A stretch of DNA of 64,000 bases from Kangiella aquimarina DSM 16071 (lineage in GTDB: Bacteria; Pseudomonadota; Gammaproteobacteria; Enterobacterales; Kangiellaceae): assembly GCF_000374105.1 (NCBI RefSeq), contig NZ_KB893650.1, positions 1,459,145 through 1,523,144 of the forward strand. The letters are read 5' to 3'. Below, piece after piece: positions 1-64,000 of this stretch. The notes beneath the pieces are model-generated. The model ran no database searches. It was given only the letters and a program-made list of their open reading frames with translations, and was not told where the DNA came from. Within the stretch, counting starts at the first letter, position 1. Every line of letters begins with the position of its first letter. A program made the translations under genes and the position numbers.

Positions 1-296
1 TTTTTTATATCTGTGTATATTGTAGGGGAGCCCTTAAACACTTCGACGACCAACAAGGATGTTGGAAGTGCAAGAAATGCAGGAGCAATTTCTTGCCGAC
101 CGCCAGGGCAGGATTTGTTCCCGACAAATCTCTGCATTTCCCAAATCCCTGTGGGGCGGTGCCATGTAAAGAAAACCCAGCCCTTATGGCTAGTTTTTTA
201 TATCTGTATATTTTGTATTTTTCTTAACCTATCTGGTTGATAAATAGTCATTCTCAACGAAAAGGATAAAAAAACAAAAAAATCCTTATAATTTTT
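1..296. repeat. Gene-free tract with degenerate copies of the tRNA-Glu 3' flank
   Basis: I see no convincing gene in the first 296 bases. Bases 1-55 resemble bases 467-520, which is the stretch following the tRNA-Glu terminator. Bases 160-232 resemble bases 431-492: the GCCA end of the tRNA, a weakened copy of the terminator hairpin at 173-197, and the T-rich tail. Bases 96-150 also resemble 520-575 (shared CGCCAGG, CAGGA and TTGTT blocks). The simplest reading is repeated duplication and decay around a tRNA-Glu locus, perhaps with an intact tRNA-Glu just left of the window. That last point is inference. Confidence 0.55.
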
Positions 297-325
297 TTGA
301 CAAACGAGGGTAGGGGCATTATTAT
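297..325 (+). promoter_or_regulatory. Sigma-70 promoter of tRNA-Glu
   Basis: TTGACA at 297-302 and TATTAT at 320-325 are separated by exactly 17 bases. They are followed by a GC-rich discriminator (327-334), typical of stringently controlled stable-RNA promoters. The expected start is near 332, about 30 bases before the tRNA. Confidence 0.85.
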
Positions 326-361
326 TGCGCCCGCGTTTGAGAGAACAGTTTCAAACATTGT

Positions 362-437
362 GTCCCGTTCGTCTAGAGGCCTAGGACACCGCCCTTTCAC
401 GGCGGTAACAGGGGTTCGACTCCCCTACGGGATGCCA
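362..437 (+). tRNA. tRNA-Glu (anticodon TTC)
   Basis: A 76-base cloverleaf with encoded CCA. The acceptor stem GTCCCGT pairs with ACGGGAT, the anticodon stem CCGCC/GGCGG encloses a loop with TTC at 396-398, and the T arm carries GGTTCGACTCC. It reads GAA/GAG codons. A promoter precedes it and a terminator begins 8 bases after the CCA, so it is a single-gene unit. Confidence 0.97.
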
Positions 438-445
438 TATAAATA

Positions 446-474
446 AAACCCAGCCATTATGGCTGGGTTTTTTT
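446..474 (+). terminator. Intrinsic terminator of tRNA-Glu
   Basis: A 10-bp stem (AAACCCAGCC / GGCTGGGTTT) with an ATTAT loop, followed by a T run. A weaker look-alike lies at 173-197. Confidence 0.9.
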
Positions 475-628
475 ATATCTGTGTATTTTGTATTGGAGCC
501 CCTAAACACTTCGACGACCGCCAGGCCAGGACTTGTTTCCGAAAGATTTCTGAATTCTCTCCATCCATGGAGGTCAGATGTTGGAAGTGTCGAAAAAGCA
601 GGCTTACTGCTTCCATGACTCAAACAAA

Positions 629-656
629 AAAGCCCAGCAAATGGCTGGGCTTTTGG
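629..656. terminator. Intrinsic terminator facing the small membrane protein gene
   Basis: AAGCCCAGC ... GCTGGGCTT hairpin with an A run on its left and a T-rich right side. It can serve the minus-strand gene ending at 670 and any readthrough from the tRNA side. Confidence 0.75.
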
Positions 657-669
657 TTTGCTATTAGGT

Positions 670-873
670 CTAGGCAGTTTCTTCTGGTTCTTTATCAGAA
701 GGTGCCATGAAAAATAAAACTGCACCAATTACTACTAAGCCACCACGAATTGTCCAGGCAATATTCTCGCCCCAGTTATTGATCCAGCCGAGTATTTTTA
801 ACTCATAGTCAAAAAAGAATAGAGCGATTGATGCTAACCCCAATATTGCAATAAAAGAGCCTAAGTTTTTCAT
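670..873 (-). CDS. Small two-helix membrane protein, unknown function
   Basis: A 67-residue protein. The start at 873 was chosen over an upstream ATG at 912 because GGGGAAA lies just ahead of it and the N terminus then becomes MKNLGSFIAILGL, a membrane helix. Two hydrophobic segments are visible (about residues 4-20 and 42-56), separated by a polar loop with WINNWGEN. The tail is short and acidic (DKEPEET). I do not recognise a named family. It resembles the small inner-membrane proteins common in gammaproteobacteria. It has its own terminator at 629-656 and is probably transcribed alone. Confidence 0.6.
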   Translation of the reverse strand: MKNLGSFIAILGLASIALFFFDYELKILGWINNWGENIAWTIRGGLVVIGAVLFFMAPSDKEPEETA

Positions 874-1096
874 AATATTTCCCCATATATTGTGTTTTGT
901 TGTATTGTTCAAGAAACAACCTACTTAATAACTGCATAAAAATCAACCGGTTAATTCTTTGCAGAACAATTATGTTTCAGAGGCTTCTGTTTCAAAACTG
1001 TCGCAAAAATTGAGTAGTGTGCTTCTCTCTGACCCAAAAATGGCAACTATTTATTCATTTTAGGTTGTAACAAATATGCTATAGTCGCTAGCAATT

Positions 1097-1678
1097 ATGA
1101 CTATGAATTCTAAGAGTATTAGTGAGATGTTAGACACATTAATTAATCGAGTTTCCTGCGGTCGTCTTAAGTCCCCGGCACCTAATAAAGAAGAGATGAA
1201 CCAGGTGTTTATGGCTGCATTAAGGGCTCCTGACCACAAGCGGCTGATGCCTTGGCAATACATTGTTTTCGAGGGGGAGAAAGCACTTAATGAGTTAGGC
1301 GAAAAGTATCGACTGGCAAGCATTTCTGAAGACCCCAATATTCCTCTAGAAAAACAGGAGCGAGCATTGTCATTACCCCATCGCGCACCTATGGTTGTAG
1401 TGGCTGTTGCAAAGGCTCGGGGACATGAAAAAGTTCCTCATATAGAAGAAGTTCTTTCAACAGGAGCAGGCGTACAAAACCTTATTTTGGGATTAGATAG
1501 TTTAGGTTATGGGGCTTACTGGAGAACTGGCCCATTGGCGTTTAATGAGCATTTAAAGCCATTATTGGGATTGGAGCAAAATGATACTATTGTTGGCTTT
1601 ATCTATGTTGGAACGCCTGACATGGAGCTTAAATCAAAGCCTGTGCCAGAAGTTGATGACTTTGTGAACTGGGCTTAA
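1097..1678 (+). CDS. ydjA: Nitroreductase family protein, YdjA-like
   Basis: A 193-residue FMN-dependent nitroreductase of the short YdjA subfamily (E. coli YdjA is 183 residues). Family landmarks: INRVSCGRLKSPAP near residues 16-29, APDHKRLMPWQYIV at about 44-57 (FMN contact region), the SLPHRAPMVVVAVAK strand at about 92-106, and the C-terminal IVGFIYVGTP at about 165-174. These enzymes use NAD(P)H to reduce nitro compounds or quinones; the natural substrate of YdjA is unknown. No clear ribosome-binding site precedes the ATG at 1097, and the ATG at 1103 is an alternative. It appears monocistronic. Confidence 0.88.
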   Translation: MTMNSKSISEMLDTLINRVSCGRLKSPAPNKEEMNQVFMAALRAPDHKRLMPWQYIVFEGEKALNELGEKYRLASISEDPNIPLEKQERALSLPHRAPMVVVAVAKARGHEKVPHIEEVLSTGAGVQNLILGLDSLGYGAYWRTGPLAFNEHLKPLLGLEQNDTIVGFIYVGTPDMELKSKPVPEVDDFVNWA

Positions 1679-1720
1679 ATTTTTGGAAGAGTAAGCTTGA
1701 TAGAACTTTGCTGGGAAGGC

Positions 1721-1897
1721 TTAAAAGTCTTCCCATAATTTCGATTTCCTATCTTTATAATCTGGGTTGTCGCGCTTTTCGTTGATTTCATCATACTTTG
1801 CTTTTTCAGCTCGACGGGAAGGTGAGTCAGGTTTGATCTTTTCATCAAGCTCTTTAAGAAAGTCTGTGATTTCACTGGTGTAGTTGTTTTTTGACAT
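1721..1897 (-). CDS. CBU_0585-like small conserved protein
   Basis: A 58-residue frame, short enough to be missed by usual cutoffs. It begins MSKNNYTSEITDFLKELDEK and ends SKLWEDF. The layout (N-terminal SEI-DFL-ELD helix, charged middle with SPSRRAEKAKYDEI, terminal LWE-F) matches from memory the short gammaproteobacterial family annotated as CBU_0585 family, whose function is unknown. It is very hydrophilic with no signal or membrane segment, so likely cytoplasmic. It lies on the same strand as asnS but behind asnS's terminator. An overlapping 66-residue frame at 1675-1875 is an out-of-frame shadow. Confidence 0.7.
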   Translation of the reverse strand: MSKNNYTSEITDFLKELDEKIKPDSPSRRAEKAKYDEINEKRDNPDYKDRKSKLWEDF

Positions 1898-1957
1898 CAC
1901 TTCGCCTCAGATTGGGTAAGACATTTTCTCTGGATAATTTGATACTAGCGTAAAGAA

Positions 1958-1984
1958 TTAAAAAAGGCCACTGATGTGGCCTTT
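1958..1984 (-). terminator. Terminator of asnS
   Basis: AAAGGCCAC / GTGGCCTTT 9-bp stem with a TGAT loop. Read on the minus strand it is followed by a T run. It lies 19 bases past the asnS stop. Confidence 0.85.
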
Positions 1985-2002
1985 GTCATTTGTAATACGC
2001 GA

Positions 2003-3400
2003 TTAAAACTTAACGTTGTTCGGTACACGTGGGAAGGGGATAACGTCTCGAATGTTCTGGACGCCGGTAACGTAAGATACACAGCGATCAAAACCCAGAC
2101 CAAAACCCGCATGAGGTACGGTGCCGTAACGACGCAGGTCGCGATACCACCAGTAATCTTCAGCTGGTAAGCCCATTTCTTCAATACGCTTATCGAGCAC
2201 GTCCAGGCGTTCTTCACGTTGCGCACCACCGATGATCTCACCAATGCCTGGCGCTAAAACATCCATTGCGGCAACAGTTTTTCCATCGTCGTTCAAGCGC
2301 ATATAGAAGGCTTTAATGTCTTTTGGGTAGTTCATGACAACCGTTGGACGGCCAACATATTCTTCTGCAATGTAGCGCTCATGCTCTGATTGCAGGTCGA
2401 TGCCCCATTCCACAGGGTACTCAAACTTCTTGTCAGCTTTTTTTAGTACTTCGATCACATCAGTATAATCCATGCGCTCGAAGTTGTGATTGATGACATT
2501 TTCAAGGCGGTTTATGCAGTCCTTGTCGACGCGTTGCTGGAAGAAGGCCATGTCATCGGCACACTCATCGAGAACTGCCTTGAAGATGTACTTCATCATG
2601 GCTTCAGCCAAATCGGCGTTATCTGACAAATTAGCAAAGGCAATCTCAGGCTCAACCATCCAGAACTCAGCCAGATGACGACTGGTATTTGAGTTTTCCG
2701 CACGGAAAGTCGGTCCAAAAGTATAAACCTTGGACATTGCCATACAGTAAGTTTCAACGTTTAGCTGACCAGAAACGGTCAAGAATGATTCTTTACCGAA
2801 GAAATCTTCACTATAATCAATGTTGCCTTTGTCATCTTTCGGCAAGTTGGTCATATCCAACGTGCTAACACGGAACATTTCACCGGCGCCTTCTGCGTCA
2901 GATGCGGTAATGATTGGGGTATGAATCCAGAAAAAGCCTTGCTCGTGCATAAAACGGTGAATTGCTTGTGCCAAGCAGTTGCGCACACGTGTTACGGCAC
3001 CAATCAGGTTGGTGCGAGCACGTAGGTGAGCATTTTCACGTAAGAACTCAACGGAGTGTGGCTTAGGTTGGATAGGGTAGGTATCGGGATCATCAACCCA
3101 GCCAAGAACTTCAACCGCTGTTGCCTGAATTTCAAAAGACTGACCTTTACCCTGCGACTCAACCAGCTTGCCGGTTACCTTGACGGAACAGCCAGCGGTC
3201 AATTTAACCACTTCTGACTCATAATTAGCCACATTATTATCGACTACTGCCTGAATTGGATTAAAGCAGCTGCCATCGTGAATATTAACGAACGAAAGTC
3301 CAGCTTTCGAATCACGACGAGTACGTACCCAGCCTTGTACGGTGACTTGCTCACCGACGCCGGGTTTGCCCGCGAGGGCGTCGACAATAGATACTAACAT
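2003..3400 (-). CDS. asnS: Asparagine--tRNA ligase
   Basis: A 465-residue class IIb aminoacyl-tRNA synthetase, matching the usual bacterial AsnS length of about 466. An N-terminal OB-fold anticodon-binding domain (residues 1-100, [17 protein letters not shown]) precedes the catalytic core. Core landmarks are the motif 2 region [21 protein letters not shown] and the C-terminal motif 3 [15 protein letters not shown]. It charges tRNA-Asn directly, so asparaginylation need not go through the transamidation route. The start at 3400 has GGAG about 10 bases upstream. A DUF1289 gene lies 58 bases upstream on the same strand and may be cotranscribed. Confidence 0.97.
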
Positions 3401-3458
3401 GATAATAAGGCTCCGATTTACCTTCTATTTGAAATGAGAATGTTTATTAATATTGGTG

Positions 3459-3656
3459 TTAAAACTTTTGTTTTCCTTCGAGTTTCAGGCGAAGGTTGAC
3501 TGCTTTTTTCTGGTCATCTGTAAAAGTATGCCAATTAAGCACTTCGTCGAATGTTCGACCGCAACCACGACACACTTCATCACCCAAAACGGTACTACAG
3601 ACGCCAATGCAGGGCGAGGCAGTAGGACTTCTTTGGCCTTTGCTTGAAATGGACAC
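3459..3656 (-). CDS. DUF1289 domain protein
   Basis: A 65-residue protein with the DUF1289 cysteine pattern: SPCIGVCSTVLGDEVCRGCGRT (C16, C20, C29 and C32 by count), followed by the conserved E-x3-W segment (DEVLNWHTFTDDQKKA). The four cysteines suggest a small metal or Fe-S site, but the family is uncharacterised. The start is taken as GTG at 3656 because AGGAGA sits six bases ahead of it; longer frames starting further upstream lack a ribosome-binding site. It sits just upstream of asnS. Confidence 0.85.
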   Translation of the reverse strand: MSISSKGQRSPTASPCIGVCSTVLGDEVCRGCGRTFDEVLNWHTFTDDQKKAVNLRLKLEGKQKF

Positions 3657-3838
3657 GATTTCTCCTGCAAAACTCACGAAAAAACAAACGCCGTATGTTA
3701 CCGTGACACGCGGCAGATGGCTAGTGATAATCATAATACATGAGCACAAGATGTGGTAATACACAGTTACGATTCAATGCTTGTAATTATTGACCTCGTC
3801 GGCTATCTTGCCGCTATTCTCAACTTGATGTGCATACC

Positions 3839-4354
3839 ATGTTTCAACTAGACGAGTCACAAATTCAAGAGTACCGAAACGACAAACCTGAATACTATCG
3901 CCAGCTGGCGCTTCAACTGGATGCCTTATTAGCTGAAGATAGCAACTGGATTACCAATATGTCGCAAATGTCGGCCTTTATTTTCCAGATGCTTCCGGAA
4001 CTCAACTGGTCAGGGTTTTATCTGGTTAACCCTGACAAAGCTGACAGTCTGATTCTTGGGCCATATCAGGGCAAGGTGGCTTGTGTCCATATTCCTTTTG
4101 GCCGTGGTGTCTGCGGAACCGCTGCTGCTACGCTTGAAACTCAATTAGTTGAAGACGTACATCAGTTTGATGGCCATATCGCCTGTGATGCTGCCTCTCA
4201 GAGTGAAGTAGTCATTCCTGTAGTGGTGGATGGGCAATTGAAGGGTGTATTGGATATCGATAGCCCGATTACCAACCGATTCGATCAGGATGATGCAGAT
4301 GGCCTGACAGATTTGTTAAAAACCTTTATCAAACGTACACAATTTCCTAAATAG
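3839..4354 (+). CDS. msrC: Free methionine-(R)-sulfoxide reductase, GAF domain
   Basis: A 171-residue single GAF-domain protein of the fRMsr (YebR/MsrC) family, which reduces free methionine-R-sulfoxide using thioredoxin. The three conserved cysteines are visible at about residues 82 (VACVHIPFGRG), 92 (GVCGTAAAT) and 116 (HIACDAAS), spaced as in E. coli. LNWSGFYLV and VVDGQLKGVLDIDSP are the other family landmarks. The start is uncertain: GTG at 3830 or ATG at 3839, with no strong ribosome-binding site at either. The VOC gene begins 7 bases after its stop, so the two are likely cotranscribed. Confidence 0.93.
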   Translation: MFQLDESQIQEYRNDKPEYYRQLALQLDALLAEDSNWITNMSQMSAFIFQMLPELNWSGFYLVNPDKADSLILGPYQGKVACVHIPFGRGVCGTAAATLETQLVEDVHQFDGHIACDAASQSEVVIPVVVDGQLKGVLDIDSPITNRFDQDDADGLTDLLKTFIKRTQFPK

Positions 4355-4361
4355 GTGTGCA

Positions 4362-4787
4362 ATGAGTATTCGTCCGTTTCATTTAGCCATTCCGGTACAT
4401 AATTTAGAACAGGCCAGAGCGTTTTATGGTCAGGTATTAGGATTTAGCGAAGGTCGTTCCAGTGACCATTGGATTGATTATGACTGTTATGGCCATCAGT
4501 TGGTGGTGCATCTTGATGAAGCTATGCCTGTTAATCAGGATAAAGCCAATAATCAGGTAGATGGACATGCCGTTCCAGTGCCGCATTTTGGAGTAGTGCT
4601 GGATATGCCTACCTGGCAGGACTTAGCAGACCGGTTAACGGAGCAGGGCATTCAATTTGCCATCGAGCCTTATATTCGCTTCAAAGGTCAGCCCGGTGAA
4701 CAGGCCACTATGTTCTTTTATGACCCATCTGGAAATGCGTTGGAATTTAAGGCTTTTAACGACCTAAGTCAGCTGTTCGCCAAGTAA
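4362..4787 (+). CDS. VOC (glyoxalase/dioxygenase) superfamily protein
   Basis: A 141-residue protein with two beta-alpha-beta-beta-beta modules typical of the vicinal oxygen chelate superfamily. FHLAIPVHNLEQARAFYGQVLGF opens module 1, VPHFGVVLDMPTWQDLADRL opens module 2, and FFYDPSGNALEFKAF closes the fold. Possible metal ligands are the histidine of FHLAIPV, the histidine of PHFGVV and the glutamate of ALEFKAF. The substrate cannot be read from sequence. It follows msrC closely and ends before a shared terminator. Confidence 0.85.
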   Translation: MSIRPFHLAIPVHNLEQARAFYGQVLGFSEGRSSDHWIDYDCYGHQLVVHLDEAMPVNQDKANNQVDGHAVPVPHFGVVLDMPTWQDLADRLTEQGIQFAIEPYIRFKGQPGEQATMFFYDPSGNALEFKAFNDLSQLFAK

Positions 4788-4800
4788 AGTGAACAGCAAA

Positions 4801-4829
4801 AAAAAGCAAAGCCTAGGCTTTGCTTTTTT
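4801..4829. terminator. Bidirectional terminator between VOC gene and kynA
   Basis: AAGCAAAGCC / GGCTTTGCTT hairpin flanked by A and T runs, between convergent genes. Confidence 0.88.
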
Positions 4830-4853
4830 CAATATCTATACAATATTCAATGG

Positions 4854-5933
4854 CTAGAAGTTCATTGCCTTAATAACTTCATCCGGCAATTCAGGAAGTG
4901 CCGAGCGCGGAATCAGGAAGGTAGTCAAATTGAATAAATCGCGGAAGAAGCGGTTGTTCTGAGTCGTTTGACGAAGATAGTCGTGCCCTGCAGAACCACC
5001 AGTACCAATCTTGGAGCCAATCATACGCAACACCATAGTGGTGTGACGATAACGCCAGGTGGTGAACTTCTCATCAATTTCAACCAGTCCCTGTAATAAT
5101 CTAAACGGACCATTGAGCATAGGCTGTTCACGGTAAAGGTTAATGAACAGGGCGCTGAGTGTTGCTTCCTGGCTCATGCGGAATCGCCCCTGAGTTTTGA
5201 GCTTGTCATACTTGTCTTTGTCAAACAGTGCATCAAAAGTGGCGCGGGTATTCTCCAGGTCATTCAACTGGAAGGTTTTTTCAGCATCACTGAGGTAATC
5301 CGCTTCTTTAAGTACCTTCTCATCATGATTGAGCATGGTTTCAACGGCTTCTTTAAATATGTTCCAGAATTTAAAATCACCAAACTCAAGGAAAGGCATA
5401 CGCTCCAACCATTTTTCAACCGCATCAAATAATGAGGGTTTCTCTTCAAGATCCATTAAGTAATTGCGGTCCTGTTCATTCAAGCGACTGTAGAAGGACT
5501 TTTTGTCGAAGTTAATGCGGTATTCGGACTTAAGTCCAAGCAGAATTTCAATCTCTTTGAACTGAATACTTTGAAAGCCTGAAGCTGGAATCAGGTAGTC
5601 ACGGAAGTCGAGAAAATCCAGCGGAGTCATGGTTTCCAGAATATCAATTTGATCAACCAGAACATCTTGTATGCGATGAACGCGTTCAAGTCTCAGATTA
5701 ACGGTACTGATTTTACTTTCATCAACATGGCTTTGGGAGAGAACCGGTAGGATTGAGTGAATCTCATGCAGTATTTGCTTAAACCATAACTCATAAGCTT
5801 GATGCACGATGATGAAAAGGGTTTCATCATGGGCTTCAGCACCGTATTTCTGGCTTTCCGGATGCTGTGCGTCTAGTAATTTATCCAGTTGTAAATAGTC
5901 TGGGTAATAACAGGGTTTGGTATTTTTTTGCAT
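4854..5933 (-). CDS. kynA: Tryptophan 2,3-dioxygenase
   Basis: A 359-residue heme dioxygenase that opens the indole ring of tryptophan to N-formylkynurenine. The substrate-binding helix with its conserved histidine is seen at VHQAYELWFKQILHEI (H44), and the heme-ligand region at WRYRHTTMVLRMIGSKIG followed by TGGSAGHDYLRQT. It is longer than the roughly 280-300-residue bacterial forms and closer in size to the animal enzyme. No formamidase or kynureninase gene lies nearby, so the rest of the route must be elsewhere or absent. GGTGG precedes the ATG at 5933. Confidence 0.92.
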   Translation of the reverse strand: MQKNTKPCYYPDYLQLDKLLDAQHPESQKYGAEAHDETLFIIVHQAYELWFKQILHEIHSILPVLSQSHVDESKISTVNLRLERVHRIQDVLVDQIDILETMTPLDFLDFRDYLIPASGFQSIQFKEIEILLGLKSEYRINFDKKSFYSRLNEQDRNYLMDLEEKPSLFDAVEKWLERMPFLEFGDFKFWNIFKEAVETMLNHDEKVLKEADYLSDAEKTFQLNDLENTRATFDALFDKDKYDKLKTQGRFRMSQEATLSALFINLYREQPMLNGPFRLLQGLVEIDEKFTTWRYRHTTMVLRMIGSKIGTGGSAGHDYLRQTTQNNRFFRDLFNLTTFLIPRSALPELPDEVIKAMNF

Positions 5934-6013
5934 GGTCCACCGCTTATATTAAGAATGACAGGCTGTTTTGCCTTGCTCTTTTTTTAACTGTTAAACACTT
6001 TTGTTTGGCAAAT

Positions 6014-6040
6014 AAAAAGGAGCACTCGAAGTGCTCCTTT
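6014..6040 (-). terminator. Terminator downstream of gltA
   Basis: AAAGGAGCAC / GTGCTCCTTT stem with a short TCGAA loop. T-rich sequence follows on the minus strand. It lies 68 bases beyond the gltA stop. Confidence 0.8.
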
Positions 6041-6107
6041 AAATTATAGACCTTTGAAAAAAATATTGTCAGCAATAATTTTTCAAAGTTAGGTGTTTGT
6101 TACTCGA

Positions 6108-7397
6108 TTAACGCTTATTAATATCTACGTAATCGCGCTCTGTAGCACCTGTATATAACTGACGAGGACGTCCGATGCGACGGTCATCTTCACCAATCAT
6201 TTCGTGCCACTGAGAAACCCAGCCGACAGTACGCGCTAAGGCGAAAATTACTGTAAACATATTGGTTGGGATACCCATGGCATCGAGGATAACACCAGAG
6301 TAGAAGTCTACATTCGGGTAAAGCTTCTTCTCGATGAAGTATTCGTCTTCAAGGGCAATTTTTTCTAGTTCAAGAGCTACCTTGAAGATTGGGTCATCAT
6401 GCTTGCCCAGTAGATCCAATACTTCGTGAGCACTTTCACGCATCACTTTAGCGCGTGGGTCAAAGTTTTTATAGACGCGGTGACCAAAGCCCATCAAGCG
6501 GAACGGATCATTCTTGTCTTTGGCACGCTCAATAAACTCAGGGATACGGCTTACATCGCCGATTTCGCGCAACATGTTCAAGCAGGCTTCGTTAGCACCA
6601 CCGTGCGCAGGACCCCATAAGCAGGCAATACCTGATGCAATAGCAGCAAACGGGTTAGCGCCTGAAGAGCCGGCTAGACGAACCGTGGAGGTAGAAGCAT
6701 TTTGCTCGTGGTCTGCGTGAAGAATAAAGATGCGGTCCATGGCTTTCACCAATACTGGATCAGGTTTCCAGTCATTGGTAGGCATGCTGAACATCATATT
6801 CAGGAAGTTCTCAGCAAGGCTCATGTCGTTATCAGGGTAAACGAATGGATGACCAACGCTGTAGCGGTAACACATTGCAGCAATCGTAGGTACTTTGGCA
6901 ATCAGGCGCAGAGCACTGATGTCGCGGTGCTGAGGGTTATTGATATCCAATGAATCGTGGTAGAAGGCAGAAAGTGCACCAACTACAGAAACCATAATGG
7001 CCATCGGGTGGGCATCACGGCGGAAGCCATTGAAGAAGTTCATCATTTGTTGATGAACCATGGTGTGATTGTTTATTTTGGCAACGAAGTTTTCATATTC
7101 TTCTTTGCTTGGTAATTCGCCATTTAACAGAAGGTAAGCAACCTCTTCAAAATTTGACTGCTCTGCAAGCTGTTCAATAGGGTAGCCACGATATAGTAAC
7201 TGTCCTTTTTCACCGTCAATGTAGGTGATTTTTGATTCACAGGCGCCAGTTGATACATAACCAGGGTCATAAGTGAAGTAGCCAGCTTTGCCTAACGCTC
7301 GTACGTCGATAACGTCTTTGCCCAAAGTAGGGGAAAGTACGGTCAAATCCAATTCTTCGCCATTGGGTAAGCTAAGTTTAGCTGTTTGTTGCGACAT
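6108..7397 (-). CDS. gltA: Citrate synthase
   Basis: A 429-residue type II (hexameric, NADH-sensitive type) citrate synthase, the usual gammaproteobacterial length. It condenses acetyl-CoA and oxaloacetate to citrate. Active-site landmarks are [34 protein letters not shown] and the C-terminal RPRQLYTG. The ATG at 7397 has AAAGGAGA a few bases ahead. It is transcribed away from sdhCDAB, and the 338-base gap holds the control signals for both, as in E. coli. Confidence 0.97.
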
Positions 7398-7562
7398 AAA
7401 GTCTCCTTTGGACTATAAATTGCTTACTTTTTACTCAATAAATCGAGTCTAATCTCAATCAGGTGGTGCATTCTACAAAATTTTGTCACATTTTACATGA
7501 GATATTTTTGTGACAGTTGATGATGATCAATAAGATTTTGGCATATATAGGAAATCTATCGG
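7398..7562. promoter_or_regulatory. gltA-side half of the gltA/sdhC intergenic region
   Basis: No gene. It contains a perfect inverted repeat TGTCACA (7484-7490) / TGTGACA (7509-7515) with an 18-base spacer. This lies 87-118 bases upstream of the gltA ATG, where a regulator of gltA would be expected. TAGAAT on the minus strand near 7470-7475 is a possible -10, but I see no good -35 for it. Confidence 0.4.
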
Positions 7563-7600
7563 GTTAATTAATTGTAATCACCGACAAGCACTTATATAAT
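7563..7600 (+). promoter_or_regulatory. sdhC promoter with overlapping ArcA-like box
   Basis: TTGTAA (7572-7577) and TATAAT (7595-7600) are spaced by 17 bases. Bases 7563-7577, GTTAATTAATTGTAA, match the ArcA consensus GTTAATTAAATGTTA at 13 of 15 positions and cover the -35. In E. coli, ArcA represses sdh when oxygen is low; the same control is an inference here. Confidence 0.65.
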
Positions 7601-7606
7601 TTGCGT

Positions 7607-7735
7607 CCGAAACTTTGTATCACTACGGGGTTCCTGTCTGCAGCGTATTTCGGTCGCATTTCACGCACTCATGCAAGGCAGGACACAGAGACTCTCACGC
7701 CCTGGCGACCTGGGCAAAAATAGATAAGATACGTC
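7607..7735 (+). other. Long structured 5' leader of the sdh operon
   Basis: From the predicted start near 7607 to the sdhC GTG at 7736 there are about 130 untranslated bases. A hairpin GCCC-T-GG / CC-T-GGGC with a CGA loop lies at 7699-7715. CCTGTCTGC at 7633-7641 can pair imperfectly with the GCAGGACACAG region ending near 7687. I do not recognise a catalogued riboswitch. Confidence 0.4.
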
Positions 7736-8113
7736 GTGAATCAAAAGAGACCAACAAACCTGAATCTTGCAACGATAAGATTCCCTGTACCTGCAATTTC
7801 TTCTATCTTGCACCGTATTACAGGCGTCATATTATTCTTCGCTGTACCTATCCTATTGTGGATGCTACAAAAATCCTTTACTCCAGCTGGCTTTAATGAA
7901 CTGAAAACCATGTTTGCCGAGTCATTCTTATGGCAGTTCGTTTTATGGGCTATCACCACTGCTGTTGCATATCACGTTATTGCAGGTGTTCGTCATCTGT
8001 TGATGGATATGGGCATTGGTGAGACGCTAGAAGGCGGCCGTCGTGGTGCCTGGCTGGTAATAATTCTATCTGCGATTGCTGCAGTCGTATTAGGAGTATG
8101 GGTATGGGCGTAG
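7736..8113 (+). CDS. sdhC: Succinate dehydrogenase cytochrome b556 subunit
   Basis: A 125-residue membrane anchor of complex II that holds heme b and part of the quinone site together with SdhD. The conserved N-terminal signature RPTNLNLATIRFPVPAISSI followed by LHRITGV is present. Three transmembrane helices follow, the second carrying YHVIAGVRHL with the candidate heme-ligand histidine. The start is GTG; an in-frame stop at 7721 leaves no better choice and the ribosome-binding site is weak. It overlaps sdhD by 16 bases, so translation is probably coupled. Confidence 0.94.
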   Translation: MNQKRPTNLNLATIRFPVPAISSILHRITGVILFFAVPILLWMLQKSFTPAGFNELKTMFAESFLWQFVLWAITTAVAYHVIAGVRHLLMDMGIGETLEGGRRGAWLVIILSAIAAVVLGVWVWA

Positions 8114-8457
8114 TAACAGCATCAACAAGCCTTGGTCGTTCGGGCCTGCATGACTGGATCATCCAGCGTGTGTCAGCAATTGTAATGTTGGCCTATGTAA
8201 TTTTCCTTGGCTACTTTATCTGCACAACTCCTGAGTTGTCATTCCCAGTATGGCAAGAGTTGTTTGCATCGACCTTTATGAAAGTTTTCTCGTTATTGGC
8301 ATTATTGTCAGTAATAGGACATGCTTGGATCGGTCTGTGGATTGTGTCCACTGACTATATGCCAAAACTGGCAATTCGTTTTGTCTTCCAAGTACTTATT
8401 ATTCTCATCTGCCTGGCACTATTAGTGTGGGGCATTCAGATTTTGTGGAGCCTATAA
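8098..8457 (+). CDS. sdhD: Succinate dehydrogenase membrane anchor subunit
   Basis: A 119-residue three-helix anchor subunit. The early LGRSGLHDWIIQRVSAIVML motif is the SdhD signature, in which conserved arginine and serine contact the quinone site. IGHAWIGLWIVSTDYM in the middle holds the region expected to provide the second heme ligand and the quinone tyrosine. It starts inside the sdhC 3' end and stops 3 bases before sdhA. Confidence 0.94.
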   Translation: MGMGVVTASTSLGRSGLHDWIIQRVSAIVMLAYVIFLGYFICTTPELSFPVWQELFASTFMKVFSLLALLSVIGHAWIGLWIVSTDYMPKLAIRFVFQVLIILICLALLVWGIQILWSL

Positions 8458-8460
8458 AGC

Positions 8461-10239
8461 ATGTCTAACCAAATCTCCTCTATTCCAACACATACCTTTG
8501 ATGCGGTAATCGTTGGTGGCGGTGGCGCTGGTATGCGTGCATCGCTGCAATTGGCACAAAGTGGCCAAAAAGTCGCATTGATTTCGAAAGTATTTCCTAC
8601 TCGTTCGCACACAGTATCTGCTCAAGGCGGTATTACTGTTGCTCTGGGTAATTCTCACCCGGATGACTGGCGCTGGCACATGTTTGATACCGTTAAAGGT
8701 TCGGACTACATTGGTGACCAGGATGCTATTGAGTACATGTGTGAAAATGGCCCAGCAGCAGTTTATGAGCTTGAGCACATGGGTTTGCCTTTTTCTCGTT
8801 TAGATAATGGCAAAATTTATCAACGTCCATTCGGTGGTCAGTCTAAAGAATTTGGTGGCGAGCAGGCTGCTCGTACTGCTGCGGCAGCTGATCGTACTGG
8901 TCATGCCTTATTGCACACCTTGTATCAGGCTAACCTTAAAGCCAACACTCAGTTCTTTAATGAGTGGTATGCAATGGATTTGGTACGCAATGAGGAAGGT
9001 GACGTTTGTGGTGTCACCGCCATGTGCATTGAAACGGGCGAAATTGCTTTGTTTAAATCGCGTGCTACGGTATTTGCAACTGGTGGTTCTGGTCGTATCT
9101 ATGCATCAACTACCAATGCATTGATCAACACTGGTGATGGCGTTGGTATGGCGTTGCGTGCAGGCTTGCCGGTTCAGGATATCGAAATGTGGCAGTTCCA
9201 CCCAACCGGTATTGCTGGTGCGGGTACTCTGGTAACAGAAGGCTGTCGTGGTGAAGGTGGTTACCTGATCAATAAGGATGGCGAGCGCTTCATGGAGCGT
9301 TACGCTCCTAATGCTAAAGACTTGGCATCGCGTGACGTTGTAGCCCGTTCGATGATGAAAGAGATTCTGGCTGGCCGTGGTGCAGGTCCAAATGGCGATC
9401 ACGTTTTCCTAAAGCTTGATCACCTTGGTGAAGAGGTCTTGAACTCTCGTCTACCAGGTATTAGCGAGCTTTCGAAAATTTTCGCTCACGTTGACCCTGC
9501 AAAAGATCCAATTCCAGTAGTTCCAACCTGTCACTATATGATGGGTGGTATTCCTACCAATAAGTTTGGTCAGGTCATTGACCGTACGCCAGCCGGTGAA
9601 GAGAAGGTTGTAAAAGGCTTCTATGCTGTGGGTGAAGTGGCATGTGTATCTGTACACGGTGCAAACCGCCTGGGCGGTAACTCATTGCTTGACCTTGTGG
9701 TCTTTGGCCGTGCTGCTGGTTTACACCTTGAAGAATCGCTACGTGAAGGCTTGCCTTTCTCTGACTATAACGACTCAGACGCTGAGCGTGCTCTAAATCG
9801 TATTAATCGTTGGGATAGTACTAACGAAGGTGAAGATCCTGTTGAGCTTCGTCGTGAACTTCAAAATACCATGCAGAACCACTTCGGTGTATTCCGTACC
9901 GGTGATTTGATGAAAGAAGGTCTGGACAAGATTAAGTCATTGCGTGAGCGTTTGAAAAACGCACGTTTAAAAGACAAATCAAAAGCTTTTAATACTGAAC
10001 GTATTGAGTGTCTTGAGCTTGAGAACTTGATGGAAGTGGCTTACGCAACAGCCATGGCTGCTGAGTTCCGTACAGAAAGTCGTGGTGCTCATAGTCGTGA
10101 AGACTTCCCGGATCGTGATGACGAAAACTGGTTAGCGCACTCAGTTTATTACCCAGTAACTGAAGAAATGGGTAAGCGTGATGTCAACATGAGCCCAACC
10201 AAAATCGAAGCTTTCCCTCCGAAAGCCCGTACATATTAA
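8461..10239 (+). CDS. sdhA: Succinate dehydrogenase flavoprotein subunit
   Basis: A 592-residue catalytic subunit of complex II that oxidises succinate to fumarate and passes electrons from covalently bound FAD to SdhB. The dinucleotide motif is [14 protein letters not shown] at about residues 14-27. The FAD-attachment histidine lies in [11 protein letters not shown] (H50). FHPTGI and the later [22 protein letters not shown] are substrate- and FAD-site blocks. Length and order match the family. Confidence 0.98.
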
Positions 10240-10269
10240 TCTGTAGCTACAGAATACGGAGTGAAGCAA

Positions 10270-10968
10270 ATGAAATTTAGTATTTATCGCTACAACCCAG
10301 AGACTGATAAAAAACCTTATATGCAGGAATATGACTTAGACGTTCCTGAAGGTTCTGACATGATGTTGTTGGATGCTCTGGTAGCATTGAAGAATCAAGA
10401 CCCAACATTATCTTTCCGTCGTTCGTGCCGTGAAGGTGTTTGTGGTTCTGATGGTATGAATATCAACGGTAAAAACGGCCTAGCATGTATTACTGCATTG
10501 TCTAGTCTGAAAGCACCGATTGTGATCCGTCCTTTACCTGGTTTGCCAGTCATTCGTGACCTGGTTGTGGATATGGCTCAGTTCTACAAGCAATATGAGA
10601 AAATTAAGCCATTCTTGATTGCGAATGATGAACCACCAGCAAAAGAACGCTTACAGTCACCTGAAGACCGAGCAAAACTAGACGGTCTTTACGAGTGTAT
10701 CTTGTGTGCCTGTTGTTCAACATCATGCCCATCATTCTGGTGGAATCCTGACAAATTCGTTGGTCCAGCAGGTTTGTTGCAGGCTTATCGTTTCCTTATT
10801 GATAGCCGTGACACTCAGACAGAAGAGCGTCTCGCAGAATTGGATGATGCTTACAGCGTATTCCGTTGCCGCGGTATCATGAACTGTGTGGATGTTTGCC
10901 CGAAAGGTCTAAACCCAACGCGCGCAATCGGCCATATCCGTTCAATGTTGCTGAAAAGCGGAGTTTAA
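10270..10968 (+). CDS. sdhB: Succinate dehydrogenase iron-sulfur subunit
   Basis: A 232-residue Fe-S subunit. The [2Fe-2S] site is CREGVCGSDGM plus the cysteine of GLACITAL. The [4Fe-4S] and [3Fe-4S] ligands are in CILCACCSTSCPSFWW and CRGIMNCVDVCPKGLNP. The start is taken as ATG at 10270 because GGAG lies 9 bases upstream; the in-frame GTG at 10261 would overlap that site. Last gene of the sdh unit, followed by a strong terminator. Confidence 0.97.
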   Translation: MKFSIYRYNPETDKKPYMQEYDLDVPEGSDMMLLDALVALKNQDPTLSFRRSCREGVCGSDGMNINGKNGLACITALSSLKAPIVIRPLPGLPVIRDLVVDMAQFYKQYEKIKPFLIANDEPPAKERLQSPEDRAKLDGLYECILCACCSTSCPSFWWNPDKFVGPAGLLQAYRFLIDSRDTQTEERLAELDDAYSVFRCRGIMNCVDVCPKGLNPTRAIGHIRSMLLKSGV

Positions 10969-10993
10969 CTGAGCTGATTTAACAGCAATTAAT

Positions 10994-11041
10994 AGACGAA
11001 AAGACCGGGGCCTCAAAGCTCTGCTCTTTTCGTCTTTTTTT
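10994..11041 (+). terminator. Terminator between sdhB and sucA
   Basis: A perfect 11-bp stem AGACGAAAAGA / TCTTTTCGTCT with a 20-base loop, followed by a run of T. It separates sdhCDAB from sucAB, unlike the continuous sdh-suc transcript of E. coli. Confidence 0.85.
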
Positions 11042-11257
11042 GCCAGAACGGCGATATTTTTTGATACATCAATTTTTTTGATGTCAGTTAAAGAAGGATT
11101 AGCTGTAGTATGTTGAAGGCAGTTAATTCATAAAAACAATGAGTTAATCAGGTTTTCTTAAACAGGACTTTTACAAATTAAAGACTTAATACTGTGTTAA
11201 GACTCCTGATTTTTAGTTATCATAGCGACTTAAATACCTAGAGTGGTGTTACGATAC

Positions 11258-14077
11258 ATGAAAAATGGGTTAGAGGCGATGTTCGAGAGCGCCTACCTAT
11301 CCGGTAGCAGCGCAAGCTATCTGGAAGAATTATACGAGCAATACTTAGAAGATCCTCAGTCTGTTGATTCTGACTGGCGAGAAAAATTCGATGAGTTCGC
11401 CAAGAACGCTGATACAAAAGATGTCTCACATAGTGACATTCGTGAGCATTTTCGTCAGATTGGTCTTAACCGTCAAAAGATTGCCTTTACTCAAGGTGGT
11501 GGCTCCTCTGTTGCTGATCCAAAGCAAGTTAAAGTACTGCACCTTATAGAATCTTATCGTGCACGTGGTCATCACCACGCCAACATTGACCCTTTGGGCT
11601 TATGGAAACATCCTTACCCAACGAATTTAAGCCTGGAAAGTTTTGAGCTATCTGAGGCTGATCTGGATACCAAGTTCCATGTGGGTAATTTAGCGGGCCC
11701 TGACCAGCAAACTCTGAAAGAAATCCTACAGCGCCTGAAGGAAACCTATTCCAATACCATTGGTGCAGAGTTCTTACATATCAATGACTTAACAGAGCGT
11801 CGTTGGATTCAGGAAAAACTCGAAGAAGCTAACTCTTCTCATCAATTCCGTGAAGAAACTCGTAAAAAAATACTGGAAGGCCTAACAGCAGCTGAAGGGC
11901 TAGAGAAATATCTGGGCTCAAAATTTCCAGGAGCAAAGCGTTTCTCATTGGAAGGTGGCGATAGCTTAATTCCTATGATGCGTGACATGATTAATCAGTC
12001 AGGCATAAATGGCGCCAAGGAAGTTGTTATTGGTATGGCTCACCGCGGTCGTCTTAACGTTCTTGTTAACGTTATGGGCAAAAATCCGCAGGTGCTATTT
12101 GACGAATTCGCAGGAAAGAATGCAGTTGTTGAGAACGGCTCTTCCGGTGACGTGAAATACCACATGGGTTATTCCAATGATGTGGAAACAGAGGGTGGCC
12201 CAGTTCACCTTGCATTGGCCTTCAATCCATCACATCTTGAGATTGTTAGCCCAGTAGTTCTGGGTTCTGTGCGTGCTCGTCAGGAGCGTCGTAACGACAA
12301 AGACTGTGATCAGGTTATCCCAGTACTAATTCATGGGGATTCAGCCGTGACCGGACAGGGTGTGGTGATGGAGACCTTCAACATGTCACAAGCACGTGGC
12401 TTCTATGTTGGTGGTTCTGTCCATATTGTTATCAATAACCAGGTTGGTTTCACCACATCTAAACTTCACGATACACGTTCCACCGCCTACTGTACTGACG
12501 TTGCAAAGATGGTTGAAGCTCCGGTATTTCATGTTAATGGTGATGATCCAGAAGCAGTGCTATATGTAACCCGACTTGCTCTTGAGTTCCGTAAGAAGTT
12601 TAAGAAAGACGTTGTTATTGATTTAGTTTGCTATCGTCGTCATGGTCACAATGAAGCTGATGAGCCAAATGCGACTCAGCCTTTGATGTATCAAAAGATC
12701 AAAAAGCATCCAACACCTCGCAAAATCTATGAAGATAGGCTGATTGATAATAAGGTTTTGTCTGCTGAAGACGCTAAAAAAATGTTGGATGATTATCGTG
12801 ATTTGCTAGATGCTGGCAAATCAGTAGTCAGTAACCGCATCGAAAACCATAAGCGCGAATATAACGTTGATTGGTCGCCATTTTTAAACCAAACTTGGCA
12901 ATCACCGGCTGATACAGGCTTGAGCCAATCTAAGTTCGAAGAACTCGCAGAACGAATTTGTTATTATCCTAAAGACTTGCCTCTACAGTCACGCGTCAAA
13001 AAGTTGATGGGTGAGCGTAAAAAGATGGCAAAGGGTGAAGTCAACATGGACTGGGGCTTTGCGGAAACTATGGCCTATGCTTCATTACTTGACCAAGGTT
13101 TTGAAGTTCGACTTTGTGGTCAGGATAGTGGACGCGGTACTTTCTTCCATCGTCATGCGGTTTTACATGATCAGGATGATGCAGAAGTTTATATTCCACT
13201 GCAACACATTAAAGATGACCAGCCTCAGTTTACAGTTATTGATTCGGTATTATCGGAAGAAGCTGTATTAGCCTTTGAGTATGGCTATTCAACTAATGAA
13301 CCGAACTCAATGGCTATCTGGGAAGCTCAGTTTGGTGATTTTGCCAATGGCGCTCAGGTAGTAATTGACCAGTTTATAAGTTCAGGTGAACAGAAGTGGG
13401 GCCGTTTATCCGGACTGAGTCTTTTCTTGCCTCATGGCTATGAAGGGCAAGGTCCAGAGCATAGCTCAGCACGCTTGGAACGCTTCTTGCAGCTTTCAGC
13501 TGAGCATAATATTCAGGTAGTTGTGCCTTCAACTCCAGCGCAGGCTTTTCATATGATTCGTCGTCAGATGATTCGTCCATTGCGTAAGCCTCTGATTGTA
13601 ATGACGCCAAAGAGTTTACTACGTCATAAATTGGCAGTATCAACTATTGATGAGCTGACAAATGGGCAATTCCAGAACGCTATTGATGAAGTTGATGGCT
13701 TGGATAAAAACAAAGTAACACGTATCGTAATGTGCTCTGGAAAAGTCTACTATGACTTGCTTGAAAAGCGTCGCGAACAAGAACTGAACAATGTTGCTAT
13801 TATTCGTATTGAGCAGTTGTATCCTTTCCCGCATGAAGAAGTGAAAGAGATTATGGCTCAATATAAAAAGGCAAAAGAATTTGTATGGTGTCAAGAAGAG
13901 CCACAAAACCAGGGTGCCTGGTATTGCTCACGTCATAACCTCGATGAAGCTGTTCCTAATGGCTCAAAAGTTGATTATGCAGGTAGAGAAGCATCAGCAG
14001 CACCGGCTGTCGGTTATGCTTCTATTCATAATGAGCAACAGGCAAAACTTGTAAAAGATGCGCTTGGCATCAAATAA
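11258..14077 (+). CDS. sucA: 2-oxoglutarate dehydrogenase E1 component
   Basis: A 939-residue thiamine-diphosphate enzyme that decarboxylates 2-oxoglutarate and hands the succinyl group to SucB. The N-terminal peptide SAYLSGSSASYLEELYEQYL is the SucB-interaction helix seen in E. coli SucA. The thiamine-binding core includes MAHRGRLNVL, IHGDSAVTGQGVV, NGDDPEAVLYV and CYRRHGHNEADEP. The ATG at 11258 aligns with known starts; ATG at 11279 is a shorter alternative. sucB follows after 38 bases. Confidence 0.97.
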   Translation: MKNGLEAMFESAYLSGSSASYLEELYEQYLEDPQSVDSDWREKFDEFAKNADTKDVSHSDIREHFRQIGLNRQKIAFTQGGGSSVADPKQVKVLHLIESYRARGHHHANIDPLGLWKHPYPTNLSLESFELSEADLDTKFHVGNLAGPDQQTLKEILQRLKETYSNTIGAEFLHINDLTERRWIQEKLEEANSSHQFREETRKKILEGLTAAEGLEKYLGSKFPGAKRFSLEGGDSLIPMMRDMINQSGINGAKEVVIGMAHRGRLNVLVNVMGKNPQVLFDEFAGKNAVVENGSSGDVKYHMGYSNDVETEGGPVHLALAFNPSHLEIVSPVVLGSVRARQERRNDKDCDQVIPVLIHGDSAVTGQGVVMETFNMSQARGFYVGGSVHIVINNQVGFTTSKLHDTRSTAYCTDVAKMVEAPVFHVNGDDPEAVLYVTRLALEFRKKFKKDVVIDLVCYRRHGHNEADEPNATQPLMYQKIKKHPTPRKIYEDRLIDNKVLSAEDAKKMLDDYRDLLDAGKSVVSNRIENHKREYNVDWSPFLNQTWQSPADTGLSQSKFEELAERICYYPKDLPLQSRVKKLMGERKKMAKGEVNMDWGFAETMAYASLLDQGFEVRLCGQDSGRGTFFHRHAVLHDQDDAEVYIPLQHIKDDQPQFTVIDSVLSEEAVLAFEYGYSTNEPNSMAIWEAQFGDFANGAQVVIDQFISSGEQKWGRLSGLSLFLPHGYEGQGPEHSSARLERFLQLSAEHNIQVVVPSTPAQAFHMIRRQMIRPLRKPLIVMTPKSLLRHKLAVSTIDELTNGQFQNAIDEVDGLDKNKVTRIVMCSGKVYYDLLEKRREQELNNVAIIRIEQLYPFPHEEVKEIMAQYKKAKEFVWCQEEPQNQGAWYCSRHNLDEAVPNGSKVDYAGREASAAPAVGYASIHNEQQAKLVKDALGIK

Positions 14078-14115
14078 CGAATTGAATTAATTTAGGTAAG
14101 GTAAAAGGTTAAAAC

Positions 14116-15363
14116 ATGGCTATCGAAATTAAAGTTCCTGTGTTACCTGAGTCAGTAGCTGATGCTACGATTGCAACATGGCACGTTAAGCCAGGTGAGT
14201 CTGTTTCAAGAGATCAAAATCTGGTCGATATTGAAACTGATAAAGTTGTTCTTGAAGTTGTGGCTCCGGATGACGGCGTAATTTCTGAAATTATCAAAGA
14301 AGAAGGTGACACTGTACTTCAGGAAGAGGTTATCGCTAAGTTTGAAGCTGGTGCATCTGGTGACGCAAAAGCTGAAAGCAGTGATGACAAAAAAGACAGC
14401 TCATCAAAAGAAGAGTCTTCCAAAGAAGAGAAAAAAGAAGAAGCTAAAGAAGAAACCTCCTCAGCAGATTTGGATGTTTTATCTCCAGCTGTTCGCCGTC
14501 TGGTAGCCGAGCACAATCTTGACCCTAAACAAATTCCAGCAAGCGGCAAAGGTGGTCGTTTAACTAAGGAAGATGTTGAAAAATTTATTAAAGACGGTGG
14601 TGCATCAGCTAAATCATCAGATAGCAAGAAAGATTCTGGTTCAGCACCTGTATCAGCCGGCTTGCGTGAAGAAAAGCGTGTTCCAATGACTCGTCTGCGT
14701 AAGCGTATTGCTGAGCGTCTTGTTGAAGCGCAACATACTGCTGCAATCTTAACGACTTTCAATGATATCAACATGAAAGAAGTTGTAGATTTGCGTGCTA
14801 GATATAAAGAACAGTTTGAAAAAGTTCATGGTACACGTCTAGGCTTCATGTCTTTCTTTGTTAAGGCAACTGTAGAAGCTCTAAAACGTTACCCAGCAGT
14901 AAATGCCTCTATTGATGGTGATGATATTGTCTACCATGGTTACTATGATATAGGTGTTGCAGTTTCTTCACCACGTGGTTTGGTAGTACCTGTATTGCGT
15001 GATGCAGACACACTAAGCCTTGCTGAAATTGAAGCTAAGATCCGTGAATTTGGTGAAAAAGCTCGTGATAATAAGCTGACTGTTGAAGACATGACAGGTG
15101 GTACTTTCACGATCTCTAATGGTGGTGTTTTTGGTTCCTTAATGGCCACACCAATCATTAACCCTCCACAAAGCGGCATTCTTGGTATGAACCGTATGGA
15201 AGATCGACCTGTGGTTATTAATGGCGAAATTGTAATTCGTCCAATGATGAACGTTGCATTGTCTTACGACCATAGAATTATTGATGGACGCGAATCTGTG
15301 GGCTTCTTGAAAACGATTAAAGAGTTCATTGAAGACCCAGCTCGCATGTTGCTGGATCTATAA
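14116..15363 (+). CDS. sucB: Dihydrolipoamide succinyltransferase (E2)
   Basis: A 415-residue E2 core. The lipoyl domain (residues 1-76) carries the modified lysine in [10 protein letters not shown] lysine/serine/glutamate-rich flexible linker (about 82-117) leads to the E3-binding domain ([20 protein letters not shown]). A second linker leads to the catalytic domain with [15 protein letters not shown] near the C terminus. It moves succinyl from E1 to CoA. The dihydrolipoamide dehydrogenase (lpd) that often follows is missing here, so E3 must be encoded elsewhere. Confidence 0.97.
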
Positions 15364-15383
15364 GCTCCAGAATCTAAGCACTG

Positions 15384-15415
15384 ATGCCGAACTTATGTTC
15401 GGCATTAGCGTTTTT
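15384..15415 (+). terminator. Terminator between sucB and sucC
   Basis: ATGCCGAAC / GTTCGGCAT perfect 9-bp stem with a TTAT loop, then TAGCG and five T. It may attenuate rather than fully separate sucAB from sucCD. Confidence 0.75.
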
Positions 15416-15483
15416 AGTTACCTTAAGTTTTAAATTCTACGTGCTTGTAAAAGTACTTATGCCAAAGTAATAGGAACATAAAC

Positions 15484-16650
15484 ATGAACCTACATGAGTA
15501 TCAAGGTAAACAGCTTTTTAGAGAGTATGGTTTGCCAGTATCGGAGGGTTATGCAGTCGATAACCCTCAGTCTGCGTTTGAAGCAGCTGGCCGCATTGGC
15601 GGCAGTATGTGGGTGGTAAAAGCCCAGGTACATGCCGGTGGTCGTGGTAAAGCTGGTGGCGTAAAGCTAGTAAAGACAAAAGATGAAGTTAAAGAGTTTG
15701 CTAAGCAATGGCTTGGTAAGAACCTTGTAACTTATCAAACTGATGCAAACGGTCAGCCAGTCAGCAAAATTCTGGTAGAAGAGTGCACTGACATTGCTCA
15801 AGAGCTTTACTTGGGTGCAGTCGTTGATCGTTCTAGCCGCCGCGTTGTGTTCATGGCATCAACTGAAGGCGGTGTTGAAATTGAGAAAGTTGCTGAAGAA
15901 ACTCCTGAGAAGATTCTTAAAGCAACCATCGATCCACTAGTTGGTGCTCAGCCATATCAAGGTCGTGAACTTGCATTCAAGCTAGGCTTGGAAGGTAAGC
16001 AGGTAAAGCAATTCACTCATATCTTCTTGCAATTGGCAAAGATGTTTGTCGAAAAAGATTTAGCACTTCTTGAGATTAACCCACTGGTTATCAAAGAAGA
16101 TGGTGATCTGCATTGCTTAGATGCAAAAATTAACATTGATGGTAACGCAATGTACCGTCATCCTAAATTGGCAGAGATGCATGATCCTTCTCAGGAAGAT
16201 GAGCGTGAAGCGCATGCTGCAAAATTCGAACTTAACTATGTAGCACTTGATGGCAACATCGGCTGTATGGTTAACGGTGCGGGTCTTGCGATGGGCACTA
16301 TGGACATCATTAAATTGCATGGCGGTGAGCCAGCAAACTTCCTTGATGTTGGTGGTGGTGCTACTAAAGAGCGCGTTACAGAAGCATTCAAAATTATCCT
16401 TTCGGATTCAAATGTAAAAGCCGTTCTGGTTAATATCTTCGGTGGTATCGTACGTTGTGACCTGATTGCAGAAGGTATCATTGGTGCCGTTAAAGAAGTT
16501 GGCGTTAAAGTTCCAGTTGTTGTTCGCCTTGAAGGTAACAATGCCGAACTTGGTACAAAGGTTCTTGCTGAGTCTGGCTTGAACATTATCGCAGCTGAAG
16601 GCTTAACAGACGCAGCGAAAAAAGTAGTTGCTGCAGCGGAGGGCAAATAA
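15484..16650 (+). CDS. sucC: Succinyl-CoA synthetase beta subunit
   Basis: A 388-residue ATP-grasp subunit, the exact length of E. coli SucC, that makes ATP or GTP while converting succinyl-CoA to succinate. The N terminus [12 protein letters not shown], the nucleotide loop [14 protein letters not shown] and the C-terminal CoA-ligase half with [16 protein letters not shown] are all present. Its stop codon overlaps the sucD start by one base (TAATG), so translation is coupled. Confidence 0.98.
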
Positions 16651-17522
16651 TGAGTATTTTAATTGATAAAAACACCAAAGTTATTTGTCAGGGTATTACC
16701 GGTTCTCAAGGTACATTCCATACTGAGCAAGCAATCGAATACGGCACTAACATGGTTGGTGGTGTAACACCTGGTAAAGGTGGTCAAACTCATCTTGGTT
16801 TGCCTGTCTTCAATACAGTTAAAGATGCGGTTGAAGCAACCGGTGCTGAAGCTTCAGTAATCTATGTTCCTGCGCCTTTCTGTAAAGACTCAATTTTAGA
16901 AGCTGCCAATGCTGGTATTAAGCTAGTGGTTTGTATTACTGAAGGCATTCCTACTATGGATATGCTTGAAGCTAAGATTGTCTGTGATGAATTAGGTGTG
17001 CGTCTTATCGGTCCTAACTGCCCGGGCGTTATTACTCCTGGTGAATGTAAGATTGGTATTATGCCGGGTCACATTCACTTGCCAGGTAAAGTAGGTATCG
17101 TTTCTCGTTCGGGAACTTTGACTTATGAAGCCGTTAAGCAAACAACTGATTTCGGTTTTGGTCAATCAACCTGTGTTGGTATCGGCGGTGACCCAATCCC
17201 TGGTTCTAACTTCATCGATATCCTGAAAATGTTCCAGGAAGATCCAGCAACAGAAGCAATCGTTATGATTGGTGAAATTGGTGGCTCTGCTGAAGAAGAA
17301 GCTGCCGCTTTCATAAAAGAAAACGTTACTAAGCCAGTAGTTTCTTACATTGCTGGAGTTACAGCACCTCCGGGTAAGCGTATGGGCCATGCTGGCGCCA
17401 TTATTGCTGGTGGTAAAGGTACTGCTGCTGAGAAATTTGCAGCATTAGAAGACGCCGGTGTTAAAACCGTGCGTTCGCTAGCTGATATCGGTAGTGCTTT
17501 GAAGGAAGTTACAGGCTGGTAA
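16650..17522 (+). CDS. sucD: Succinyl-CoA synthetase alpha subunit
   Basis: A 290-residue subunit with an N-terminal CoA-binding Rossmann domain ([17 protein letters not shown]) and the phosphorylated-histidine region [17 protein letters not shown] near residue 246. [18 protein letters not shown] is also conserved. It forms the heterotetramer with SucC. Ends the TCA block and is followed by a strong terminator. Confidence 0.98.
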
Positions 17523-17543
17523 TCAGTTAATTAGTTGTATCAG

Positions 17544-17575
17544 AAACCGTCCAAGGTAACTTGGACGGTTTTTTT
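17544..17575 (+). terminator. Terminator after sucD
   Basis: A 12-bp stem AAACCGTCCAAG / CTTGGACGGTTT with a GTAA loop and a following T run. Confidence 0.93.
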
Positions 17576-17713
17576 ATGTCTGTGGGATATGTATAGAAGT
17601 GAAAGATATTGTAATACTTATTAACAAATAGCGACTACAAAGTTACATGGCTTTTATGGATACTCCATGCTCCTATTGGATTATGTTTTGGTATTGATAA
17701 TTAAGAGGGATAT

Positions 17714-20458
17714 ATGACTCTAAAACTTAAAACAGCAGCCTTAGCTCTGGTTTTAACCACCAGTGTGTCTACTGCTTTTGCTAAATTACCTAAGGGCGTA
17801 GAAAAGGTTACTACGGTCGAGGGAATTTCTGAATATCGCCTGGATAACGGTCTGCAGGTCCTGCTATTCCCGGATCCAACTCAGGAATCGATTACGGTAA
17901 ATATTACCTATCATGTGGGTTCAAAGCATGAGAATTATGGTGAAACCGGTATGGCTCACCTACTTGAGCACCTGGTTTTTAAAGGAACCCCGGATCACAA
18001 AAATATCCCTCAAGAGTTAAGTGAGCGTGGGGCAGAACCGAATGGTACTACATGGTTAGACCGCACTAACTATTATGAAACGTTTGCTGCTACGGAAGAT
18101 AATCTAAATTGGGCATTAGATTTAGAGTCTGATCGTATGATTAATTCCTTTATAGCCAAGGAAGACCTGGATAGTGAAATGACCGTTGTCCGCAATGAGC
18201 TAGAAAACGGTGAAAACAGTCCAATGCGTGTTTTGATGCAACGCTTAATGTCAGTTGCTTATGACTGGCATAATTATGGCAAGTCTACCATTGGCGCACG
18301 CTCAGATCTTGAGAACGTTGATATCAAAAATCTACAGGCTTTCTATAAGAAATATTATCAGCCAGACAATGCTACTTTAATCATTGCCGGTAAAATTGAT
18401 GAAGAATCGACTATAAAAAAAGTCGACAAGTATTTTGGCGATATCAAAAAACCAAAGCGTATATTACCTGAACTCTACACAGAAGAACCCATTCAAGATG
18501 GCGAGCGTAAGGTAATCATTCGCCGTACGGGTGATGTACAGGTCGTTGGTGGCTTATATAAAACTCCTGCTGGGCCTCACGCAGATTACGCAGCAGTTCA
18601 AATCTTGTCACAAATCATGGGTGACTCACAGACTGGTCGTTTGCGTAAAGAGTTGGTTGAGAAGGATTTAGCCGCTTCTGCTGGCGGCTTTGCGTTTCAA
18701 TTAGCTGAGCCTGGTGCCTTGTTGTTTATGGCTCAGGTTGCAAAAGATAAGGATCTTGCAAAAACAGAAGCTGCATTCGTAGATGTGATTGAAGGTGTTG
18801 CCAACAACCCAATTACTGAGGAAGAAGTCGAGCGTGCTAAAACCAAGTTATTGAAAGGTATCGAATTAAGTTTCAACAATACTCAAAGTGTTGCCCTTCA
18901 ATTAACTGAGTGGGTTGGTATGGGCGACTGGCGATTATTGTTTTTGAACCGCGATCGCTTGGAGAAAGTCACTGCAGAAGATGTGCAAAAAGCAGCTGAA
19001 GAGTACTTGGTCAATGACAATCGTACGGTCGCGCTGTTTATTCCAGAGGAAAAGCCTGACCGTGCTGACTCTATTGCACGACTGAATAGTGAAGACATTC
19101 AAAAAATGTTGGAAGGTTACACTGGTAGGGAAGCTGTAGCGCAGGGTGAAGATTTTGACGCTTCTTATGACAATATTGATGCACGCAGTGAACGCACAAC
19201 GCTTTCTAATGGCGCCAAAGTGGTTTACTTACCTAAGAAAACACGCGGTGAGTCTGTGGTTATGACTATCAACTTGGATATAGGTAACCTTGATGACTTG
19301 CGTAATGCAGGTGTTGTACCTTCATTGACTTCAAGCATGTTGATGCGTGGTACTGAAAACTTTACCCGTGAAGAACTTCAAGCTGAGTTTGATCGCCTGA
19401 AAGCAAACGTGAGTGTTTCCGGTGGCGCTACCAGTACTGGTGTACGTATTCAGACTGTTAAAGAAAACTTGCCAAAAGTTCTTGAATTGGTAGAAGAGGT
19501 TCTTAAGCAACCAGCTTTTGATCAAAAAGAACTGGAAGTGCTTAAAAAGCAACAAATTGTTGCTCTTGAACAGCAAAAACAACAACCACAAACGCAAGTA
19601 TTCCTGCAGCTAAATCAGCACTTAAACCCTTATGACCCAAGCCATCCTTTGTACAGTATGAGCATTGATGAGCAGATTGAGGCGATTAAAGCAGTTGAAG
19701 TTGATAACCTTAAGGCTTTCCACAGCAACTTTATTGGTGCCAAAGAAGCGGATATTGCTGTCGTGGGTGATTTTGAACGTGATTCTTTACACAAGCAGCT
19801 AGATTCAATCCTTGGAAACTGGGATGCTGATGTTGAGTATAAGCGTATCGAGCGAAGCGTTGCAGATGTTGAAGCGATAAATAAATTTATCGACACACCA
19901 GATAAAGCCGGTGCTGCTTTTGCTGCCATGACTAAGTTAGAGTTGAGTGATCAGCACCCGGATTATGCAGCTTTGAAAATGGCAAACGAAATCTTTGGCG
20001 GTGGATTTTTAAACAGTCGTCTAGCGACACGACTACGTCAAAAAGATGGTTTGAGTTATGGAGCCGGTTCTTTCTTTAGTGCAAGCTCTTATGACGAGAA
20101 TGCCACTTTTGGTGCATACGCTATTGCTGCTCCTGAGAACTTACCTCGTGTAGAAGTTGGTTTTAAGGAAGAATTAGAACGTGCATTGAAAGATGGCTTT
20201 ACTCAAGAAGAGCTGGATAAAGCGCGCGATGGTGTTCTACAGAACAACCGCATTGACCGTTCAAAAGATGCGCGCCTTGTTAGCAGTCTAGCCGGTAGCC
20301 TCGATCTTGAGCGTACTATGGAATGGTCAAAAGAGTACGAAGAAAAACTTAAGGCACTTACTTTGAAAGATGTAAATGATGCATTCCGTCGTCATATTAA
20401 GATGGACAACATTTCAATCATCAAAGCAGGTGATAAAGCGAAGTTAGAAGCTGAATAA
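17714..20458 (+). CDS. Secreted M16 family zinc peptidase, two-domain
   Basis: A 914-residue protein with a signal peptide (about residues 1-23, ending AFA) and two tandem M16 halves. The inverted zinc motif HLLEH (H82, E85, H86) lies in the first half, and the distal glutamate is likely in VVRNELENGENSP. The second half lacks HxxEH, as expected for the inactive partner domain of M16 enzymes such as PqqL or insulinase-like peptidases. It probably acts in the periplasm on peptides. GAGGG precedes the ATG. It stands alone between terminators; the substrate is unknown. Confidence 0.92.
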   Translation: MTLKLKTAALALVLTTSVSTAFAKLPKGVEKVTTVEGISEYRLDNGLQVLLFPDPTQESITVNITYHVGSKHENYGETGMAHLLEHLVFKGTPDHKNIPQELSERGAEPNGTTWLDRTNYYETFAATEDNLNWALDLESDRMINSFIAKEDLDSEMTVVRNELENGENSPMRVLMQRLMSVAYDWHNYGKSTIGARSDLENVDIKNLQAFYKKYYQPDNATLIIAGKIDEESTIKKVDKYFGDIKKPKRILPELYTEEPIQDGERKVIIRRTGDVQVVGGLYKTPAGPHADYAAVQILSQIMGDSQTGRLRKELVEKDLAASAGGFAFQLAEPGALLFMAQVAKDKDLAKTEAAFVDVIEGVANNPITEEEVERAKTKLLKGIELSFNNTQSVALQLTEWVGMGDWRLLFLNRDRLEKVTAEDVQKAAEEYLVNDNRTVALFIPEEKPDRADSIARLNSEDIQKMLEGYTGREAVAQGEDFDASYDNIDARSERTTLSNGAKVVYLPKKTRGESVVMTINLDIGNLDDLRNAGVVPSLTSSMLMRGTENFTREELQAEFDRLKANVSVSGGATSTGVRIQTVKENLPKVLELVEEVLKQPAFDQKELEVLKKQQIVALEQQKQQPQTQVFLQLNQHLNPYDPSHPLYSMSIDEQIEAIKAVEVDNLKAFHSNFIGAKEADIAVVGDFERDSLHKQLDSILGNWDADVEYKRIERSVADVEAINKFIDTPDKAGAAFAAMTKLELSDQHPDYAALKMANEIFGGGFLNSRLATRLRQKDGLSYGAGSFFSASSYDENATFGAYAIAAPENLPRVEVGFKEELERALKDGFTQEELDKARDGVLQNNRIDRSKDARLVSSLAGSLDLERTMEWSKEYEEKLKALTLKDVNDAFRRHIKMDNISIIKAGDKAKLEAE

Positions 20459-20480
20459 TCATATCGCTTCTTTCTACCTA

Positions 20481-20510
20481 AAAAAGCCACGACCCAGGTC
20501 GTGGCTTTTT
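20481..20510. terminator. Bidirectional terminator
   Basis: AAAAAGCCACGACC / GGTCGTGGCTTTTT, a 14-bp stem with a very short loop between convergent genes. Confidence 0.93.
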
Positions 20511-20533
20511 GTTTGCTAAGAGTAAGTTAATTT

Positions 20534-22063
20534 CTACCAGTCATAATCAACAGAATAATTAACTTTAGTCTCACCATTAGCAGGCACTGTTACTTTAAAG
20601 TGTATATGACGTGAGTCCTGCTTTTCATAATCGTGTGACTTGCGTGTAATTTTCCAATTAGACCAGCGGTACAATGTTTCTCGTATAACTACTGTAACAG
20701 CTTCATCCTTGTGATTCTTCAGCGTAATTTCAAAGCTCTCGCTTAGTTCTTTTTTCTTGGAGTCTATCTGATAGCTGGTCTGTTTACGTTCGCCTTTAAC
20801 ATCAAACGCATTACCCATTTTTATCAGAACTTCTTCATCCTTTGGTGTATGGTCGATCATGTCTTCACCAATAAACTCAAGGCTTCCGTCGGTATCCCGT
20901 TGGTTAACACGAATTCTTCCTGCAGGAAGAGGGACTCCTAACTGGTTGTCATCCTCATTGGTGAAACGCAAATATACATTGACGTCTGAGGCAATATTTT
21001 TCCCATAACTTTCATTGGTGTTGATACCCTGATACCCATAAAGTTGGCTTGATGCGTCAAAGACAAGTTCTTTATTACACTGAATATCTTTAACCGATGG
21101 GAACAGTTCGAGCTGTTTGGTAGAGTTATTAGGCAAATCGGCCGGACGACCGAGGGTGTAAAGGTGATATTCAAAGAATGCTTTCTCTTCGAAGCCCTTG
21201 TCCATCATGGCTTCTTCTGAAACGCGAGATGCCATAACTCTTGGAGGCTCATTCTGTTGAGCGCGATTAACATCACCGGCAATCAATTTAAGTTTAGCTT
21301 TGTTAAAACTAGCACCAGACTGGTTAATGATACTTACCCAGCTCGATAGATCCATATGACAGCCCTTGGATTCATCATAAGTTACATTGTAATCCGTCCA
21401 CCAGGTCATCCCCTCGGTTTGATAGCTTAGTTCAATAGTCTGCTTTCCAGCTGCGGGAGAGTAGAGATCCCAGATAAGTGTCGGCTTTGTACGAAGGCCT
21501 TCTGGCAAGTCTGGAAAAATTATGCCGGCATAATATCCAATAGTTCTAATATTTCCTTTTTCCGTTTTCAATACGAGATTACCATCGGCGCTTAATAGCT
21601 CACCCTTGATATCTACCAGCTCGTCTCCCTGTACTTGTTGAATGGTAACTGTTTTGCCTAGAAATCGTTGCAGGAGTTGTTGCTGATTGACCAGGTCAAA
21701 CTGGTAGCTTTGCTCCAGAACTCGAGTTTGCTTATTGTCAAGGGAGCGAAATGATACAGTTGTTGGGTCAATAAAAGCCGCAACATCACTCACTTGAATA
21801 CGGTTTTGTCCTTTATTGAGTTGGTAGTTTCGAACTGACTTAACGACTCCATAACCGGGCACTCTATAATAACCTCGGTTTTGACCGGGAACTGGTCGAT
21901 AAAGGTCGGGATTGATGGCACCTGGCTGGGCACTGCTATAGATGGTAATGGCGTCCTGTTCTTCGGCGCTGGCGCTTGAGTTACATCCCAGTAGGGTAAA
22001 GGCTATCAGAGATGGGATTATACTCCGTAAGAATAGTGGTTTTGTGTTTGACGTTATTTTCAT
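20534..22063 (-). CDS. DUF4139 domain lipoprotein
   Basis: A 509-residue protein with a lipoprotein signal ending LLGC (C27), so it is probably anchored in the outer or inner membrane facing the periplasm. The body resembles DUF4139 proteins: an N-terminal region on handling of base parameters, then WDLYSPAAGKQTIELSYQT, MTWWTDYNVTYDES, SWVSIINQSGASFNKAKLKLIAGDVNR, and a C-terminal beta-rich part ending KVNYSVDYDW. Function is unknown. The start at 22063 was chosen because AAGG lies 8 bases ahead and the lipobox is then correctly placed; ATG at 22090 would add nine polar residues. Confidence 0.8.
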   Translation of the reverse strand: MKITSNTKPLFLRSIIPSLIAFTLLGCNSSASAEEQDAITIYSSAQPGAINPDLYRPVPGQNRGYYRVPGYGVVKSVRNYQLNKGQNRIQVSDVAAFIDPTTVSFRSLDNKQTRVLEQSYQFDLVNQQQLLQRFLGKTVTIQQVQGDELVDIKGELLSADGNLVLKTEKGNIRTIGYYAGIIFPDLPEGLRTKPTLIWDLYSPAAGKQTIELSYQTEGMTWWTDYNVTYDESKGCHMDLSSWVSIINQSGASFNKAKLKLIAGDVNRAQQNEPPRVMASRVSEEAMMDKGFEEKAFFEYHLYTLGRPADLPNNSTKQLELFPSVKDIQCNKELVFDASSQLYGYQGINTNESYGKNIASDVNVYLRFTNEDDNQLGVPLPAGRIRVNQRDTDGSLEFIGEDMIDHTPKDEEVLIKMGNAFDVKGERKQTSYQIDSKKKELSESFEITLKNHKDEAVTVVIRETLYRWSNWKITRKSHDYEKQDSRHIHFKVTVPANGETKVNYSVDYDW

Positions 22064-22160
22064 AGTCTTAACCTTATGTTGTAATTTCATCCATATAAAC
22101 GTCAGATTAACCGAAAAGGGTTAAGACCGACAACCAGTTGTTAACTGTCGAGGTACTCTT

Positions 22161-22730
22161 GTGTTGCTAAAGAATATTGTAGTTTCTATCGTCTTTTTAT
22201 CAGGCTTAATTTTTTCAACAGGGCTACTTGCTAATGAACCACTAGAGTTTAGAGCGGAGGAGAGCTTTATTAAGTTTAGTGGAGTTCAAAATAAGAAGAC
22301 TGAATTTAATGGTCAGTTTCAATCATTTGAGCCTATTATCGTTTTTAATAAAAATCAGTTAGAGCAGAGTTCAATACGCGTAAATGTCGATCTTGCCAGC
22401 GTTGAGAGTGGGAGTGAAAAGCGAGATGGTATGCTCAAGAAAAACAACTGGTTTGATGTTGAAAACACACCTCAGGGAGTGTTTAAAAGTCAGCAGATAC
22501 AGTTAGATTCTGACAGTGTTTATAAGGTTGAAGGGAGCTTAACTATTAAAGGAATTGAAAAACCTGTGACGCTGTTCATGAATTATGTGGAACTGGGTGG
22601 CTTGATAGAGCTATCAGGAAGCTATACATTAAACAGACTCGATTTCAATCTTGGACTTGGTGCTTGGAAGAACCCAGATTGGGTACAGCACGAAGTCGAA
22701 GTTAATTATAAAGTAGTTTTAAAACAATAA
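22161..22730 (+). CDS. YceI family periplasmic protein
   Basis: A 189-residue protein with a signal peptide (about 1-24, ending LLANE). The lipocalin-like YceI fold is recognisable: FIKFSGVQNKKTEFNGQF, then VNVDLASVESGSEKRDGMLK, WFDVENTPQGVFKSQQI, and the repeated-strand tail. YceI proteins bind isoprenoid or amphiphilic ligands in the periplasm. GTG start at 22161 with GAGG upstream. It is divergent from the DUF4139 gene with about 100 bases between. Confidence 0.88.
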   Translation: MLLKNIVVSIVFLSGLIFSTGLLANEPLEFRAEESFIKFSGVQNKKTEFNGQFQSFEPIIVFNKNQLEQSSIRVNVDLASVESGSEKRDGMLKKNNWFDVENTPQGVFKSQQIQLDSDSVYKVEGSLTIKGIEKPVTLFMNYVELGGLIELSGSYTLNRLDFNLGLGAWKNPDWVQHEVEVNYKVVLKQ

Positions 22731-22758
22731 CCCTGGCTCGCTATCTATAAGTTTTAAG

Positions 22759-22785
22759 CGGGCTTTAACCATATAGCAAAGCCCG
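22759..22785 (+). promoter_or_regulatory. Hairpin abutting the start codon of the next gene
   Basis: CGGGCTTT (22759-22766) pairs perfectly with AAAGCCCG (22778-22785), 8 bp with an 11-base loop. The ATG of the following gene is at 22787, one base past the hairpin. No T run follows, so a plain terminator is unlikely, and the stem covers the place a ribosome-binding site should be. Confidence 0.5.
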
Positions 22786-22786
22786 T

Positions 22787-23137
22787 ATGAAACATTCTGT
22801 TTTATCGGTTGTTACGGTATGTTTAATATCGTTCAACGCACAAGCTAATGTTCTCAAAATTGACTCGCACATGGCTGATCAAATTACATCTATCTGTAAA
22901 TTTGTTCAGGGAAAGGGTCACCCAGAAGACTTGCGTCTTAAAGGTATGGCCTGGTGCAAAGTCGGTGTTGACTATCTACCCGATGAGTTTTCAGATCAGA
23001 AACTTCAAGTTAGAAAGCTATACAACTCGAAAGAGTTTAAAGAGTTAAAAGAGAACAAAAAGTTTGCAAAATATTTAAGTAAGGCTCGACGTAGAATTGC
23101 TGAGGTGTCGCTAGGAATGGCTAGCTTCAGTGAATAA
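22787..23137 (+). CDS. Unknown secreted protein
   Basis: A 116-residue protein with a clear signal peptide (MKHSVLSVVTVCLISFNAQA, then NV). The mature part is small, lysine-rich and helical, with two cysteines (SICKFV and AWCKVG) that could form a disulfide, and a repeated charged stretch (KEFKELKENKKFAKYL). I recognise no family. The ribosome-binding region is occupied by a hairpin, so expression may be weak or conditional. Confidence 0.6.
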   Translation: MKHSVLSVVTVCLISFNAQANVLKIDSHMADQITSICKFVQGKGHPEDLRLKGMAWCKVGVDYLPDEFSDQKLQVRKLYNSKEFKELKENKKFAKYLSKARRRIAEVSLGMASFSE

Positions 23138-23191
23138 ATAGAGAAAAAATTAAGTCCCACCAGTTTACTAACATAGCGATAGTAAAGCAGA

Positions 23192-23223
23192 GCAAATGGC
23201 GCTCTTAATTGAGCGCCTTTGCA
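23192..23223. terminator. Hairpin between convergent genes
   Basis: GGCGCTC / GAGCGCC stem with a TTAATT loop, extended by GCAAA/TTTGC around a one-base bulge. T-rich on the plus side. Likely terminator for the secreted-protein gene and possibly hutH. Confidence 0.65.
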
Positions 23224-23251
23224 TTTTCAAGCCGAATATTTAATGATTTCC

Positions 23252-24784
23252 TTAGCCAAGACTTGGCAAGTCTAGCTCGCTAACCATCTCATTGAATACA
23301 CCTTCATCGATTAATGATTTTATGGATTCGATATCGGGTCCAAAATGACGGTCTTTCTCGTAATAAGGAACTTTTTCACGAATCAAATCATAAGCTTTCT
23401 GTAGGCGAGGGGATGTTTTCAGAGGTGCTCTGAAATCTATTCCCTGTACTGCAGATAGCAACTCAACGGCAATTACACCGGCGGTATTAAAGTTCATGTC
23501 GCGAAGGCGTCGCGCGGCAAAAGTTGCCATGGATACATGATCTTCCTGATTAGCGGATGTTGGTAAACTATCCACTGATGCAGGATGAGCCAGCGTTTTA
23601 TTTTCCGAAGCGAGTGCTGCTGCTGTTACCTGGGCGATCATAAAGCCAGAATTGACGCCACCATCTTGAACCAGGAATGCTGGCAATCCGCTTAAATGTT
23701 TATCAAGCATCAGTGCAATACGGCGCTCTACAATGGCACCTACCTCTGAAATGACGATAGCAAGCAGATCCGAAGACATGGCAACAGGCTCAGCGTGGAA
23801 ATTACCACCTGAAATAATATCGCCTTGTTCAGGGAACACTAATGGGTTATCTGACACCGCATTGGCTTCGGTGAGAAGCACTGATGCTGCAAAACGCATG
23901 TGATCCAAAGCAGCACCCATTACCTGAGGTTGGCAGCGTAGCGAGTAGGGGTCTTGTACCTTGTCGCAGTCTTCATGCGAATTATTGATTTCGCTGTCTT
24001 TAACCAAGTTAAGCAAACTTAATGCAACCTGTTGTTGGCCTTTATGACCTCGCACCTGATGAATGCGTGCATCAAAAGGTGCAACACTACCCATAACCGC
24101 ATCGACAGAAAGGCCGCCGGCAACAATCGCAGCAGCAAAGTTATTTTCGGCACCAAACAATCCCGCCAAAGCCAGAGCCGTTGAGCATTGAGTACCGTTC
24201 AATAACGCTAGTCCTTCTTTAGCGCCAAGCGTTAAAGGTTCCAGACCAGCAATTTTTAATCCTTCAACCGCAGAAATGACCTGGCCTTTATGGCGAACCT
24301 GGCCTACACCAATCAAGGTGCAGCTCATATGGGCCAGTGGAGCTAAGTCACCTGATGCGCCAACGGAGCCTTTTTCAGGAATACACGGATAGACCTGGTG
24401 ATTGACTAAGCTGATCAGGGCATCAACGGTTTCGCGACGCACACCAGAATGACCCTGCGCTAGGCTTGATAGTTTGAGTACCATCAATAAGCGAACCACA
24501 TTATCAGCCAGTAGCTCACCAATACCAGCAGCATGAGAGAGCACTAGGCTTTCCTGTAGCAGCTCCAGTTTTTCCTTGGGAATGCGTGTCGATGCCAACA
24601 AACCAAAGCCGGTATTGATGCCATAAACCGTTTTATTATTGTTAATCACATCAGCGACGGTTTGCGCGGCGCGGTCTATCACTGGGTAGAAATCATTATT
24701 CAAATTGATTGACACTGATTCCTGATAAATGCGTCTACAATCAGCTAAAGATAACTGACCAGGGGTTAAGGTAAATTCGAACAT
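23252..24784 (-). CDS. hutH: Histidine ammonia-lyase
   Basis: A 510-residue lyase that deaminates histidine to urocanate, step one of the Hut pathway. The Ala-Ser-Gly triad that cyclises to the MIO cofactor is at residues 143-145 ([14 protein letters not shown]). [23 protein letters not shown] and [15 protein letters not shown] are further family blocks. Length matches the family (about 505-515). It lies 14 bases downstream of hutU and ends the hutC-hutU-hutH unit. Confidence 0.98.
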
Positions 24785-24798
24785 AGTGTTACTACCTC

Positions 24799-26484
24799 TT
24801 AAGAATTTTGTTCATTGAGCATGGGAAGATCGAGACCTTGCTCTTTGGCGCATTGTTTAGCGATGTCATAGCCTGCATCAGCATGGCGCATAACACCCGT
24901 TGCTGGGTCATTGAATAGCACACGCTCAATACGCTTGTCAGCTTCTTCGGTACCGTCACAACAAATCACCACTCCAGAATGTTGCGAGAAGCCCATGCCA
25001 ACGCCGCCACCGTGGTGCAATGAAACCCAGGTCGCACCACCAGCAACATTTAGCATCGCATTTAATAGTGGCCAATCGGATACCGCATCCGAGCCATCCA
25101 TCATACCTTCGGTTTCGCGGTTGGGGCTGGCAACAGATCCAGAATCCAGGTGGTCACGTCCAATAACAACTGGTGCTTTCAGCTCACCGTTACGAACCAT
25201 CTCATTGAAAGCCAGACCAAGCTTATGACGCAGACCAAGTCCAACCCAGCAAATTCGCGCAGGCAAACCTTGGAATTGAATACGTTCACGCGCCATATCC
25301 AGCCAGTTATGAAGGTGCGGATCGTCTGCGATGATTTCTTTGACCTTCTGATCGGTTTTGTAAATATCTTCTGGGTCACCGGAAAGAGCAGCCCAGCGGA
25401 ATGGACCGACGCCACGGCAGAAAAGAGGGCGGATGTAGGCTGGCACAAACCCAGGAAAATCAAAAGCGTTGTTAACGCCTTCTTCAAGCGCCATTTGACG
25501 GATATTGTTACCGTAATCAACCGTTGGGATACCTTGATGGTAAAAGTCCAGCATCGCTTGGACTTGAACAGCCATTGATTTCTTCGCTTCTTTACTCACA
25601 AGTTCAGGATTAGCTTGCGCTTCTTTGCGCCACTGTTCAACCGTCCAGCCAATGGGAAGATAGCCGTTGACAGGATCATGAGCAGAAGTCTGGTCTGTCA
25701 CCAGATCAGGCTTAATACCACGCTTGTAGAGTTCAGGGAAAACTTCAGCAGCATTACCAAGTAGGCCAATCGAAATAGCCTGCCCCTTATCAAGTGCTTC
25801 GTTAAGTTGAGCAATGGCTTCATCAACACTGGTTGCTTTTTTATCAACGTAGCCAGTGCGGATGCGGAAATCGATGCGCGTTTCATCGCACTCTACCGCT
25901 ATCATGCAGTATCCAGCCATCGTCGCAGCCAGTGGTTGCGCACCGCCCATGCCACCTAGACCACCGGTCAGGATCCACTTACCTTGGGTTTCGCCATTAA
26001 AGTGCTGACGTCCTGCTTCGACAAATGTTTCATAGGTACCTTGCACGATGCCCTGACTACCGATATAGATCCAGGAGCCTGCAGTCATCTGGCCATACAT
26101 CATCAGGCCTTTCTTATCGAGCTCATTAAAATGCTCCCAGTTAGCCCAATGAGGAACCAAGTTAGAATTAGCGATTAACACCCGAGGTGCATCGCTATGA
26201 GTCTTAAATACCCCCACTGGCTTACCAGACTGAACGAGTAGAGTTTCGTCATCGTTTAGACGTTTAAGAGTGTCTACGATCTTGTCATAGCACTCCCAAT
26301 TTCTGGCTGCTCGACCAATACCACCATAGACCACTAAGCCTTGAGGATGCTCTGCAACGTCAGGGTCAAGATTATTCATCAGCATACGAAGTGGTGCTTC
26401 GGTAAGCCATGATTTGGCATTTAGCTTAGAGCCATGTGGCGCACGAATGACGCGATCGGGATCAAAACGATTCTTGTCAGTCAT
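24799..26484 (-). CDS. hutU: Urocanate hydratase
   Basis: A 561-residue enzyme using tightly bound NAD+ to hydrate urocanate to imidazolonepropionate. Recognised from [19 protein letters not shown], the nucleotide-binding [29 protein letters not shown], and the C-terminal [20 protein letters not shown]. Normal length. It sits between hutC (25-base gap) and hutH on the same strand, so it is under direct HutC feedback by urocanate. Confidence 0.98.
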
Positions 26485-26509
26485 ATCTGTATTCCTCTTT
26501 ATCGAGTCT

Positions 26510-27241
26510 CTATAACTCGGTTAGTTGATGTTCGGTTTTAAAACGTCCGGTGATACGGAAGCGGCTGGCAGGGTGATAAAGCTGGCTGTAGCTGACCAGA
26601 ATTTCATTTGACCAGGTTGCTCGGTCAATACATAGCACAGGCTCATTTTCCTGTAGCTTTAAGGTCACCTGCATGAAAGGGTCAGCTTCGCGTGCTTCAA
26701 TCTGATGCTCTACTTCGGTCAGCGGTGCCACCTTCGACAAATAGACATTCGGAGTAATGTTTGAATAGTCCTGTTTCAAATAATCTGGCGCTGCTTTGGG
26801 GTTTACATAACGTTGCTCTATTTGTATTGGCTTATCGTTATCTTTATGCACCATGATAGAATGGTAAATATCGTCACCTTCCTCAAGCTCAAAACGATTC
26901 AATAGGTGAGAAGGGCATTGCTCCTTTTGGAGCAAGATAAGTTCATTCGAATAGTGTCCACCGCGCTCCACAACTTCTTCAGCTATATTGCGAATTTTAA
27001 GCATCGGCGAGTAAAGCTTTTTTGGAGCTACAAAGGTACCGCGACCCTGCACCCGATATAAGATGCCTTCTTCCGTAAGTTCATCCAGGGCACGACGTGC
27101 CGTCATGCGGCTGACTTTGCAGGTTTCAACCAGTTCATTCTCAGAAGGCACCCGTTTATGCTCTTTCCAGCGTTGCTGTTCGATGCCTTGTTTAATAAAC
27201 TCTTTAACGGTGATGTAAAGGCGAGTATTCTGTTCTGTCAT
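26510..27241 (-). CDS. hutC: Histidine utilization repressor (GntR family)
   Basis: A 243-residue GntR/HutC repressor. The N-terminal winged helix (about residues 10-75: [27 protein letters not shown], then [16 protein letters not shown]) is followed by a UTRA effector domain (about 95-240) expected to bind urocanate. GGAAG six bases ahead supports the ATG at 27241; a frame opening at 27373 would run through the operator and is rejected. It is first gene of the hutC-U-H unit, with a perfect palindrome about 100 bases upstream, so autoregulation is likely. Confidence 0.94.
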
Positions 27242-27336
27242 TAATGCTTCCAATACACTTTCAGTGTCTGTAATTCCTGGCAAATATTGGGCAATAGTAT
27301 TTGCCGTTTGACTAATTTTATGGGTCTTGTATGCTA

Positions 27337-27352
27337 GGTTGTATATACAACC
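27337..27352. promoter_or_regulatory. HutC operator between hutC and hutG
   Basis: GGTTGTATATACAACC is a 16-bp perfect palindrome built on TGTATATACA, the core known for HutC sites in Pseudomonas and relatives. Extra half sites flank it (TTGTAT at 27328, ATACAA at 27358). Placed to control both divergent units. Confidence 0.8.
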
Positions 27353-27426
27353 AAAAATACAACTCAAAAGCAACTCCTTAACATCATAAATTTATATCGT
27401 GAATCAGTAGAGAAATATCCATTCTT

Positions 27427-28635
27427 ATGAATATCAATCAGTTAATTGAACAATTTGAAGCCCAGTCTATTGCTGGTGGCGACTTTAATCATAGAAATCA
27501 TCTTCGCGTAGCCTGGCACTACATCAATCACTACTCGGTTTCGAGTGCTCGTGAGCGCGTTCATCAGGGGCTGATTAAGCTGACCAAGGTTTTAGGTGCG
27601 GAAGAAAAGTACCATCGAACCATGACCGATTTTTTTATCGACTATCTGCTGCAGGTAAAATGGTATTTAAACACTGACTCCTGGGAGCAGGTAGAAGAGC
27701 GTTGTGGGTATTTATTGAATGATGCCAAGTCGTTAATAGGTATCTATTATTCAGAGTCGTTACTGGGCTCAGATCATGCACGGAAAGAATATATAGAGCC
27801 GGATCGGTTAGTGCTTGACCGAGCTACACTTATGCTACAACCCGAAGACTACCCTGTGTTTGATATGCAACTTCATGATTCACCGATTATTGTTTCAATG
27901 CCACATCATGGACAGTTCATTCCGCACGATATTGTTAAACAGATGACTGCAGCCGCAAATGACAGCGCTGATACCGACTGGTATCTAACCGATTTATATG
28001 AGTTTTTAGATGAAGTTGGCGTTACACGAATCAATGCTAACTATTCGCGCTATACGATAGATCTCAATCGGGATAAATCCGGCGAGGTTCTCTATGCGGG
28101 TGCGGACAATACTGAGTTATGCCCAACCAGTAACTTTGATCGTGAGCCTCTATACGCAGAAGACAACTTGCCAGATAGCGAAGAAATTAGTCGCAGAGTT
28201 GCTCATTATTGGCAACCCTATCATGACCAACTACAGAAGCTCATTGCTCGTGCAAAAGAGCAATTTGGCTATTGCCTATTATTTGAAGCGCATACTATTC
28301 AGTCGCATGTGCCTCGTTTTTTCGAGGGCCGTTTACCGGACTTTAATTTCGGCACTAATAACGGTGCAACAGTCAGTTCGGAAATTGCTGCATTACTGGA
28401 AGAATTTGATACCAGAGAGTTTAGTAAAATCATTAATGGTCGTTTCAAGGGTGGCTATATTACTCGACATTATGCTGATCCGGAGAGTCAGGTTTATTGT
28501 TTGCAACTGGAATTGTCACAGATTACTTATCTTGATGAGCAATTACGATTGTTTGATAAAACAAAAGCTCAACAGGTCCAAAAGCCTATCAAGGATTTGT
28601 TCCAAAAGTTAGCCGAACTTTTGCATAAGAAATAA
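27427..28635 (+). CDS. hutG: N-formylglutamate deformylase with extra N-terminal domain
   Basis: A 402-residue protein. The C-terminal 260 or so residues are HutG: SPIIVSMPHHGQFIP (about 152-166), DTDWYLTDLYEFLDEVGV, NYSRYTIDLNRD, and FEAHTIQSHVPRFFEGRLPD. It hydrolyses N-formylglutamate to glutamate and formate, the last step after HutF. Residues 1-115 are additional: GDFNHRNHLRVAWHYINH and EEKYHRTMTDFFIDYLL look like a small helical domain I recall as stand-alone uncharacterised proteins. Ordinary HutG is about 265 residues and lacks this part. It is divergent from hutC, with the operator 75 bases upstream. Confidence 0.88.
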   Translation: MNINQLIEQFEAQSIAGGDFNHRNHLRVAWHYINHYSVSSARERVHQGLIKLTKVLGAEEKYHRTMTDFFIDYLLQVKWYLNTDSWEQVEERCGYLLNDAKSLIGIYYSESLLGSDHARKEYIEPDRLVLDRATLMLQPEDYPVFDMQLHDSPIIVSMPHHGQFIPHDIVKQMTAAANDSADTDWYLTDLYEFLDEVGVTRINANYSRYTIDLNRDKSGEVLYAGADNTELCPTSNFDREPLYAEDNLPDSEEISRRVAHYWQPYHDQLQKLIARAKEQFGYCLLFEAHTIQSHVPRFFEGRLPDFNFGTNNGATVSSEIAALLEEFDTREFSKIINGRFKGGYITRHYADPESQVYCLQLELSQITYLDEQLRLFDKTKAQQVQKPIKDLFQKLAELLHKK

Positions 28636-28754
28636 TAATCAATGGAGTTCGATTCATTAAAAGATATACAGCAAAAATGTGTCTAAATTCATGTCTTGTT
28701 CACCCTAAATTGGTATGCTAAATGCGTGTTTAATCAAACGTAAAAGGTGACGAA

Positions 28755-29180
28755 ATGCGTAAGATTCTATTAACAGTTGTTTTAGCTTTATTTGCTATGC
28801 CTTTGTTTGCAAAAGATGTTGTTGTAAACAGTAATGACGCAATGAAATTCGACGTTAGCGAAATTAAAGTAAAGGCTGGTGAAGAAATAAAATTAACCTT
28901 GAATCACACTGGTAAATTGGCTAAAGACGTCATGGGCCATAACTTTGTGGTATTGGCACAGGGCACTGATGTTCAAGCCTTTGCTAATGCTGCTATTCAG
29001 GCAAAAGCCAATGATTACATTCCTGAAGGTAATGACAGTGTATTAGCTCACACCAAAGTCATTGGCGGTGGCGAAAGTGACACCATTACTTTTACATTGA
29101 AAGAAAAGGGTACGTATGAGTTTATCTGCAGTTTCCCTGGTCACTCTTTCATGATGAAAGGTGTCATCATTGTAGAATAA
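28755..29180 (+). CDS. azu: Azurin-like blue copper protein
   Basis: A 141-residue periplasmic electron carrier. Signal peptide about 1-19 (LFALPLFA-type end, cleavage before KDVV). Type 1 copper ligands are at H62 (GHNFVV), C125 (FICSFPGH), H130 and M134, in the azurin spacing. Unusually, the two cysteines that form the disulfide in classical azurin are absent; C125 is the only cysteine in the mature protein. GGTG precedes the ATG. It lies between hutG and hutI but has its own terminator; a link to histidine breakdown is not evident. Confidence 0.93.
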   Translation: MRKILLTVVLALFAMPLFAKDVVVNSNDAMKFDVSEIKVKAGEEIKLTLNHTGKLAKDVMGHNFVVLAQGTDVQAFANAAIQAKANDYIPEGNDSVLAHTKVIGGGESDTITFTLKEKGTYEFICSFPGHSFMMKGVIIVE

Positions 29181-29217
29181 ATCGTTGAGTAAGCGTCTTA
29201 CTTAACACTCTCAATAG

Positions 29218-29248
29218 AAAAGAGCGTTCATCTGAACGCTCTTTTTTT
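29218..29248. terminator. Terminator after azurin, shared with hutI
   Basis: AAAGAGCGTTCA / TGAACGCTCTTT 12-bp stem with a two-base loop and T runs on both strands. Confidence 0.9.
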
Positions 29249-29271
29249 GCCTGGGCTAAGGATAATGGGTC

Positions 29272-30501
29272 TTAACCTTTGAATGTTCGAGTCCAATTGC
29301 TTCCGCCAAGCTGGTAACTTAGTTGGTTAGGATGATCGATATCCCATAAAACCATATCTGCTTTTTTTCCAACCTCTAGGGTTCCTATTTCCTTACTTAA
29401 GCCGAGTGCTTTAGCGGCATTGATGGTCACTCCCTGTAATGATTCTAACGGAGTCATTCGGAATAGAGTGCAGGCCATATTCAACATTAGCAATAAGGAT
29501 TCGGCGGGTGATGTTCCTGGATTACTGTCAGTGGCAATTGCCATCGGAACCTGTTTGTCCCGTAGTGCCTGGATGGGCGGTAATTTAGTTTCTCTCAGAA
29601 AGTAAAAAGCGCCGGGTAACAGCACCGCAACTGTGCCACTTTTGGCCATTTTCTCGATGGATTCTTGCGATAAATACTCAAGATGATCCGCAGACAGCGC
29701 ATCAAAGTCTGCTGCAAGGCCAGCACCTGACTGATCGGATAATTGTTCCGCATGGAGTTTGACCGGAAGTCCAAGCTGTTTCGCGGTTTCGAAGACTTTT
29801 TGGGTTTGCTGATAGCTGAATCCTATGTTTTCACAAAATGCATCCACTGCATCAGCCAGCTCAAGTTCCGCGATGGTTGGTAGCATTTCGTTGCACACTA
29901 AATCGATATAATCATCAGCGCGGTCTTTGTATTCTGGAGGGAGTGCGTGCGCACCGAGAAATGTAGTGGAAACTCTTACCGGAAATTCTTTGCCAAGTCT
30001 TCTGGCAACTTTCAGCATTTTGATTTCAGTTTCGGTATCCAGTCCGTAGCCTGATTTAATTTCAATGGTGGTGAGCCCCTCTTTAAGTAAAGACTTCAAA
30101 CGCTTTGATGCAGTTTCAAACAACTGCTGTTCAGTTGCGGCGCGTGTTGCCCTTACTGAAGAGAGAATGCCTCCACCTGCTTTTGCAATTTCTTCGTAAC
30201 TGGCACCGTTTAGACGCATTTCAAACTCATTCGCTCGATTGCCGCCATAAACAAGGTGAGTATGACAATCAATCAAACCTGGAGTTAACCATTGATTATG
30301 GGCATTAATGACAGTCTCTGCGTTGCTCTCTAGTTCATTGGCGGCGTTCAGTTGCTCTTGAGTGCCTATAAATTCTATAACCCCTGATTTAACACCTAAA
30401 CAGGCATTTTCAATGATGCCATAATCGCCATGAGTTGCCATGCTGGCAATATTCACATTATGAATAAGGTAATCAAAGGGTTTAGTTTCTGGTTGGCTCA
30501 T
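29272..30501 (-). CDS. hutI: Imidazolonepropionase
   Basis: A 409-residue amidohydrolase-fold enzyme that opens imidazolonepropionate to formiminoglutamate. Metal- and substrate-site blocks: [43 protein letters not shown], and [15 protein letters not shown]. Start [15 protein letters not shown] at 30501. It is transcribed divergently from hutF with 48 bases between the starts, so the two may share control sequences. Confidence 0.97.
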
Positions 30502-30549
30502 ATTATGATCCCGTTTCTTACAAAGATTAACAGACAGGTTGACCCATCA

Positions 30550-31959
30550 ATGACTTCTAATACTGAAACACATATTTTCGCCAAGCAGGTTTTAACAGAC
30601 TCCGGCTGGGCTAATGATGTTCTGATAAGGGTCGATTGTAATGGCGTTATCCTAGAATTGAAACCAGACACGCAGCTTGAGGCTGATTTTTCTGGCATAC
30701 GTCTGCAAGGAGCGATCATTCCAGGTTTGCCGAATAGCCATTCTCATGCTTTTCAGTGGGCAATGGCTGGTTTAGGTGAAAAAAGCGGCAAGGGTGGCGA
30801 TAGCTTCTGGACCTGGCGTCAGGCAATGTATGGTTTCGTTGATGCGATTCAGCCTGAAGATCTGCAAGCAATAGCATCGGCGCTTTACATGCAAATGTTA
30901 AAAGCCGGTTATACTTCTGTCGGTGAGTTCCATTACTTGCACCATGATATCAGTGGCAACTTGTATGCAAACCCTGCTGAGATGTCCCAACGTATTTTTG
31001 AGTCTGCAATAGAATCCGGTATAAATTTGACCTTATTGCCAGTATTTTATCGCTACAGTGGTTTTGGTGAGCAGGCGCCTAATTCGGGTCAAAAGCGTTT
31101 TCTTCATGACCAGGACGCATATGCCAACTTACTTGATAAAGTTTCAGAGCTTTCTGAGCAATATCAGCAGTCATACGGTATAGCTCCCCACTCGTTGCGA
31201 GCAGTTAATGGAAAGGATCTAGAGTTCGCCATTAATCATTTGAACAGTCTTAATAACCAGGCACCGATTCATATTCATATTGCGGAGCAGATGAAAGAAG
31301 TTAATGACTGTTTGGAGTTTCATGGTAAGCGCCCAGTAGAGTGGCTGACCGAACAACAGGATGTTAATGAGCGTTGGTGTCTTGTGCATGCCACCCATAT
31401 GAATGCAGAGGAAGTTAAGCGGGTTGCTGAGTCAGAAGCTGTGGTCGCTATTTGTACAACAACTGAAGCAAATCTGGGTGATGGCTTTTTCCCAATGCTT
31501 GATTATAAACATCAGCAGGGGCGATGGTCGATAGGGAGTGATAGTCATATATCTGTTGATGCCGTAGAAGAGTTACGCTGGCTAGAATATCAGCAAAGAT
31601 TATCTCAGCAGTCAAGAACGGTATTAGTCGAGAAAGAATTTAGCTCAAATGGTTTATGGTTGTGGCAGCAGGCTGCACGTTCAGGGGCACAAACTTTAGG
31701 GCAAAAGACAGGAGCGATTACAGTTGGTTGTCAGGCTGATTTCATTGAGCTGAATACGGACAGTTTTTCATTAATGGGTAAAGGAAGCGATCAACTGATG
31801 GATGCATTTATTTTTAATCATCAATTTAGTAATGATGCAATTCGTTCAGTGTGGGCAAAAGGGAAGTGCCAAGTCGAAAATGGCATTCATCGAAATGAAG
31901 AAGAAATAAGAAAGGCTTACAGTAAAACTATTAATCGCCTGCGTCAGTGCATAAATTGA
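30550..31959 (+). CDS. hutF: Formimidoylglutamate deiminase
   Basis: A 469-residue amidohydrolase that converts formiminoglutamate to N-formylglutamate plus ammonia; with HutG this is the five-step Hut route. Recognised from IFAKQVLTDSGWANDVLI at the start, PGLPNSHSHAFQWAMAGLGE (metal histidines), HIHIAEQMKEV, LVHATHM and IGSDSHISVDAVEELRWLEY. The ATG at 30550 fits the family's N terminus; ATG at 30505 is possible, and the ribosome-binding site is weak in both cases. Its 3' end overlaps the convergent sensor gene by 29 bases. Confidence 0.95.
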   Translation: MTSNTETHIFAKQVLTDSGWANDVLIRVDCNGVILELKPDTQLEADFSGIRLQGAIIPGLPNSHSHAFQWAMAGLGEKSGKGGDSFWTWRQAMYGFVDAIQPEDLQAIASALYMQMLKAGYTSVGEFHYLHHDISGNLYANPAEMSQRIFESAIESGINLTLLPVFYRYSGFGEQAPNSGQKRFLHDQDAYANLLDKVSELSEQYQQSYGIAPHSLRAVNGKDLEFAINHLNSLNNQAPIHIHIAEQMKEVNDCLEFHGKRPVEWLTEQQDVNERWCLVHATHMNAEEVKRVAESEAVVAICTTTEANLGDGFFPMLDYKHQQGRWSIGSDSHISVDAVEELRWLEYQQRLSQQSRTVLVEKEFSSNGLWLWQQAARSGAQTLGQKTGAITVGCQADFIELNTDSFSLMGKGSDQLMDAFIFNHQFSNDAIRSVWAKGKCQVENGIHRNEEEIRKAYSKTINRLRQCIN

Positions 31960-33667
31960 TTAACTTTGTTTTAAGCTGGTGTATATCGATCGGCTTAGGA
32001 AGATAGTGAGCGTTTAGGGATTTAAATAACTCTGTTTCCTTGACGCTTGAATCACTGCTGATTACTAAAATACTGGTTTTCTCCATTTGGTCATTAAGTT
32101 CACTGGCAAAGTTTGTAAAAAAGAAAGGATCAGGATCATGGAAAAATTCTGAGTTGACCATGATGATATCGAACTTTTCGTGGCGAATTTTTTGTAGAAC
32201 TACTTGTTTTGCCGATGCTTTCTCTGTATTAACACCCAGCTTTTCGAGATAGCCCATCAGTACCATCTTATCAATAGGATCTGAGTCAAATATCAGGGCA
32301 TTAATATCAGTTTCAATTGGCGTTACACTCTCTGTCCAGACTTCAGGTTCATCCGTCGCTAATGTTGCAACAGGAATTTCAATTCTGACTTCTTTTTCAA
32401 AGTAAAAATACTCGCCCCCAAACTTTCGCAATAAGTGTTTGGCTGCAATTAAGTGAACATTGTTGCTGTAACAGGTAATCGGTGACTCATGAGAAAAGTG
32501 GAACAAGCTTTGAGTATTTACACCTTCAATAAAGTAATCAGCATCCGATTCGATCGAAATTCTTAGAATAGTGTTATCTTTTATTGCTTGCCTTTGATCA
32601 AAAGAAATACTGAGCTGATGCCCAGCGCAGACCTTTATTAATTGCTCAACCAGTAATAATAAAAAGCGTTTAAAATTATCTCTATCAATTATTAGCTGAC
32701 GATTAATACGGTCACCACTATAGGTATCATAAATCGTCACTTGTTGGCTTTTTGCCAGGCCAGAGAGCTCGGTTATTACCTGTTTTAATAAATCTCTTGA
32801 CCATATAGAACTCTTGCGATCGCCAATATGCTGTGTGATGGACTGATAGAATAGCTGGATAGTTTCATCATCATGTTCTATAGGGTTTTCAAGCAAGAAG
32901 CCAAGGAATTCCTGTAATTCAGTATTTGCATCGCGTCTGGCCTGAGCCACTTCCGTTTTAAGCAATGTTAGTTGATGTTCTAAGTTTTTATTCTGTAAAA
33001 ATATATCGATAATCGCTTTAATTAAAGCCTGGGCTTCCTGTGTTTTAGTGTTATAGAGAATATTTCTTGGTAATACCGAACGGTTTAGGGACTCGGTCAT
33101 TTTTTTCATAATGCGACTGGTGTAGCTGAGGCGGTAATACATATATGCCCAAAGCATTGTTTGATAAGTTTGTATTTCCTGAGAGGTAGGACTATACGCC
33201 AGAGGGGTCATGCTTAGGGTTACTTCGCCTAGTCGCCTTTCCAGCTTGACGCTTTGCAATATTTCTTCATTTAAAAGTAAAGAATCACTTAAAGAGCTAC
33301 TTGGGCTTTGATCTATCGGCTGGGTAAAATTAATTAGCTCAACATCTTCAGGTATTGATAACAGGTCTCGATTATCCAACTGTGCCATGACATTTGATTG
33401 ATTGTCATAGACAGTAATCATGGCAAGCCCTTGGTTATTTCTTAGAGCTTCCAATGAGTTCTTTAGATCTACTTTGTTACCAAAAGAGAGTCCATATTCA
33501 AGTTCAATTGTCAGGTTTGCAAGAATGGACTGGCTGAGGTTTTTTTGCTGATAATAATGTTGTTGTTGGCTTGCTTTGCTCAATAAGTAATTTGCAACAA
33601 ACAGAAGCGCTATTACGGCAAGAATGAATGCCAGGTTGTATTGATTAACATACTTTGCGCGCTTCAC
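31931..33667 (-). CDS. Degenerate membrane hybrid sensor kinase
   Basis: A 578-residue protein shaped like a hybrid sensor kinase but lacking its catalytic residues. One transmembrane helix (11-29), a sensor-like region with beta strands (about 30-160), a coiled coil (225-255), a HisKA-like helix where the usual H-E-x-x-x-P reads LLENPIE (no phospho-histidine), a HATPase-like domain (about 320-432) whose N-box asparagine and GTGLGL loop are not visible, and a C-terminal receiver-like domain (455-572) with D461, D463 and K558 but N505 where the phospho-accepting aspartate belongs. A second transmembrane helix near 168-182 is weak. GTG start overlaps the upstream stop by 4 bases. Probably signals by conformation, not phosphotransfer (inference). 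Confidence 0.7.
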   Translation of the reverse strand: MKRAKYVNQYNLAFILAVIALLFVANYLLSKASQQQHYYQQKNLSQSILANLTIELEYGLSFGNKVDLKNSLEALRNNQGLAMITVYDNQSNVMAQLDNRDLLSIPEDVELINFTQPIDQSPSSSLSDSLLLNEEILQSVKLERRLGEVTLSMTPLAYSPTSQEIQTYQTMLWAYMYYRLSYTSRIMKKMTESLNRSVLPRNILYNTKTQEAQALIKAIIDIFLQNKNLEHQLTLLKTEVAQARRDANTELQEFLGFLLENPIEHDDETIQLFYQSITQHIGDRKSSIWSRDLLKQVITELSGLAKSQQVTIYDTYSGDRINRQLIIDRDNFKRFLLLLVEQLIKVCAGHQLSISFDQRQAIKDNTILRISIESDADYFIEGVNTQSLFHFSHESPITCYSNNVHLIAAKHLLRKFGGEYFYFEKEVRIEIPVATLATDEPEVWTESVTPIETDINALIFDSDPIDKMVLMGYLEKLGVNTEKASAKQVVLQKIRHEKFDIIMVNSEFFHDPDPFFFTNFASELNDQMEKTSILVISSDSSVKETELFKSLNAHYLPKPIDIHQLKTKLINLCTDAGD

Positions 33668-34677
33668 AATTGATCCTTCTCTGAGGGTATCTGTTCTAAG
33701 TTGTTTTCTTCATACGCTGAAAGGTTCAGCTTATTCAACTCAGATTGTAACGTCTCTTTAGAGACCATATCTAGCCCCAGGGAGCGAGCAACTTCCGAGT
33801 TATATTTAATATCATAATAAGCGCTATGTCTGATGAAGTTTTTGAATCCGTGAGTAAGCATTTTATTTGCGGATTCTCTCAAATCGTCTATCAACATTTC
33901 AGGAGTGGTAAAAGTGGTTGCAACTGCACCAGCATTTACAAGTCCTACAGAATAACCAATGATAACTTTTCGCTGGCGATAGCTGCTCAGTAAAACCCTT
34001 GGCAAAGTCTGGCTGTTATAAATGACAGGATCAGGCTGAGCTATTATAAAGTCTGAGTTTTGAGAGAGTGCAGGGAATTGCCTGGCTACCTCAGAGGCCT
34101 GTTTGATTTGGATCGTTTGCAAGTTCAAGCCTGTTGCATTTATTGCAGATTCATAACCCTCCAGGAAATAAGGGGAGTCCATCGAATACATGACACCAAC
34201 AGATTTTGACAATGGCAATAACAGTTTACCGAGTACAATTTGTCGTTGTGGATCTGGGTCATAGAAAATGGCGCTTATTGAAGAGGGTGGGGGAATTTGA
34301 CTCACCAGCTCTTTCCATTCCTGAGAAGTGATAAGAGCTGCCAGTACAGGGCCTTGGTATTCTGATTTAAGCAGTTCTTCGAGTGGTGAGTAACCTAAGC
34401 TTATGATGAGCTCGGATTGAGGCTTGAGAATTTTCCAGTCTTCCAATGAAATATTAACAATTCGATAGTCGTCAGCAAGAGAAGATAAAGAGAGGCTTTT
34501 GGCGATAGTTGAGTAATTACTGGAGAAGTGTTGCGCAATGATAGTAATTTGTTTTTGTGGCGGTGAATTTTCACCTTGCTCTTGAGCTGTATAGGCAAAA
34601 GGAAATCCTCCCGCCAATAGAAATAACGCTAAAAGCAGTTTGTTATATGTTTTAAAAGCCCTAAGAAAGCAGTCCAT
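33664..34677 (-). CDS. Periplasmic substrate-binding-like protein
   Basis: A 337-residue protein with an N-terminal hydrophobic segment (about 12-30, LLLALFLLAGGFPFAYTA) that is probably a signal peptide. The rest resembles the ABC_sub_bind family (PF04392 type): ITIIAQHFSSNYSTIAKSL, SLGYSPLEELLKSEYQGPVLAALI, ISAIFYDPDPQRQIVLGKLLLP, VGVMYS, and the late VNAGAVATTFTTPEMLIDDL. No ABC permease or ATPase is adjacent. It overlaps the degenerate sensor gene by 4 bases (GTGA), indicating translational coupling; it likely senses a periplasmic ligand for that protein. The ligand is unknown. Confidence 0.72.
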   Translation of the reverse strand: MDCFLRAFKTYNKLLLALFLLAGGFPFAYTAQEQGENSPPQKQITIIAQHFSSNYSTIAKSLSLSSLADDYRIVNISLEDWKILKPQSELIISLGYSPLEELLKSEYQGPVLAALITSQEWKELVSQIPPPSSISAIFYDPDPQRQIVLGKLLLPLSKSVGVMYSMDSPYFLEGYESAINATGLNLQTIQIKQASEVARQFPALSQNSDFIIAQPDPVIYNSQTLPRVLLSSYRQRKVIIGYSVGLVNAGAVATTFTTPEMLIDDLRESANKMLTHGFKNFIRHSAYYDIKYNSEVARSLGLDMVSKETLQSELNKLNLSAYEENNLEQIPSEKDQL

Positions 34678-34806
34678 ATTCCATCAATCTATTTCTAATA
34701 TTCCTTGCTACGAATGCGCAGTAATATCAAATGTACGATATTCCAATAATTTATACACTCAGTTAATGCCATTTAGCCAGCAATAATCTGCCATCCTCAA
34801 GCATAA

Positions 34807-35472
34807 CTAACACCATTTTATAGGTGTTTGGTCATTTTCTACAAGTATTTGATTTGTTTTAGAAAAATGCTTACAGCCAAAAAAACCGCGGTGTGCCGAA
34901 AGTGGCGACGGATGCGGTGCGGTTAAGATAGTGTGTTTAGGGTTTTTTATCAAGCTGGATTTGGCCTGTGCCTGTGAACCCCATAGCAGGAATATAATTG
35001 GTTGATCTGCCCTGTTCAGTGCCTGTATGACTTCATCCGTGAATATTTCCCAACCACGTCCTTTATGTGAGTTTGGCTTGGCTGCTTCTACGGTTAAAAC
35101 AGTATTCAGAAGAAGTACACCCTGTTTGGCCCAACCAGATAAGTCGCCATTTATAGGTTGCGTACAACCGATATCACTGACCAGCTCTTTATAAATGTTT
35201 CGGAGTGAAGGAGGCAGCGGCTGTTCTGGATTAACGGAAAAGCAAAGTCCGTTTGCCTGATTAGGACCGTGATATGGATCCTGACCTAAGATAACTACTT
35301 TTACCTGTGCGAACTCGGTCAAGCTGAGTGCTGCGAAGACTTGTTCCTTTGGGGGATAAATGGTTTTTCCGGACTCTCTTTCGGATTCTATAAATGACAA
35401 TAACTCTTTGAAATAAGTTTGTTTTTTTACTGGCTCCAGAACTTCAGCCCAGCTGCTAATTGGCTCAGACAT
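34807..35472 (-). CDS. ung: Uracil-DNA glycosylase
   Basis: A 221-residue family 1 UDG that removes uracil from DNA. Catalytic water-activating aspartate at D65 in [18 protein letters not shown]; the leucine-loop and histidine motif is [18 protein letters not shown] near residue 187. [22 protein letters not shown] is the central family block. Monocistronic by appearance. Confidence 0.97.
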
Positions 35473-35602
35473 TCTTAAATGATTAAGTGATTTAGTGGGG
35501 TAGATTATAACGAATGTCAGTTATATGGCTACAGGGTAACCTTTTAGAGTTATGCCAATTGGTTAAACAGCCAATGATTTTGGTATGAGCAAAAGGCCCA
35601 TA

Positions 35603-35902
35603 TTAGTAATCGTTCGAATCAATAATGTTAAGTACATCATCCAGAGAACCGGGTGCCAAGTCCAAGTCATCGCCACGGGTATAATCATCTACTTCAAGTG
35701 CGCCACTCCAATCTTCTGGTGGCGCTGCCTGACTCAATTCGAGTAATTGCCAGCTATTAATGTCAAATTCTTCGATCTCTCCGCCAAAATACTGTACTTC
35801 GATAGTGCCTTCATCGTCATCTAAGGCCACTACTTCAAAAATGGTGTCCAGGTCAGAGCGTTTATACCAATGGCCACGTTGTGGCGTTAATAATTGTGCC
35901 AT
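35603..35902 (-). CDS. DUF6763 family protein
   Basis: A 99-residue acidic cytoplasmic protein. The N-terminal half (RGHWYKRSDLDTIFEVVALDDDEGTIEVQYFGGEIEEFD) is a small beta-rich fold; the C-terminal half carries WSGALEVDDYTRGDDL and an aspartate-rich tail. I recall it as the gammaproteobacterial DUF6763 family of unknown function. AAAGGAGG lies ahead of the ATG at 35902, an unusually strong ribosome-binding site. Confidence 0.8.
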   Translation of the reverse strand: MAQLLTPQRGHWYKRSDLDTIFEVVALDDDEGTIEVQYFGGEIEEFDINSWQLLELSQAAPPEDWSGALEVDDYTRGDDLDLAPGSLDDVLNIIDSNDY

Positions 35903-36086
35903 GTGACCTCCTTTTTTGAGTCTTTAATCTTTCATATTCAGAGTAGCATATTGCTCAAAAAATGCACGATTCCGGCTATTGATATTGTCTATTATGCGAA
36001 GTGGATTAACAAAGATTGCTCGCTAGTAATTGTGGTCATCATTAATTACAATGTGCGCAAATAACAGACCAATTAGTATGGAACAC

Positions 36087-37295
36087 ATGTCTTTATCGAA
36101 ATTATATCAATCTCTTATTTATAGCCTTTTGATTTTATTACCTTTACCAGCATTTTCTGCTGAGTGGCGTGGGGTTATTGCTACAGAAGGTCGCTACTAC
36201 TTTGAGGAAGGTGACTTTGGGCAGGAGCAGGAGCTAGCTTCTATAATGATTGAGCCTGAGTTTTTTCATAGCTGGGATGAGCACAATCTCAGCCTTGTCT
36301 TTAAGCCTTTTTATCGCTGGGATAGTATGGATAGCGAGCGTACTCATGGCGATATACGTGAACTGATGCTGCAATATATTGGTGATGAGTGGGAAGTAAA
36401 GGCGGGTATCGGGAAGGTTTTCTGGGGTGTGGCTGAGTCACAGCATTTAGTTGATATCATTAACCAGACTGACTTTGTTGAGAATATCGATGGTGAAGAT
36501 AAATTAGGTCAGCCAATGGTAGCTCTATCAACCGAGCGTGACTGGGGGTTGCTAAGTATTTTCGCGTTACCAGGTTTCCGTGAAAGAACTTTTGCTGGTG
36601 AAGAGGGGCGTTTGCGTTTTCCTTATGTCATTGACACCGATAACCCCATTTATGCAGATCCTGATGGGAAGTCCCGTCTAGATGGAGCCATTCGCTGGTC
36701 AAACTGGTTTGGTGACTGGGACGTTGGTGTGGCACATTTTTCAGGAACCAGTCGAGAGCCACAGTTTGTTCTGGATACATCAAATCCTAGTAACCCAACG
36801 TTACGTCCTGTATATGTCACCATAGATCAAACCAGTATAGATTTGCAGGCAACTAAAGGCGCCTGGCTTTGGAAATTGGAGGCTATGAGTCGCTCTGGTT
36901 TTGAGTCAAGTCGCTATTCAGCTGCAGTGGGTGGCTTTGAGTACACTTTTTATGGTGTTACTGACTCTGGTGCCGATTTAGGCGTTATCATGGAGTATCA
37001 ATATGATTCTCGTGATATTTTACCCGGCGGTTTCAAGCAGGAGGATGTGTTGGTAGGAGGTCTTCGTCTGGCAATGAATGACATTCCTTCAACAGAAGTC
37101 TTGCTTGGGTATTCCTATGCCGACAATCAACAATTTATCAATCTTGAAGCCAGTCGTCGTTTAGGTGATAGTTGGAAGTTGGTAGTAGAAGGGCGCTGGT
37201 TTGAAGGAATTGATGAAAACCGTCCCATGGATAGCATTTTTTATCCATTACGTAACGATGATTATTTGTCGATAACCTTTGAAAGGTACTTTTAG
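36087..37295 (+). CDS. Outer-membrane beta-barrel protein, unknown function
   Basis: A 402-residue protein with a signal peptide (MSLSKLYQSLIYSLLILLPL, ending AFSA) and a C terminus LSITFERYF whose final phenylalanine is the usual barrel-assembly signal. The body is alternating amphipathic strands rich in tryptophan and tyrosine (WRGVIATEGRYYFEEG, VKAGIGKVFWGVAESQHLV, WSNWFGDWDVGVAHFSGTS). The VFWGVAESQHLVDIINQTD block is conserved in marine gammaproteobacteria from memory, but I know no named function. Start at 36087 gives the cleanest signal; 36078 and 36030 are alternatives. Confidence 0.75.
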   Translation: MSLSKLYQSLIYSLLILLPLPAFSAEWRGVIATEGRYYFEEGDFGQEQELASIMIEPEFFHSWDEHNLSLVFKPFYRWDSMDSERTHGDIRELMLQYIGDEWEVKAGIGKVFWGVAESQHLVDIINQTDFVENIDGEDKLGQPMVALSTERDWGLLSIFALPGFRERTFAGEEGRLRFPYVIDTDNPIYADPDGKSRLDGAIRWSNWFGDWDVGVAHFSGTSREPQFVLDTSNPSNPTLRPVYVTIDQTSIDLQATKGAWLWKLEAMSRSGFESSRYSAAVGGFEYTFYGVTDSGADLGVIMEYQYDSRDILPGGFKQEDVLVGGLRLAMNDIPSTEVLLGYSYADNQQFINLEASRRLGDSWKLVVEGRWFEGIDENRPMDSIFYPLRNDDYLSITFERYF

Positions 37296-37316
37296 CCAAT
37301 CAGTAACATAATCATT

Positions 37317-37343
37317 AAAAAAGGCGCCTTGAGCGCCTTTTTT
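37317..37343. terminator. Bidirectional terminator
   Basis: AAAAAAGGCGC / GCGCCTTTTTT with a CTTGA loop, ending one base before the slt stop codon on the other strand. Confidence 0.9.
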
Positions 37344-39281
37344 CTATTTGTCACCAGTCTCGGTGGTCAAAATATACTCAAAGATATCATCATCAAGCCC
37401 AAGTTTGAGCGCATAAACCTGACGATAGGTCATGACCCTCTTAATATAATCTCGGGTTTCAGTGTAAGGAATGGCTTCTATCCAAACTTCAGTTGGGTAA
37501 CGCCCATACTTTTTCCATTCCTCAATCCTGCTTTTCCCCGCATTGTAGGCTGCTGAAGCATACACTGGGTTTTGTTCAAGCTCCTCATATCGCATTTGCA
37601 AATAGCGACTGCCCATTTGAATATTAATGGATGGATCAAGCAGGTCACTTCTATGCGAGTAAGGAATTTGAAACTTTCTTGCAAAAGCTTGTGCAGTATT
37701 CGGCATGATCTGCATCAGTCCATATGCACCGGCTGGTGATACTGCTCTGGGCCCGTATGCACTTTCCTGGCGAGCGACGCCCATTAACCAATGTGGGGGA
37801 AGTTGAATCTGTTTGCCCATCTTAATGTAGTCTTCTTTAAATGCGGTAGGGAAACGGATGTCTGTATCATCCCAAACTTGGGCACGGGCAATGGTCAGAA
37901 TACTTTGGTTATACCAGCCCCATTCATTGGCAATCACTGCTGCAGCCTGAAATTCCTCAGGAGTTTTTAATTGATTTAACAAACTACGCCATTCTCGAGT
38001 AGCGTCGAGATAGCGCTCTATGTCGTACAGCTCTTTGGCCCTTTCAACGTTAGCAGACTGTCGAACTGACTCCATGACTTCTTCAGGAATAATTAATGGT
38101 GCGTGATTTAACAATATTGGTTGCTTGGTGCGGACCGCGGCTTTATATCCATAGTAGTCACGTTCTTTAGCTAATTCAGTCAATAATATTGTTGCTTCTT
38201 CTTTTTGTCCCAGTTCATCTAATGCAACGGCATACCAATAACGCCATTGCTCGCTACTTTGCTGGTCAAATGGTAATAACTCATAAAGCTGGGTAATTGT
38301 TTGCCAGTCTTGTGTGCGTAAAAAAGTAACCAATTTCCAATGATTAACCAGTTCGTCATCCAGTAAGTCTTTTAATTTATCCTTTGCCATATCCACAGCT
38401 TTAGGATTGTTTTGGGTAGCCAGGGCAAGGAACAGAGTTCGCTCAACGTCCGATTTGTGTGCTCCTGCCAGTGGAACTCGGCTCTGAGTTCTTTTCCAGG
38501 CGTTATAGGCATCCTCCCGATCACCCCATGCAAGACGCTTTACGGCATACACAAGAATGGGGGCTTCTTTGTTCGGTTTTTTACCGGGAAAGAAGTTGGA
38601 GCGGGTTACTACTTTTGGATTGCGGCGGACTTTAAGCCATAGATCTGCCAAGTACTGTTCATCACGGGGCAGGTAACGTTTTAAATAGTTGAGCAGTCCG
38701 ATAGGTCCTTCATGAGCAGTTTGATAAAACCTTTGGTAGGCAACATCCTGTTGTAACTGATTGTTATCTATCCACTTCTCAAAAATCTTGTCACACTCCT
38801 TGGGTTGAGACTTGGAGACGTTCCAAAGATTGGCTATCTGCTCAGAAAGCTCCTTTATCGGCTTTCCCTGATCAAGCTGGTGATTCAATATTTGGCAATC
38901 ATAGCTGGCTACTGCGCCAAATGGATAATATTGCTCCAAAAGGGCATAGTTCTTATTTTTCGCAAGCTCCCGAATTAAGTCCCATCGGAGACGGCTGCTC
39001 AAAGGAGATGATTCATATTTATTAATAAAATCATCAACTTGCTGCTGACTATTTTTGTTCAGGCTTTCCTGAATTTCCTGGTACTCAAGATAAGGTAGCA
39101 AAGAATAATGAACGAGACTCTTTTTGAGCTTCTGGTATTCTTGCTGTTTACCCTGTTTTAATGCCTTTTCAGCATCAAGAAATGCTTGCTGTTCAGCTGT
39201 ATAGGCTGGTTTGGCCTGCGCTGTACTAAAAAGCGTTATAATAGCAATGAGCTGGACAAGTAATAGTGTTCGCATTGTCAT
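37344..39281 (-). CDS. slt: Soluble lytic murein transglycosylase
   Basis: A 645-residue Slt70-type enzyme, exported by a signal peptide (about 1-23, ending AQA). Residues 25 to about 450 form the superhelical U- and L-domain of repeated helix pairs. The C-terminal lysozyme-like domain carries the catalytic glutamate E506 in GVARQESAYGPRAVSP, followed by AYGLMQIMPNTAQ and AAYNAGKSRIEEW. It cleaves peptidoglycan with formation of 1,6-anhydromuropeptides. AAGGAAG precedes the ATG at 39281. Confidence 0.95.
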   Translation of the reverse strand: MTMRTLLLVQLIAIITLFSTAQAKPAYTAEQQAFLDAEKALKQGKQQEYQKLKKSLVHYSLLPYLEYQEIQESLNKNSQQQVDDFINKYESSPLSSRLRWDLIRELAKNKNYALLEQYYPFGAVASYDCQILNHQLDQGKPIKELSEQIANLWNVSKSQPKECDKIFEKWIDNNQLQQDVAYQRFYQTAHEGPIGLLNYLKRYLPRDEQYLADLWLKVRRNPKVVTRSNFFPGKKPNKEAPILVYAVKRLAWGDREDAYNAWKRTQSRVPLAGAHKSDVERTLFLALATQNNPKAVDMAKDKLKDLLDDELVNHWKLVTFLRTQDWQTITQLYELLPFDQQSSEQWRYWYAVALDELGQKEEATILLTELAKERDYYGYKAAVRTKQPILLNHAPLIIPEEVMESVRQSANVERAKELYDIERYLDATREWRSLLNQLKTPEEFQAAAVIANEWGWYNQSILTIARAQVWDDTDIRFPTAFKEDYIKMGKQIQLPPHWLMGVARQESAYGPRAVSPAGAYGLMQIMPNTAQAFARKFQIPYSHRSDLLDPSINIQMGSRYLQMRYEELEQNPVYASAAYNAGKSRIEEWKKYGRYPTEVWIEAIPYTETRDYIKRVMTYRQVYALKLGLDDDIFEYILTTETGDK

Positions 39282-39574
39282 TATCTTCCTTGATTGAATG
39301 ATGGCAAATTGGTGTGAGTTATATGCTGACTCTTATACAATAGGTTGGTTTGATTTTTTTTCACTGTTTTAATTGCTGTTTTGAACATTTTTCCGGTTGG
39401 GTGGGCAGTAAGTTAACGCTTGAATTTATACCAACAAGCATAGCTTGTTTAAAGTTAAATTCACGTGAAAAGTGTTTCTAAACTTTAGTATTGCAGGATA
39501 CTTAAAAGTTCCATCCGTTAAATCGAGAGTTTGGCAATTTTTACTTGTTTTCGTGGTCCAAGGTATTGATAATG
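39282..39574. promoter_or_regulatory. Upstream control region of phhA
   Basis: No gene in this 293-base stretch. It holds the slt promoter on one side and, on the other, a perfect inverted repeat AACAAGC-ATA-GCTTGTT at 39433-39449, about 140 bases before the sigma-54 type promoter. That is the usual place for an enhancer-binding activator site. Confidence 0.5.
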
Positions 39575-39590
39575 TGGCGCGTAATTTGCG
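39575..39590 (+). promoter_or_regulatory. Sigma-54 type promoter of phhA
   Basis: TGGCGCGTAATTTGCG fits the -24/-12 consensus TGGCACG-N4-TTGCW with GG at 39576-39577 and GC at 39588-39589, ten bases apart. The expected start is near 39601, leaving about 52 bases of leader. Pseudomonas phh genes are also sigma-54 dependent, with the activator PhhR. Confidence 0.7.
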
Positions 39591-39652
39591 AAGCTAAATT
39601 ATCTTGACCGATAAGTTAGCAACACTCATTAAAACATTGAAGAGGTAATTAC

Positions 39653-40456
39653 ATGGGTACAGGTACCAAGTATAAAGCTCGTCCGATGGATGAAGATGGC
39701 TTTATTCACTACACAGACGAAGAGCATCAGGTTTGGCACGAATTAATAACGCGCCAGGAAAAACTGATCAAAGGTCGTGCCTGCCCTGAGTATTTTGAAG
39801 GTCTTGACAAAATTAACCTGCCTAAAGACCGCATACCTCAACTGGAAGAAGTTTCCAGTGTCTTACGAAAAGAAACCGGCTGGGAAGTAGCCTGGGTCCC
39901 TGCATTAATTAATTTTGATAAATTTTTTGCTCTTTTAGCAGATAAGAAGTTCCCTTGTGCAACCTTCATCCGTACACGAGAAGAAATGGATTATTTGCAG
40001 GAACCTGATGTTTTCCATGAGATTTTTGGCCATTGCGCCATGCTGACAAATCCATATTTTGCTGAATTCACTAGTGCTTACGGTAAATTGGGTTACGCTG
40101 CATCTAAGGAAGACCGAGTATTCCTTGCTAGACTTTATTGGTTTACCGTAGAGTTCGGCTTAATTAATACTGCAGAAGGCCAGCGTATTTATGGTGGTGG
40201 TATCCTTTCATCAATAGGTGAAACGCCTCATAGTTTGGAAAACCCAGACGTTATCCGTAAACCATTTGATCCTATTGATATCTTAAGAACACCATACCGT
40301 ATTGATATTATGCAGCCTCAGTATTTTGTAATTGATGATTTTAAGCAATTATTTGATCTGGCAAAGTCTGATGTGATGTCGATGGTTAAGGAAGCCAAAC
40401 GGCTTGGTTTGCATAAACCTCTCTATCCACCAAAAGAAGAGAAAATGGCCAGTTAA
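39653..40456 (+). CDS. phhA: Phenylalanine 4-monooxygenase
   Basis: A 267-residue pterin-dependent, iron-containing hydroxylase converting phenylalanine to tyrosine. Iron ligands are the histidines of VFHEIFGHCAML and a downstream glutamate in the FGLINTAEGQRIYGGGILSS region. It matches the short bacterial form with no N-terminal regulatory domain. The ATG is preceded by GAGG. The pterin-4a-carbinolamine dehydratase (phhB) that often follows is not here. The tyrosine degradation cluster begins about 380 bases downstream. Confidence 0.97.
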   Translation: MGTGTKYKARPMDEDGFIHYTDEEHQVWHELITRQEKLIKGRACPEYFEGLDKINLPKDRIPQLEEVSSVLRKETGWEVAWVPALINFDKFFALLADKKFPCATFIRTREEMDYLQEPDVFHEIFGHCAMLTNPYFAEFTSAYGKLGYAASKEDRVFLARLYWFTVEFGLINTAEGQRIYGGGILSSIGETPHSLENPDVIRKPFDPIDILRTPYRIDIMQPQYFVIDDFKQLFDLAKSDVMSMVKEAKRLGLHKPLYPPKEEKMAS

Positions 40457-40482
40457 TACATAACTGAACCTTCTAATTCAAG

Positions 40483-40514
40483 CAGCCCGCGATATTGTTA
40501 ATATTAGCGGGCTG
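40483..40514 (+). terminator. Hairpin after phhA
   Basis: CAGCCCGC / GCGGGCTG, 8 bp with a 16-base loop, 26 bases past the phhA stop. The T tract after it is poor (TTGCATAAT), so termination may be partial. Confidence 0.55.
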
Positions 40515-40837
40515 TTGCATAATGTGGGGATCGTAATTAGCCACTTTAAAATCAAGCTGTTACAGGGCAAATAGCATATATGTTATTGATATTCAGTAAA
40601 CAAATCACACCAACGTTTATCGTTGCCGACCAGATTCGCGCTCAGTGGAGCTAGCGTCATTCAATTATGGCGTATGCTGCATGCGCATTGTCCGCGAGTT
40701 TCGCCAGTTTATAAGCGAAGCGGGCTAACCCTTTAAATAGACGGGCATCATCACAAGTTAATGATTTCGTCTGAATACTTTCGACAGAGGCTGCAACAAT
40801 AGATATGGAGCCTCTTATAAATTTCGAGGAGTCAAAC
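40515..40837. other. Gene-free stretch before hppD
   Basis: About 320 bases with no supported gene. Bases 40657-40804 on the minus strand read as a protein-like tail (CDDARLFKGLARFAYKLAKL) ending in a stop at 40657, but no start with a ribosome-binding site is visible except one lying across the hppD start. It may be a remnant. The last 20 bases hold GAGGAG, the hppD ribosome-binding site. I found no convincing promoter. Confidence 0.4.
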
Positions 40838-41899
40838 ATGACTGATACTACATTTAATCCACTAGGCACTGATGGTTTTGAATTTGTTGAATACACAGCA
40901 CCTAGCGAAGAGGGTGTTAAAAAATTAAAAGAATTATTTGAATTACTTGGTTTTACAGAAATCGCCAAGCATAAGAGCAAAAACGTCGTTTTGTTCCGTC
41001 AGGGCGATATCAACTTTATCGTTAATGAAGAACAGAGCGGTTATTTCCATGAGTTCAGTAAACAACATGGACCATGTGCCTGTGCAATGGCATGGCGCGT
41101 TGCTGATGCTCAGAAAGCCTTTGATTATGCTGTAGAGAAGGGCGCAAAGCCTTTTGATCAAGAAGAGCAAATGTCGCACCCTGCGGTTTATGGCATTGGC
41201 GGCTCGGTTCTATACTTCATCGACAAGTGGGGCAACAAGCCTGAAAGCTTCTATGACGATGATTTTGAGTATTATGACGGTGTTGAAAAATTCCCTAAAG
41301 GTAGAGGCCTTCATACCCTTGATCACCTAACTCACAATGTTAAGCGTGGCGGCATGGATGTTTGGGCAACTTTCTACGAGAACATCGCTAACTTCCGTGA
41401 AATTCGTTACTTTGACATTAAAGGTAAGCAAACAGGCCTATTCTCTAAAGCCATGACAGGCCCTTGTAATAAACTTCGTATCCCAATTAATGAATCTTCA
41501 GATGAGAAGTCGCAAATTGAAGAGTTCTTGAAAGAGTACAATGGTGAGGGTATTCAACACATCGCTCTATCGACAGATGACATCTATAAAACTATTGAAG
41601 ATCTTCGTGCCGGCGGTATGAAGTTTATGGATACTCCTGATACATACTACGACATGATTCCAAAGCGTATTCCTAAACACCATGAAGATGTTGAAGAGTT
41701 GCGTAAGAACCGTATTCTGATTGACGGTTCCTTGGAGCATGAAGAAGGTATCTTATTACAGATTTTTACCAATACTGTGATTGGTCCAATTTTCTTCGAA
41801 ATTATCCAGCGTAAAGGTAATCAGGGCTTTGGCGAAGGTAACTTTAAGGCGCTCTTCGAATCAATCGAACTTGACCAGATTCAACGCGGAGTAATTTAA
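40838..41899 (+). CDS. hppD: 4-hydroxyphenylpyruvate dioxygenase
   Basis: A 353-residue non-heme iron enzyme of the VOC fold that turns 4-hydroxyphenylpyruvate into homogentisate. Iron ligands: the histidine in LHTLDHLTHNV (about 164), the histidine in GIQHIALSTDDI (about 242) and the glutamate in IFFEIIQRKG (about 324). GAGGAG lies 7 bases before the ATG at 40838; an earlier in-frame ATG at 40805 would bury that site. hmgA starts two bases after the stop. Confidence 0.97.
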   Translation: MTDTTFNPLGTDGFEFVEYTAPSEEGVKKLKELFELLGFTEIAKHKSKNVVLFRQGDINFIVNEEQSGYFHEFSKQHGPCACAMAWRVADAQKAFDYAVEKGAKPFDQEEQMSHPAVYGIGGSVLYFIDKWGNKPESFYDDDFEYYDGVEKFPKGRGLHTLDHLTHNVKRGGMDVWATFYENIANFREIRYFDIKGKQTGLFSKAMTGPCNKLRIPINESSDEKSQIEEFLKEYNGEGIQHIALSTDDIYKTIEDLRAGGMKFMDTPDTYYDMIPKRIPKHHEDVEELRKNRILIDGSLEHEEGILLQIFTNTVIGPIFFEIIQRKGNQGFGEGNFKALFESIELDQIQRGVI

Positions 41900-41900
41900 G

Positions 41901-43031
41901 ATGCGTAAATGGATTGCGTTCCCTCACAAGGAAGGAACCATTTCACGTCAGGCCCACGCAGATTTGCCAGAAGAGGCGATTTATGAGCGTGAGGCCGGCC
42001 GAAGTGGTTTCTTCGGTCCAACCGCTCATTTTCATCATAAGCGTGCACCGACCTCGTGGGAAAAATGGGAAGGCCCATTACGCCCACGAGCTTTTGATTT
42101 GAATGATCTTGATAAGGCCAGTGCATCGCCATGGAGCGCCAAAGAGCTGTTGCACAATGCAAGCTGTAAATTCCGTATTTGGGAATGCGCTGAAGCAATG
42201 CCTGCATTGGCGCGAAATGGTGATGGTGATGAGCTGTTGTTCATCCATAAGGGTAAGGGTGATTTATTCTGCGATTACGGACACATGGAAATTCGTGATG
42301 GTGACTATGTTGTCATTCCTCGCGGAACTATGTGGCGCCTTGAGCCGCAAGAGCCAATGACAATGTTGTTGATTGAAGCAACCAACGACAGCTACCAACT
42401 TCCAGAAAAAGGTTTAGTTGGGCCGCAGGCTATTTTTGACCCAGCGATGCTGGATGTACCAAGCGTCAATGATAAGTTCCTTGCGCAGCAGGATGACACA
42501 CCATGGTCGGTTGAAATTAAACGTCGTGACCAGTTGTCAAAAGTTCACTTCAACTATTCGCCGCTTGATGCGATTGGCTGGCATGGTGATTTATCTGTTG
42601 TGAGAATTAACTGGCGCGATATTCGCCCATTAATGTCGCATCGCTATCATTTACCACCGTCGGCTCATACGACATTCGTGGCCAGTCGTTTTGTGATATG
42701 TACTTTCGTTCCGCGCCCAATTGAGTCAGATCCGGGTGCTCTGAAAGTTCCTTTCTATCACAATAATGATGACTTTGATGAAGTGATCTTCTATCACGCG
42801 GGTGACTTCTTCAGTCGCGACAATATTGATGCGGGTATGGTCACATTCCACCCATCTGGTTTCACTCATGGCCCACATCCGAAAGCCTTCGAAGCAGGGC
42901 GTAAGTACGCCAAGAAGGAAACCGATGAAGTGGCAGTAATGATTGATACCCGTGATGCTTTAGAGGTTTCAGATGCAATGAGCAGTGTTGAAAATGTGGA
43001 GTACTGCAATAGCTGGAAAGCCAGCAAATAA
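41901..43031 (+). CDS. hmgA: Homogentisate 1,2-dioxygenase
   Basis: A 376-residue cupin-type dioxygenase that opens the homogentisate ring to maleylacetoacetate. Landmarks: FGPTAHFHHKRAPTSWEKWE near the N terminus, the cupin block GDYVVIPRGTMWRLEP, and the C-terminal FHPSGFTHGPHPKAFE with metal histidines. Somewhat shorter than the 430-450-residue classical HmgA, in line with the shorter bacterial branch. Overlapping frames on both strands are shadows. Confidence 0.94.
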   Translation: MRKWIAFPHKEGTISRQAHADLPEEAIYEREAGRSGFFGPTAHFHHKRAPTSWEKWEGPLRPRAFDLNDLDKASASPWSAKELLHNASCKFRIWECAEAMPALARNGDGDELLFIHKGKGDLFCDYGHMEIRDGDYVVIPRGTMWRLEPQEPMTMLLIEATNDSYQLPEKGLVGPQAIFDPAMLDVPSVNDKFLAQQDDTPWSVEIKRRDQLSKVHFNYSPLDAIGWHGDLSVVRINWRDIRPLMSHRYHLPPSAHTTFVASRFVICTFVPRPIESDPGALKVPFYHNNDDFDEVIFYHAGDFFSRDNIDAGMVTFHPSGFTHGPHPKAFEAGRKYAKKETDEVAVMIDTRDALEVSDAMSSVENVEYCNSWKASK

Positions 43032-43079
43032 CTGTATCGAAATCATTAAACATATTTGACAAGAATTTAGGAAGTAATA

Positions 43080-44069
43080 ATGAAATTAGCAACTTTAAAA
43101 GATGGTTCTCGTGACGGACAACTAGTTGTTGTCAGCCGTGATCTAACCCGTGCTGTTAAGCCTGGCTTTGTTAAGACAATGCAGGCAGCATTGGATGACT
43201 GGGATAACTTTAAACCAAAGCTTGATTTACTGTATGCGGACCTAAATGAAGGCAAAGCAACAGATGCTTTTGAATTTGATCAGACTAAATGTGAGTCACC
43301 ATTACCACGAGCTTATCAGTGGGCAGACGGTAGTGCATATGTGAATCATGTTGAGCTTGTACGTAAAGCACGCGGTGCTGAAATGCCTGAATCATTCTGG
43401 ACAGATCCATTGATGTATCAGGGCGGCAGTGATGCCTTCCTTGGACCACGCGAAAATATCAAGATGGCCAGTGAAGAGTATGGTATTGATATGGAGGCAG
43501 AGGTTGCGGTTGTTACGGGTGACGTTCCTATGGGTGCAACTAATGAGCAGGCTGAAAAAGCAATTCGTTTACTTATGACAGTGAATGATGTGTCGCTGCG
43601 TAATTTAATACCTGGAGAGCTTGCCAAAGGGTTTGGTTTCTTCCAGTCAAAGCCATCTTCAGCATTTTCTCCTGTGGCGGTAACTCCTGATGAGTTAGGC
43701 GATAAGTGGGATGGTAAGAAAGTGTACCTTCCACTAGTTACTCACCTTAATGACAAGCTACTAGGTAAGCCTGAGTGTGGTGTTGATATGGTGTTTGACT
43801 TCCCAACATTGGTTGCTCATGCAGCAAAAACTCGTCCTTTAAGCGCGGGGACTATTGTGGGTTCTGGTACTATTTCGAATAAAGATCAATCTACTGGTTC
43901 GTCATGTTTGGCGGAAGTTCGTATGCTTGAAATCATTGCTGATGGCAAACCTTCAACACCATTCATGCAATTTGGCGATCGTGTGACTATCGAAATGTTC
44001 GATGAGAATGGCGATAGTATCTTTGGCCAAATTAACCAGGTTGTTGAAAAATATCAGACCCAAGGTTAA
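43080..44069 (+). CDS. fahA: Fumarylacetoacetate hydrolase
   Basis: A 329-residue FAA hydrolase splitting fumarylacetoacetate to fumarate and acetoacetate, the last step of tyrosine breakdown. Metal-site acidic residues in MEAEVAVVTGDVP, then NDVSLRNLIPGELAKGFGFFQSK and the C-terminal GTISNKDQSTGSSCLAE. This is the roughly 330-residue bacterial form. GGAAG precedes the ATG. maiA follows after 16 bases. Confidence 0.96.
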   Translation: MKLATLKDGSRDGQLVVVSRDLTRAVKPGFVKTMQAALDDWDNFKPKLDLLYADLNEGKATDAFEFDQTKCESPLPRAYQWADGSAYVNHVELVRKARGAEMPESFWTDPLMYQGGSDAFLGPRENIKMASEEYGIDMEAEVAVVTGDVPMGATNEQAEKAIRLLMTVNDVSLRNLIPGELAKGFGFFQSKPSSAFSPVAVTPDELGDKWDGKKVYLPLVTHLNDKLLGKPECGVDMVFDFPTLVAHAAKTRPLSAGTIVGSGTISNKDQSTGSSCLAEVRMLEIIADGKPSTPFMQFGDRVTIEMFDENGDSIFGQINQVVEKYQTQG

Positions 44070-44085
44070 TTGAAGGAGAGGGTTT

Positions 44086-44733
44086 ATGCTGAAACTGTAT
44101 AGCTATTGGCGCTCAACGGCAGCTTATCGAGTTCGAATTGCGTTAAATCTTAAACGACTGTCTTACCAGATGATCCCTGTTCATCTAGTTAAAGATGGTG
44201 GTCAGCAGCATAAACCCGAATACCTTGAACAAAACCCACAGGGCTTAGTTCCCTTGTTGGATGATAATGGAAAGCTTTTAAGCCAGTCGATGGCTATTTG
44301 TGAGTATTTGGATGAAGCTTTTGATGGCCCTGCATTGCTTCCCACTGAACCTTTTGCAAAAGCCAAAGTCAGAAGCCTGTGTCAGGTTATTGCCTGCGAT
44401 ATTCATCCGATTGATAACCTTCGAGTTCTGAAGTATTTAAAAAGTGAACTTAAGGTCAGTGATGACGCCAAGGATAAATGGTATGCACACTGGATTCACG
44501 AAGGTTTTGGGGCCATTGAAAAGCAGCTACAAAGCTATAAAGATCAGGGGCCTTTTGCTTTTGGTGAGCAAGTAACATTAGCGGATGTCTTCATCGTAGC
44601 GCAAATGTACAATGCTCGTCGTTTTAACCTGGATTTGACCGCATATCCACGACTGGTTGATATTGAGCAGCATTGTTTAACCTTGGATGCTTTTAAAGAT
44701 GCCAAGCCTGAGTCACAACCTGATGCAGAATAG
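44086..44733 (+). CDS. maiA: Maleylacetoacetate isomerase (zeta-class GST)
   Basis: A 215-residue glutathione-dependent isomerase converting maleylacetoacetate to fumarylacetoacetate. The N-terminal zeta-class motif is YSYWRSTAAYRVRIALNLK, carrying the active-site serine and adjacent residues; NPQGLVPLLDD and SQSMAICEYLDEAF form the glutathione site. The C-terminal helical domain includes QVTLADVFIVAQMYNARRF. GGAG precedes the ATG. Last enzyme of the hppD-hmgA-fahA-maiA unit. Confidence 0.96.
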   Translation: MLKLYSYWRSTAAYRVRIALNLKRLSYQMIPVHLVKDGGQQHKPEYLEQNPQGLVPLLDDNGKLLSQSMAICEYLDEAFDGPALLPTEPFAKAKVRSLCQVIACDIHPIDNLRVLKYLKSELKVSDDAKDKWYAHWIHEGFGAIEKQLQSYKDQGPFAFGEQVTLADVFIVAQMYNARRFNLDLTAYPRLVDIEQHCLTLDAFKDAKPESQPDAE

Positions 44734-44777
44734 TCAGTGAACTAATAACTAAATTCTTCAATACAAAGAGAAACAGA

Positions 44778-46037
44778 ATGAAACAACAGCAACTTAAGAA
44801 AACGGTACTTGCGTCATTATTAACCCTAACAAGTGGGTTGGTTTTATCAGCCCCTTATGATGTTGTTGACTTGGGTGGACTAGGTGGTAATTATAGCGTC
44901 GCGTTCGGCATAAACGAACAAGGTGTTGCAGTTGGAACTGCTAATGGCCCACTAGATGAGAATGATGAAAGAGAGTTTAATGCACACGCGGTACTTTTCA
45001 ATGAAAGTTTTACTTCGGATCTTGGCGTACTTGAAGGTGGAAGCTTGAGTGAGGCAACAGACATTAACTCTTCTATGATCGCAGTTGGGTACGCAAATGT
45101 AATAACAGAGACAGAACTTGAAAATGGTGGAACTGCGACGACTATCCAGAATTTCGCAACCGTTTTTGATAATGGCACAGCTCAAAAATTACCAAGTAAT
45201 GAAAACCTTGTTCAAACAAAAGCATATGCTTTAAATGATAATAATTTAATAGTAGGTACTGGTTATTTTTTACCTGAAGGGAGTCAAGAGTCCTACGAAA
45301 GGGGATTTATTTACGATTACAATAACAGTATATACACATTGGTTGAACCATTAACTAATGAGCAGGAAAGGCAATCCTATTTAGTTGATATCAATGAATC
45401 TGGGCTTGCGTTAGGTTACTCAGATGCGCTATTGGACTCAGTGACATTTACAATTAAGTCATTTGTTTTTAACACCAGCAATAGTGAAATTTCTGAATTG
45501 CCAACATTTGAGGATAGTTATACTTTTGCTCAAGGTATTAATGTCCATAATGAGATTGTGGGTAGTGTTCAGTTCTCTCTAACGAGCCCTAGACAAGAAG
45601 CTTTTTACTATGATTTGAATAGTGGTTCTGATGCTTTAACATTTTTAGGTTTTTTTCAACCTGATTTTAATGACTCTAGAGCCCGAGATATAAATGATAA
45701 TGGGCAGATTGTTGGCCGGGCTTTAGCCTCCTCGCCAACACTTAATGAGTATGCTGCTTTCATCTATGAAAATGATGAAATGAAAAACCTTAATGAGCTA
45801 ATACCTTGTGACTCTGGTTGGAAATTAACTGAAGCAACTAGTATCAACAACTCAGGTCAGATTGTTGGCTTTGGTGTTAAAGATGGTGAAATAAGAGCTT
45901 TTAGACTTGATCCTACTAGTGGGGAAGCAGAAGTTTGTGAAACTGAAGAAGACAACAAATCAGGTGGTGGTAGTATCCCGCTAATTACTCTAATGCTTTT
46001 GGCATTTGTTGGCTTCAAGAGAAAGCTTAAGCTGTAG
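44778..46037 (+). CDS. DUF3466 (HAF-repeat) protein with GlyGly-CTERM
   Basis: A 419-residue exported protein: signal peptide about 1-25 (LTSGLVLSA), then repeated blocks of the type GINEQGVAVG, INSSMIAVGYA, DINESGLALGYS, DINDNGQIVGRA and INNSGQIVGFG, the beta-propeller-like HAF/DUF3466 repeats. The last 25 residues (SGGGSIPLITLMLLAFVGFKRK) are a glycine stretch, a membrane helix and a basic tail, which fits GlyGly-CTERM, the sorting signal cut by rhombosortase. Its codons are more AT-rich than the operon before it. It starts 44 bases after maiA; a role in tyrosine use is not indicated. Confidence 0.82.
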   Translation: MKQQQLKKTVLASLLTLTSGLVLSAPYDVVDLGGLGGNYSVAFGINEQGVAVGTANGPLDENDEREFNAHAVLFNESFTSDLGVLEGGSLSEATDINSSMIAVGYANVITETELENGGTATTIQNFATVFDNGTAQKLPSNENLVQTKAYALNDNNLIVGTGYFLPEGSQESYERGFIYDYNNSIYTLVEPLTNEQERQSYLVDINESGLALGYSDALLDSVTFTIKSFVFNTSNSEISELPTFEDSYTFAQGINVHNEIVGSVQFSLTSPRQEAFYYDLNSGSDALTFLGFFQPDFNDSRARDINDNGQIVGRALASSPTLNEYAAFIYENDEMKNLNELIPCDSGWKLTEATSINNSGQIVGFGVKDGEIRAFRLDPTSGEAEVCETEEDNKSGGGSIPLITLMLLAFVGFKRKLKL

Positions 46038-46061
46038 TCATATAGAGAGTTACACGAAGTG

Positions 46062-46091
46062 AAAAAAAGCGGCTTATAAGCCGCTTTTTTT
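46062..46091. terminator. Bidirectional terminator
   Basis: AAAAAAGCGGCTTATAAGCCGCTTTTTT-type perfect palindrome (positions 46062-46091) between convergent genes. Confidence 0.92.
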
Positions 46092-46103
46092 GTCCATAAT
46101 AAA

Positions 46104-47759
46104 TTACATGTTGGGGTAGTTGGGACCACCAGTCCCTTCAGGTGTTACCCAATTAATATTTTGACTTGGGTCTTTAATGTCACACGTTTTACAGTGCACA
46201 CAATTTTGTGCATTGATAACAAACTTCGGATTGTTTCCATCATCATCACGAACAACTTCATATACGCCAGCAGGGCAGTAGCGTTGAGCTGGCTCATCAT
46301 ATTTCTCTAAGTTGACTTCAATCGGTATTGAAGAATCTTTGAGTTGCAGGTGAACCGGTTGATCTTCTTCATGATTAGTGTTCGAGACAAACACTGATGA
46401 AAGCTTATCAAATGACAACTTACCATCTGGCTTAGGGTAATGGATTTTTTTACACTCCGAGGCCGGTTTCATCTGAGCATAATCTGGCTCTGGATCGCGT
46501 AAAGTCCAAGGTAGTTTACCGTTGAAGATATTCAGGTCGATAAAGGCATAAGCAGATCCGATTAAATTGCCCCATTTATGCTGAGCTGGACCGAAATTAC
46601 GTTGTGCATACAGCTCTTTCCAGGCCCATGAATTCTTGTAGTTTTCCGCATATTCAACCAAATCATCATTGGCACGCTTGCCGTTGATGGCGGCAATGAC
46701 TGTTTCTGCGGCAATCATGCCTGATTTCATGGCGGTGTGAGATCCTTTGATTTTAGCAAAATTCAAGGTTCCAGCGTCATCGCCAATCAACAAGCCGCCA
46801 GGGAACGACATTTTTGGCTGCGATTGAAGGCCACCTTTGGTGATCGCACGCGCGCCATAAGAAATGCGTTCGCCGCCTTCAAGGTATTGCTTGATGACTG
46901 ATTGATGCTTATAGCGCTGAAACTCATCAAATGGACTGACGTGCGGGTTAGAGTAGGACAGGTCAGTAATGAGGCCAACAACAACATGCTGGTCTTCAAT
47001 ATGATAGAGGAAACCACCACCAGCAGAGCCTGACTCACTCAGTGGCCAGCCCGCAGTATGAACTACAAGTCCTTGCTTATGCTGCTCAGCTGGTACTTTC
47101 CACAATTCTTTGATACCAATGCCGTAGTGCTGTGGGTCTTTATCTTTATCCAGCTCATATTTTGCAATAAGCTCTTTGCCTAAATGACCGCGACAACCTT
47201 CTGCGAACAAGGTGTACTTGGCATGTAGCTCCATGCCTGGCATGTAGCTATCTTTCTTTTCTCCATCACGCCCGATACCCATATCACCGGTAGCAATACC
47301 TTTAACTGAGCCGTCTTCATTATAAAGAACCTCAGAAGCAGCAAAACCTGGGAAAATTTCAACGCCCAACATTTCCGCCTGTTCTGCCAGCCAGCGACAG
47401 ACATTACCCAAGCTCACAATGTAGTTGCCATCATTGTGCATGGTTTTAGGTGCAAAGAAATTTGGGATTTTGGTAGCCTTATCCTGATTCTTGAACAGGT
47501 AAATATTATCTTCGGCAACCTTGGTCAAAAGGGGAGCGTTTTTATCCTGCCAATCAGGAATGAGTTCGTTAAGAGCTGTTGGTTCGAAGACGGCTCCAGA
47601 AAGGATGTGTGCACCGACTTCGGAGCCTTTCTCAACCACACAGACCATCAATTCCTGGTCATTTTGGGCTGCCAGCTGGCGAAGGCGAATCGCGGCTGAT
47701 AGACCCGCAGGGCCTGCACCAACGATTACGACATCAAACTCCATAAATTCACGTTCCAC
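46104..47759 (-). CDS. etfD: Electron transfer flavoprotein-ubiquinone oxidoreductase
   Basis: A 551-residue inner-membrane-associated flavoprotein passing electrons from ETF to ubiquinone. FAD motif DVVIVGAGPAGLSAA at about 9-23, EKGSEVGAHILSGAVFEP, KGSHTAMKSGMIAAETV, and a C-terminal [4Fe-4S] site with CPAGVYEV and NCVHCKTCDIKDP. The GTG at 47759 is chosen because GGGGAG lies six bases ahead and the resulting MEREFMEFDVV matches Pseudomonas homologs; ATG at 47744 lacks a ribosome-binding site. Divergent from etfBA. Confidence 0.96.
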   Translation of the reverse strand: MEREFMEFDVVIVGAGPAGLSAAIRLRQLAAQNDQELMVCVVEKGSEVGAHILSGAVFEPTALNELIPDWQDKNAPLLTKVAEDNIYLFKNQDKATKIPNFFAPKTMHNDGNYIVSLGNVCRWLAEQAEMLGVEIFPGFAASEVLYNEDGSVKGIATGDMGIGRDGEKKDSYMPGMELHAKYTLFAEGCRGHLGKELIAKYELDKDKDPQHYGIGIKELWKVPAEQHKQGLVVHTAGWPLSESGSAGGGFLYHIEDQHVVVGLITDLSYSNPHVSPFDEFQRYKHQSVIKQYLEGGERISYGARAITKGGLQSQPKMSFPGGLLIGDDAGTLNFAKIKGSHTAMKSGMIAAETVIAAINGKRANDDLVEYAENYKNSWAWKELYAQRNFGPAQHKWGNLIGSAYAFIDLNIFNGKLPWTLRDPEPDYAQMKPASECKKIHYPKPDGKLSFDKLSSVFVSNTNHEEDQPVHLQLKDSSIPIEVNLEKYDEPAQRYCPAGVYEVVRDDDGNNPKFVINAQNCVHCKTCDIKDPSQNINWVTPEGTGGPNYPNM

Positions 47760-47940
47760 TTAATTCTCCCCTTATCTGTTTTTTTACTCAAAAACGGTTA
47801 AAATCTGTTCAAATTTGGCTCAAATTGACCGTTTACTATTGACCTTAAGGCCTTAAAACGTCACCATTGCGGCCTATTTTACTAAAGATAGGCGCTCCAG
47901 TCGTCTATATCTGGCGAAATTATACATAGATAGGGTTTTC
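47760..47940. promoter_or_regulatory. Divergent control region between etfD and etfB
   Basis: A 181-base gap. It contains the inverted repeat AAACGGT (47792-47798) / ACCGTTT (47828-47834) and, between its arms, two CAAATT direct repeats, one inside the palindrome CAAATTTG. The placement suits a shared regulator of fatty- or amino-acid oxidation, but I cannot assign it. Confidence 0.35.
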
Positions 47941-48690
47941 ATGAAAATTCTCGTTGCAATAAAACGTGTTATTGATGCGAATGTTAAGGTTCGTGTTAAG
48001 GCGGACAACACTGGCGTTGAAACTGCCAATGTAAAAATGTCCATGAATCCATTCTGTGAAATTGCTGTCGAAGAAGCAGTACGCCTGAAAGAAAAGGGTG
48101 TAGCTAGCGAGGTGATTGCAGTTTCAATTGGCAACCAGCAGTGCCAGGAAAGCTTACGTACAGCTTTGGCCTTAGGTGCTGACCGCGCTATTTTGGTTAA
48201 GTCCGAAGATGAACTTGAGCCATTAGCGGTTGCTAAAGTCCTGAAGACAGTTGTTGAAAAGGAGCAGCCAGAGATGGTTCTTCTTGGTAAACAGTCAATT
48301 GATGGTGATAACAACCAGACTGGCCAGATGCTTGGCGCATTACTTGGCTGGGGACAAGGTACCTTTGCTTCTAAAGTTGAAGTTGCTGACGGTAAAGCTC
48401 AGGTTACCCGTGAGATTGATGGCGGCCTACAAACTCTGTCGGTCAAATTGCCAGCGATTATTACAACTGACTTACGCTTGAACGAGCCACGCTTTGCCTC
48501 TCTTCCAAACATCATGAAAGCAAAGCGCAAACCGCTTGATGAGCTCGCGATTGCTGATTTGGGTGTTGACGTTGCTCCTCGCACTGAAACATTAACTGTT
48601 GAAAATCCTCCAGCACGTAAAGAAGGCATCAAAGTCGAAACGGTTGCTGAGTTGGTGGACAAACTAAAAAATGAAGCGAAGGTGATCTAA
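47941..48690 (+). CDS. etfB: Electron transfer flavoprotein beta subunit
   Basis: A 249-residue ETF small subunit, the AMP-binding partner of Etf[20 protein letters not shown] at the start, [27 protein letters not shown] and [20 protein letters not shown] are the family blocks. It collects electrons from acyl-CoA and related dehydrogenases. The stop overlaps the etfA start by one base (TAATG). Confidence 0.98.
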
Positions 48691-49619
48691 TGGCCACTTT
48701 AATCATTGCAGAACACAATAATAGCGAACTTCAGGCTGCGACATTTAACACTATTGCTGCGGCAAAAGAATTATCTGGTGAAACCGTAGTTTTAGTTGCC
48801 GGTCATAATTGTCAGGCAGTAGCCGATGAAGCAGCAAAAGCTGAAGGTGTTGATAAAGTTCTTTTGGCAGAAGCAGAACATTATGCACACTTGCTGGCTG
48901 AAGATTTGGACAAATTAGTTGTAGAACAGGCTGAAAATTTTACTCATGTTCTTGCTCCAGCAACAACCTTTGGTAAGAACATTGCGCCACGCATTGCAGC
49001 TCTTTTAGATGTTCAACAAATCTCTGACATTATCGCAATTGAAAGCGATGATACTTTTAAGCGTCCTGTGTATGCGGGTAATGCAATTGCAACTGTTAAA
49101 AGCAACGACGGTAAAAAAGTCATTACCGTTCGTGCTACTGCATTTGATGCTTTGTCACATGAAGGCGGTTCTGCTTCCGTTGAGTCGATTGGTACAACAG
49201 AACATGGTGCTTTAGTGGATTATGTCGGCGAAGAGTTAACCGAGTCTGAGCGTCCAGAACTGACATCAGCAAAAGTAATCGTTTCTGGTGGTCGCGGTAT
49301 GGGAAGTGGTGAAAACTTCGCCATGCTTGAGCAATTGGCTGACAAGTTAGGTGCAGCAGTTGGTGCATCGCGTGCTGCGGTTGATGCTGGCTTTGTTCCT
49401 AATGACTATCAAGTTGGCCAAACCGGTAAAATCGTTGCTCCGGAATTATACATCGCCGTTGGCATATCAGGTGCGATTCAACACTTGGCGGGTATGAAAG
49501 ACTCGAAAGTCATTGTTGCCATCAACAAAGATGAGGAAGCTCCAATATTCCAGGTCGCAGATTATGGTTTGGTAGCTGACTTATTTAAAGTGGTTCCAGA
49601 GTTGGTAGAATCACTTTAA
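48690..49619 (+). CDS. etfA: Electron transfer flavoprotein alpha subunit
   Basis: A 309-residue FAD-binding large subunit. The C-terminal domain carries the FAD signature: [45 protein letters not shown] and [20 protein letters not shown]. It hands electrons to the divergent ETF dehydrogenase. Followed by a strong terminator. Confidence 0.98.
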
Positions 49620-49638
49620 GTAAATACTGCTCACACAT

Positions 49639-49668
49639 AAAAAAACCGCCAACTGGCGGTTTTTTTAT
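49639..49668. terminator. Bidirectional terminator after etfA
   Basis: AAAAAACCGCC / GGCGGTTTTTT stem with an AACT loop between convergent genes. Confidence 0.92.
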
Positions 49669-49683
49669 TGCTAACTTTATTTA

Positions 49684-50481
49684 TTAAGCTGCTGCATTGG
49701 TTGATTCAAAGATTTTGTCAGCGCTGGCTGCTACGAACCCTTGGTATAGTTCACCATTCTCCATTGCAAATCTTTCTGCAAACTCATAGAAGCATGAACG
49801 GATAGGGTAGGTGCCGTCTTCAAATTTCCAGTCGACAATATTTGCCATGGTCGAGCTTTGCTTTAGGCATACTTCTTCGCTGCCTTTAATTTCGCCACCA
49901 CTGGTATTGAGTTCGAAATTCTTTTGCTTAAGAAACTCGTTAACATCTTCAAGAGTCGCAAGATTTGATAGGTGATTGACAGAAACAGTAAAGTGGTTAG
50001 CGCGTAAGCCAAAAGCAGCAAGCCAGGCAGCATATTCACTTTCTTCTAGCAGCTTTTCGTAAGCTGTTCGTGAAATTTTACCCCAAGGGCGGCTTGGCAG
50101 TTGCAAACCATTTTTACCGATACTCCAGTTAGCTTCCGCGATTAAACCGCGGCAGAACATTTGTAGCTCTGATGAAAACTCTTCCAACAACAGTTCACTC
50201 ACGAAGATTTTTGGGGCATCTTTATCGGTTTCATGAGCGAAGTGCTTTGCATACAATTTCTTCTCTTCGAAATGGTATTCGCCTGCTTCCTGATAACCGA
50301 ATTGCTTGAGATGTTCGCCAATATGTTTAAGGTTAATCAAACCGTCATTAAAGGTTCTCAGTGCTATGTGATCGTTAGTGATAACACTTTCACCTAACTT
50401 TTTGAATTCATTGTGAATTGCCAATGCATCAGGAGTGATCGCAATATAATCTTCCCAAAGAGCATTAAACAGAGTATTCAT
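49684..50481 (-). CDS. DUF1338 family protein (2-oxoadipate dioxygenase-like)
   Basis: A 265-residue protein of the DUF1338 family, which includes the iron-dependent 2-oxoadipate dioxygenase/decarboxylase HglS/YdcJ of lysine breakdown. Metal-site candidates are the histidines in NDHIALRTFN and LRANHFTVSVNH and a late glutamate in CFYEFAERF. It is the short form, lacking the insertions of the roughly 460-residue YdcJ, so the substrate is open. The start at 50481 is chosen because homologs begin near MNTLFNALWEDYI; the frame opening at 50532 has no better signal. Confidence 0.82.
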   Translation of the reverse strand: MNTLFNALWEDYIAITPDALAIHNEFKKLGESVITNDHIALRTFNDGLINLKHIGEHLKQFGYQEAGEYHFEEKKLYAKHFAHETDKDAPKIFVSELLLEEFSSELQMFCRGLIAEANWSIGKNGLQLPSRPWGKISRTAYEKLLEESEYAAWLAAFGLRANHFTVSVNHLSNLATLEDVNEFLKQKNFELNTSGGEIKGSEEVCLKQSSTMANIVDWKFEDGTYPIRSCFYEFAERFAMENGELYQGFVAASADKIFESTNAAA

Positions 50482-50595
50482 ATCAATAAGTACCTTTGTG
50501 CTTTGTGTGAATCTGGTAAGAGGACAGACCAATTGTATAATAATTGGCCCGTCGTTCTCTAGTGAATTCTGAAAATGAATGTGTGTTGTTGTGAA

Positions 50596-51372
50596 CTAGA
50601 CGTTTTTCACGGTTTGTAAGAAGTGTTTGAAAACCCCTGGATTGGCCGCAAGAATGCTGGCTGAATCTCCAGTGTACTGATTTCCCTTGATGTCACTGAC
50701 CATACCACCGGCTTCTTTTACAATAAGTACGCCGGCAGCTGTATCCCAGTCGCTTAGTCCAAACTCCCAGAAGCCGTCCATACGACCTGCCGCAACATAA
50801 GCAAGATCCAGTGCAGCAGAACCTGCACGACGCATATCAATACAATGTGGGTATACTGCCTGGAAGTATTCCAGGTATTTATCAAGATCCTGACCTTCTC
50901 TAAATGGAAAACCTGTGGCCAAGATAGCGCCATCTAACTTCTTAGAAGCACTAACGCGAAGGCGGGTGTTATTTAATTGTGCTCCTGAGCCCTTGGCGGC
51001 ACTGAACATTTCATCCTGAAGCGGATCATAAACCACTGCAGCAACGGTTTTGCCTTTCTGGCGAACTGCAATTGAAACACAGAAATGGGGGATGCCGCGA
51101 AGGAAGTTGGTTGTGCCATCGATAGGATCGATAACCCATTCGACATCACTTTTGCCCTGATGGCCACTTTCTTCAGCGAAGATTGCATGCTCAGGATAGC
51201 TTTTGTGAATAGTATCAATGATGAGCTGTTCGGCTTGCTCGTCGATATTACTGACGAAATCATTAGTGCCTTTGCTTTGCGCGATAATACGATCGCGATT
51301 GGCAAATGCTTTTGCAATAAAGTCACCCGCACGGTTAGCCGCGCGCACGGCAATTGTTTTGTACGCATTCAT
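50596..51372 (-). CDS. suhB: Inositol-1-monophosphatase family (SuhB)
   Basis: A 258-residue magnesium-dependent phosphatase. Metal-binding motifs: FAEESG (glutamate ligand), WVIDPIDGTTNFLRGIPHF and SDWDTAAGVLIVKEAGG. E. coli SuhB (267 residues) also joins ribosomal-RNA antitermination complexes. The gene is divergent from trmJ, as in many gammaproteobacteria. Confidence 0.95.
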   Translation of the reverse strand: MNAYKTIAVRAANRAGDFIAKAFANRDRIIAQSKGTNDFVSNIDEQAEQLIIDTIHKSYPEHAIFAEESGHQGKSDVEWVIDPIDGTTNFLRGIPHFCVSIAVRQKGKTVAAVVYDPLQDEMFSAAKGSGAQLNNTRLRVSASKKLDGAILATGFPFREGQDLDKYLEYFQAVYPHCIDMRRAGSAALDLAYVAAGRMDGFWEFGLSDWDTAAGVLIVKEAGGMVSDIKGNQYTGDSASILAANPGVFKHFLQTVKNV

Positions 51373-51534
51373 GTTGATACCACCACTGTCAAAGAACTGT
51401 TAGCTCAAGGCTAAAAACGCGCGCATCATATCAAATTATAAGCTCAGGTAAAATAATTATGATTATAAATAGGGGATTTGTGCTGGCTTTGTTATCATAT
51501 CGGGATATTGATTTATGCATAATTTCAACATCTT

Positions 51535-52356
51535 ATGAGCCAAAACCTGTCTCAGGAACCTCAATTTGATACTCAGCTACTCGAAAGTATCAAGATAGTA
51601 CTGTGTCAAACCAGCCACCCAGGCAACATAGGTGCTACTGCCAGAGCCATGAAAACCATGGGGTTAAGTCAGTTAGTGCTGGTCAATCCTAAAGATTTCC
51701 CATCTGAAGAAGCTTCAGTTAGATCATCAGGAGCATTAGACGTACTGGATAGTGCTGTTGTTGTTGATACCATCGAGGAAGCACTGGCCGACTGTCGGTT
51801 AATCATTGGCACCAGTTCTCGTAATCGAGCCTTACCCTGGCCATTAATTGAGCCGCGCGAGATGGGGCAAATAATCCGCGAGCAGCCAGAGGCAAGACCT
51901 GTTGCGATTGTTTTCGGTCGTGAAAGTACCGGACTTCTCAATGAGGAATTACAGCTTTGTCATTACCACGTTAATATTCCAGCTAATCCTCAATATATGT
52001 CTTTAAATCTGGCAGCCGCTGTTCAGTTGATTGCTTATGAAATTCGGATAGCGAGTAAAGTGGAATCTTCACAAGATGTTTACGCAGTAGAAGATTATAG
52101 TGACGCCAACTTAAACGACTTGGATAAAGAGAGCGAACAATTGGCGAGCTTTGAAGACGTGGATGGCTTATATAACCATTTGGAATCTACTATGAAGCAA
52201 ACGGAATTCTATAACCCCGCGCAACCTAAATTATTACCTGCTAGAATACGCAGAATTCTTGCCAAGGCACATCTTAATAAAGGTGAAGTAAATATCCTGA
52301 GAGGATTTTTATCTTCCATGGATAAGTACATCAAGCGTCAAATCAAAGGCCAGTAG
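51535..52356 (+). CDS. trmJ: tRNA (cytidine/uridine-2'-O)-methyltransferase TrmJ
   Basis: A 273-residue SPOUT methyltransferase that modifies position 32 of certain tRNAs. N-terminal [21 protein letters not shown], the knot motif [14 protein letters not shown] and [22 protein letters not shown] are diagnostic. The C-terminal extension (about 175-273, [13 protein letters not shown]) fits TrmJ rather than TrmH. cysE begins two bases after its stop. Confidence 0.95.
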
Positions 52357-52357
52357 T

Positions 52358-53152
52358 ATGTTTAAACGCATCAAAGAAGATATCAAAAGTGTTTATCACC
52401 GCGATCCTGCAGCGCGTAACAATTTTGAAATTCTGACCAACTATCCTGGTCTTCATGCAGTCTGGTATCACCGTCTAGCGCACAAGCTCTGGAATGCTAA
52501 TTGGAAGTGGCTGGCTCGCACAATATCAACGCTGGCTCGCTGGTTAACTGGTGTTGAGATCCATCCGGGTGCAAAAATCGGTCGCCGATTTTTCATTGAC
52601 CATGGCATGGGTGTTGTAATTGGTGAAACTGCAGAAATCGGTAACGACTGTACTATTTATCATGGAGTCACCTTGGGCGGCACCAGCTGGAAGGCTGGGA
52701 AACGTCATCCAACCTTAGAAGATGGTGTTGTGATTGGTGCGGGTGCAAAAGTTCTTGGTCCCATAACTTTGCACAAAAACGCGAGGGTAGGATCTAATGC
52801 GGTTGTTGTTAAGGATGTACCTGAAGATACCACAGTTATTGGTATACCTGCCCGGGAAGCATCACGTTCAAAACATGATGGTGATGAAATTTTCGAGGCT
52901 TATGGCATCAGTGCAGATCAACAAGACCCACTCACACAAGCAATTCGAAGCATGTATTCTCATGCTAATGCCATGGAAGCCCAGCTTCATTCCATTTGCT
53001 GCGCATTGAAATCAAAGGGCTTTGACCTGAACGAGTTTGATTTACCGGACATCGACTGTAAAGCCATATTGGATGCTAATGGTAAGCATGATGCTACTGG
53101 TAGTGATGTAGGCCAGCCTGAAACAAAATCAAAATCCGATAAAACCAGCTAA
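52358..53152 (+). CDS. cysE: Serine O-acetyltransferase
   Basis: A 264-residue enzyme making O-acetylserine, the cysteine precursor. N-terminal helical part ([23 protein letters not shown]), then the left-handed beta-helix of hexapeptide repeats ([29 protein letters not shown]) with the catalytic histidine and aspartate. The residues after about 185 are a polar tail. It belongs to the branch often found beside isc genes; cysteine supply is logically tied to IscS, which consumes cysteine sulfur. Confidence 0.95.
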
Positions 53153-53291
53153 TCTTATAATATCCTAGTAATCTATTTAGGTATCTGCTTGATATTGATC
53201 ATGAATTATTTTAATGGAAACCGACGTTTATCATTAGTGGTAATTAAATCAATAAGTTATATATCGTCTTATAAGATGGTTAGTGGTTCGG

Positions 53292-53316
53292 AAAGTTGAC
53301 TAATTTAGTCGGGTAT
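53292..53316 (+). promoter_or_regulatory. Type 1 IscR binding site over the iscR promoter
   Basis: The 25 bases fit the type 1 IscR consensus (ATASYYGACTRWWWYAGTCRRSTAT) at all positions but one, the second. TTGACT at 53296-53301 inside it is the probable -35; a -10 near 53319-53325 (GATCAT) is weak. In E. coli, Fe-S-loaded IscR binds such sites and represses isc. Confidence 0.85.
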
Positions 53317-53350
53317 GGGATCATAGGCATGTAATTTATAGGATTAGCTT

Positions 53351-53818
53351 ATGAAACTCAGTACTAAAGGGCGATACGCGGTAACTGCCATGCTCGACTT
53401 GGCGCTACACAGCGGTAATGGCCCCATAACATTGGCGGAAGTCTCAAGCAGACAGGATATTTCACTGTCCTATCTTGAGCAGCTATTTTCCAAGTTGCGA
53501 AAAGCAAGCTTGGTTGAGAGCGTGCGTGGGCCTGGTGGAGGTTATGAACTGAAAAGACCCTCCAGTCAGATTTCAATCGCTGAAGTTGTTTTGGCTGTCA
53601 ATGAGCCACTGAGTGCAACTAAGTGTAATGGTAAAGGTGGCTGTCAAGATGGCGATCTTTGCTTATCGCACCAGCTCTGGAGTGAATTAAGCGATCAGAT
53701 TTATCAGTTCCTGAGTGGAATTACTTTGGAGCAAGTGATTCAAAGACGGTTTGTGAAGAAAATTGCAGAGCGTCAGAACCAACGTTTTCGCGAAGAAGAC
53801 GTTATTTTATTTAGTTAA
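53351..53818 (+). CDS. iscR: Fe-S cluster regulator IscR
   Basis: A 155-residue Rrf2-family regulator. Winged helix (about 1-65, KLSTKGRYAVTAMLDLALH). The [2Fe-2S] ligands C92, C98, C104 and H107 lie in CNGKGGCQDGDLCLSHQLW, with exactly E. coli numbering. First gene of isc; likely represses its own promoter when the cluster is bound. Confidence 0.98.
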   Translation: MKLSTKGRYAVTAMLDLALHSGNGPITLAEVSSRQDISLSYLEQLFSKLRKASLVESVRGPGGGYELKRPSSQISIAEVVLAVNEPLSATKCNGKGGCQDGDLCLSHQLWSELSDQIYQFLSGITLEQVIQRRFVKKIAERQNQRFREEDVILFS

Positions 53819-53877
53819 CGATTTATTAGCTGCTATATCACGGCAGTTTATAGGCAAACGAAACAGCGGAGAAAAGC

Positions 53878-55092
53878 ATGAAATTACCCATCTATCTTGA
53901 TTACGCAGCAACTACGCCAGTCGATCCGCGTGTTGCCGAGAAGATGGTTCAATACATGAGTGTTGACGGTATCTATGGTAACCCGGCTTCTCGCTCTCAC
54001 AAATTTGGTTGGGAAGCGGAAGAGGCGGTTGATATTGCTCGTCAACAGGTAGCTGAATTAATTAATGCAGACCCTCGTGAGATCGTCTGGACATCAGGTG
54101 CAACTGAGTCAGACAACTTAGCGATTAAAGGGGCTGCTCATTTTTATGGTAAGAAAGGAAAACATATCATTACCGTAAAAACTGAACATAAAGCAGTTTT
54201 AGATACAACCCGCCAGCTCGAGCGCGAAGGTTACGAAGTAACTTATATGGAAGTTCAGGAAGATGGCCTGGTAGATCTTAAGGCACTTGAAAACGCGATG
54301 CGTGACGACACTATTTTGGTCAGCATCATGCACGTCAATAACGAAACTGGTGTGGTACAGGATATTGATGCTATCGGTGAAATGTGCCGTGAGCGCAAAA
54401 TCATTTTCCATGTCGATGCAGCGCAAAGTGCTGGTAAATTACCGATTGATGTAGAAAAGACTAAAGTGGATTTGATGTCTATTTCAGGCCACAAAATGTA
54501 TGGTCCAAAAGGTATCGGTGTTTTGTATGTGCGTCGTAAACCACGTGTTCGTTTGGAAGCGCAAATGCACGGCGGTGGCCATGAGCGTGGTATGCGTTCA
54601 GGTACTTTGCCGACTCACCAAATCGTTGGTATGGGTGAAGCTGCGCGTATAGCTAAAGAAGATATGGCTAGCGATAATGAACGTATCATCCGCTTGCGTG
54701 AGCGTTTATGGAATGGCGTTAAAGATATGGAAGAAGTGTATCTGAATGGTCATCCTGAAAAACGTGTAGCGGGTATTATTAATATCAGTTTCAACTTTGT
54801 TGAAGGTGAGTCGTTGATTATGGCGCTGAAAGATTTAGCGGTTTCATCTGGCTCAGCATGTACATCAGCCAGTTTGGAACCATCGTATGTATTGCGCGCA
54901 TTGGGTCGTGATGACGAACTGGCACACAGCTCGATTCGTTTCACAATCGGACGCTTTACTACCGAACAAGAAGTGGATTACGCCATTGAGAAAATTCAAA
55001 GCTCAATTGGCCGTTTACGTGAATTATCGCCTCTTTGGGAAATGTACAAAGATGGTGTGGACTTGTCTAAAGTTGAGTGGCAGGCCCACTAA
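53878..55092 (+). CDS. iscS: Cysteine desulfurase
   Basis: A 404-residue PLP enzyme that removes sulfur from cysteine and passes it to IscU and tRNA-modifying partners. PLP lysine K206 ([12 protein letters not shown]) and catalytic C328 ([13 protein letters not shown]) are at E. coli positions. GGAG precedes the ATG. iscU follows after 21 bases. Confidence 0.98.
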
Positions 55093-55113
55093 ACAATCGT
55101 AGGAGATATTACT

Positions 55114-55497
55114 ATGGCATATAGCGAAAAAGTTATTGATCATTATGAAAACCCACGCAATGTTGGTTCTTTTGAGAAGGCTGACAACAGCGTAGGTACA
55201 GGTATGGTCGGTGCGCCTGCGTGTGGTGATGTAATGAAACTGCAAATTAAAGTAAATGAGCAGGGCATTATTGAAGACGCAAAATTTAAAACTTATGGGT
55301 GTGGTTCTGCGATTGCTTCAAGCTCTTTAATCACTGAATGGGTTAAGGGCAAAACAATCGACGAAGCTCAGTCAATTAAGAACACTCAAATTGCTGAAGA
55401 GCTTGCTTTACCTCCTGTAAAAATTCACTGCTCAGTACTGGCTGAAGATGCCATTAAAGCCGCAGTGAAAGACTACAAAGATAAGCACGGTCAATAA
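55114..55497 (+). CDS. iscU: Fe-S scaffold protein
   Basis: A 127-residue scaffold. Cluster-binding C37 ([11 protein letters not shown]), C63 ([10 protein letters not shown]) and C106, the last in [14 protein letters not shown], which contains the LPPVK motif recognised by the HscA chaperone. AGGAG precedes the ATG. Confidence 0.98.
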
Positions 55498-55541
55498 TCG
55501 AAAAATTAACAGTAAACCAGGTAAGTAGATTAGGATTTAAT

Positions 55542-55865
55542 ATGGCAATCACCTTATCAGATGCAGCAGCAGATCGCGTGAAGAGTTTTATGGCCAATCG
55601 TGGCAAAGGACTTGGCATACGACTTGGTGTAAAAACCACAGGTTGCTCTGGATTAGCTTATGTCCTTGAGTTTGTTGATGAGCTCGAAGAAGATGATGTC
55701 GTTTTCGAAGATAAGGGCGTCAAGGTGATAGTAGATCCTAAAAGTAAACTTTACCTGGATGGTACTCGGTTGGAGTTTAAGAAAGAAGGTCTGAATGAAG
55801 GCTTTGAGTTTGTGAACCCTAATGTAAAAGGCGAGTGTGGTTGTGGTGAGTCCTTTACCGTATAA
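55542..55865 (+). CDS. iscA: A-type Fe-S carrier
   Basis: A 107-residue A-type carrier with the three conserved cysteines C35 (TTGCSGLAY), C99 and C101 (GECGCGESF), as in E. coli IscA. It delivers clusters or iron to target proteins. Confidence 0.97.
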
Positions 55866-55928
55866 CCAGTTAATTTAATCATTAGCTTTAACAATTAATA
55901 CCAGCATTACTGAACTCAGACTCTGATT

Positions 55929-56462
55929 ATGACTAAAGCACAGCAAAACTACTTTGAAATATTCGGCCTTGAGCCGAATTTTTCTATAGATGTACCAAAA
56001 CTGTCATCTAAATTGAGAGCGCTTCTCAACAGTGTTCATCCAGACAGGTTTGCCAGCTCTGGCTCTCAGCAACAAATGCTTTCAATGCAAAAAACAACTC
56101 AGCTTAATGATGCTTTCGCAGTACTCAAAAATCCAGTCAAGCGAGCCCAGTATCTGCTGCATTTGAAAACTGGTATTGATACTTCAAAAGAACATACCGT
56201 GAATGACCCTGAGTTTTTGATGCAACAGCTTGAGTTACGAGAAGAGCTGGAAGACATTTCAGCCAGCAGTGATATTTCTCAGCTTAACCAGTTTGCTGAT
56301 AAAATTAGTGAGTTGGAAGAAGTCCAGGAACAGCAGATGGCTGAACTGTTTTTGCAGAAGCCACTGGATACGGATGAGCTCCAAAAAGCGATTTATAAGC
56401 TGCAATTCTTGCATAAGACCTTGTCCGATATAGAACAGGCAGAAGACAAGCTTTTAAGCTAA
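55929..56462 (+). CDS. hscB: Co-chaperone HscB
   Basis: A 177-residue J-domain protein. The HPD tripeptide that stimulates HscA is at residues 37-39 (NSVHPDRF), with TQLNDAFAVLKNPVKRAQYLL after it. The C-terminal helical bundle (about 85-177) binds IscU. Confidence 0.96.
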   Translation: MTKAQQNYFEIFGLEPNFSIDVPKLSSKLRALLNSVHPDRFASSGSQQQMLSMQKTTQLNDAFAVLKNPVKRAQYLLHLKTGIDTSKEHTVNDPEFLMQQLELREELEDISASSDISQLNQFADKISELEEVQEQQMAELFLQKPLDTDELQKAIYKLQFLHKTLSDIEQAEDKLLS

Positions 56463-56487
56463 ATACCTCAAACAGTAAGTATTATTT

Positions 56488-58341
56488 ATGGCGTTACTTC
56501 AAATTTCAGAGCCCGGTAAAAGTACAGACCCTCACCAGCATCGGCTGGCAGCAGGCATAGACCTGGGTACTACAAACTCTCTTATAGCCACGGTACGTAG
56601 TGGCAAAGCCGAGACATTAGCTGACCTGGAAGGTGATCACATCCTCCCTTCAATTGTTCATTACGCAAAAGACGGCACTGTATCAGTAGGCAAATCTGCG
56701 AAATTATTTGTCTGTTCTGATGCTAAAAATACTATTAGTTCAGTAAAGCGACTAATGGGACGTGGCCTCAAAGACGTGCAAAAGATAAAAGAGTTTAGCG
56801 CCAATCAGCTGACTGCTTCGGGTACAGGTATGCCAGCGGTTGAAACCGATTGCGGCATGAAAAATCCCGTCGAAGTTTCCAGTGAAATCTTAAAGTCCTT
56901 AGTAAAACGTGCTGAGGAATCATTGGGTGATGAATTGGGCGGTGTTATTATTACTGTTCCTGCCTATTTTGACGAGGCACAGCGCCAGGCAACTAAAGAT
57001 GCAGCTCAAATCGCGGGCGTAAAAGTCCTGCGCTTAATTAGTGAGCCGACAGCAGCAGCAGTGGCTTATGGCCTGGATACTGGCAGTGAAGGTATTCATG
57101 CCATTTATGATTTGGGTGGTGGCACCTTTGATATTTCAATCCTGCGCCTTGAAAAAGGTGTATTCGAAGTTATGGCAACTGGGGGCGATAGCGCTCTTGG
57201 TGGCGATGATTTCGATAGAGCGATTGCTGGATATCTTGTCGAGCAGGCTAACATTGATAAAGGTGATCGTAGCGCCTATCAAATGGCCATGATTAAAGCG
57301 CGTGAAGTAAAAGAGGCTTTAACCAACAAAGAACGCGTTGAAATTAACTTTATGCACTGGAAGGGCTCAATGGATCGCGCTTTGATGGAGTCATTAATTG
57401 CCTCTATTGTGGATAAAACTCTAGCCGCCTGTCGTCGAACATTGAAAGATGCCGGTCTGAAAGCTTCTGAAGTGCAAGATATTGTGATGGTGGGCGGCTC
57501 GACTCGTGTACCATTAGTTCGTCAAAAAGTTGAAGAGTATTTTGGTAAAAAGCCCCTGACTGATATCGACCCTGACAAAGTAGTTGCGATTGGTGCAGCA
57601 ATTCAGGCCGACGTTCTTATTGGTAATAAAAGTGATGAGGACATGTTGTTGCTTGACGTTATTCCTCTTTCGCTTGGTGTTGAGACCATGGGCGGACTTG
57701 CAGAAAAAATTATCCCAAGAAATACACCAATTCCTATCGCGCGAGCTCAGGAATTTACCACCTATAAAGATGGTCAAACTGCGATGGCTATTCATGTGGT
57801 ACAGGGAGAGCGTGAGCTGGTTGAAGATTGTCGTTCATTGGCACGTTTCGAATTGCGTGGTATTCCCCCAATGGTTGCAGGTGCAGCACGAATCAAGGTG
57901 ACTTATCAGGTGGATGCTGATGGTTTGCTAAAGGTGACTGCCGAAGAGACTATAACCGGTGTAAAATCTGATATTACGGTCAAGCCGTCTTATGGTCTGA
58001 ACGATGAACAGATCACCTCGATGCTGCAATCGTCAGTGAGCCATGCCGAAGAAGACATGAAAGCGCGCATGTTGCGTGAGCAGCAGGTTGAAGCAAAGCG
58101 TGTGATAGAAGCTGTAGAGGCTGCTTTGGCAGAGAATGGTGATGAGCTGTTATCCAAAGATGAACGCCATGCTATTGAAGAAGCGCTGAAACAGCTTGCT
58201 TACATTGCTGAAAATGGTGATATTGAGGCCATTGAAGAAGCGATAAAAGTTGTAGATAAGAGTACTGAAGAGTTTGCCAGTCGCCGGATGGATGCAAGTA
58301 TTGCAAAAGCTCTGGTTGGTCATGAAATTGATGAAATATAA
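56488..58341 (+). CDS. hscA: Fe-S assembly chaperone HscA
   Basis: A 617-residue specialised Hsp70. N-terminal ATPase domain: [49 protein letters not shown] and [14 protein letters not shown]. The substrate-binding domain starts near residue 395 ([16 protein letters not shown]). It releases clusters from IscU with help from HscB. 25 bases after hscB, 9 before fdx. Confidence 0.97.
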
Positions 58342-58350
58342 GGGTTTATA

Positions 58351-58689
58351 ATGCCTAAAGTAATTTTCTTACCGCACGAAGAGTTATGTCCAGAAGGAGC
58401 CGTTTTCGAAGCTGAGAAGGGCGAAACGATACTGGATGTTGCTCTGCGTAATGATATTGAAATTGAGCATGCGTGTGAAATGTCCTGTGCATGTACCACT
58501 TGCCACGTTGTCGTCCGCGAAGGCTTTGATTCATTAGAAGAAAGTGATGAGCTGGAAGACGACATGCTGGATAAGGCCTGGGGATTAGAGCCTGAGTCGC
58601 GCTTAAGCTGTCAGGCCATAGTGGATGATGAAGACTTAACCGTCGAAATTCCGAAATACACCATTAACCAGGTTTCCGAGCGTCATTAG
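58351..58689 (+). CDS. fdx: [2Fe-2S] ferredoxin of the Isc system
   Basis: A 112-residue adrenodoxin-type ferredoxin. Cluster ligands C42, C48, C51 ([15 protein letters not shown]) and C87 (SRLSCQAIV), with the extra C46 also known in E. coli Fdx. It donates electrons for cluster assembly. Confidence 0.98.
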
Positions 58690-58714
58690 AGGCTAGTTTT
58701 AAGAGAGTGTTGCC

Positions 58715-58909
58715 ATGAAATGGATAGATAGTTTAGATATTGCTATTGAGCTTTATGAAAAGCACCCGGAGGTTGACCCTAAAACGGTTAACTTCGTAGA
58801 TTTACAGAAGATGGTGATGGGGCTTGAAGACTTTGACGATGATCCAAAGCGTTGTGGTGAGCGTATCCTTGAAGCCATCCAAATGGCCTGGATAGAAGAA
58901 GCCGAATAG
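58715..58909 (+). CDS. iscX: Fe-S assembly accessory protein IscX
   Basis: A 64-residue acidic protein that binds IscS and iron. LDIAIELYEKHPEVDPKTVNFVDL and MGLEDFDDDPKRCGERILE are the family blocks. Ends the isc operon, right before the first tRNA-Lys promoter. Confidence 0.97.
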   Translation: MKWIDSLDIAIELYEKHPEVDPKTVNFVDLQKMVMGLEDFDDDPKRCGERILEAIQMAWIEEAE

Positions 58910-58954
58910 ACCAATTTTTGAGCGTATAAAATTCAGAAAAGAGTCAACAAAAGG

Positions 58955-58982
58955 TTGTATTTTCTGCAAAAAACAGTATTAT
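58955..58982 (+). promoter_or_regulatory. Promoter of first tRNA-Lys
   Basis: TTGTAT (58955-58960), 16-base spacer, TATTAT (58977-58982), then ACGCG, a GC-rich discriminator. Confidence 0.78.
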
Positions 58983-59029
58983 ACGCGTCTCACCAAAAAC
59001 GCACTTTGGTGACTCTCGAAAGAGAATTT

Positions 59030-59105
59030 GGGTTGCTAGCTCAGTCGGTAGAGCATCTGACTTTTAATCAGGTGGTCACAGGTTCGATTCCTGTGCAACC
59101 CACCA
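59030..59105 (+). tRNA. tRNA-Lys (anticodon TTT), copy 1
   Basis: A 76-base cloverleaf with encoded CCA. Acceptor GGGTTGC / GCAACCC, D arm TAGCTCAGTCGGTAGAGCA, anticodon stem TCTGA/TCAGG around CTTTTAA, T arm GGTTCGATTCC. Confidence 0.97.
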
Positions 59106-59132
59106 AATTCTTAACCCTCTACTAGAGGGGAC

Positions 59133-59168
59133 AAAAAAGCCGCTAATGGTAACATTAGCGGTTTTTTT
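59133..59168 (+). terminator. Terminator of tRNA-Lys copy 1
   Basis: GCCGCTAATG / CATTAGCGGT stem with a GTAA loop, A run before and T run after. Confidence 0.9.
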
Positions 59169-59254
59169 ATGCCTGTTATTCTGAGTCTTTTACTTCCTGA
59201 AATAATGTACCGATAGAAAACCTCAATAAAGTCATAATTTCTCTGAATTTAGAC

Positions 59255-59282
59255 TTGAGTTTTCAGCTCAAAAAGGTATTAT
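59255..59282 (+). promoter_or_regulatory. Promoter of second tRNA-Lys
   Basis: TTGAGT (59255-59260), 16-base spacer, TATTAT (59277-59282), then ACGCG: the same layout as copy 1. Confidence 0.78.
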
Positions 59283-59321
59283 ACGCGCCATCGAGTTAGG
59301 CCAAGGCCTGACCAGAGATTT

Positions 59322-59397
59322 GGGTTGCTAGCTCAGTCGGTAGAGCATCTGACTTTTAATCAGGTGGTCACAGGTTCGATTCCTGTGCAACCCACCA
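59322..59397 (+). tRNA. tRNA-Lys (anticodon TTT), copy 2
   Basis: All 76 bases are identical to copy 1. It has its own promoter and terminator, so the pair is a duplicated cassette, not a single tandem transcript. Confidence 0.97.
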
Positions 59398-59428
59398 AAT
59401 CTTTTCTCCTTCTATTGGAGAGGGAAGC

Positions 59429-59464
59429 AAAAGCCGCTAATGGAAACATTAGCAGCTTTTTTTT
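59429..59464 (+). terminator. Terminator of tRNA-Lys copy 2
   Basis: Diverged copy of the first terminator with one mismatch in the stem (GCTAATG / CATTAGC, then C opposite A), GAAA loop, long T run. Confidence 0.85.
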
Positions 59465-59481
59465 GTCTACGTCCATTCTGC

Positions 59482-60210
59482 TCAAGTATTTTTGTCGATG
59501 CTGTAGAACCTAGATTCTACAATTAACCCCAGAACACCGAGCGTCATTAAAAATACCGCCAAGATCAAGAATATGTTGTTGGCAGTGCTCCGCTTATCTT
59601 CAAGTCTTTTGACATAGTAGTCTCTAAATCCCTCATTGAGCTTTACTGTAAAAGACTCTCCTTTGTATTCACGCGTGATAATACTGTCAGAGTTCCTGTT
59701 ATGCGTTGTTTGATTAAACTTCTGTGGGACATAGCTACCAGTAAACTTAATATAGCAATGCTTTTCCTCATCGGCTTTTAAGCATTCATTGATTTCATGC
59801 TTGAAGTCCACACCAGTTGACCGGTATTCATATTGCTTATTACTTGAAAGTAGTTCTAAGTGAGCCATAAAAAGAAATAGAACGGCCACCAAGATAAAGG
59901 TAGAGCAAACAATAACCGCTGCTTTTCGTTTTCCTATAGATACTTCATGTTTATTATTCGTTGAGTTTGCGATGATGGGTATATGCATCAAGTTCTTACG
60001 TATGTAGTCGCTGTTTAATCCCTTCAGCATCTCATCTGGCGTTACCTCGTATGCTGTGCATAGCTTGTCGAACATTTCCGTGGAGGGGATGCTTTTGTCA
60101 TTTTCTAACTTTGAGAGGTAGGACTGTTCAATCCCAAGCTTTCTAGCAAATTCAGGCTGAGTCCAGCCGCTGGTTGAGCGTAAAGCGCGTAGTTTTTCAC
60201 CAAGTGTCAT
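59482..60210 (-). CDS. Membrane-anchored XRE-type transcription regulator
   Basis: A 242-residue protein. N-terminal XRE helix-turn-helix (about 3-62: LGEKLRALRSTSGWTQPEFA, then KLGIEQSYLSKLENDKSIPS). First transmembrane helix about 97-118, a periplasmic domain of about 90 residues with a close cysteine pair (C143, C152), then a second transmembrane helix about 211-231 and a short cytoplasmic tail. This layout suggests a one-component regulator reading an envelope signal while bound to DNA. GGAG lies 9 bases ahead of the ATG. The periplasmic domain is not one I recognise. It faces an unknown secreted-protein gene across a repeat array. Confidence 0.8.
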   Translation of the reverse strand: MTLGEKLRALRSTSGWTQPEFARKLGIEQSYLSKLENDKSIPSTEMFDKLCTAYEVTPDEMLKGLNSDYIRKNLMHIPIIANSTNNKHEVSIGKRKAAVIVCSTFILVAVLFLFMAHLELLSSNKQYEYRSTGVDFKHEINECLKADEEKHCYIKFTGSYVPQKFNQTTHNRNSDSIITREYKGESFTVKLNEGFRDYYVKRLEDKRSTANNIFLILAVFLMTLGVLGLIVESRFYSIDKNT

Positions 60211-60554
60211 TGTTGTTTCTCCATAAAATTAATGTCGTTAGCCACACGAAAAGTGACCTTTTTATTGTTTTTAAAAGCTTGAGGAATAACCAGATGAATA
60301 GACTGGAATAACAAGGAATATACAGGAATCTTTAGGAATTTAAATTGGTTAGAGCGTTTTGCTATAAAATCTTGCGAAAAATATAGGGTGGGTTAAACCA
60401 TTCTATGTTTTGTATTTATATTGGGTTGCCATCAATGTAAAGGGCCATGCATAACAGTAATGAATCTTGTGAAAGAGATGTTGTGAGAAATATGATATGT
60501 TTGCTGACATTGGCTTATTTGTTAACGTGCTACTGATAAAAAGGGAAAATATCT
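60211..60554. promoter_or_regulatory. 344-base divergent region with phased GGAAT repeats
   Basis: No gene. GGAAT occurs at 60305, 60315, 60325 and 60335, exactly 10 bases apart, with a further copy at 60283. All sites thus lie on one face of the helix, as for cooperative binding of a DNA-binding protein. The array is 95-130 bases upstream of the XRE start and about 220 bases upstream of the secreted-protein start. The rest of the gap is AT-rich, and I could not fix either promoter. Confidence 0.6.
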
Positions 60555-61196
60555 ATGCGAATTATATTAATCTTGGCTGCTCTTTTCACTGTTCAAGAGG
60601 TTGGTGCAGAGGTAGAAGAACAAGAAATACCATCCTTTAATGGTTTTGAGTTTATCGATCAAAGGCAAATATTAAAAAATAAAATCAGTCAGATCCATGT
60701 AGCAGTTTTTGATGATCTTGATGCTGAACACTCTTGTATCGCCTTTGCTTATGAGTTTGATTCAAAAGGGCAAATAATTAAATACATACCTCCTATGGTT
60801 GGAACCAGTATGGTTTATAAGTATGAGAATAGTGGTGACTTAATTGATTATGGTTGGGATAACCGGGATGGATCTGACTATCTTTGGTTCAGTACCAGGG
60901 AAGATTATGATCGCTTCGAGGAAGAAGTTAAAAAGATGGATGCTGAGCACAAGGACTTTTTAACCACTAAACGGAGTAAAGATGATAAGGTGATAAAGCG
61001 TATATCAAGTTTTTGTGCCAATATTGATGGCTACTATGAACTTAGCTTTGCAGAAGGACACATGGATTATCCGCAGCTTGCTGGTACTTTATATGCTCAT
61101 TTAGTAGATACACCTAATGATAGCCTTGTATCTAAGTCTCGATTTAAAACCCCTGGCTTTTTAACTGTATTTATTAATTACATTGTAGAGCAATAA
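60555..61196 (+). CDS. Unknown secreted protein beside the XRE regulator
   Basis: A 213-residue protein with a short signal peptide (MRIILILAALFTVQEVGA, then EV). The mature part has two cysteines (C61, C154) that could form a disulfide, an acidic aromatic middle (GDLIDYGWDNRDGSDYLWFS) and a charged helix (DRFEEEVKKMDAEHKDFL). No family recognised. AAGGGAAA precedes the ATG. Its position across a shared control region from a membrane-bound regulator suggests it is that regulator's target or partner (inference). Confidence 0.65.
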   Translation: MRIILILAALFTVQEVGAEVEEQEIPSFNGFEFIDQRQILKNKISQIHVAVFDDLDAEHSCIAFAYEFDSKGQIIKYIPPMVGTSMVYKYENSGDLIDYGWDNRDGSDYLWFSTREDYDRFEEEVKKMDAEHKDFLTTKRSKDDKVIKRISSFCANIDGYYELSFAEGHMDYPQLAGTLYAHLVDTPNDSLVSKSRFKTPGFLTVFINYIVEQ

Positions 61197-61212
61197 ATAG
61201 CAAAACATTAAA

Positions 61213-61242
61213 AAAGCCGCAGGTTTTGAAACCCGCGGCTTT
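61213..61242 (-). terminator. Terminator of proA
   Basis: AAAGCCGC-A-GGTTT / AACC-C-GCGGCTTT hairpin with one internal mismatch. A T run follows on the minus strand. Confidence 0.8.
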
Positions 61243-61293
61243 GGCATAGGGCTAGTCGACCCTATTGCTCGAACGCTTTAATAAACACTTGCG

Positions 61294-62580
61294 TTAGTAG
61301 TGCTTGGCTTGGCCTTGGCCAGTGACTACATATTTTTCAGTGGTTAACTGAACCAGTCCCATTGGGCCATAGGCGTGCAGTTTACTGGTTGAGATACCGA
61401 TTTCAGCACCAAGACCTAGTTCGCCACCATCTGAGAAACGTGATGATGCATTGACCATAACTACTGATGAGTTGATGCGGCGAACAAACTCATTACCACG
61501 GTCAATATTCTCAGTAACAATCACTTCAGTGTGGCTTGAGCTATGCTCCAGAATATGAGCAACTGCATCATCATAGGAATCTGCCTGTTTAACGCTCATG
61601 GCAAGACTCAAGTACTCGTTGTGGTAATCGTCTGCGCTGGCTTCAGTGGCATTGTCCAGTTGTGCAGCTGAGTCTTTATCAGCTTTGAACTGTATACCAA
61701 ATTCGTTACCCAACTTGTTCACGCGCTTTAGGAACTCATTGGCAATGTCTTTATGAATGACCAGACTTTCCAAGGCATTACAGACGCCCGGACGCGATAC
61801 CTTACCGTCTTTTAGCAGCTTCTCGGCTTTATCAAGATCAGCAAACTTGTCGACATACAGGTGGCAGACACCTTTAAAGTGCTGAATCACTGGAATCTTG
61901 CTGTTATCAGTCACTGCACGAATCAGTCGCTCACCACCGCGTGGGATGACCAAATCAATGGTGTCACGGAACTGTAGCAGGTGATTGACTGCTTCATGGC
62001 TTTGCGACGGTACCATACAGACCATTTCTTTGCTCAGGCCACAGTCTGACAGGGCATCGTGCCAGCACTGAATCAGTGCCTGGTTTGAATGCCAAGCTTC
62101 TTTACCGCCACGCAGAATCACTACATTGCCTGATTTAAGTGTCAGGGCAGCAGCTTCTACCGCTACATTAGGACGCGCTTCATAAATCATTAGAACAACG
62201 CCTAATGGAATACGCATTTTGGCAACCCGAATGCCATTTGGACGCAATGTGCTTGGACCCATTTCACCAACCGGATCGGCCAGGCTCATGACATTGTGTA
62301 GGGCATCTACCATGCCATCAACACGCGCTTCATCTAATAATAGTCTATCGACCATTGCATCAGATAGATCGTTTTCCTTAGCGTATTCGATATCTTTTTT
62401 ATTGGCTTCCAGGATCTGGTCCTGGTTGGCTTTTAAACGTTTAGCCATTGCCGCTAAGACATCGTTTTTCTGGCTGCTGGTTAAATTACCCAGCGTTTGT
62501 GCTGCCTGCTTAGCACGCATAGTCATTTCATACAGCTCTTGCTGTTCTTGACTCTCAAATGATTTCTCTTGCATCGTCAT
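61294..62580 (-). CDS. proA: Glutamate-5-semialdehyde dehydrogenase
   Basis: A 428-residue NADPH-dependent enzyme of proline synthesis that reduces glutamyl-5-phosphate. RIPLGVVLMIYEARPNVAVEA, LRGGKEAWHSN, and the catalytic cysteine C267 in SRPGVCNALESLV. AGGAGG lies five bases ahead of the ATG at 62580, a very strong ribosome-binding site. It follows proB by 9 bases. Confidence 0.97.
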   Translation of the reverse strand: MTMQEKSFESQEQQELYEMTMRAKQAAQTLGNLTSSQKNDVLAAMAKRLKANQDQILEANKKDIEYAKENDLSDAMVDRLLLDEARVDGMVDALHNVMSLADPVGEMGPSTLRPNGIRVAKMRIPLGVVLMIYEARPNVAVEAAALTLKSGNVVILRGGKEAWHSNQALIQCWHDALSDCGLSKEMVCMVPSQSHEAVNHLLQFRDTIDLVIPRGGERLIRAVTDNSKIPVIQHFKGVCHLYVDKFADLDKAEKLLKDGKVSRPGVCNALESLVIHKDIANEFLKRVNKLGNEFGIQFKADKDSAAQLDNATEASADDYHNEYLSLAMSVKQADSYDDAVAHILEHSSSHTEVIVTENIDRGNEFVRRINSSVVMVNASSRFSDGGELGLGAEIGISTSKLHAYGPMGLVQLTTEKYVVTGQGQAKHY

Positions 62581-62589
62581 AAATTCCTC

Positions 62590-63393
62590 CTAAGCTACCG
62601 ATACTTCTTTACAAGTACGGTGAATTAAAGTCCCTGGATTCTGGTTATCAAACAACTTCATATAACTCTCGTTTTTACCATTACAGATAATGGTGTCGAT
62701 ACCGTTTTCTGATGCAAAACGCGCAGCTTGTAGCTTGGTTTGCATACCACCAGTACCACGAGGATTATTGGTGTCTTTACCCACTGCCATGGTTTCATCA
62801 TTCACACCCTTAAACTGAGTCACAAGCTCAGCATCAGGATTAACCTTCGGGTTGTCATCATAAACACCGTTAATATCACTACAGATGATTAACAGATCGG
62901 CATCCGTTAATGCGGCAACCTGAGCAACCAGATTATCGTTATCTCCAACTGTCAGCTCTTCTGTCGCTACAGTATCGTTCTCATTGACGATGGGCATGGC
63001 ACCAAGTTCAAAAAGAGTCTGGAAAGTGCTGCGGGCATTTTCTGAACGCTCTGGATTTTTGATATCCGCAGAGGTCAGTAATACCTGAGCAACCACATCA
63101 TCAAAGAAACGCTGCCAATGTCGAACTACCATAGATTGGCCGATGGCAGCCAATGGTTGTTTCTCTTTGCGGGTTAGCACCTCGGTGTCCGGCTTAACCA
63201 GGTTGTAGCCAGCAGCTACTGCACCTGAGGAAACCAAAGTGACATTCTTACCGGCTTTGTGACACTTACGAATAAAGTGCGCAATTGGCAGACAGTATTC
63301 TGAAGAGCAGGAACGACCATCAGGAGCAACCAGGGCAGATCCCACTTTAATGACTATATTTTTGTATTGACTAAAATCGATATGTTCGAGCAT
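62590..63393 (-). CDS. proB: Glutamate 5-kinase, short form without PUA domain
   Basis: A 267-residue amino acid kinase that phosphorylates glutamate for proline synthesis. IVIKVGSALVAPDGRS at the N terminus, TLVSSGAVAAGY, GAMPIVNENDTVA and NNPRGTGGMQTKLQAA are the substrate and nucleotide sites. E. coli ProB is 367 residues and carries a C-terminal PUA domain; here the protein stops after the kinase domain, a form known in other bacteria. First gene of the proBA unit. Confidence 0.96.
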   Translation of the reverse strand: MLEHIDFSQYKNIVIKVGSALVAPDGRSCSSEYCLPIAHFIRKCHKAGKNVTLVSSGAVAAGYNLVKPDTEVLTRKEKQPLAAIGQSMVVRHWQRFFDDVVAQVLLTSADIKNPERSENARSTFQTLFELGAMPIVNENDTVATEELTVGDNDNLVAQVAALTDADLLIICSDINGVYDDNPKVNPDAELVTQFKGVNDETMAVGKDTNNPRGTGGMQTKLQAARFASENGIDTIICNGKNESYMKLFDNQNPGTLIHRTCKEVSVA

Positions 63394-63774
63394 GGAAAAC
63401 CTTATGTTTCATTTAAAGGATGTATGAATGGAAATGTCGAATGGAGTGCTAGAAGACAGGACTGCGAACGATCATTTTGACCGATGCAGTAGCAACAGAC
63501 GAAACACTCGACTGGCCTGCAAGGCCTGCCGTTGCTGCGTTTTTTACTGTTGAATTAATAGTAAGCACGGTTCGCATTGTCAACATACAGCTTCTAATGT
63601 CAAATTTAATCCCGAGAAAATCTGAGAACGTCTCTAAGCGCCTCTTAGCGGTGTTTAGCTGATTTAACTGGTAGGGTAGTGGCATTAGTATAAGTATTGC
63701 TAACTATCCATGAAGCCAAACCTCAGCGATTCCACAATTTCCTTCAAATTATTTGAAATAACAGTATCTTATGC
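63394..63774 (-). promoter_or_regulatory. proBA promoter and long leader
   Basis: A 381-base stretch without a supported gene. On the minus strand TTGACA (63577-63582) and TATTAA (63554-63559) are spaced by exactly 17 bases, a near-consensus promoter. The start would lie near 63547, giving a leader of about 150 bases before proB. In it, AGCAAC can pair with GTTGCT across about 33 bases, with a smaller GC-rich hairpin inside. A weak coding-like frame at 63449-63685 is not accepted as a gene. Confidence 0.6.
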
Positions 63775-64000
63775 CTAGGATAAGTTGTGCTTATCCGAAG
63801 TTGCTGTTGATACTTGTGTTTGGGGTTTAGCAACAAACCAGCTACCAGGGTTCTGATTTAGCAAAAGCAGGTTATAGGCTTCGGTCTTTCCATTACAGAT
63901 AATACAGTCGATGCCTTTATAGGTTGCAGTCAGCGCTGCCTGAACCTTGCTTAGCATACCACCCATGGAGCGAGGGTTATGGCTGCCTTGGGCATAAGTT
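63775..64000 (-). CDS. Second glutamate 5-kinase-like gene, 3' part only
   Basis: Partial: the frame stays open to the window edge and ends at a TAG at 63775. The visible 74 residues align with the end of ProB: SHNPRSMGGMLSKVQAAL against TNNPRGTGGMQTKLQAAR, and IDCIICNGKTEAYNLLLLNQ against IDTIICNGKNESYMKLFDNQ. The C-terminal tail (VSTATSDKHNLS) is unrelated to that of ProB. It too lacks room for a PUA domain. Either a diverged paralog or another amino acid kinase; the missing 5' part is needed to decide. Confidence 0.75.
   Translation of the reverse strand, partial: TYAQGSHNPRSMGGMLSKVQAALTATYKGIDCIICNGKTEAYNLLLLNQNPGSWFVAKPQTQVSTATSDKHNLS

Follow-up and report, generated by a model that had tools for sequence, protein, structure and literature searches.

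Periplasmic binding proteins that work with hybrid histidine kinases are known from LuxP-LuxQ and TorT-TorS, in which the kinases are active and the binding proteins belong to other families. The gene pair analysed here, in a window of 64,000 nucleotides from Kangiella aquimarina DSM 16071, differs from both in that its binding protein is of the PF04392 type and dispensable, and its kinase residues are lost. It is thus not a LuxP-LuxQ system, and the likeness is only one of analogy.

Closer parallels come from proteins with lost or bypassed kinase chemistry. Passages of PMC4211667 describe DivL as a conserved histidine kinase without the His that functions without kinase activity; DivL keeps its N, G1, F and G2 boxes, whereas the Kangiella sensor has also lost ATP-site and receiver residues and has a shortened DHp domain. 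Another parallel is offered by RetS and LadS: the sensor, too, is a hybrid kinase lacking an HPt and might modulate a kinase of the BarA/GacS type. RetS is reported to act partly without its own phosphorelay residues (part of PMC4866733). However, RetS and LadS participate in phosphoryl reactions (parts of PMC5992135 and PMC4866733). The bacterial pseudo-receivers FrzS, CmrT and the central domain of ShkA share with it a non-acidic DD2 and a lost acceptor Asp, within the pattern set out in part of PMC12632262; in Kangiella, by contrast, the pseudo-receiver is fused to a dead kinase, and about half of the genomes carry a binding-protein gene with it. The sensor belongs to a known kind, the pseudo-histidine kinase with a pseudo-receiver. 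Judged by titles and the starts of abstracts, literature searches combining Kangiella with histidine kinase or BarA returned nothing on the sensor protein, and those combining BarA with binding protein returned no BarA binding-protein pair, both among the matches listed; those combining PF04392 with histidine kinase gave no pair of these two either, and those on pseudo-kinases gave nothing on Kangiella among the matches listed.

A binding-protein and sensor gene pair between ung-like and hutF-like genes

The pair and its neighbours are arranged as follows (neighbours assigned by eye, as context):
30430–31959, plus strand: hutF-like gene, convergent; its 3' end overlaps the sensor ORF by 29 nt
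31931–33667, minus strand: sensor (pseudo-hybrid-kinase), 578 aa, GTG start
33664–33667, minus strand: GTGA overlap of the binding-protein stop (TGA) and the sensor start (GTG)
33664–34677, minus strand: PF04392 periplasmic binding protein with an N-terminal signal-like segment, 337 aa
34807–35472, minus strand: ung-like gene

Both open reading frames and their shared GTGA are as the initial annotation described them, and the 4-nt overlap recurs in four other loci (L002, L069, L101 and L102). Its statement that no response-regulator or ABC-transporter gene is adjacent also holds: the ORFs of 90 aa or more from 26 to 40 kb of the window, inspected by eye, include no apparent gene of either kind.

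The binding protein passes the gathering cut-off of PF04392 (ABC_sub_bind; 27.1 versus 25.9 bits) and matches PDB entry 3lft (E 1.4e-7); it is distantly similar to TrpX. For the sensor, profile searches gave a receiver match below threshold (21.2 versus 30.2 bits) and weak matches to periplasmic domains. HisKA, HATPase_c and the BarA equivalog NF008318 (cut-off 890 bits) gave no match up to E 10, a search in which the HMMER filters drop most weak matches. PF00072 was matched at E ≤ 0.01 in 18 of 19 orthologs, with the window protein below the curated cut-off, and a sequence match to FrzS in the PDB (2gkg) was non-significant (E 0.37). Structure prediction for the cytoplasmic part, with three sequences, reached a mean pLDDT of 44.7 overall, with confidence usable for the receiver only. 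There the predicted model shows a receiver fold, and the 50 Foldseek matches listed for this part, the only one for which they were used, are receiver domains or receiver-containing proteins. As confidence in the DHp and CA parts was low, homology there rests on profile alignment: a single end-to-end alignment covers the 19 Kangiella orthologs and six intact kinases (hhalign probability 99.6, E 1.4e-23, 568 columns). This alignment recovers the ATP-binding region, whose N-box and GTGLGL loop had been called unrecognisable from the single sequence.

Catalytic residues are lost throughout Kangiella

The sensor features that bear on signalling, all on the minus strand, are:
33578–33634: transmembrane helix 1 (residues 12–30), hydropathy 2.49
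33173–33577: periplasmic part with weak CHASE8/sCache_4 similarity
33150–33160: site of a 33-bp (11-residue) deletion in transmembrane helix 2
32873–32920: residual H-box region of the DHp (residues 250–265), 35–36 residues shorter than in intact relatives
32609–32677: degenerate N-box (residues 331–353), catalytic Asn replaced by Gln
32408–32467: former G2/ATP-lid region (residues 401–420) with invariant N402 N403, K410 H411, K415 and G417 G418
31934–32305: pseudo-receiver (residues 455–578), with D461 at DD1, S462 at DD2, N505 at the phospho-acceptor position and K558 kept
32174–32227: pseudo-receiver helix alpha2 region (residues 481–498), basic, almost without variation across the genus

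Searching 20 Kangiella genomes yielded 19 orthologs, and in all of them the N-box Asn, the G1 Asp, the DD2 Asp and the phospho-acceptor Asp (Asn505 in the window protein) are gone. Gln or Glu stands in for the N-box Asn, and an invariant Asn-Asn for the G2 loop glycines. In the receiver, DD1 is acidic, DD2 is Ser and the acceptor is Asn in 19/19, and Lys558 and a Ser or Thr at the receiver Thr position are equally universal. The absence of a histidine at the HisKA position holds for the window protein as initially annotated, but it is not a mere substitution, as 35–36 DHp residues around the H-box are missing from every ortholog. The aligned H column is non-His in 17 of the 19, and the His of the other two (L015 and L016) lies at the edge of this deletion. 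D461, D463, N505 and K558 are likewise present as annotated; D463, however, aligns with the Asn that follows the acidic pair, and with Ser462 occupying DD2 it is ruled out as second metal ligand and the acidic pocket is broken too.

The sensor thus lacks the H-box His, the N, G1 and G2 residues and the intact receiver DD pair and acceptor Asp that define an active hybrid histidine kinase. With kinase homology, lost catalytic functions and a retained protein, it is a pseudo-histidine kinase, its inactivity being read from its residues, and its receiver, recognisable without the key active-site residues, is a pseudo-receiver. Because the losses are common to all 19 orthologs, recent decay of the catalytic residues in this strain is ruled out; intact orthologs, which the initial annotation had linked to such decay, were found only in other genera and families.

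Intact and partly eroded relatives outside the genus

Six same-locus relatives (L068, L069 and L100–L103), which belong to other genera and families, are intact and keep the same gene order. Partial erosion is seen in five relatives from a sister genus and in one from a further genus (L063). In the sister genus, DD2 is lost in 5/5, the His and the N-box Asn in 4/5 each, and the acceptor Asp is kept in 5/5; two of these relatives carry a Tyr at the His position. L063 has a His in the aligned column. On the tree, the His requires two changes whether L063 is coded without or with it, and four if L063, L015 and L016 are all coded as His; loss of DD2 needs two changes on the same tree. The stem branch to Kangiella measures 2.94 changes per column.

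The intact locus kinases L068 and L069 score best in NCBIfam with the BarA model, from the N-terminus onward. They resemble BarA/GacS-type hybrid kinases in this respect, and the BarA of the window's genome, too, has a binding protein encoded ahead of it. They differ in reaching 431 and 460 bits against the cut-off of 890, in having no HPt and in having about 140 residues fewer between the ATP domain and the receiver; the Kangiella form is, in addition, catalytically stripped.

The sensor gene is constrained and its binding protein is optional

By the codon model, the sensor gene is under strong purifying selection, with ω of 0.027, 0.025 and 0.035 in three Kangiella clades. For comparison, intact BarA (5 sequences) gave 0.020, hutF 0.056–0.068 and the binding protein 0.124. 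As dS is saturated, with no finite value in seven of ten sensor pairs, pairwise ω was obtained for three pairs only (0.020, 0.025 and, for L018/L019, a higher 0.067). Between the window sensor and its nearest ortholog, 127 synonymous stand against 12 non-synonymous codon differences. The frame is open in 19/19 orthologs, which share 68 invariant residues and fixed spacings at about 30% identity. These invariant residues include 27 of 124 positions in the receiver, 22 of 120 in CA and 4 of 136 in the periplasmic part; as ω of the periplasmic part (0.021, 0.024, 0.061) is about like that of the receiver (0.040, 0.020, 0.039), the contrast between domains rests on the invariant residues. The mean net charge of alpha2 is +2.7 in the Kangiella pseudo-receivers versus −1.2 in the six intact receivers.

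Nine of the 19 orthologs have the binding-protein gene next to the sensor gene. Three changes of this adjacency, best read as losses, are required on the tree, and an obligate pair is ruled out by the 10 orthologs without a binding protein upstream. N221, Y233, R234 and G250 are present in 19/19 aligned binding proteins of the locus, and that of the L068 relative falls just under the PF04392 cut-off (25.2 bits).

Deletion in the second transmembrane helix

One point had been overlooked in the initial annotation: alone among the 19 orthologs, the window protein is missing 11 residues in transmembrane helix 2. The 33-bp deletion lies between AATGCT repeats and may be real in this strain or an assembly error. 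With most of the helix gone, signalling through the membrane is doubtful here, and the window copy might be unable to pass on a periplasmic signal. The initial proposal, a sensing pair that keeps its fold and signals without phosphotransfer, therefore stands in part: the phosphotransfer residues are gone, at least the receiver fold is kept and the gene is constrained, but the binding protein is not obligate and this strain has lost most of a membrane helix.

BarA as a candidate partner

Full-length BarA was matched in 19 of 20 genomes, namely each of those with a pseudo-kinase, and since both are found in the same 19 genomes their co-occurrence alone is uninformative. A BarA-side binding protein was also matched in 19/20. 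In the window's own genome, BarA scores 910.7 bits, above the NF008318 cut-off, and the binding protein encoded before it is distantly related to that of the window (E 1.2e-6). Against PF04392, the BarA-side protein scores 19.7 bits in this genome (cut-off 25.9), 43.6 in G006 and 67.6 in G024. This pair is the sole concrete candidate found for a putative partner encoded elsewhere, and we tentatively propose BarA as the pathway of the pseudo-kinase, at less than even odds.

Discussion

Our overall reading, to which we assign a probability of roughly 0.6, is that of a genus-wide functional pseudo-hybrid-kinase that signals by contact, without phosphotransfer, most likely into the BarA phosphorelay. 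That the protein is functional and free of phosphotransfer throughout Kangiella is, taken separately, very probable. The ancestor would have been a BarA-like hybrid histidine kinase that was functional and had no HPt, sitting at the ung-hutF locus beside its own PF04392-type binding protein. In the Kangiella lineage the kinase would have lost the H-box segment, the N-box Asn, the G-box glycines, DD2 and the phospho-acceptor Asp, after which its sequence would have been fixed anew under strong purifying selection. The product would be a dimeric membrane protein that offers an altered ATP-domain surface and the new basic alpha2 face of the pseudo-receiver to a partner. Periplasmic input, through the binding protein in genomes that retain it and through the sensor domain alone in the rest, would then alter this contact, and the BarA phosphorelay, present in every genome with the pseudo-kinase, would be the likeliest pathway.

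A related possibility is titration, in which the pseudo-kinase would use the DHp helices to heterodimerise with BarA and block its autophosphorylation. The BarA-like scores of L068 and L069 and the BarA match in each of the 19 genomes fit this idea, and there is a precedent in RetS, which blocks GacS through an H1-H1 heterodimer with its phosphorelay residues not needed, or not fully, according to part of PMC4866733. We nonetheless consider it unlikely: the missing DHp residues alter the very surface that RetS uses, HAMP is absent from the matches of any of the 19 orthologs at E 0.01, and the phosphoryl-taking and phosphatase roles of RetS (part of PMC5992135) are hardly possible for the Kangiella protein. 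Quite unlikely, too, is a reversed flow in which the dead transmitter or the pseudo-receiver binds a phosphorylated response regulator or HPt and senses that form. DivL, a pseudo-kinase with Tyr for His, reads DivK~P in this way, and the two sister-genus relatives have a Tyr at the same position; however, DivL retains the other kinase boxes that Kangiella has lost (part of PMC4211667), and the inspected surroundings hold no apparent response regulator.

Plain decay of a slowly dying, functionless kinase gene would account for the length of the stem branch, the missing neighbour in 10/19 orthologs and the helix deletion in the window strain, but is improbable given open frames in all orthologs, clade ω of 0.025–0.035, and the invariant residues and fixed spacings. 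A very recent loss of function in the window strain alone is possible; its branch is not accelerated (0.0089 versus 0.013 for G019). That phosphotransfer persists by unusual residues is scarcely credible: K558, the acidic D461 and the Ser or Thr of the receiver are kept in 19/19 and histidines occur elsewhere, such as the invariant H411, but every ortholog has lost the N-box Asn together with G1 Asp, DD2 and the acceptor Asp, and the G2 glycines are replaced.

Beyond the preferred reading of contact signalling, we can only speculate that a single bacterial family contains a near-complete series, from a binding-protein-linked hybrid kinase with every residue in place (L068 and the outgroups) through half-eroded forms (the sister genus and L063) to a fully dead, strictly conserved receptor. 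The chemistry would then have disappeared on two or more occasions, and a new conserved basic face of the Kangiella pseudo-receiver might have taken over from phosphoryl output; the result would be a receptor that works by contact only, may bind ligands or nucleic acids and is able to drop its binding protein. For experiments the choice of strain matters, as the window strain is short of most of a membrane helix. The locus offers natural intermediates at a single genomic position, together with intact relatives as controls and an end state that is conserved; with these it becomes testable in what order phosphorelay chemistry disappears and what takes its place.

The gene pair and its locus

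The pair comprises two overlapping ORFs on the same strand:

31931-33667, minus strand: sensor, hybrid-kinase-like protein of 578 aa (ORF)
33664-34677, minus strand: binding protein (BP), PF04392, 337 aa (ORF and Pfam)

ORF reading bore out the coordinates of both genes and their GTGA overlap as first annotated. The BP scored above the PF04392 cut-off in a Pfam profile search and is akin in sequence to PDB 3lft, a tryptophan-binding protein (E 1.4e-7); its top NCBIfam match, the TrpX model, was far below cut-off (25.9 vs 390 bits). For the sensor, neither HisKA nor HATPase_c was among the Pfam matches listed at a maximum E of 10, and its receiver match lies below cut-off. A histidine-utilisation cluster adjoins the sensor (24799-31959; hutU-, hutC-, hutI- and hutF-like, by eye from translations). 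The 3' ends of the sensor ORF and the convergent hutF-like ORF share 29 nt (31931-31959), and an overlap of 4-29 nt was counted by eye in 16 of 19 orthologs.

Among 61 genomes searched, including 20 of Kangiella (the own genome counted), near-full-length sensor orthologs were present in 19 of the 20 Kangiella genomes at 98-30% identity, all with an open reading frame; the sole genome without one is 55% complete. Kangiella MAGs also carry the sensor (L031, 89%; L032, 82% identity). A convergent hutF-like ORF lies 3' of the sensor in all 19 (the L013 copy is cut by a contig end) and an ung-like ORF lies upstream in 12, the stretches fetched for L007-L013 not reaching it; both names were assigned by eye from translations. 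Weaker sensor matches (E 3e-8 or worse) occurred in seven more distant genomes, and four of these (G020, G023, G030 and G033) have a match that maps to the kinase encoded at this locus.

Beyond Kangiella, the locus was traced by searching with the BP. It was found in other genera of the family (L063 in g2; L064-L067 and L071 in g5; L068 in g6) and in other families of the order (L069, L100-L103), with a hutF-like gene at 11 of these 12 loci (absent from the L101 stretch) and an ung-like gene at 10 (not in L063; L103 stops at a contig end). The family-wide BP search, covering 40 genomes (20 of Kangiella, 1 of g2, 7 of g3, 6 of g4, 5 of g5 and 1 of g6), gave only weaker matches in g3 and g4 (best E 1e-13 to 4e-22) and no BP match at E 1e-12 in G021 and G026. 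Genome G034 holds another SBP-kinase pair (L072). In the order-wide search, the BP of L069 was matched in 21 of 394 genomes at E 1e-15.

Graded loss of catalytic residues

We aligned 37 kinase sequences, including six BarA. The phospho-acceptor His, N-box Asn, G1 Asp, DD1, DD2, acceptor Asp and Lys are all intact in six of six locus kinases from L068, L069 and L100-L103 and in all six aligned BarA, and the receiver Thr position is Thr or Ser in these same 12 proteins. Erosion is partial in g5 (n=5): the His is kept in one kinase and replaced by Tyr in two, Thr in one and Phe in one; the N-box Asn is kept in 1/5 and the G1 Asp in 5/5; DD2 is lost in 5/5 (Asn or Ser), and the acceptor Asp and Lys are kept in 5/5. 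The single g2 kinase (L063) has a His in the aligned column and keeps the acceptor Asp and Lys; it lacks the N-box Asn, the G1 Asp, DD1 and DD2. Across the 19 Kangiella orthologs, the aligned His column is non-His in 17 (the His of L015 and L016 stands at a deletion edge), and every ortholog has lost the N-box Asn, the G1 Asp (Ser) and DD2 (Ser) and has Asn for the acceptor Asp; DD1 is acidic and the Lys kept in all 19. The two Tyr-bearing g5 kinases (L064 4971-6926 and L067 4308-6248) resemble DivL at the phospho-His position, and in both the N-box Asn is Asp.

The spacing from the H-box Phe to the first ATP-domain Asp is 74 residues in 19/19 Kangiella and 90 in g2 vs 109-110 in the remaining 11 kinases of the locus and the six BarA, so the Kangiella DHp is shorter by about 35 residues. 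Two more spacings, of 73 and 54 residues, are fixed in all 19, and hhalign of the 19 against the six intact kinases supports end-to-end homology. Judged from these residues, the sensor is a hybrid kinase whose transmitter and receiver are both predicted to be dead. The genus preserves it in this form, and the locus encodes relatives elsewhere that are intact or half eroded. The catalytic losses reported by the initial annotation stand, with corrections to details of the sensor, and the alignment places intact relatives only outside the genus.

In the tree of the 37 kinases, Kangiella (100/100), g5 (100/100) and g5 plus g6 (100/99) form clades. Kangiella and g2 group at 91/98, a placement of L063 that is unsure because its branch is very long. 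As the intact g6 kinase is sister to the eroded g5 kinases, the chemistry was lost at least twice on this tree; DD2 changes twice and the His at least twice, depending on coding. The Kangiella stem measures 2.94 changes per column.

An AlphaFold2 model of sensor residues 181-578, built with three close sequences, had a mean pLDDT of 44.7 and is usable for the receiver only (block means 59-85), not for DHp and CA. The modelled receiver has the five-fold beta-alpha pattern, and the 50 Foldseek matches listed, out of 1561, all contain a receiver domain or consist of one, GacS D1 and PA1611 REC among them. According to PMC12632262, His-less HisKA domains make up 0.9% and Asp-less receivers 2.0%, about 80% of pseudo-receivers have a non-acidic DD2, and pseudo-receivers may act by binding other two-component proteins. 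The Kangiella sensor conforms to this pseudo-receiver pattern and has, in addition, a transmitter that is dead and shortened. For the dead kinase, the nearest functional precedent is DivL (PMC4211667), but DivL keeps its other kinase boxes. The ShkA pseudo-receiver binds c-di-GMP (PMC7010744), showing that such a domain can bind a ligand.

Constraint on the sensor

The window sensor differs from its nearest ortholog by 127 synonymous and 12 non-synonymous codons (dN/dS 0.020); among 10 pairs tried, the other two with finite dS gave 0.025 and 0.067, and finite-dS pairs gave 0.048-0.141 for hutF and 0.070-0.127 for the BP. Codon models of three Kangiella clades (5, 7 and 6 sequences, L006 omitted) gave omega values, comparative only because dS is saturated in most pairs, of 0.027, 0.025 and 0.035 for the sensor, 0.065, 0.056 and 0.068 for hutF, 0.124 for the BP (5 sequences) and 0.020 for BarA (5 sequences, other species set). 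By sensor part, the same clades gave 0.021, 0.024 and 0.061 (periplasmic), 0.012, 0.009 and 0.040 (DHp-like), 0.019, 0.013 and 0.011 (CA-like) and 0.040, 0.020 and 0.039 (receiver); on these values, the periplasmic part is under constraint as well. Residues invariant across the 19 orthologs number 27/124 in the receiver, 22/120 in the CA-like, 11/95 in the DHp-like and 4/136 in the periplasmic part. Such constraint and invariance would not come from a merely decaying gene. Residues 481-498, which form the pseudo-receiver's alpha2 region, hardly vary among Kangiella orthologs and have a mean net charge of +2.7 vs -1.2 in the six intact and +0.2 in the five g5 receivers; conservation and charge make it a candidate new contact surface.

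The window strain itself departs from its relatives at the membrane. Its sensor alone among the 19 lacks 11 residues of TM2, corresponding to a 33-bp deletion between AATGCT repeats (vs G019), and the best 19-residue hydropathy in this region is 0.01 vs 1.73-2.79 in the other 18. A sensor anchored by TM1 alone would probably lack the normal cytoplasmic placement of its C-terminal domains. As the rest of the sequence has no surplus of changes (branch 0.0089 vs 0.013), the deletion is a recent event or an assembly error.

The binding protein

An alignment of 19 locus BPs (9 Kangiella, 10 others; L063, with an interrupted frame, and L103, with an incomplete ORF, were left out) has G95, Q146, D209, N221, Y233, R234 and G250 among the residues common to all, indicating that the BP is still conserved where it is kept. 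Of the 19 Kangiella, 9 have it upstream of the sensor. Of the ten genomes without an adjacent BP, seven yielded only the BarA-side BP described below when searched with the window BP, and three gave no match to it (both at E 0.001). Adjacent BP presence changes three times inside Kangiella, and three losses are the natural reading because the outgroups have the BP. In g2 (L063 4133-5092) the BP frame is broken into two ORFs and the kinase-like frame is open.

BarA as a candidate pathway

Potential partners are not lacking: at E 0.001 the own genome has 14 HisKA matches (13 over cut-off), 21 HATPase_c matches, which may include non-kinase ATPases, and 27 receiver matches (25 over cut-off, the window sensor's being one of the two below). 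It also encodes a second pair:

G000:C2:434844-438716 (L095 1842-5717): PF04392-like BP directly upstream of an intact BarA

The genes beside it are rlmD-like and mtaB-like. This BarA (947 aa) has all residues intact and passes the BarA model cut-off (910.7 vs 890); catalytic residues were read in two of the 19 genus proteins (own and G006) and four outside the genus. BarA and its BP each had a match in 19 of the 20 Kangiella genomes. The two are neighbours in 18 of these, and G003 has them on separate contigs. BarA matches start from residue 1-3, or from 50 in G003, and the BP match of G009 contains TAA. Against PF04392 (cut-off 25.9 bits), this BP scores 19.7 bits in the own genome, 43.6 in G006 and 67.6 in G024. 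In the own BarA (L095 1842-4685), the receiver-like inner stretch reads FDPHP / IIIGGQ, without the usual acidic and acceptor residues, and by eye looks like a pseudo-receiver.

HPt is missing from the intact locus kinases, which score best with BarA. In Pseudomonas, hybrid kinases without HPt act on a BarA/GacS kinase, LadS by relay and RetS by heterodimer, according to PMC4866733 and PMC5992135. On these grounds BarA would be the first candidate partner or pathway for the sensor, and no more than that. The initial reading of the pair, as signalling without phosphotransfer perhaps through a partner encoded elsewhere, is supported in part; the observations beneath it hold with corrections. BarA with a dedicated BP may deserve a study of its own.
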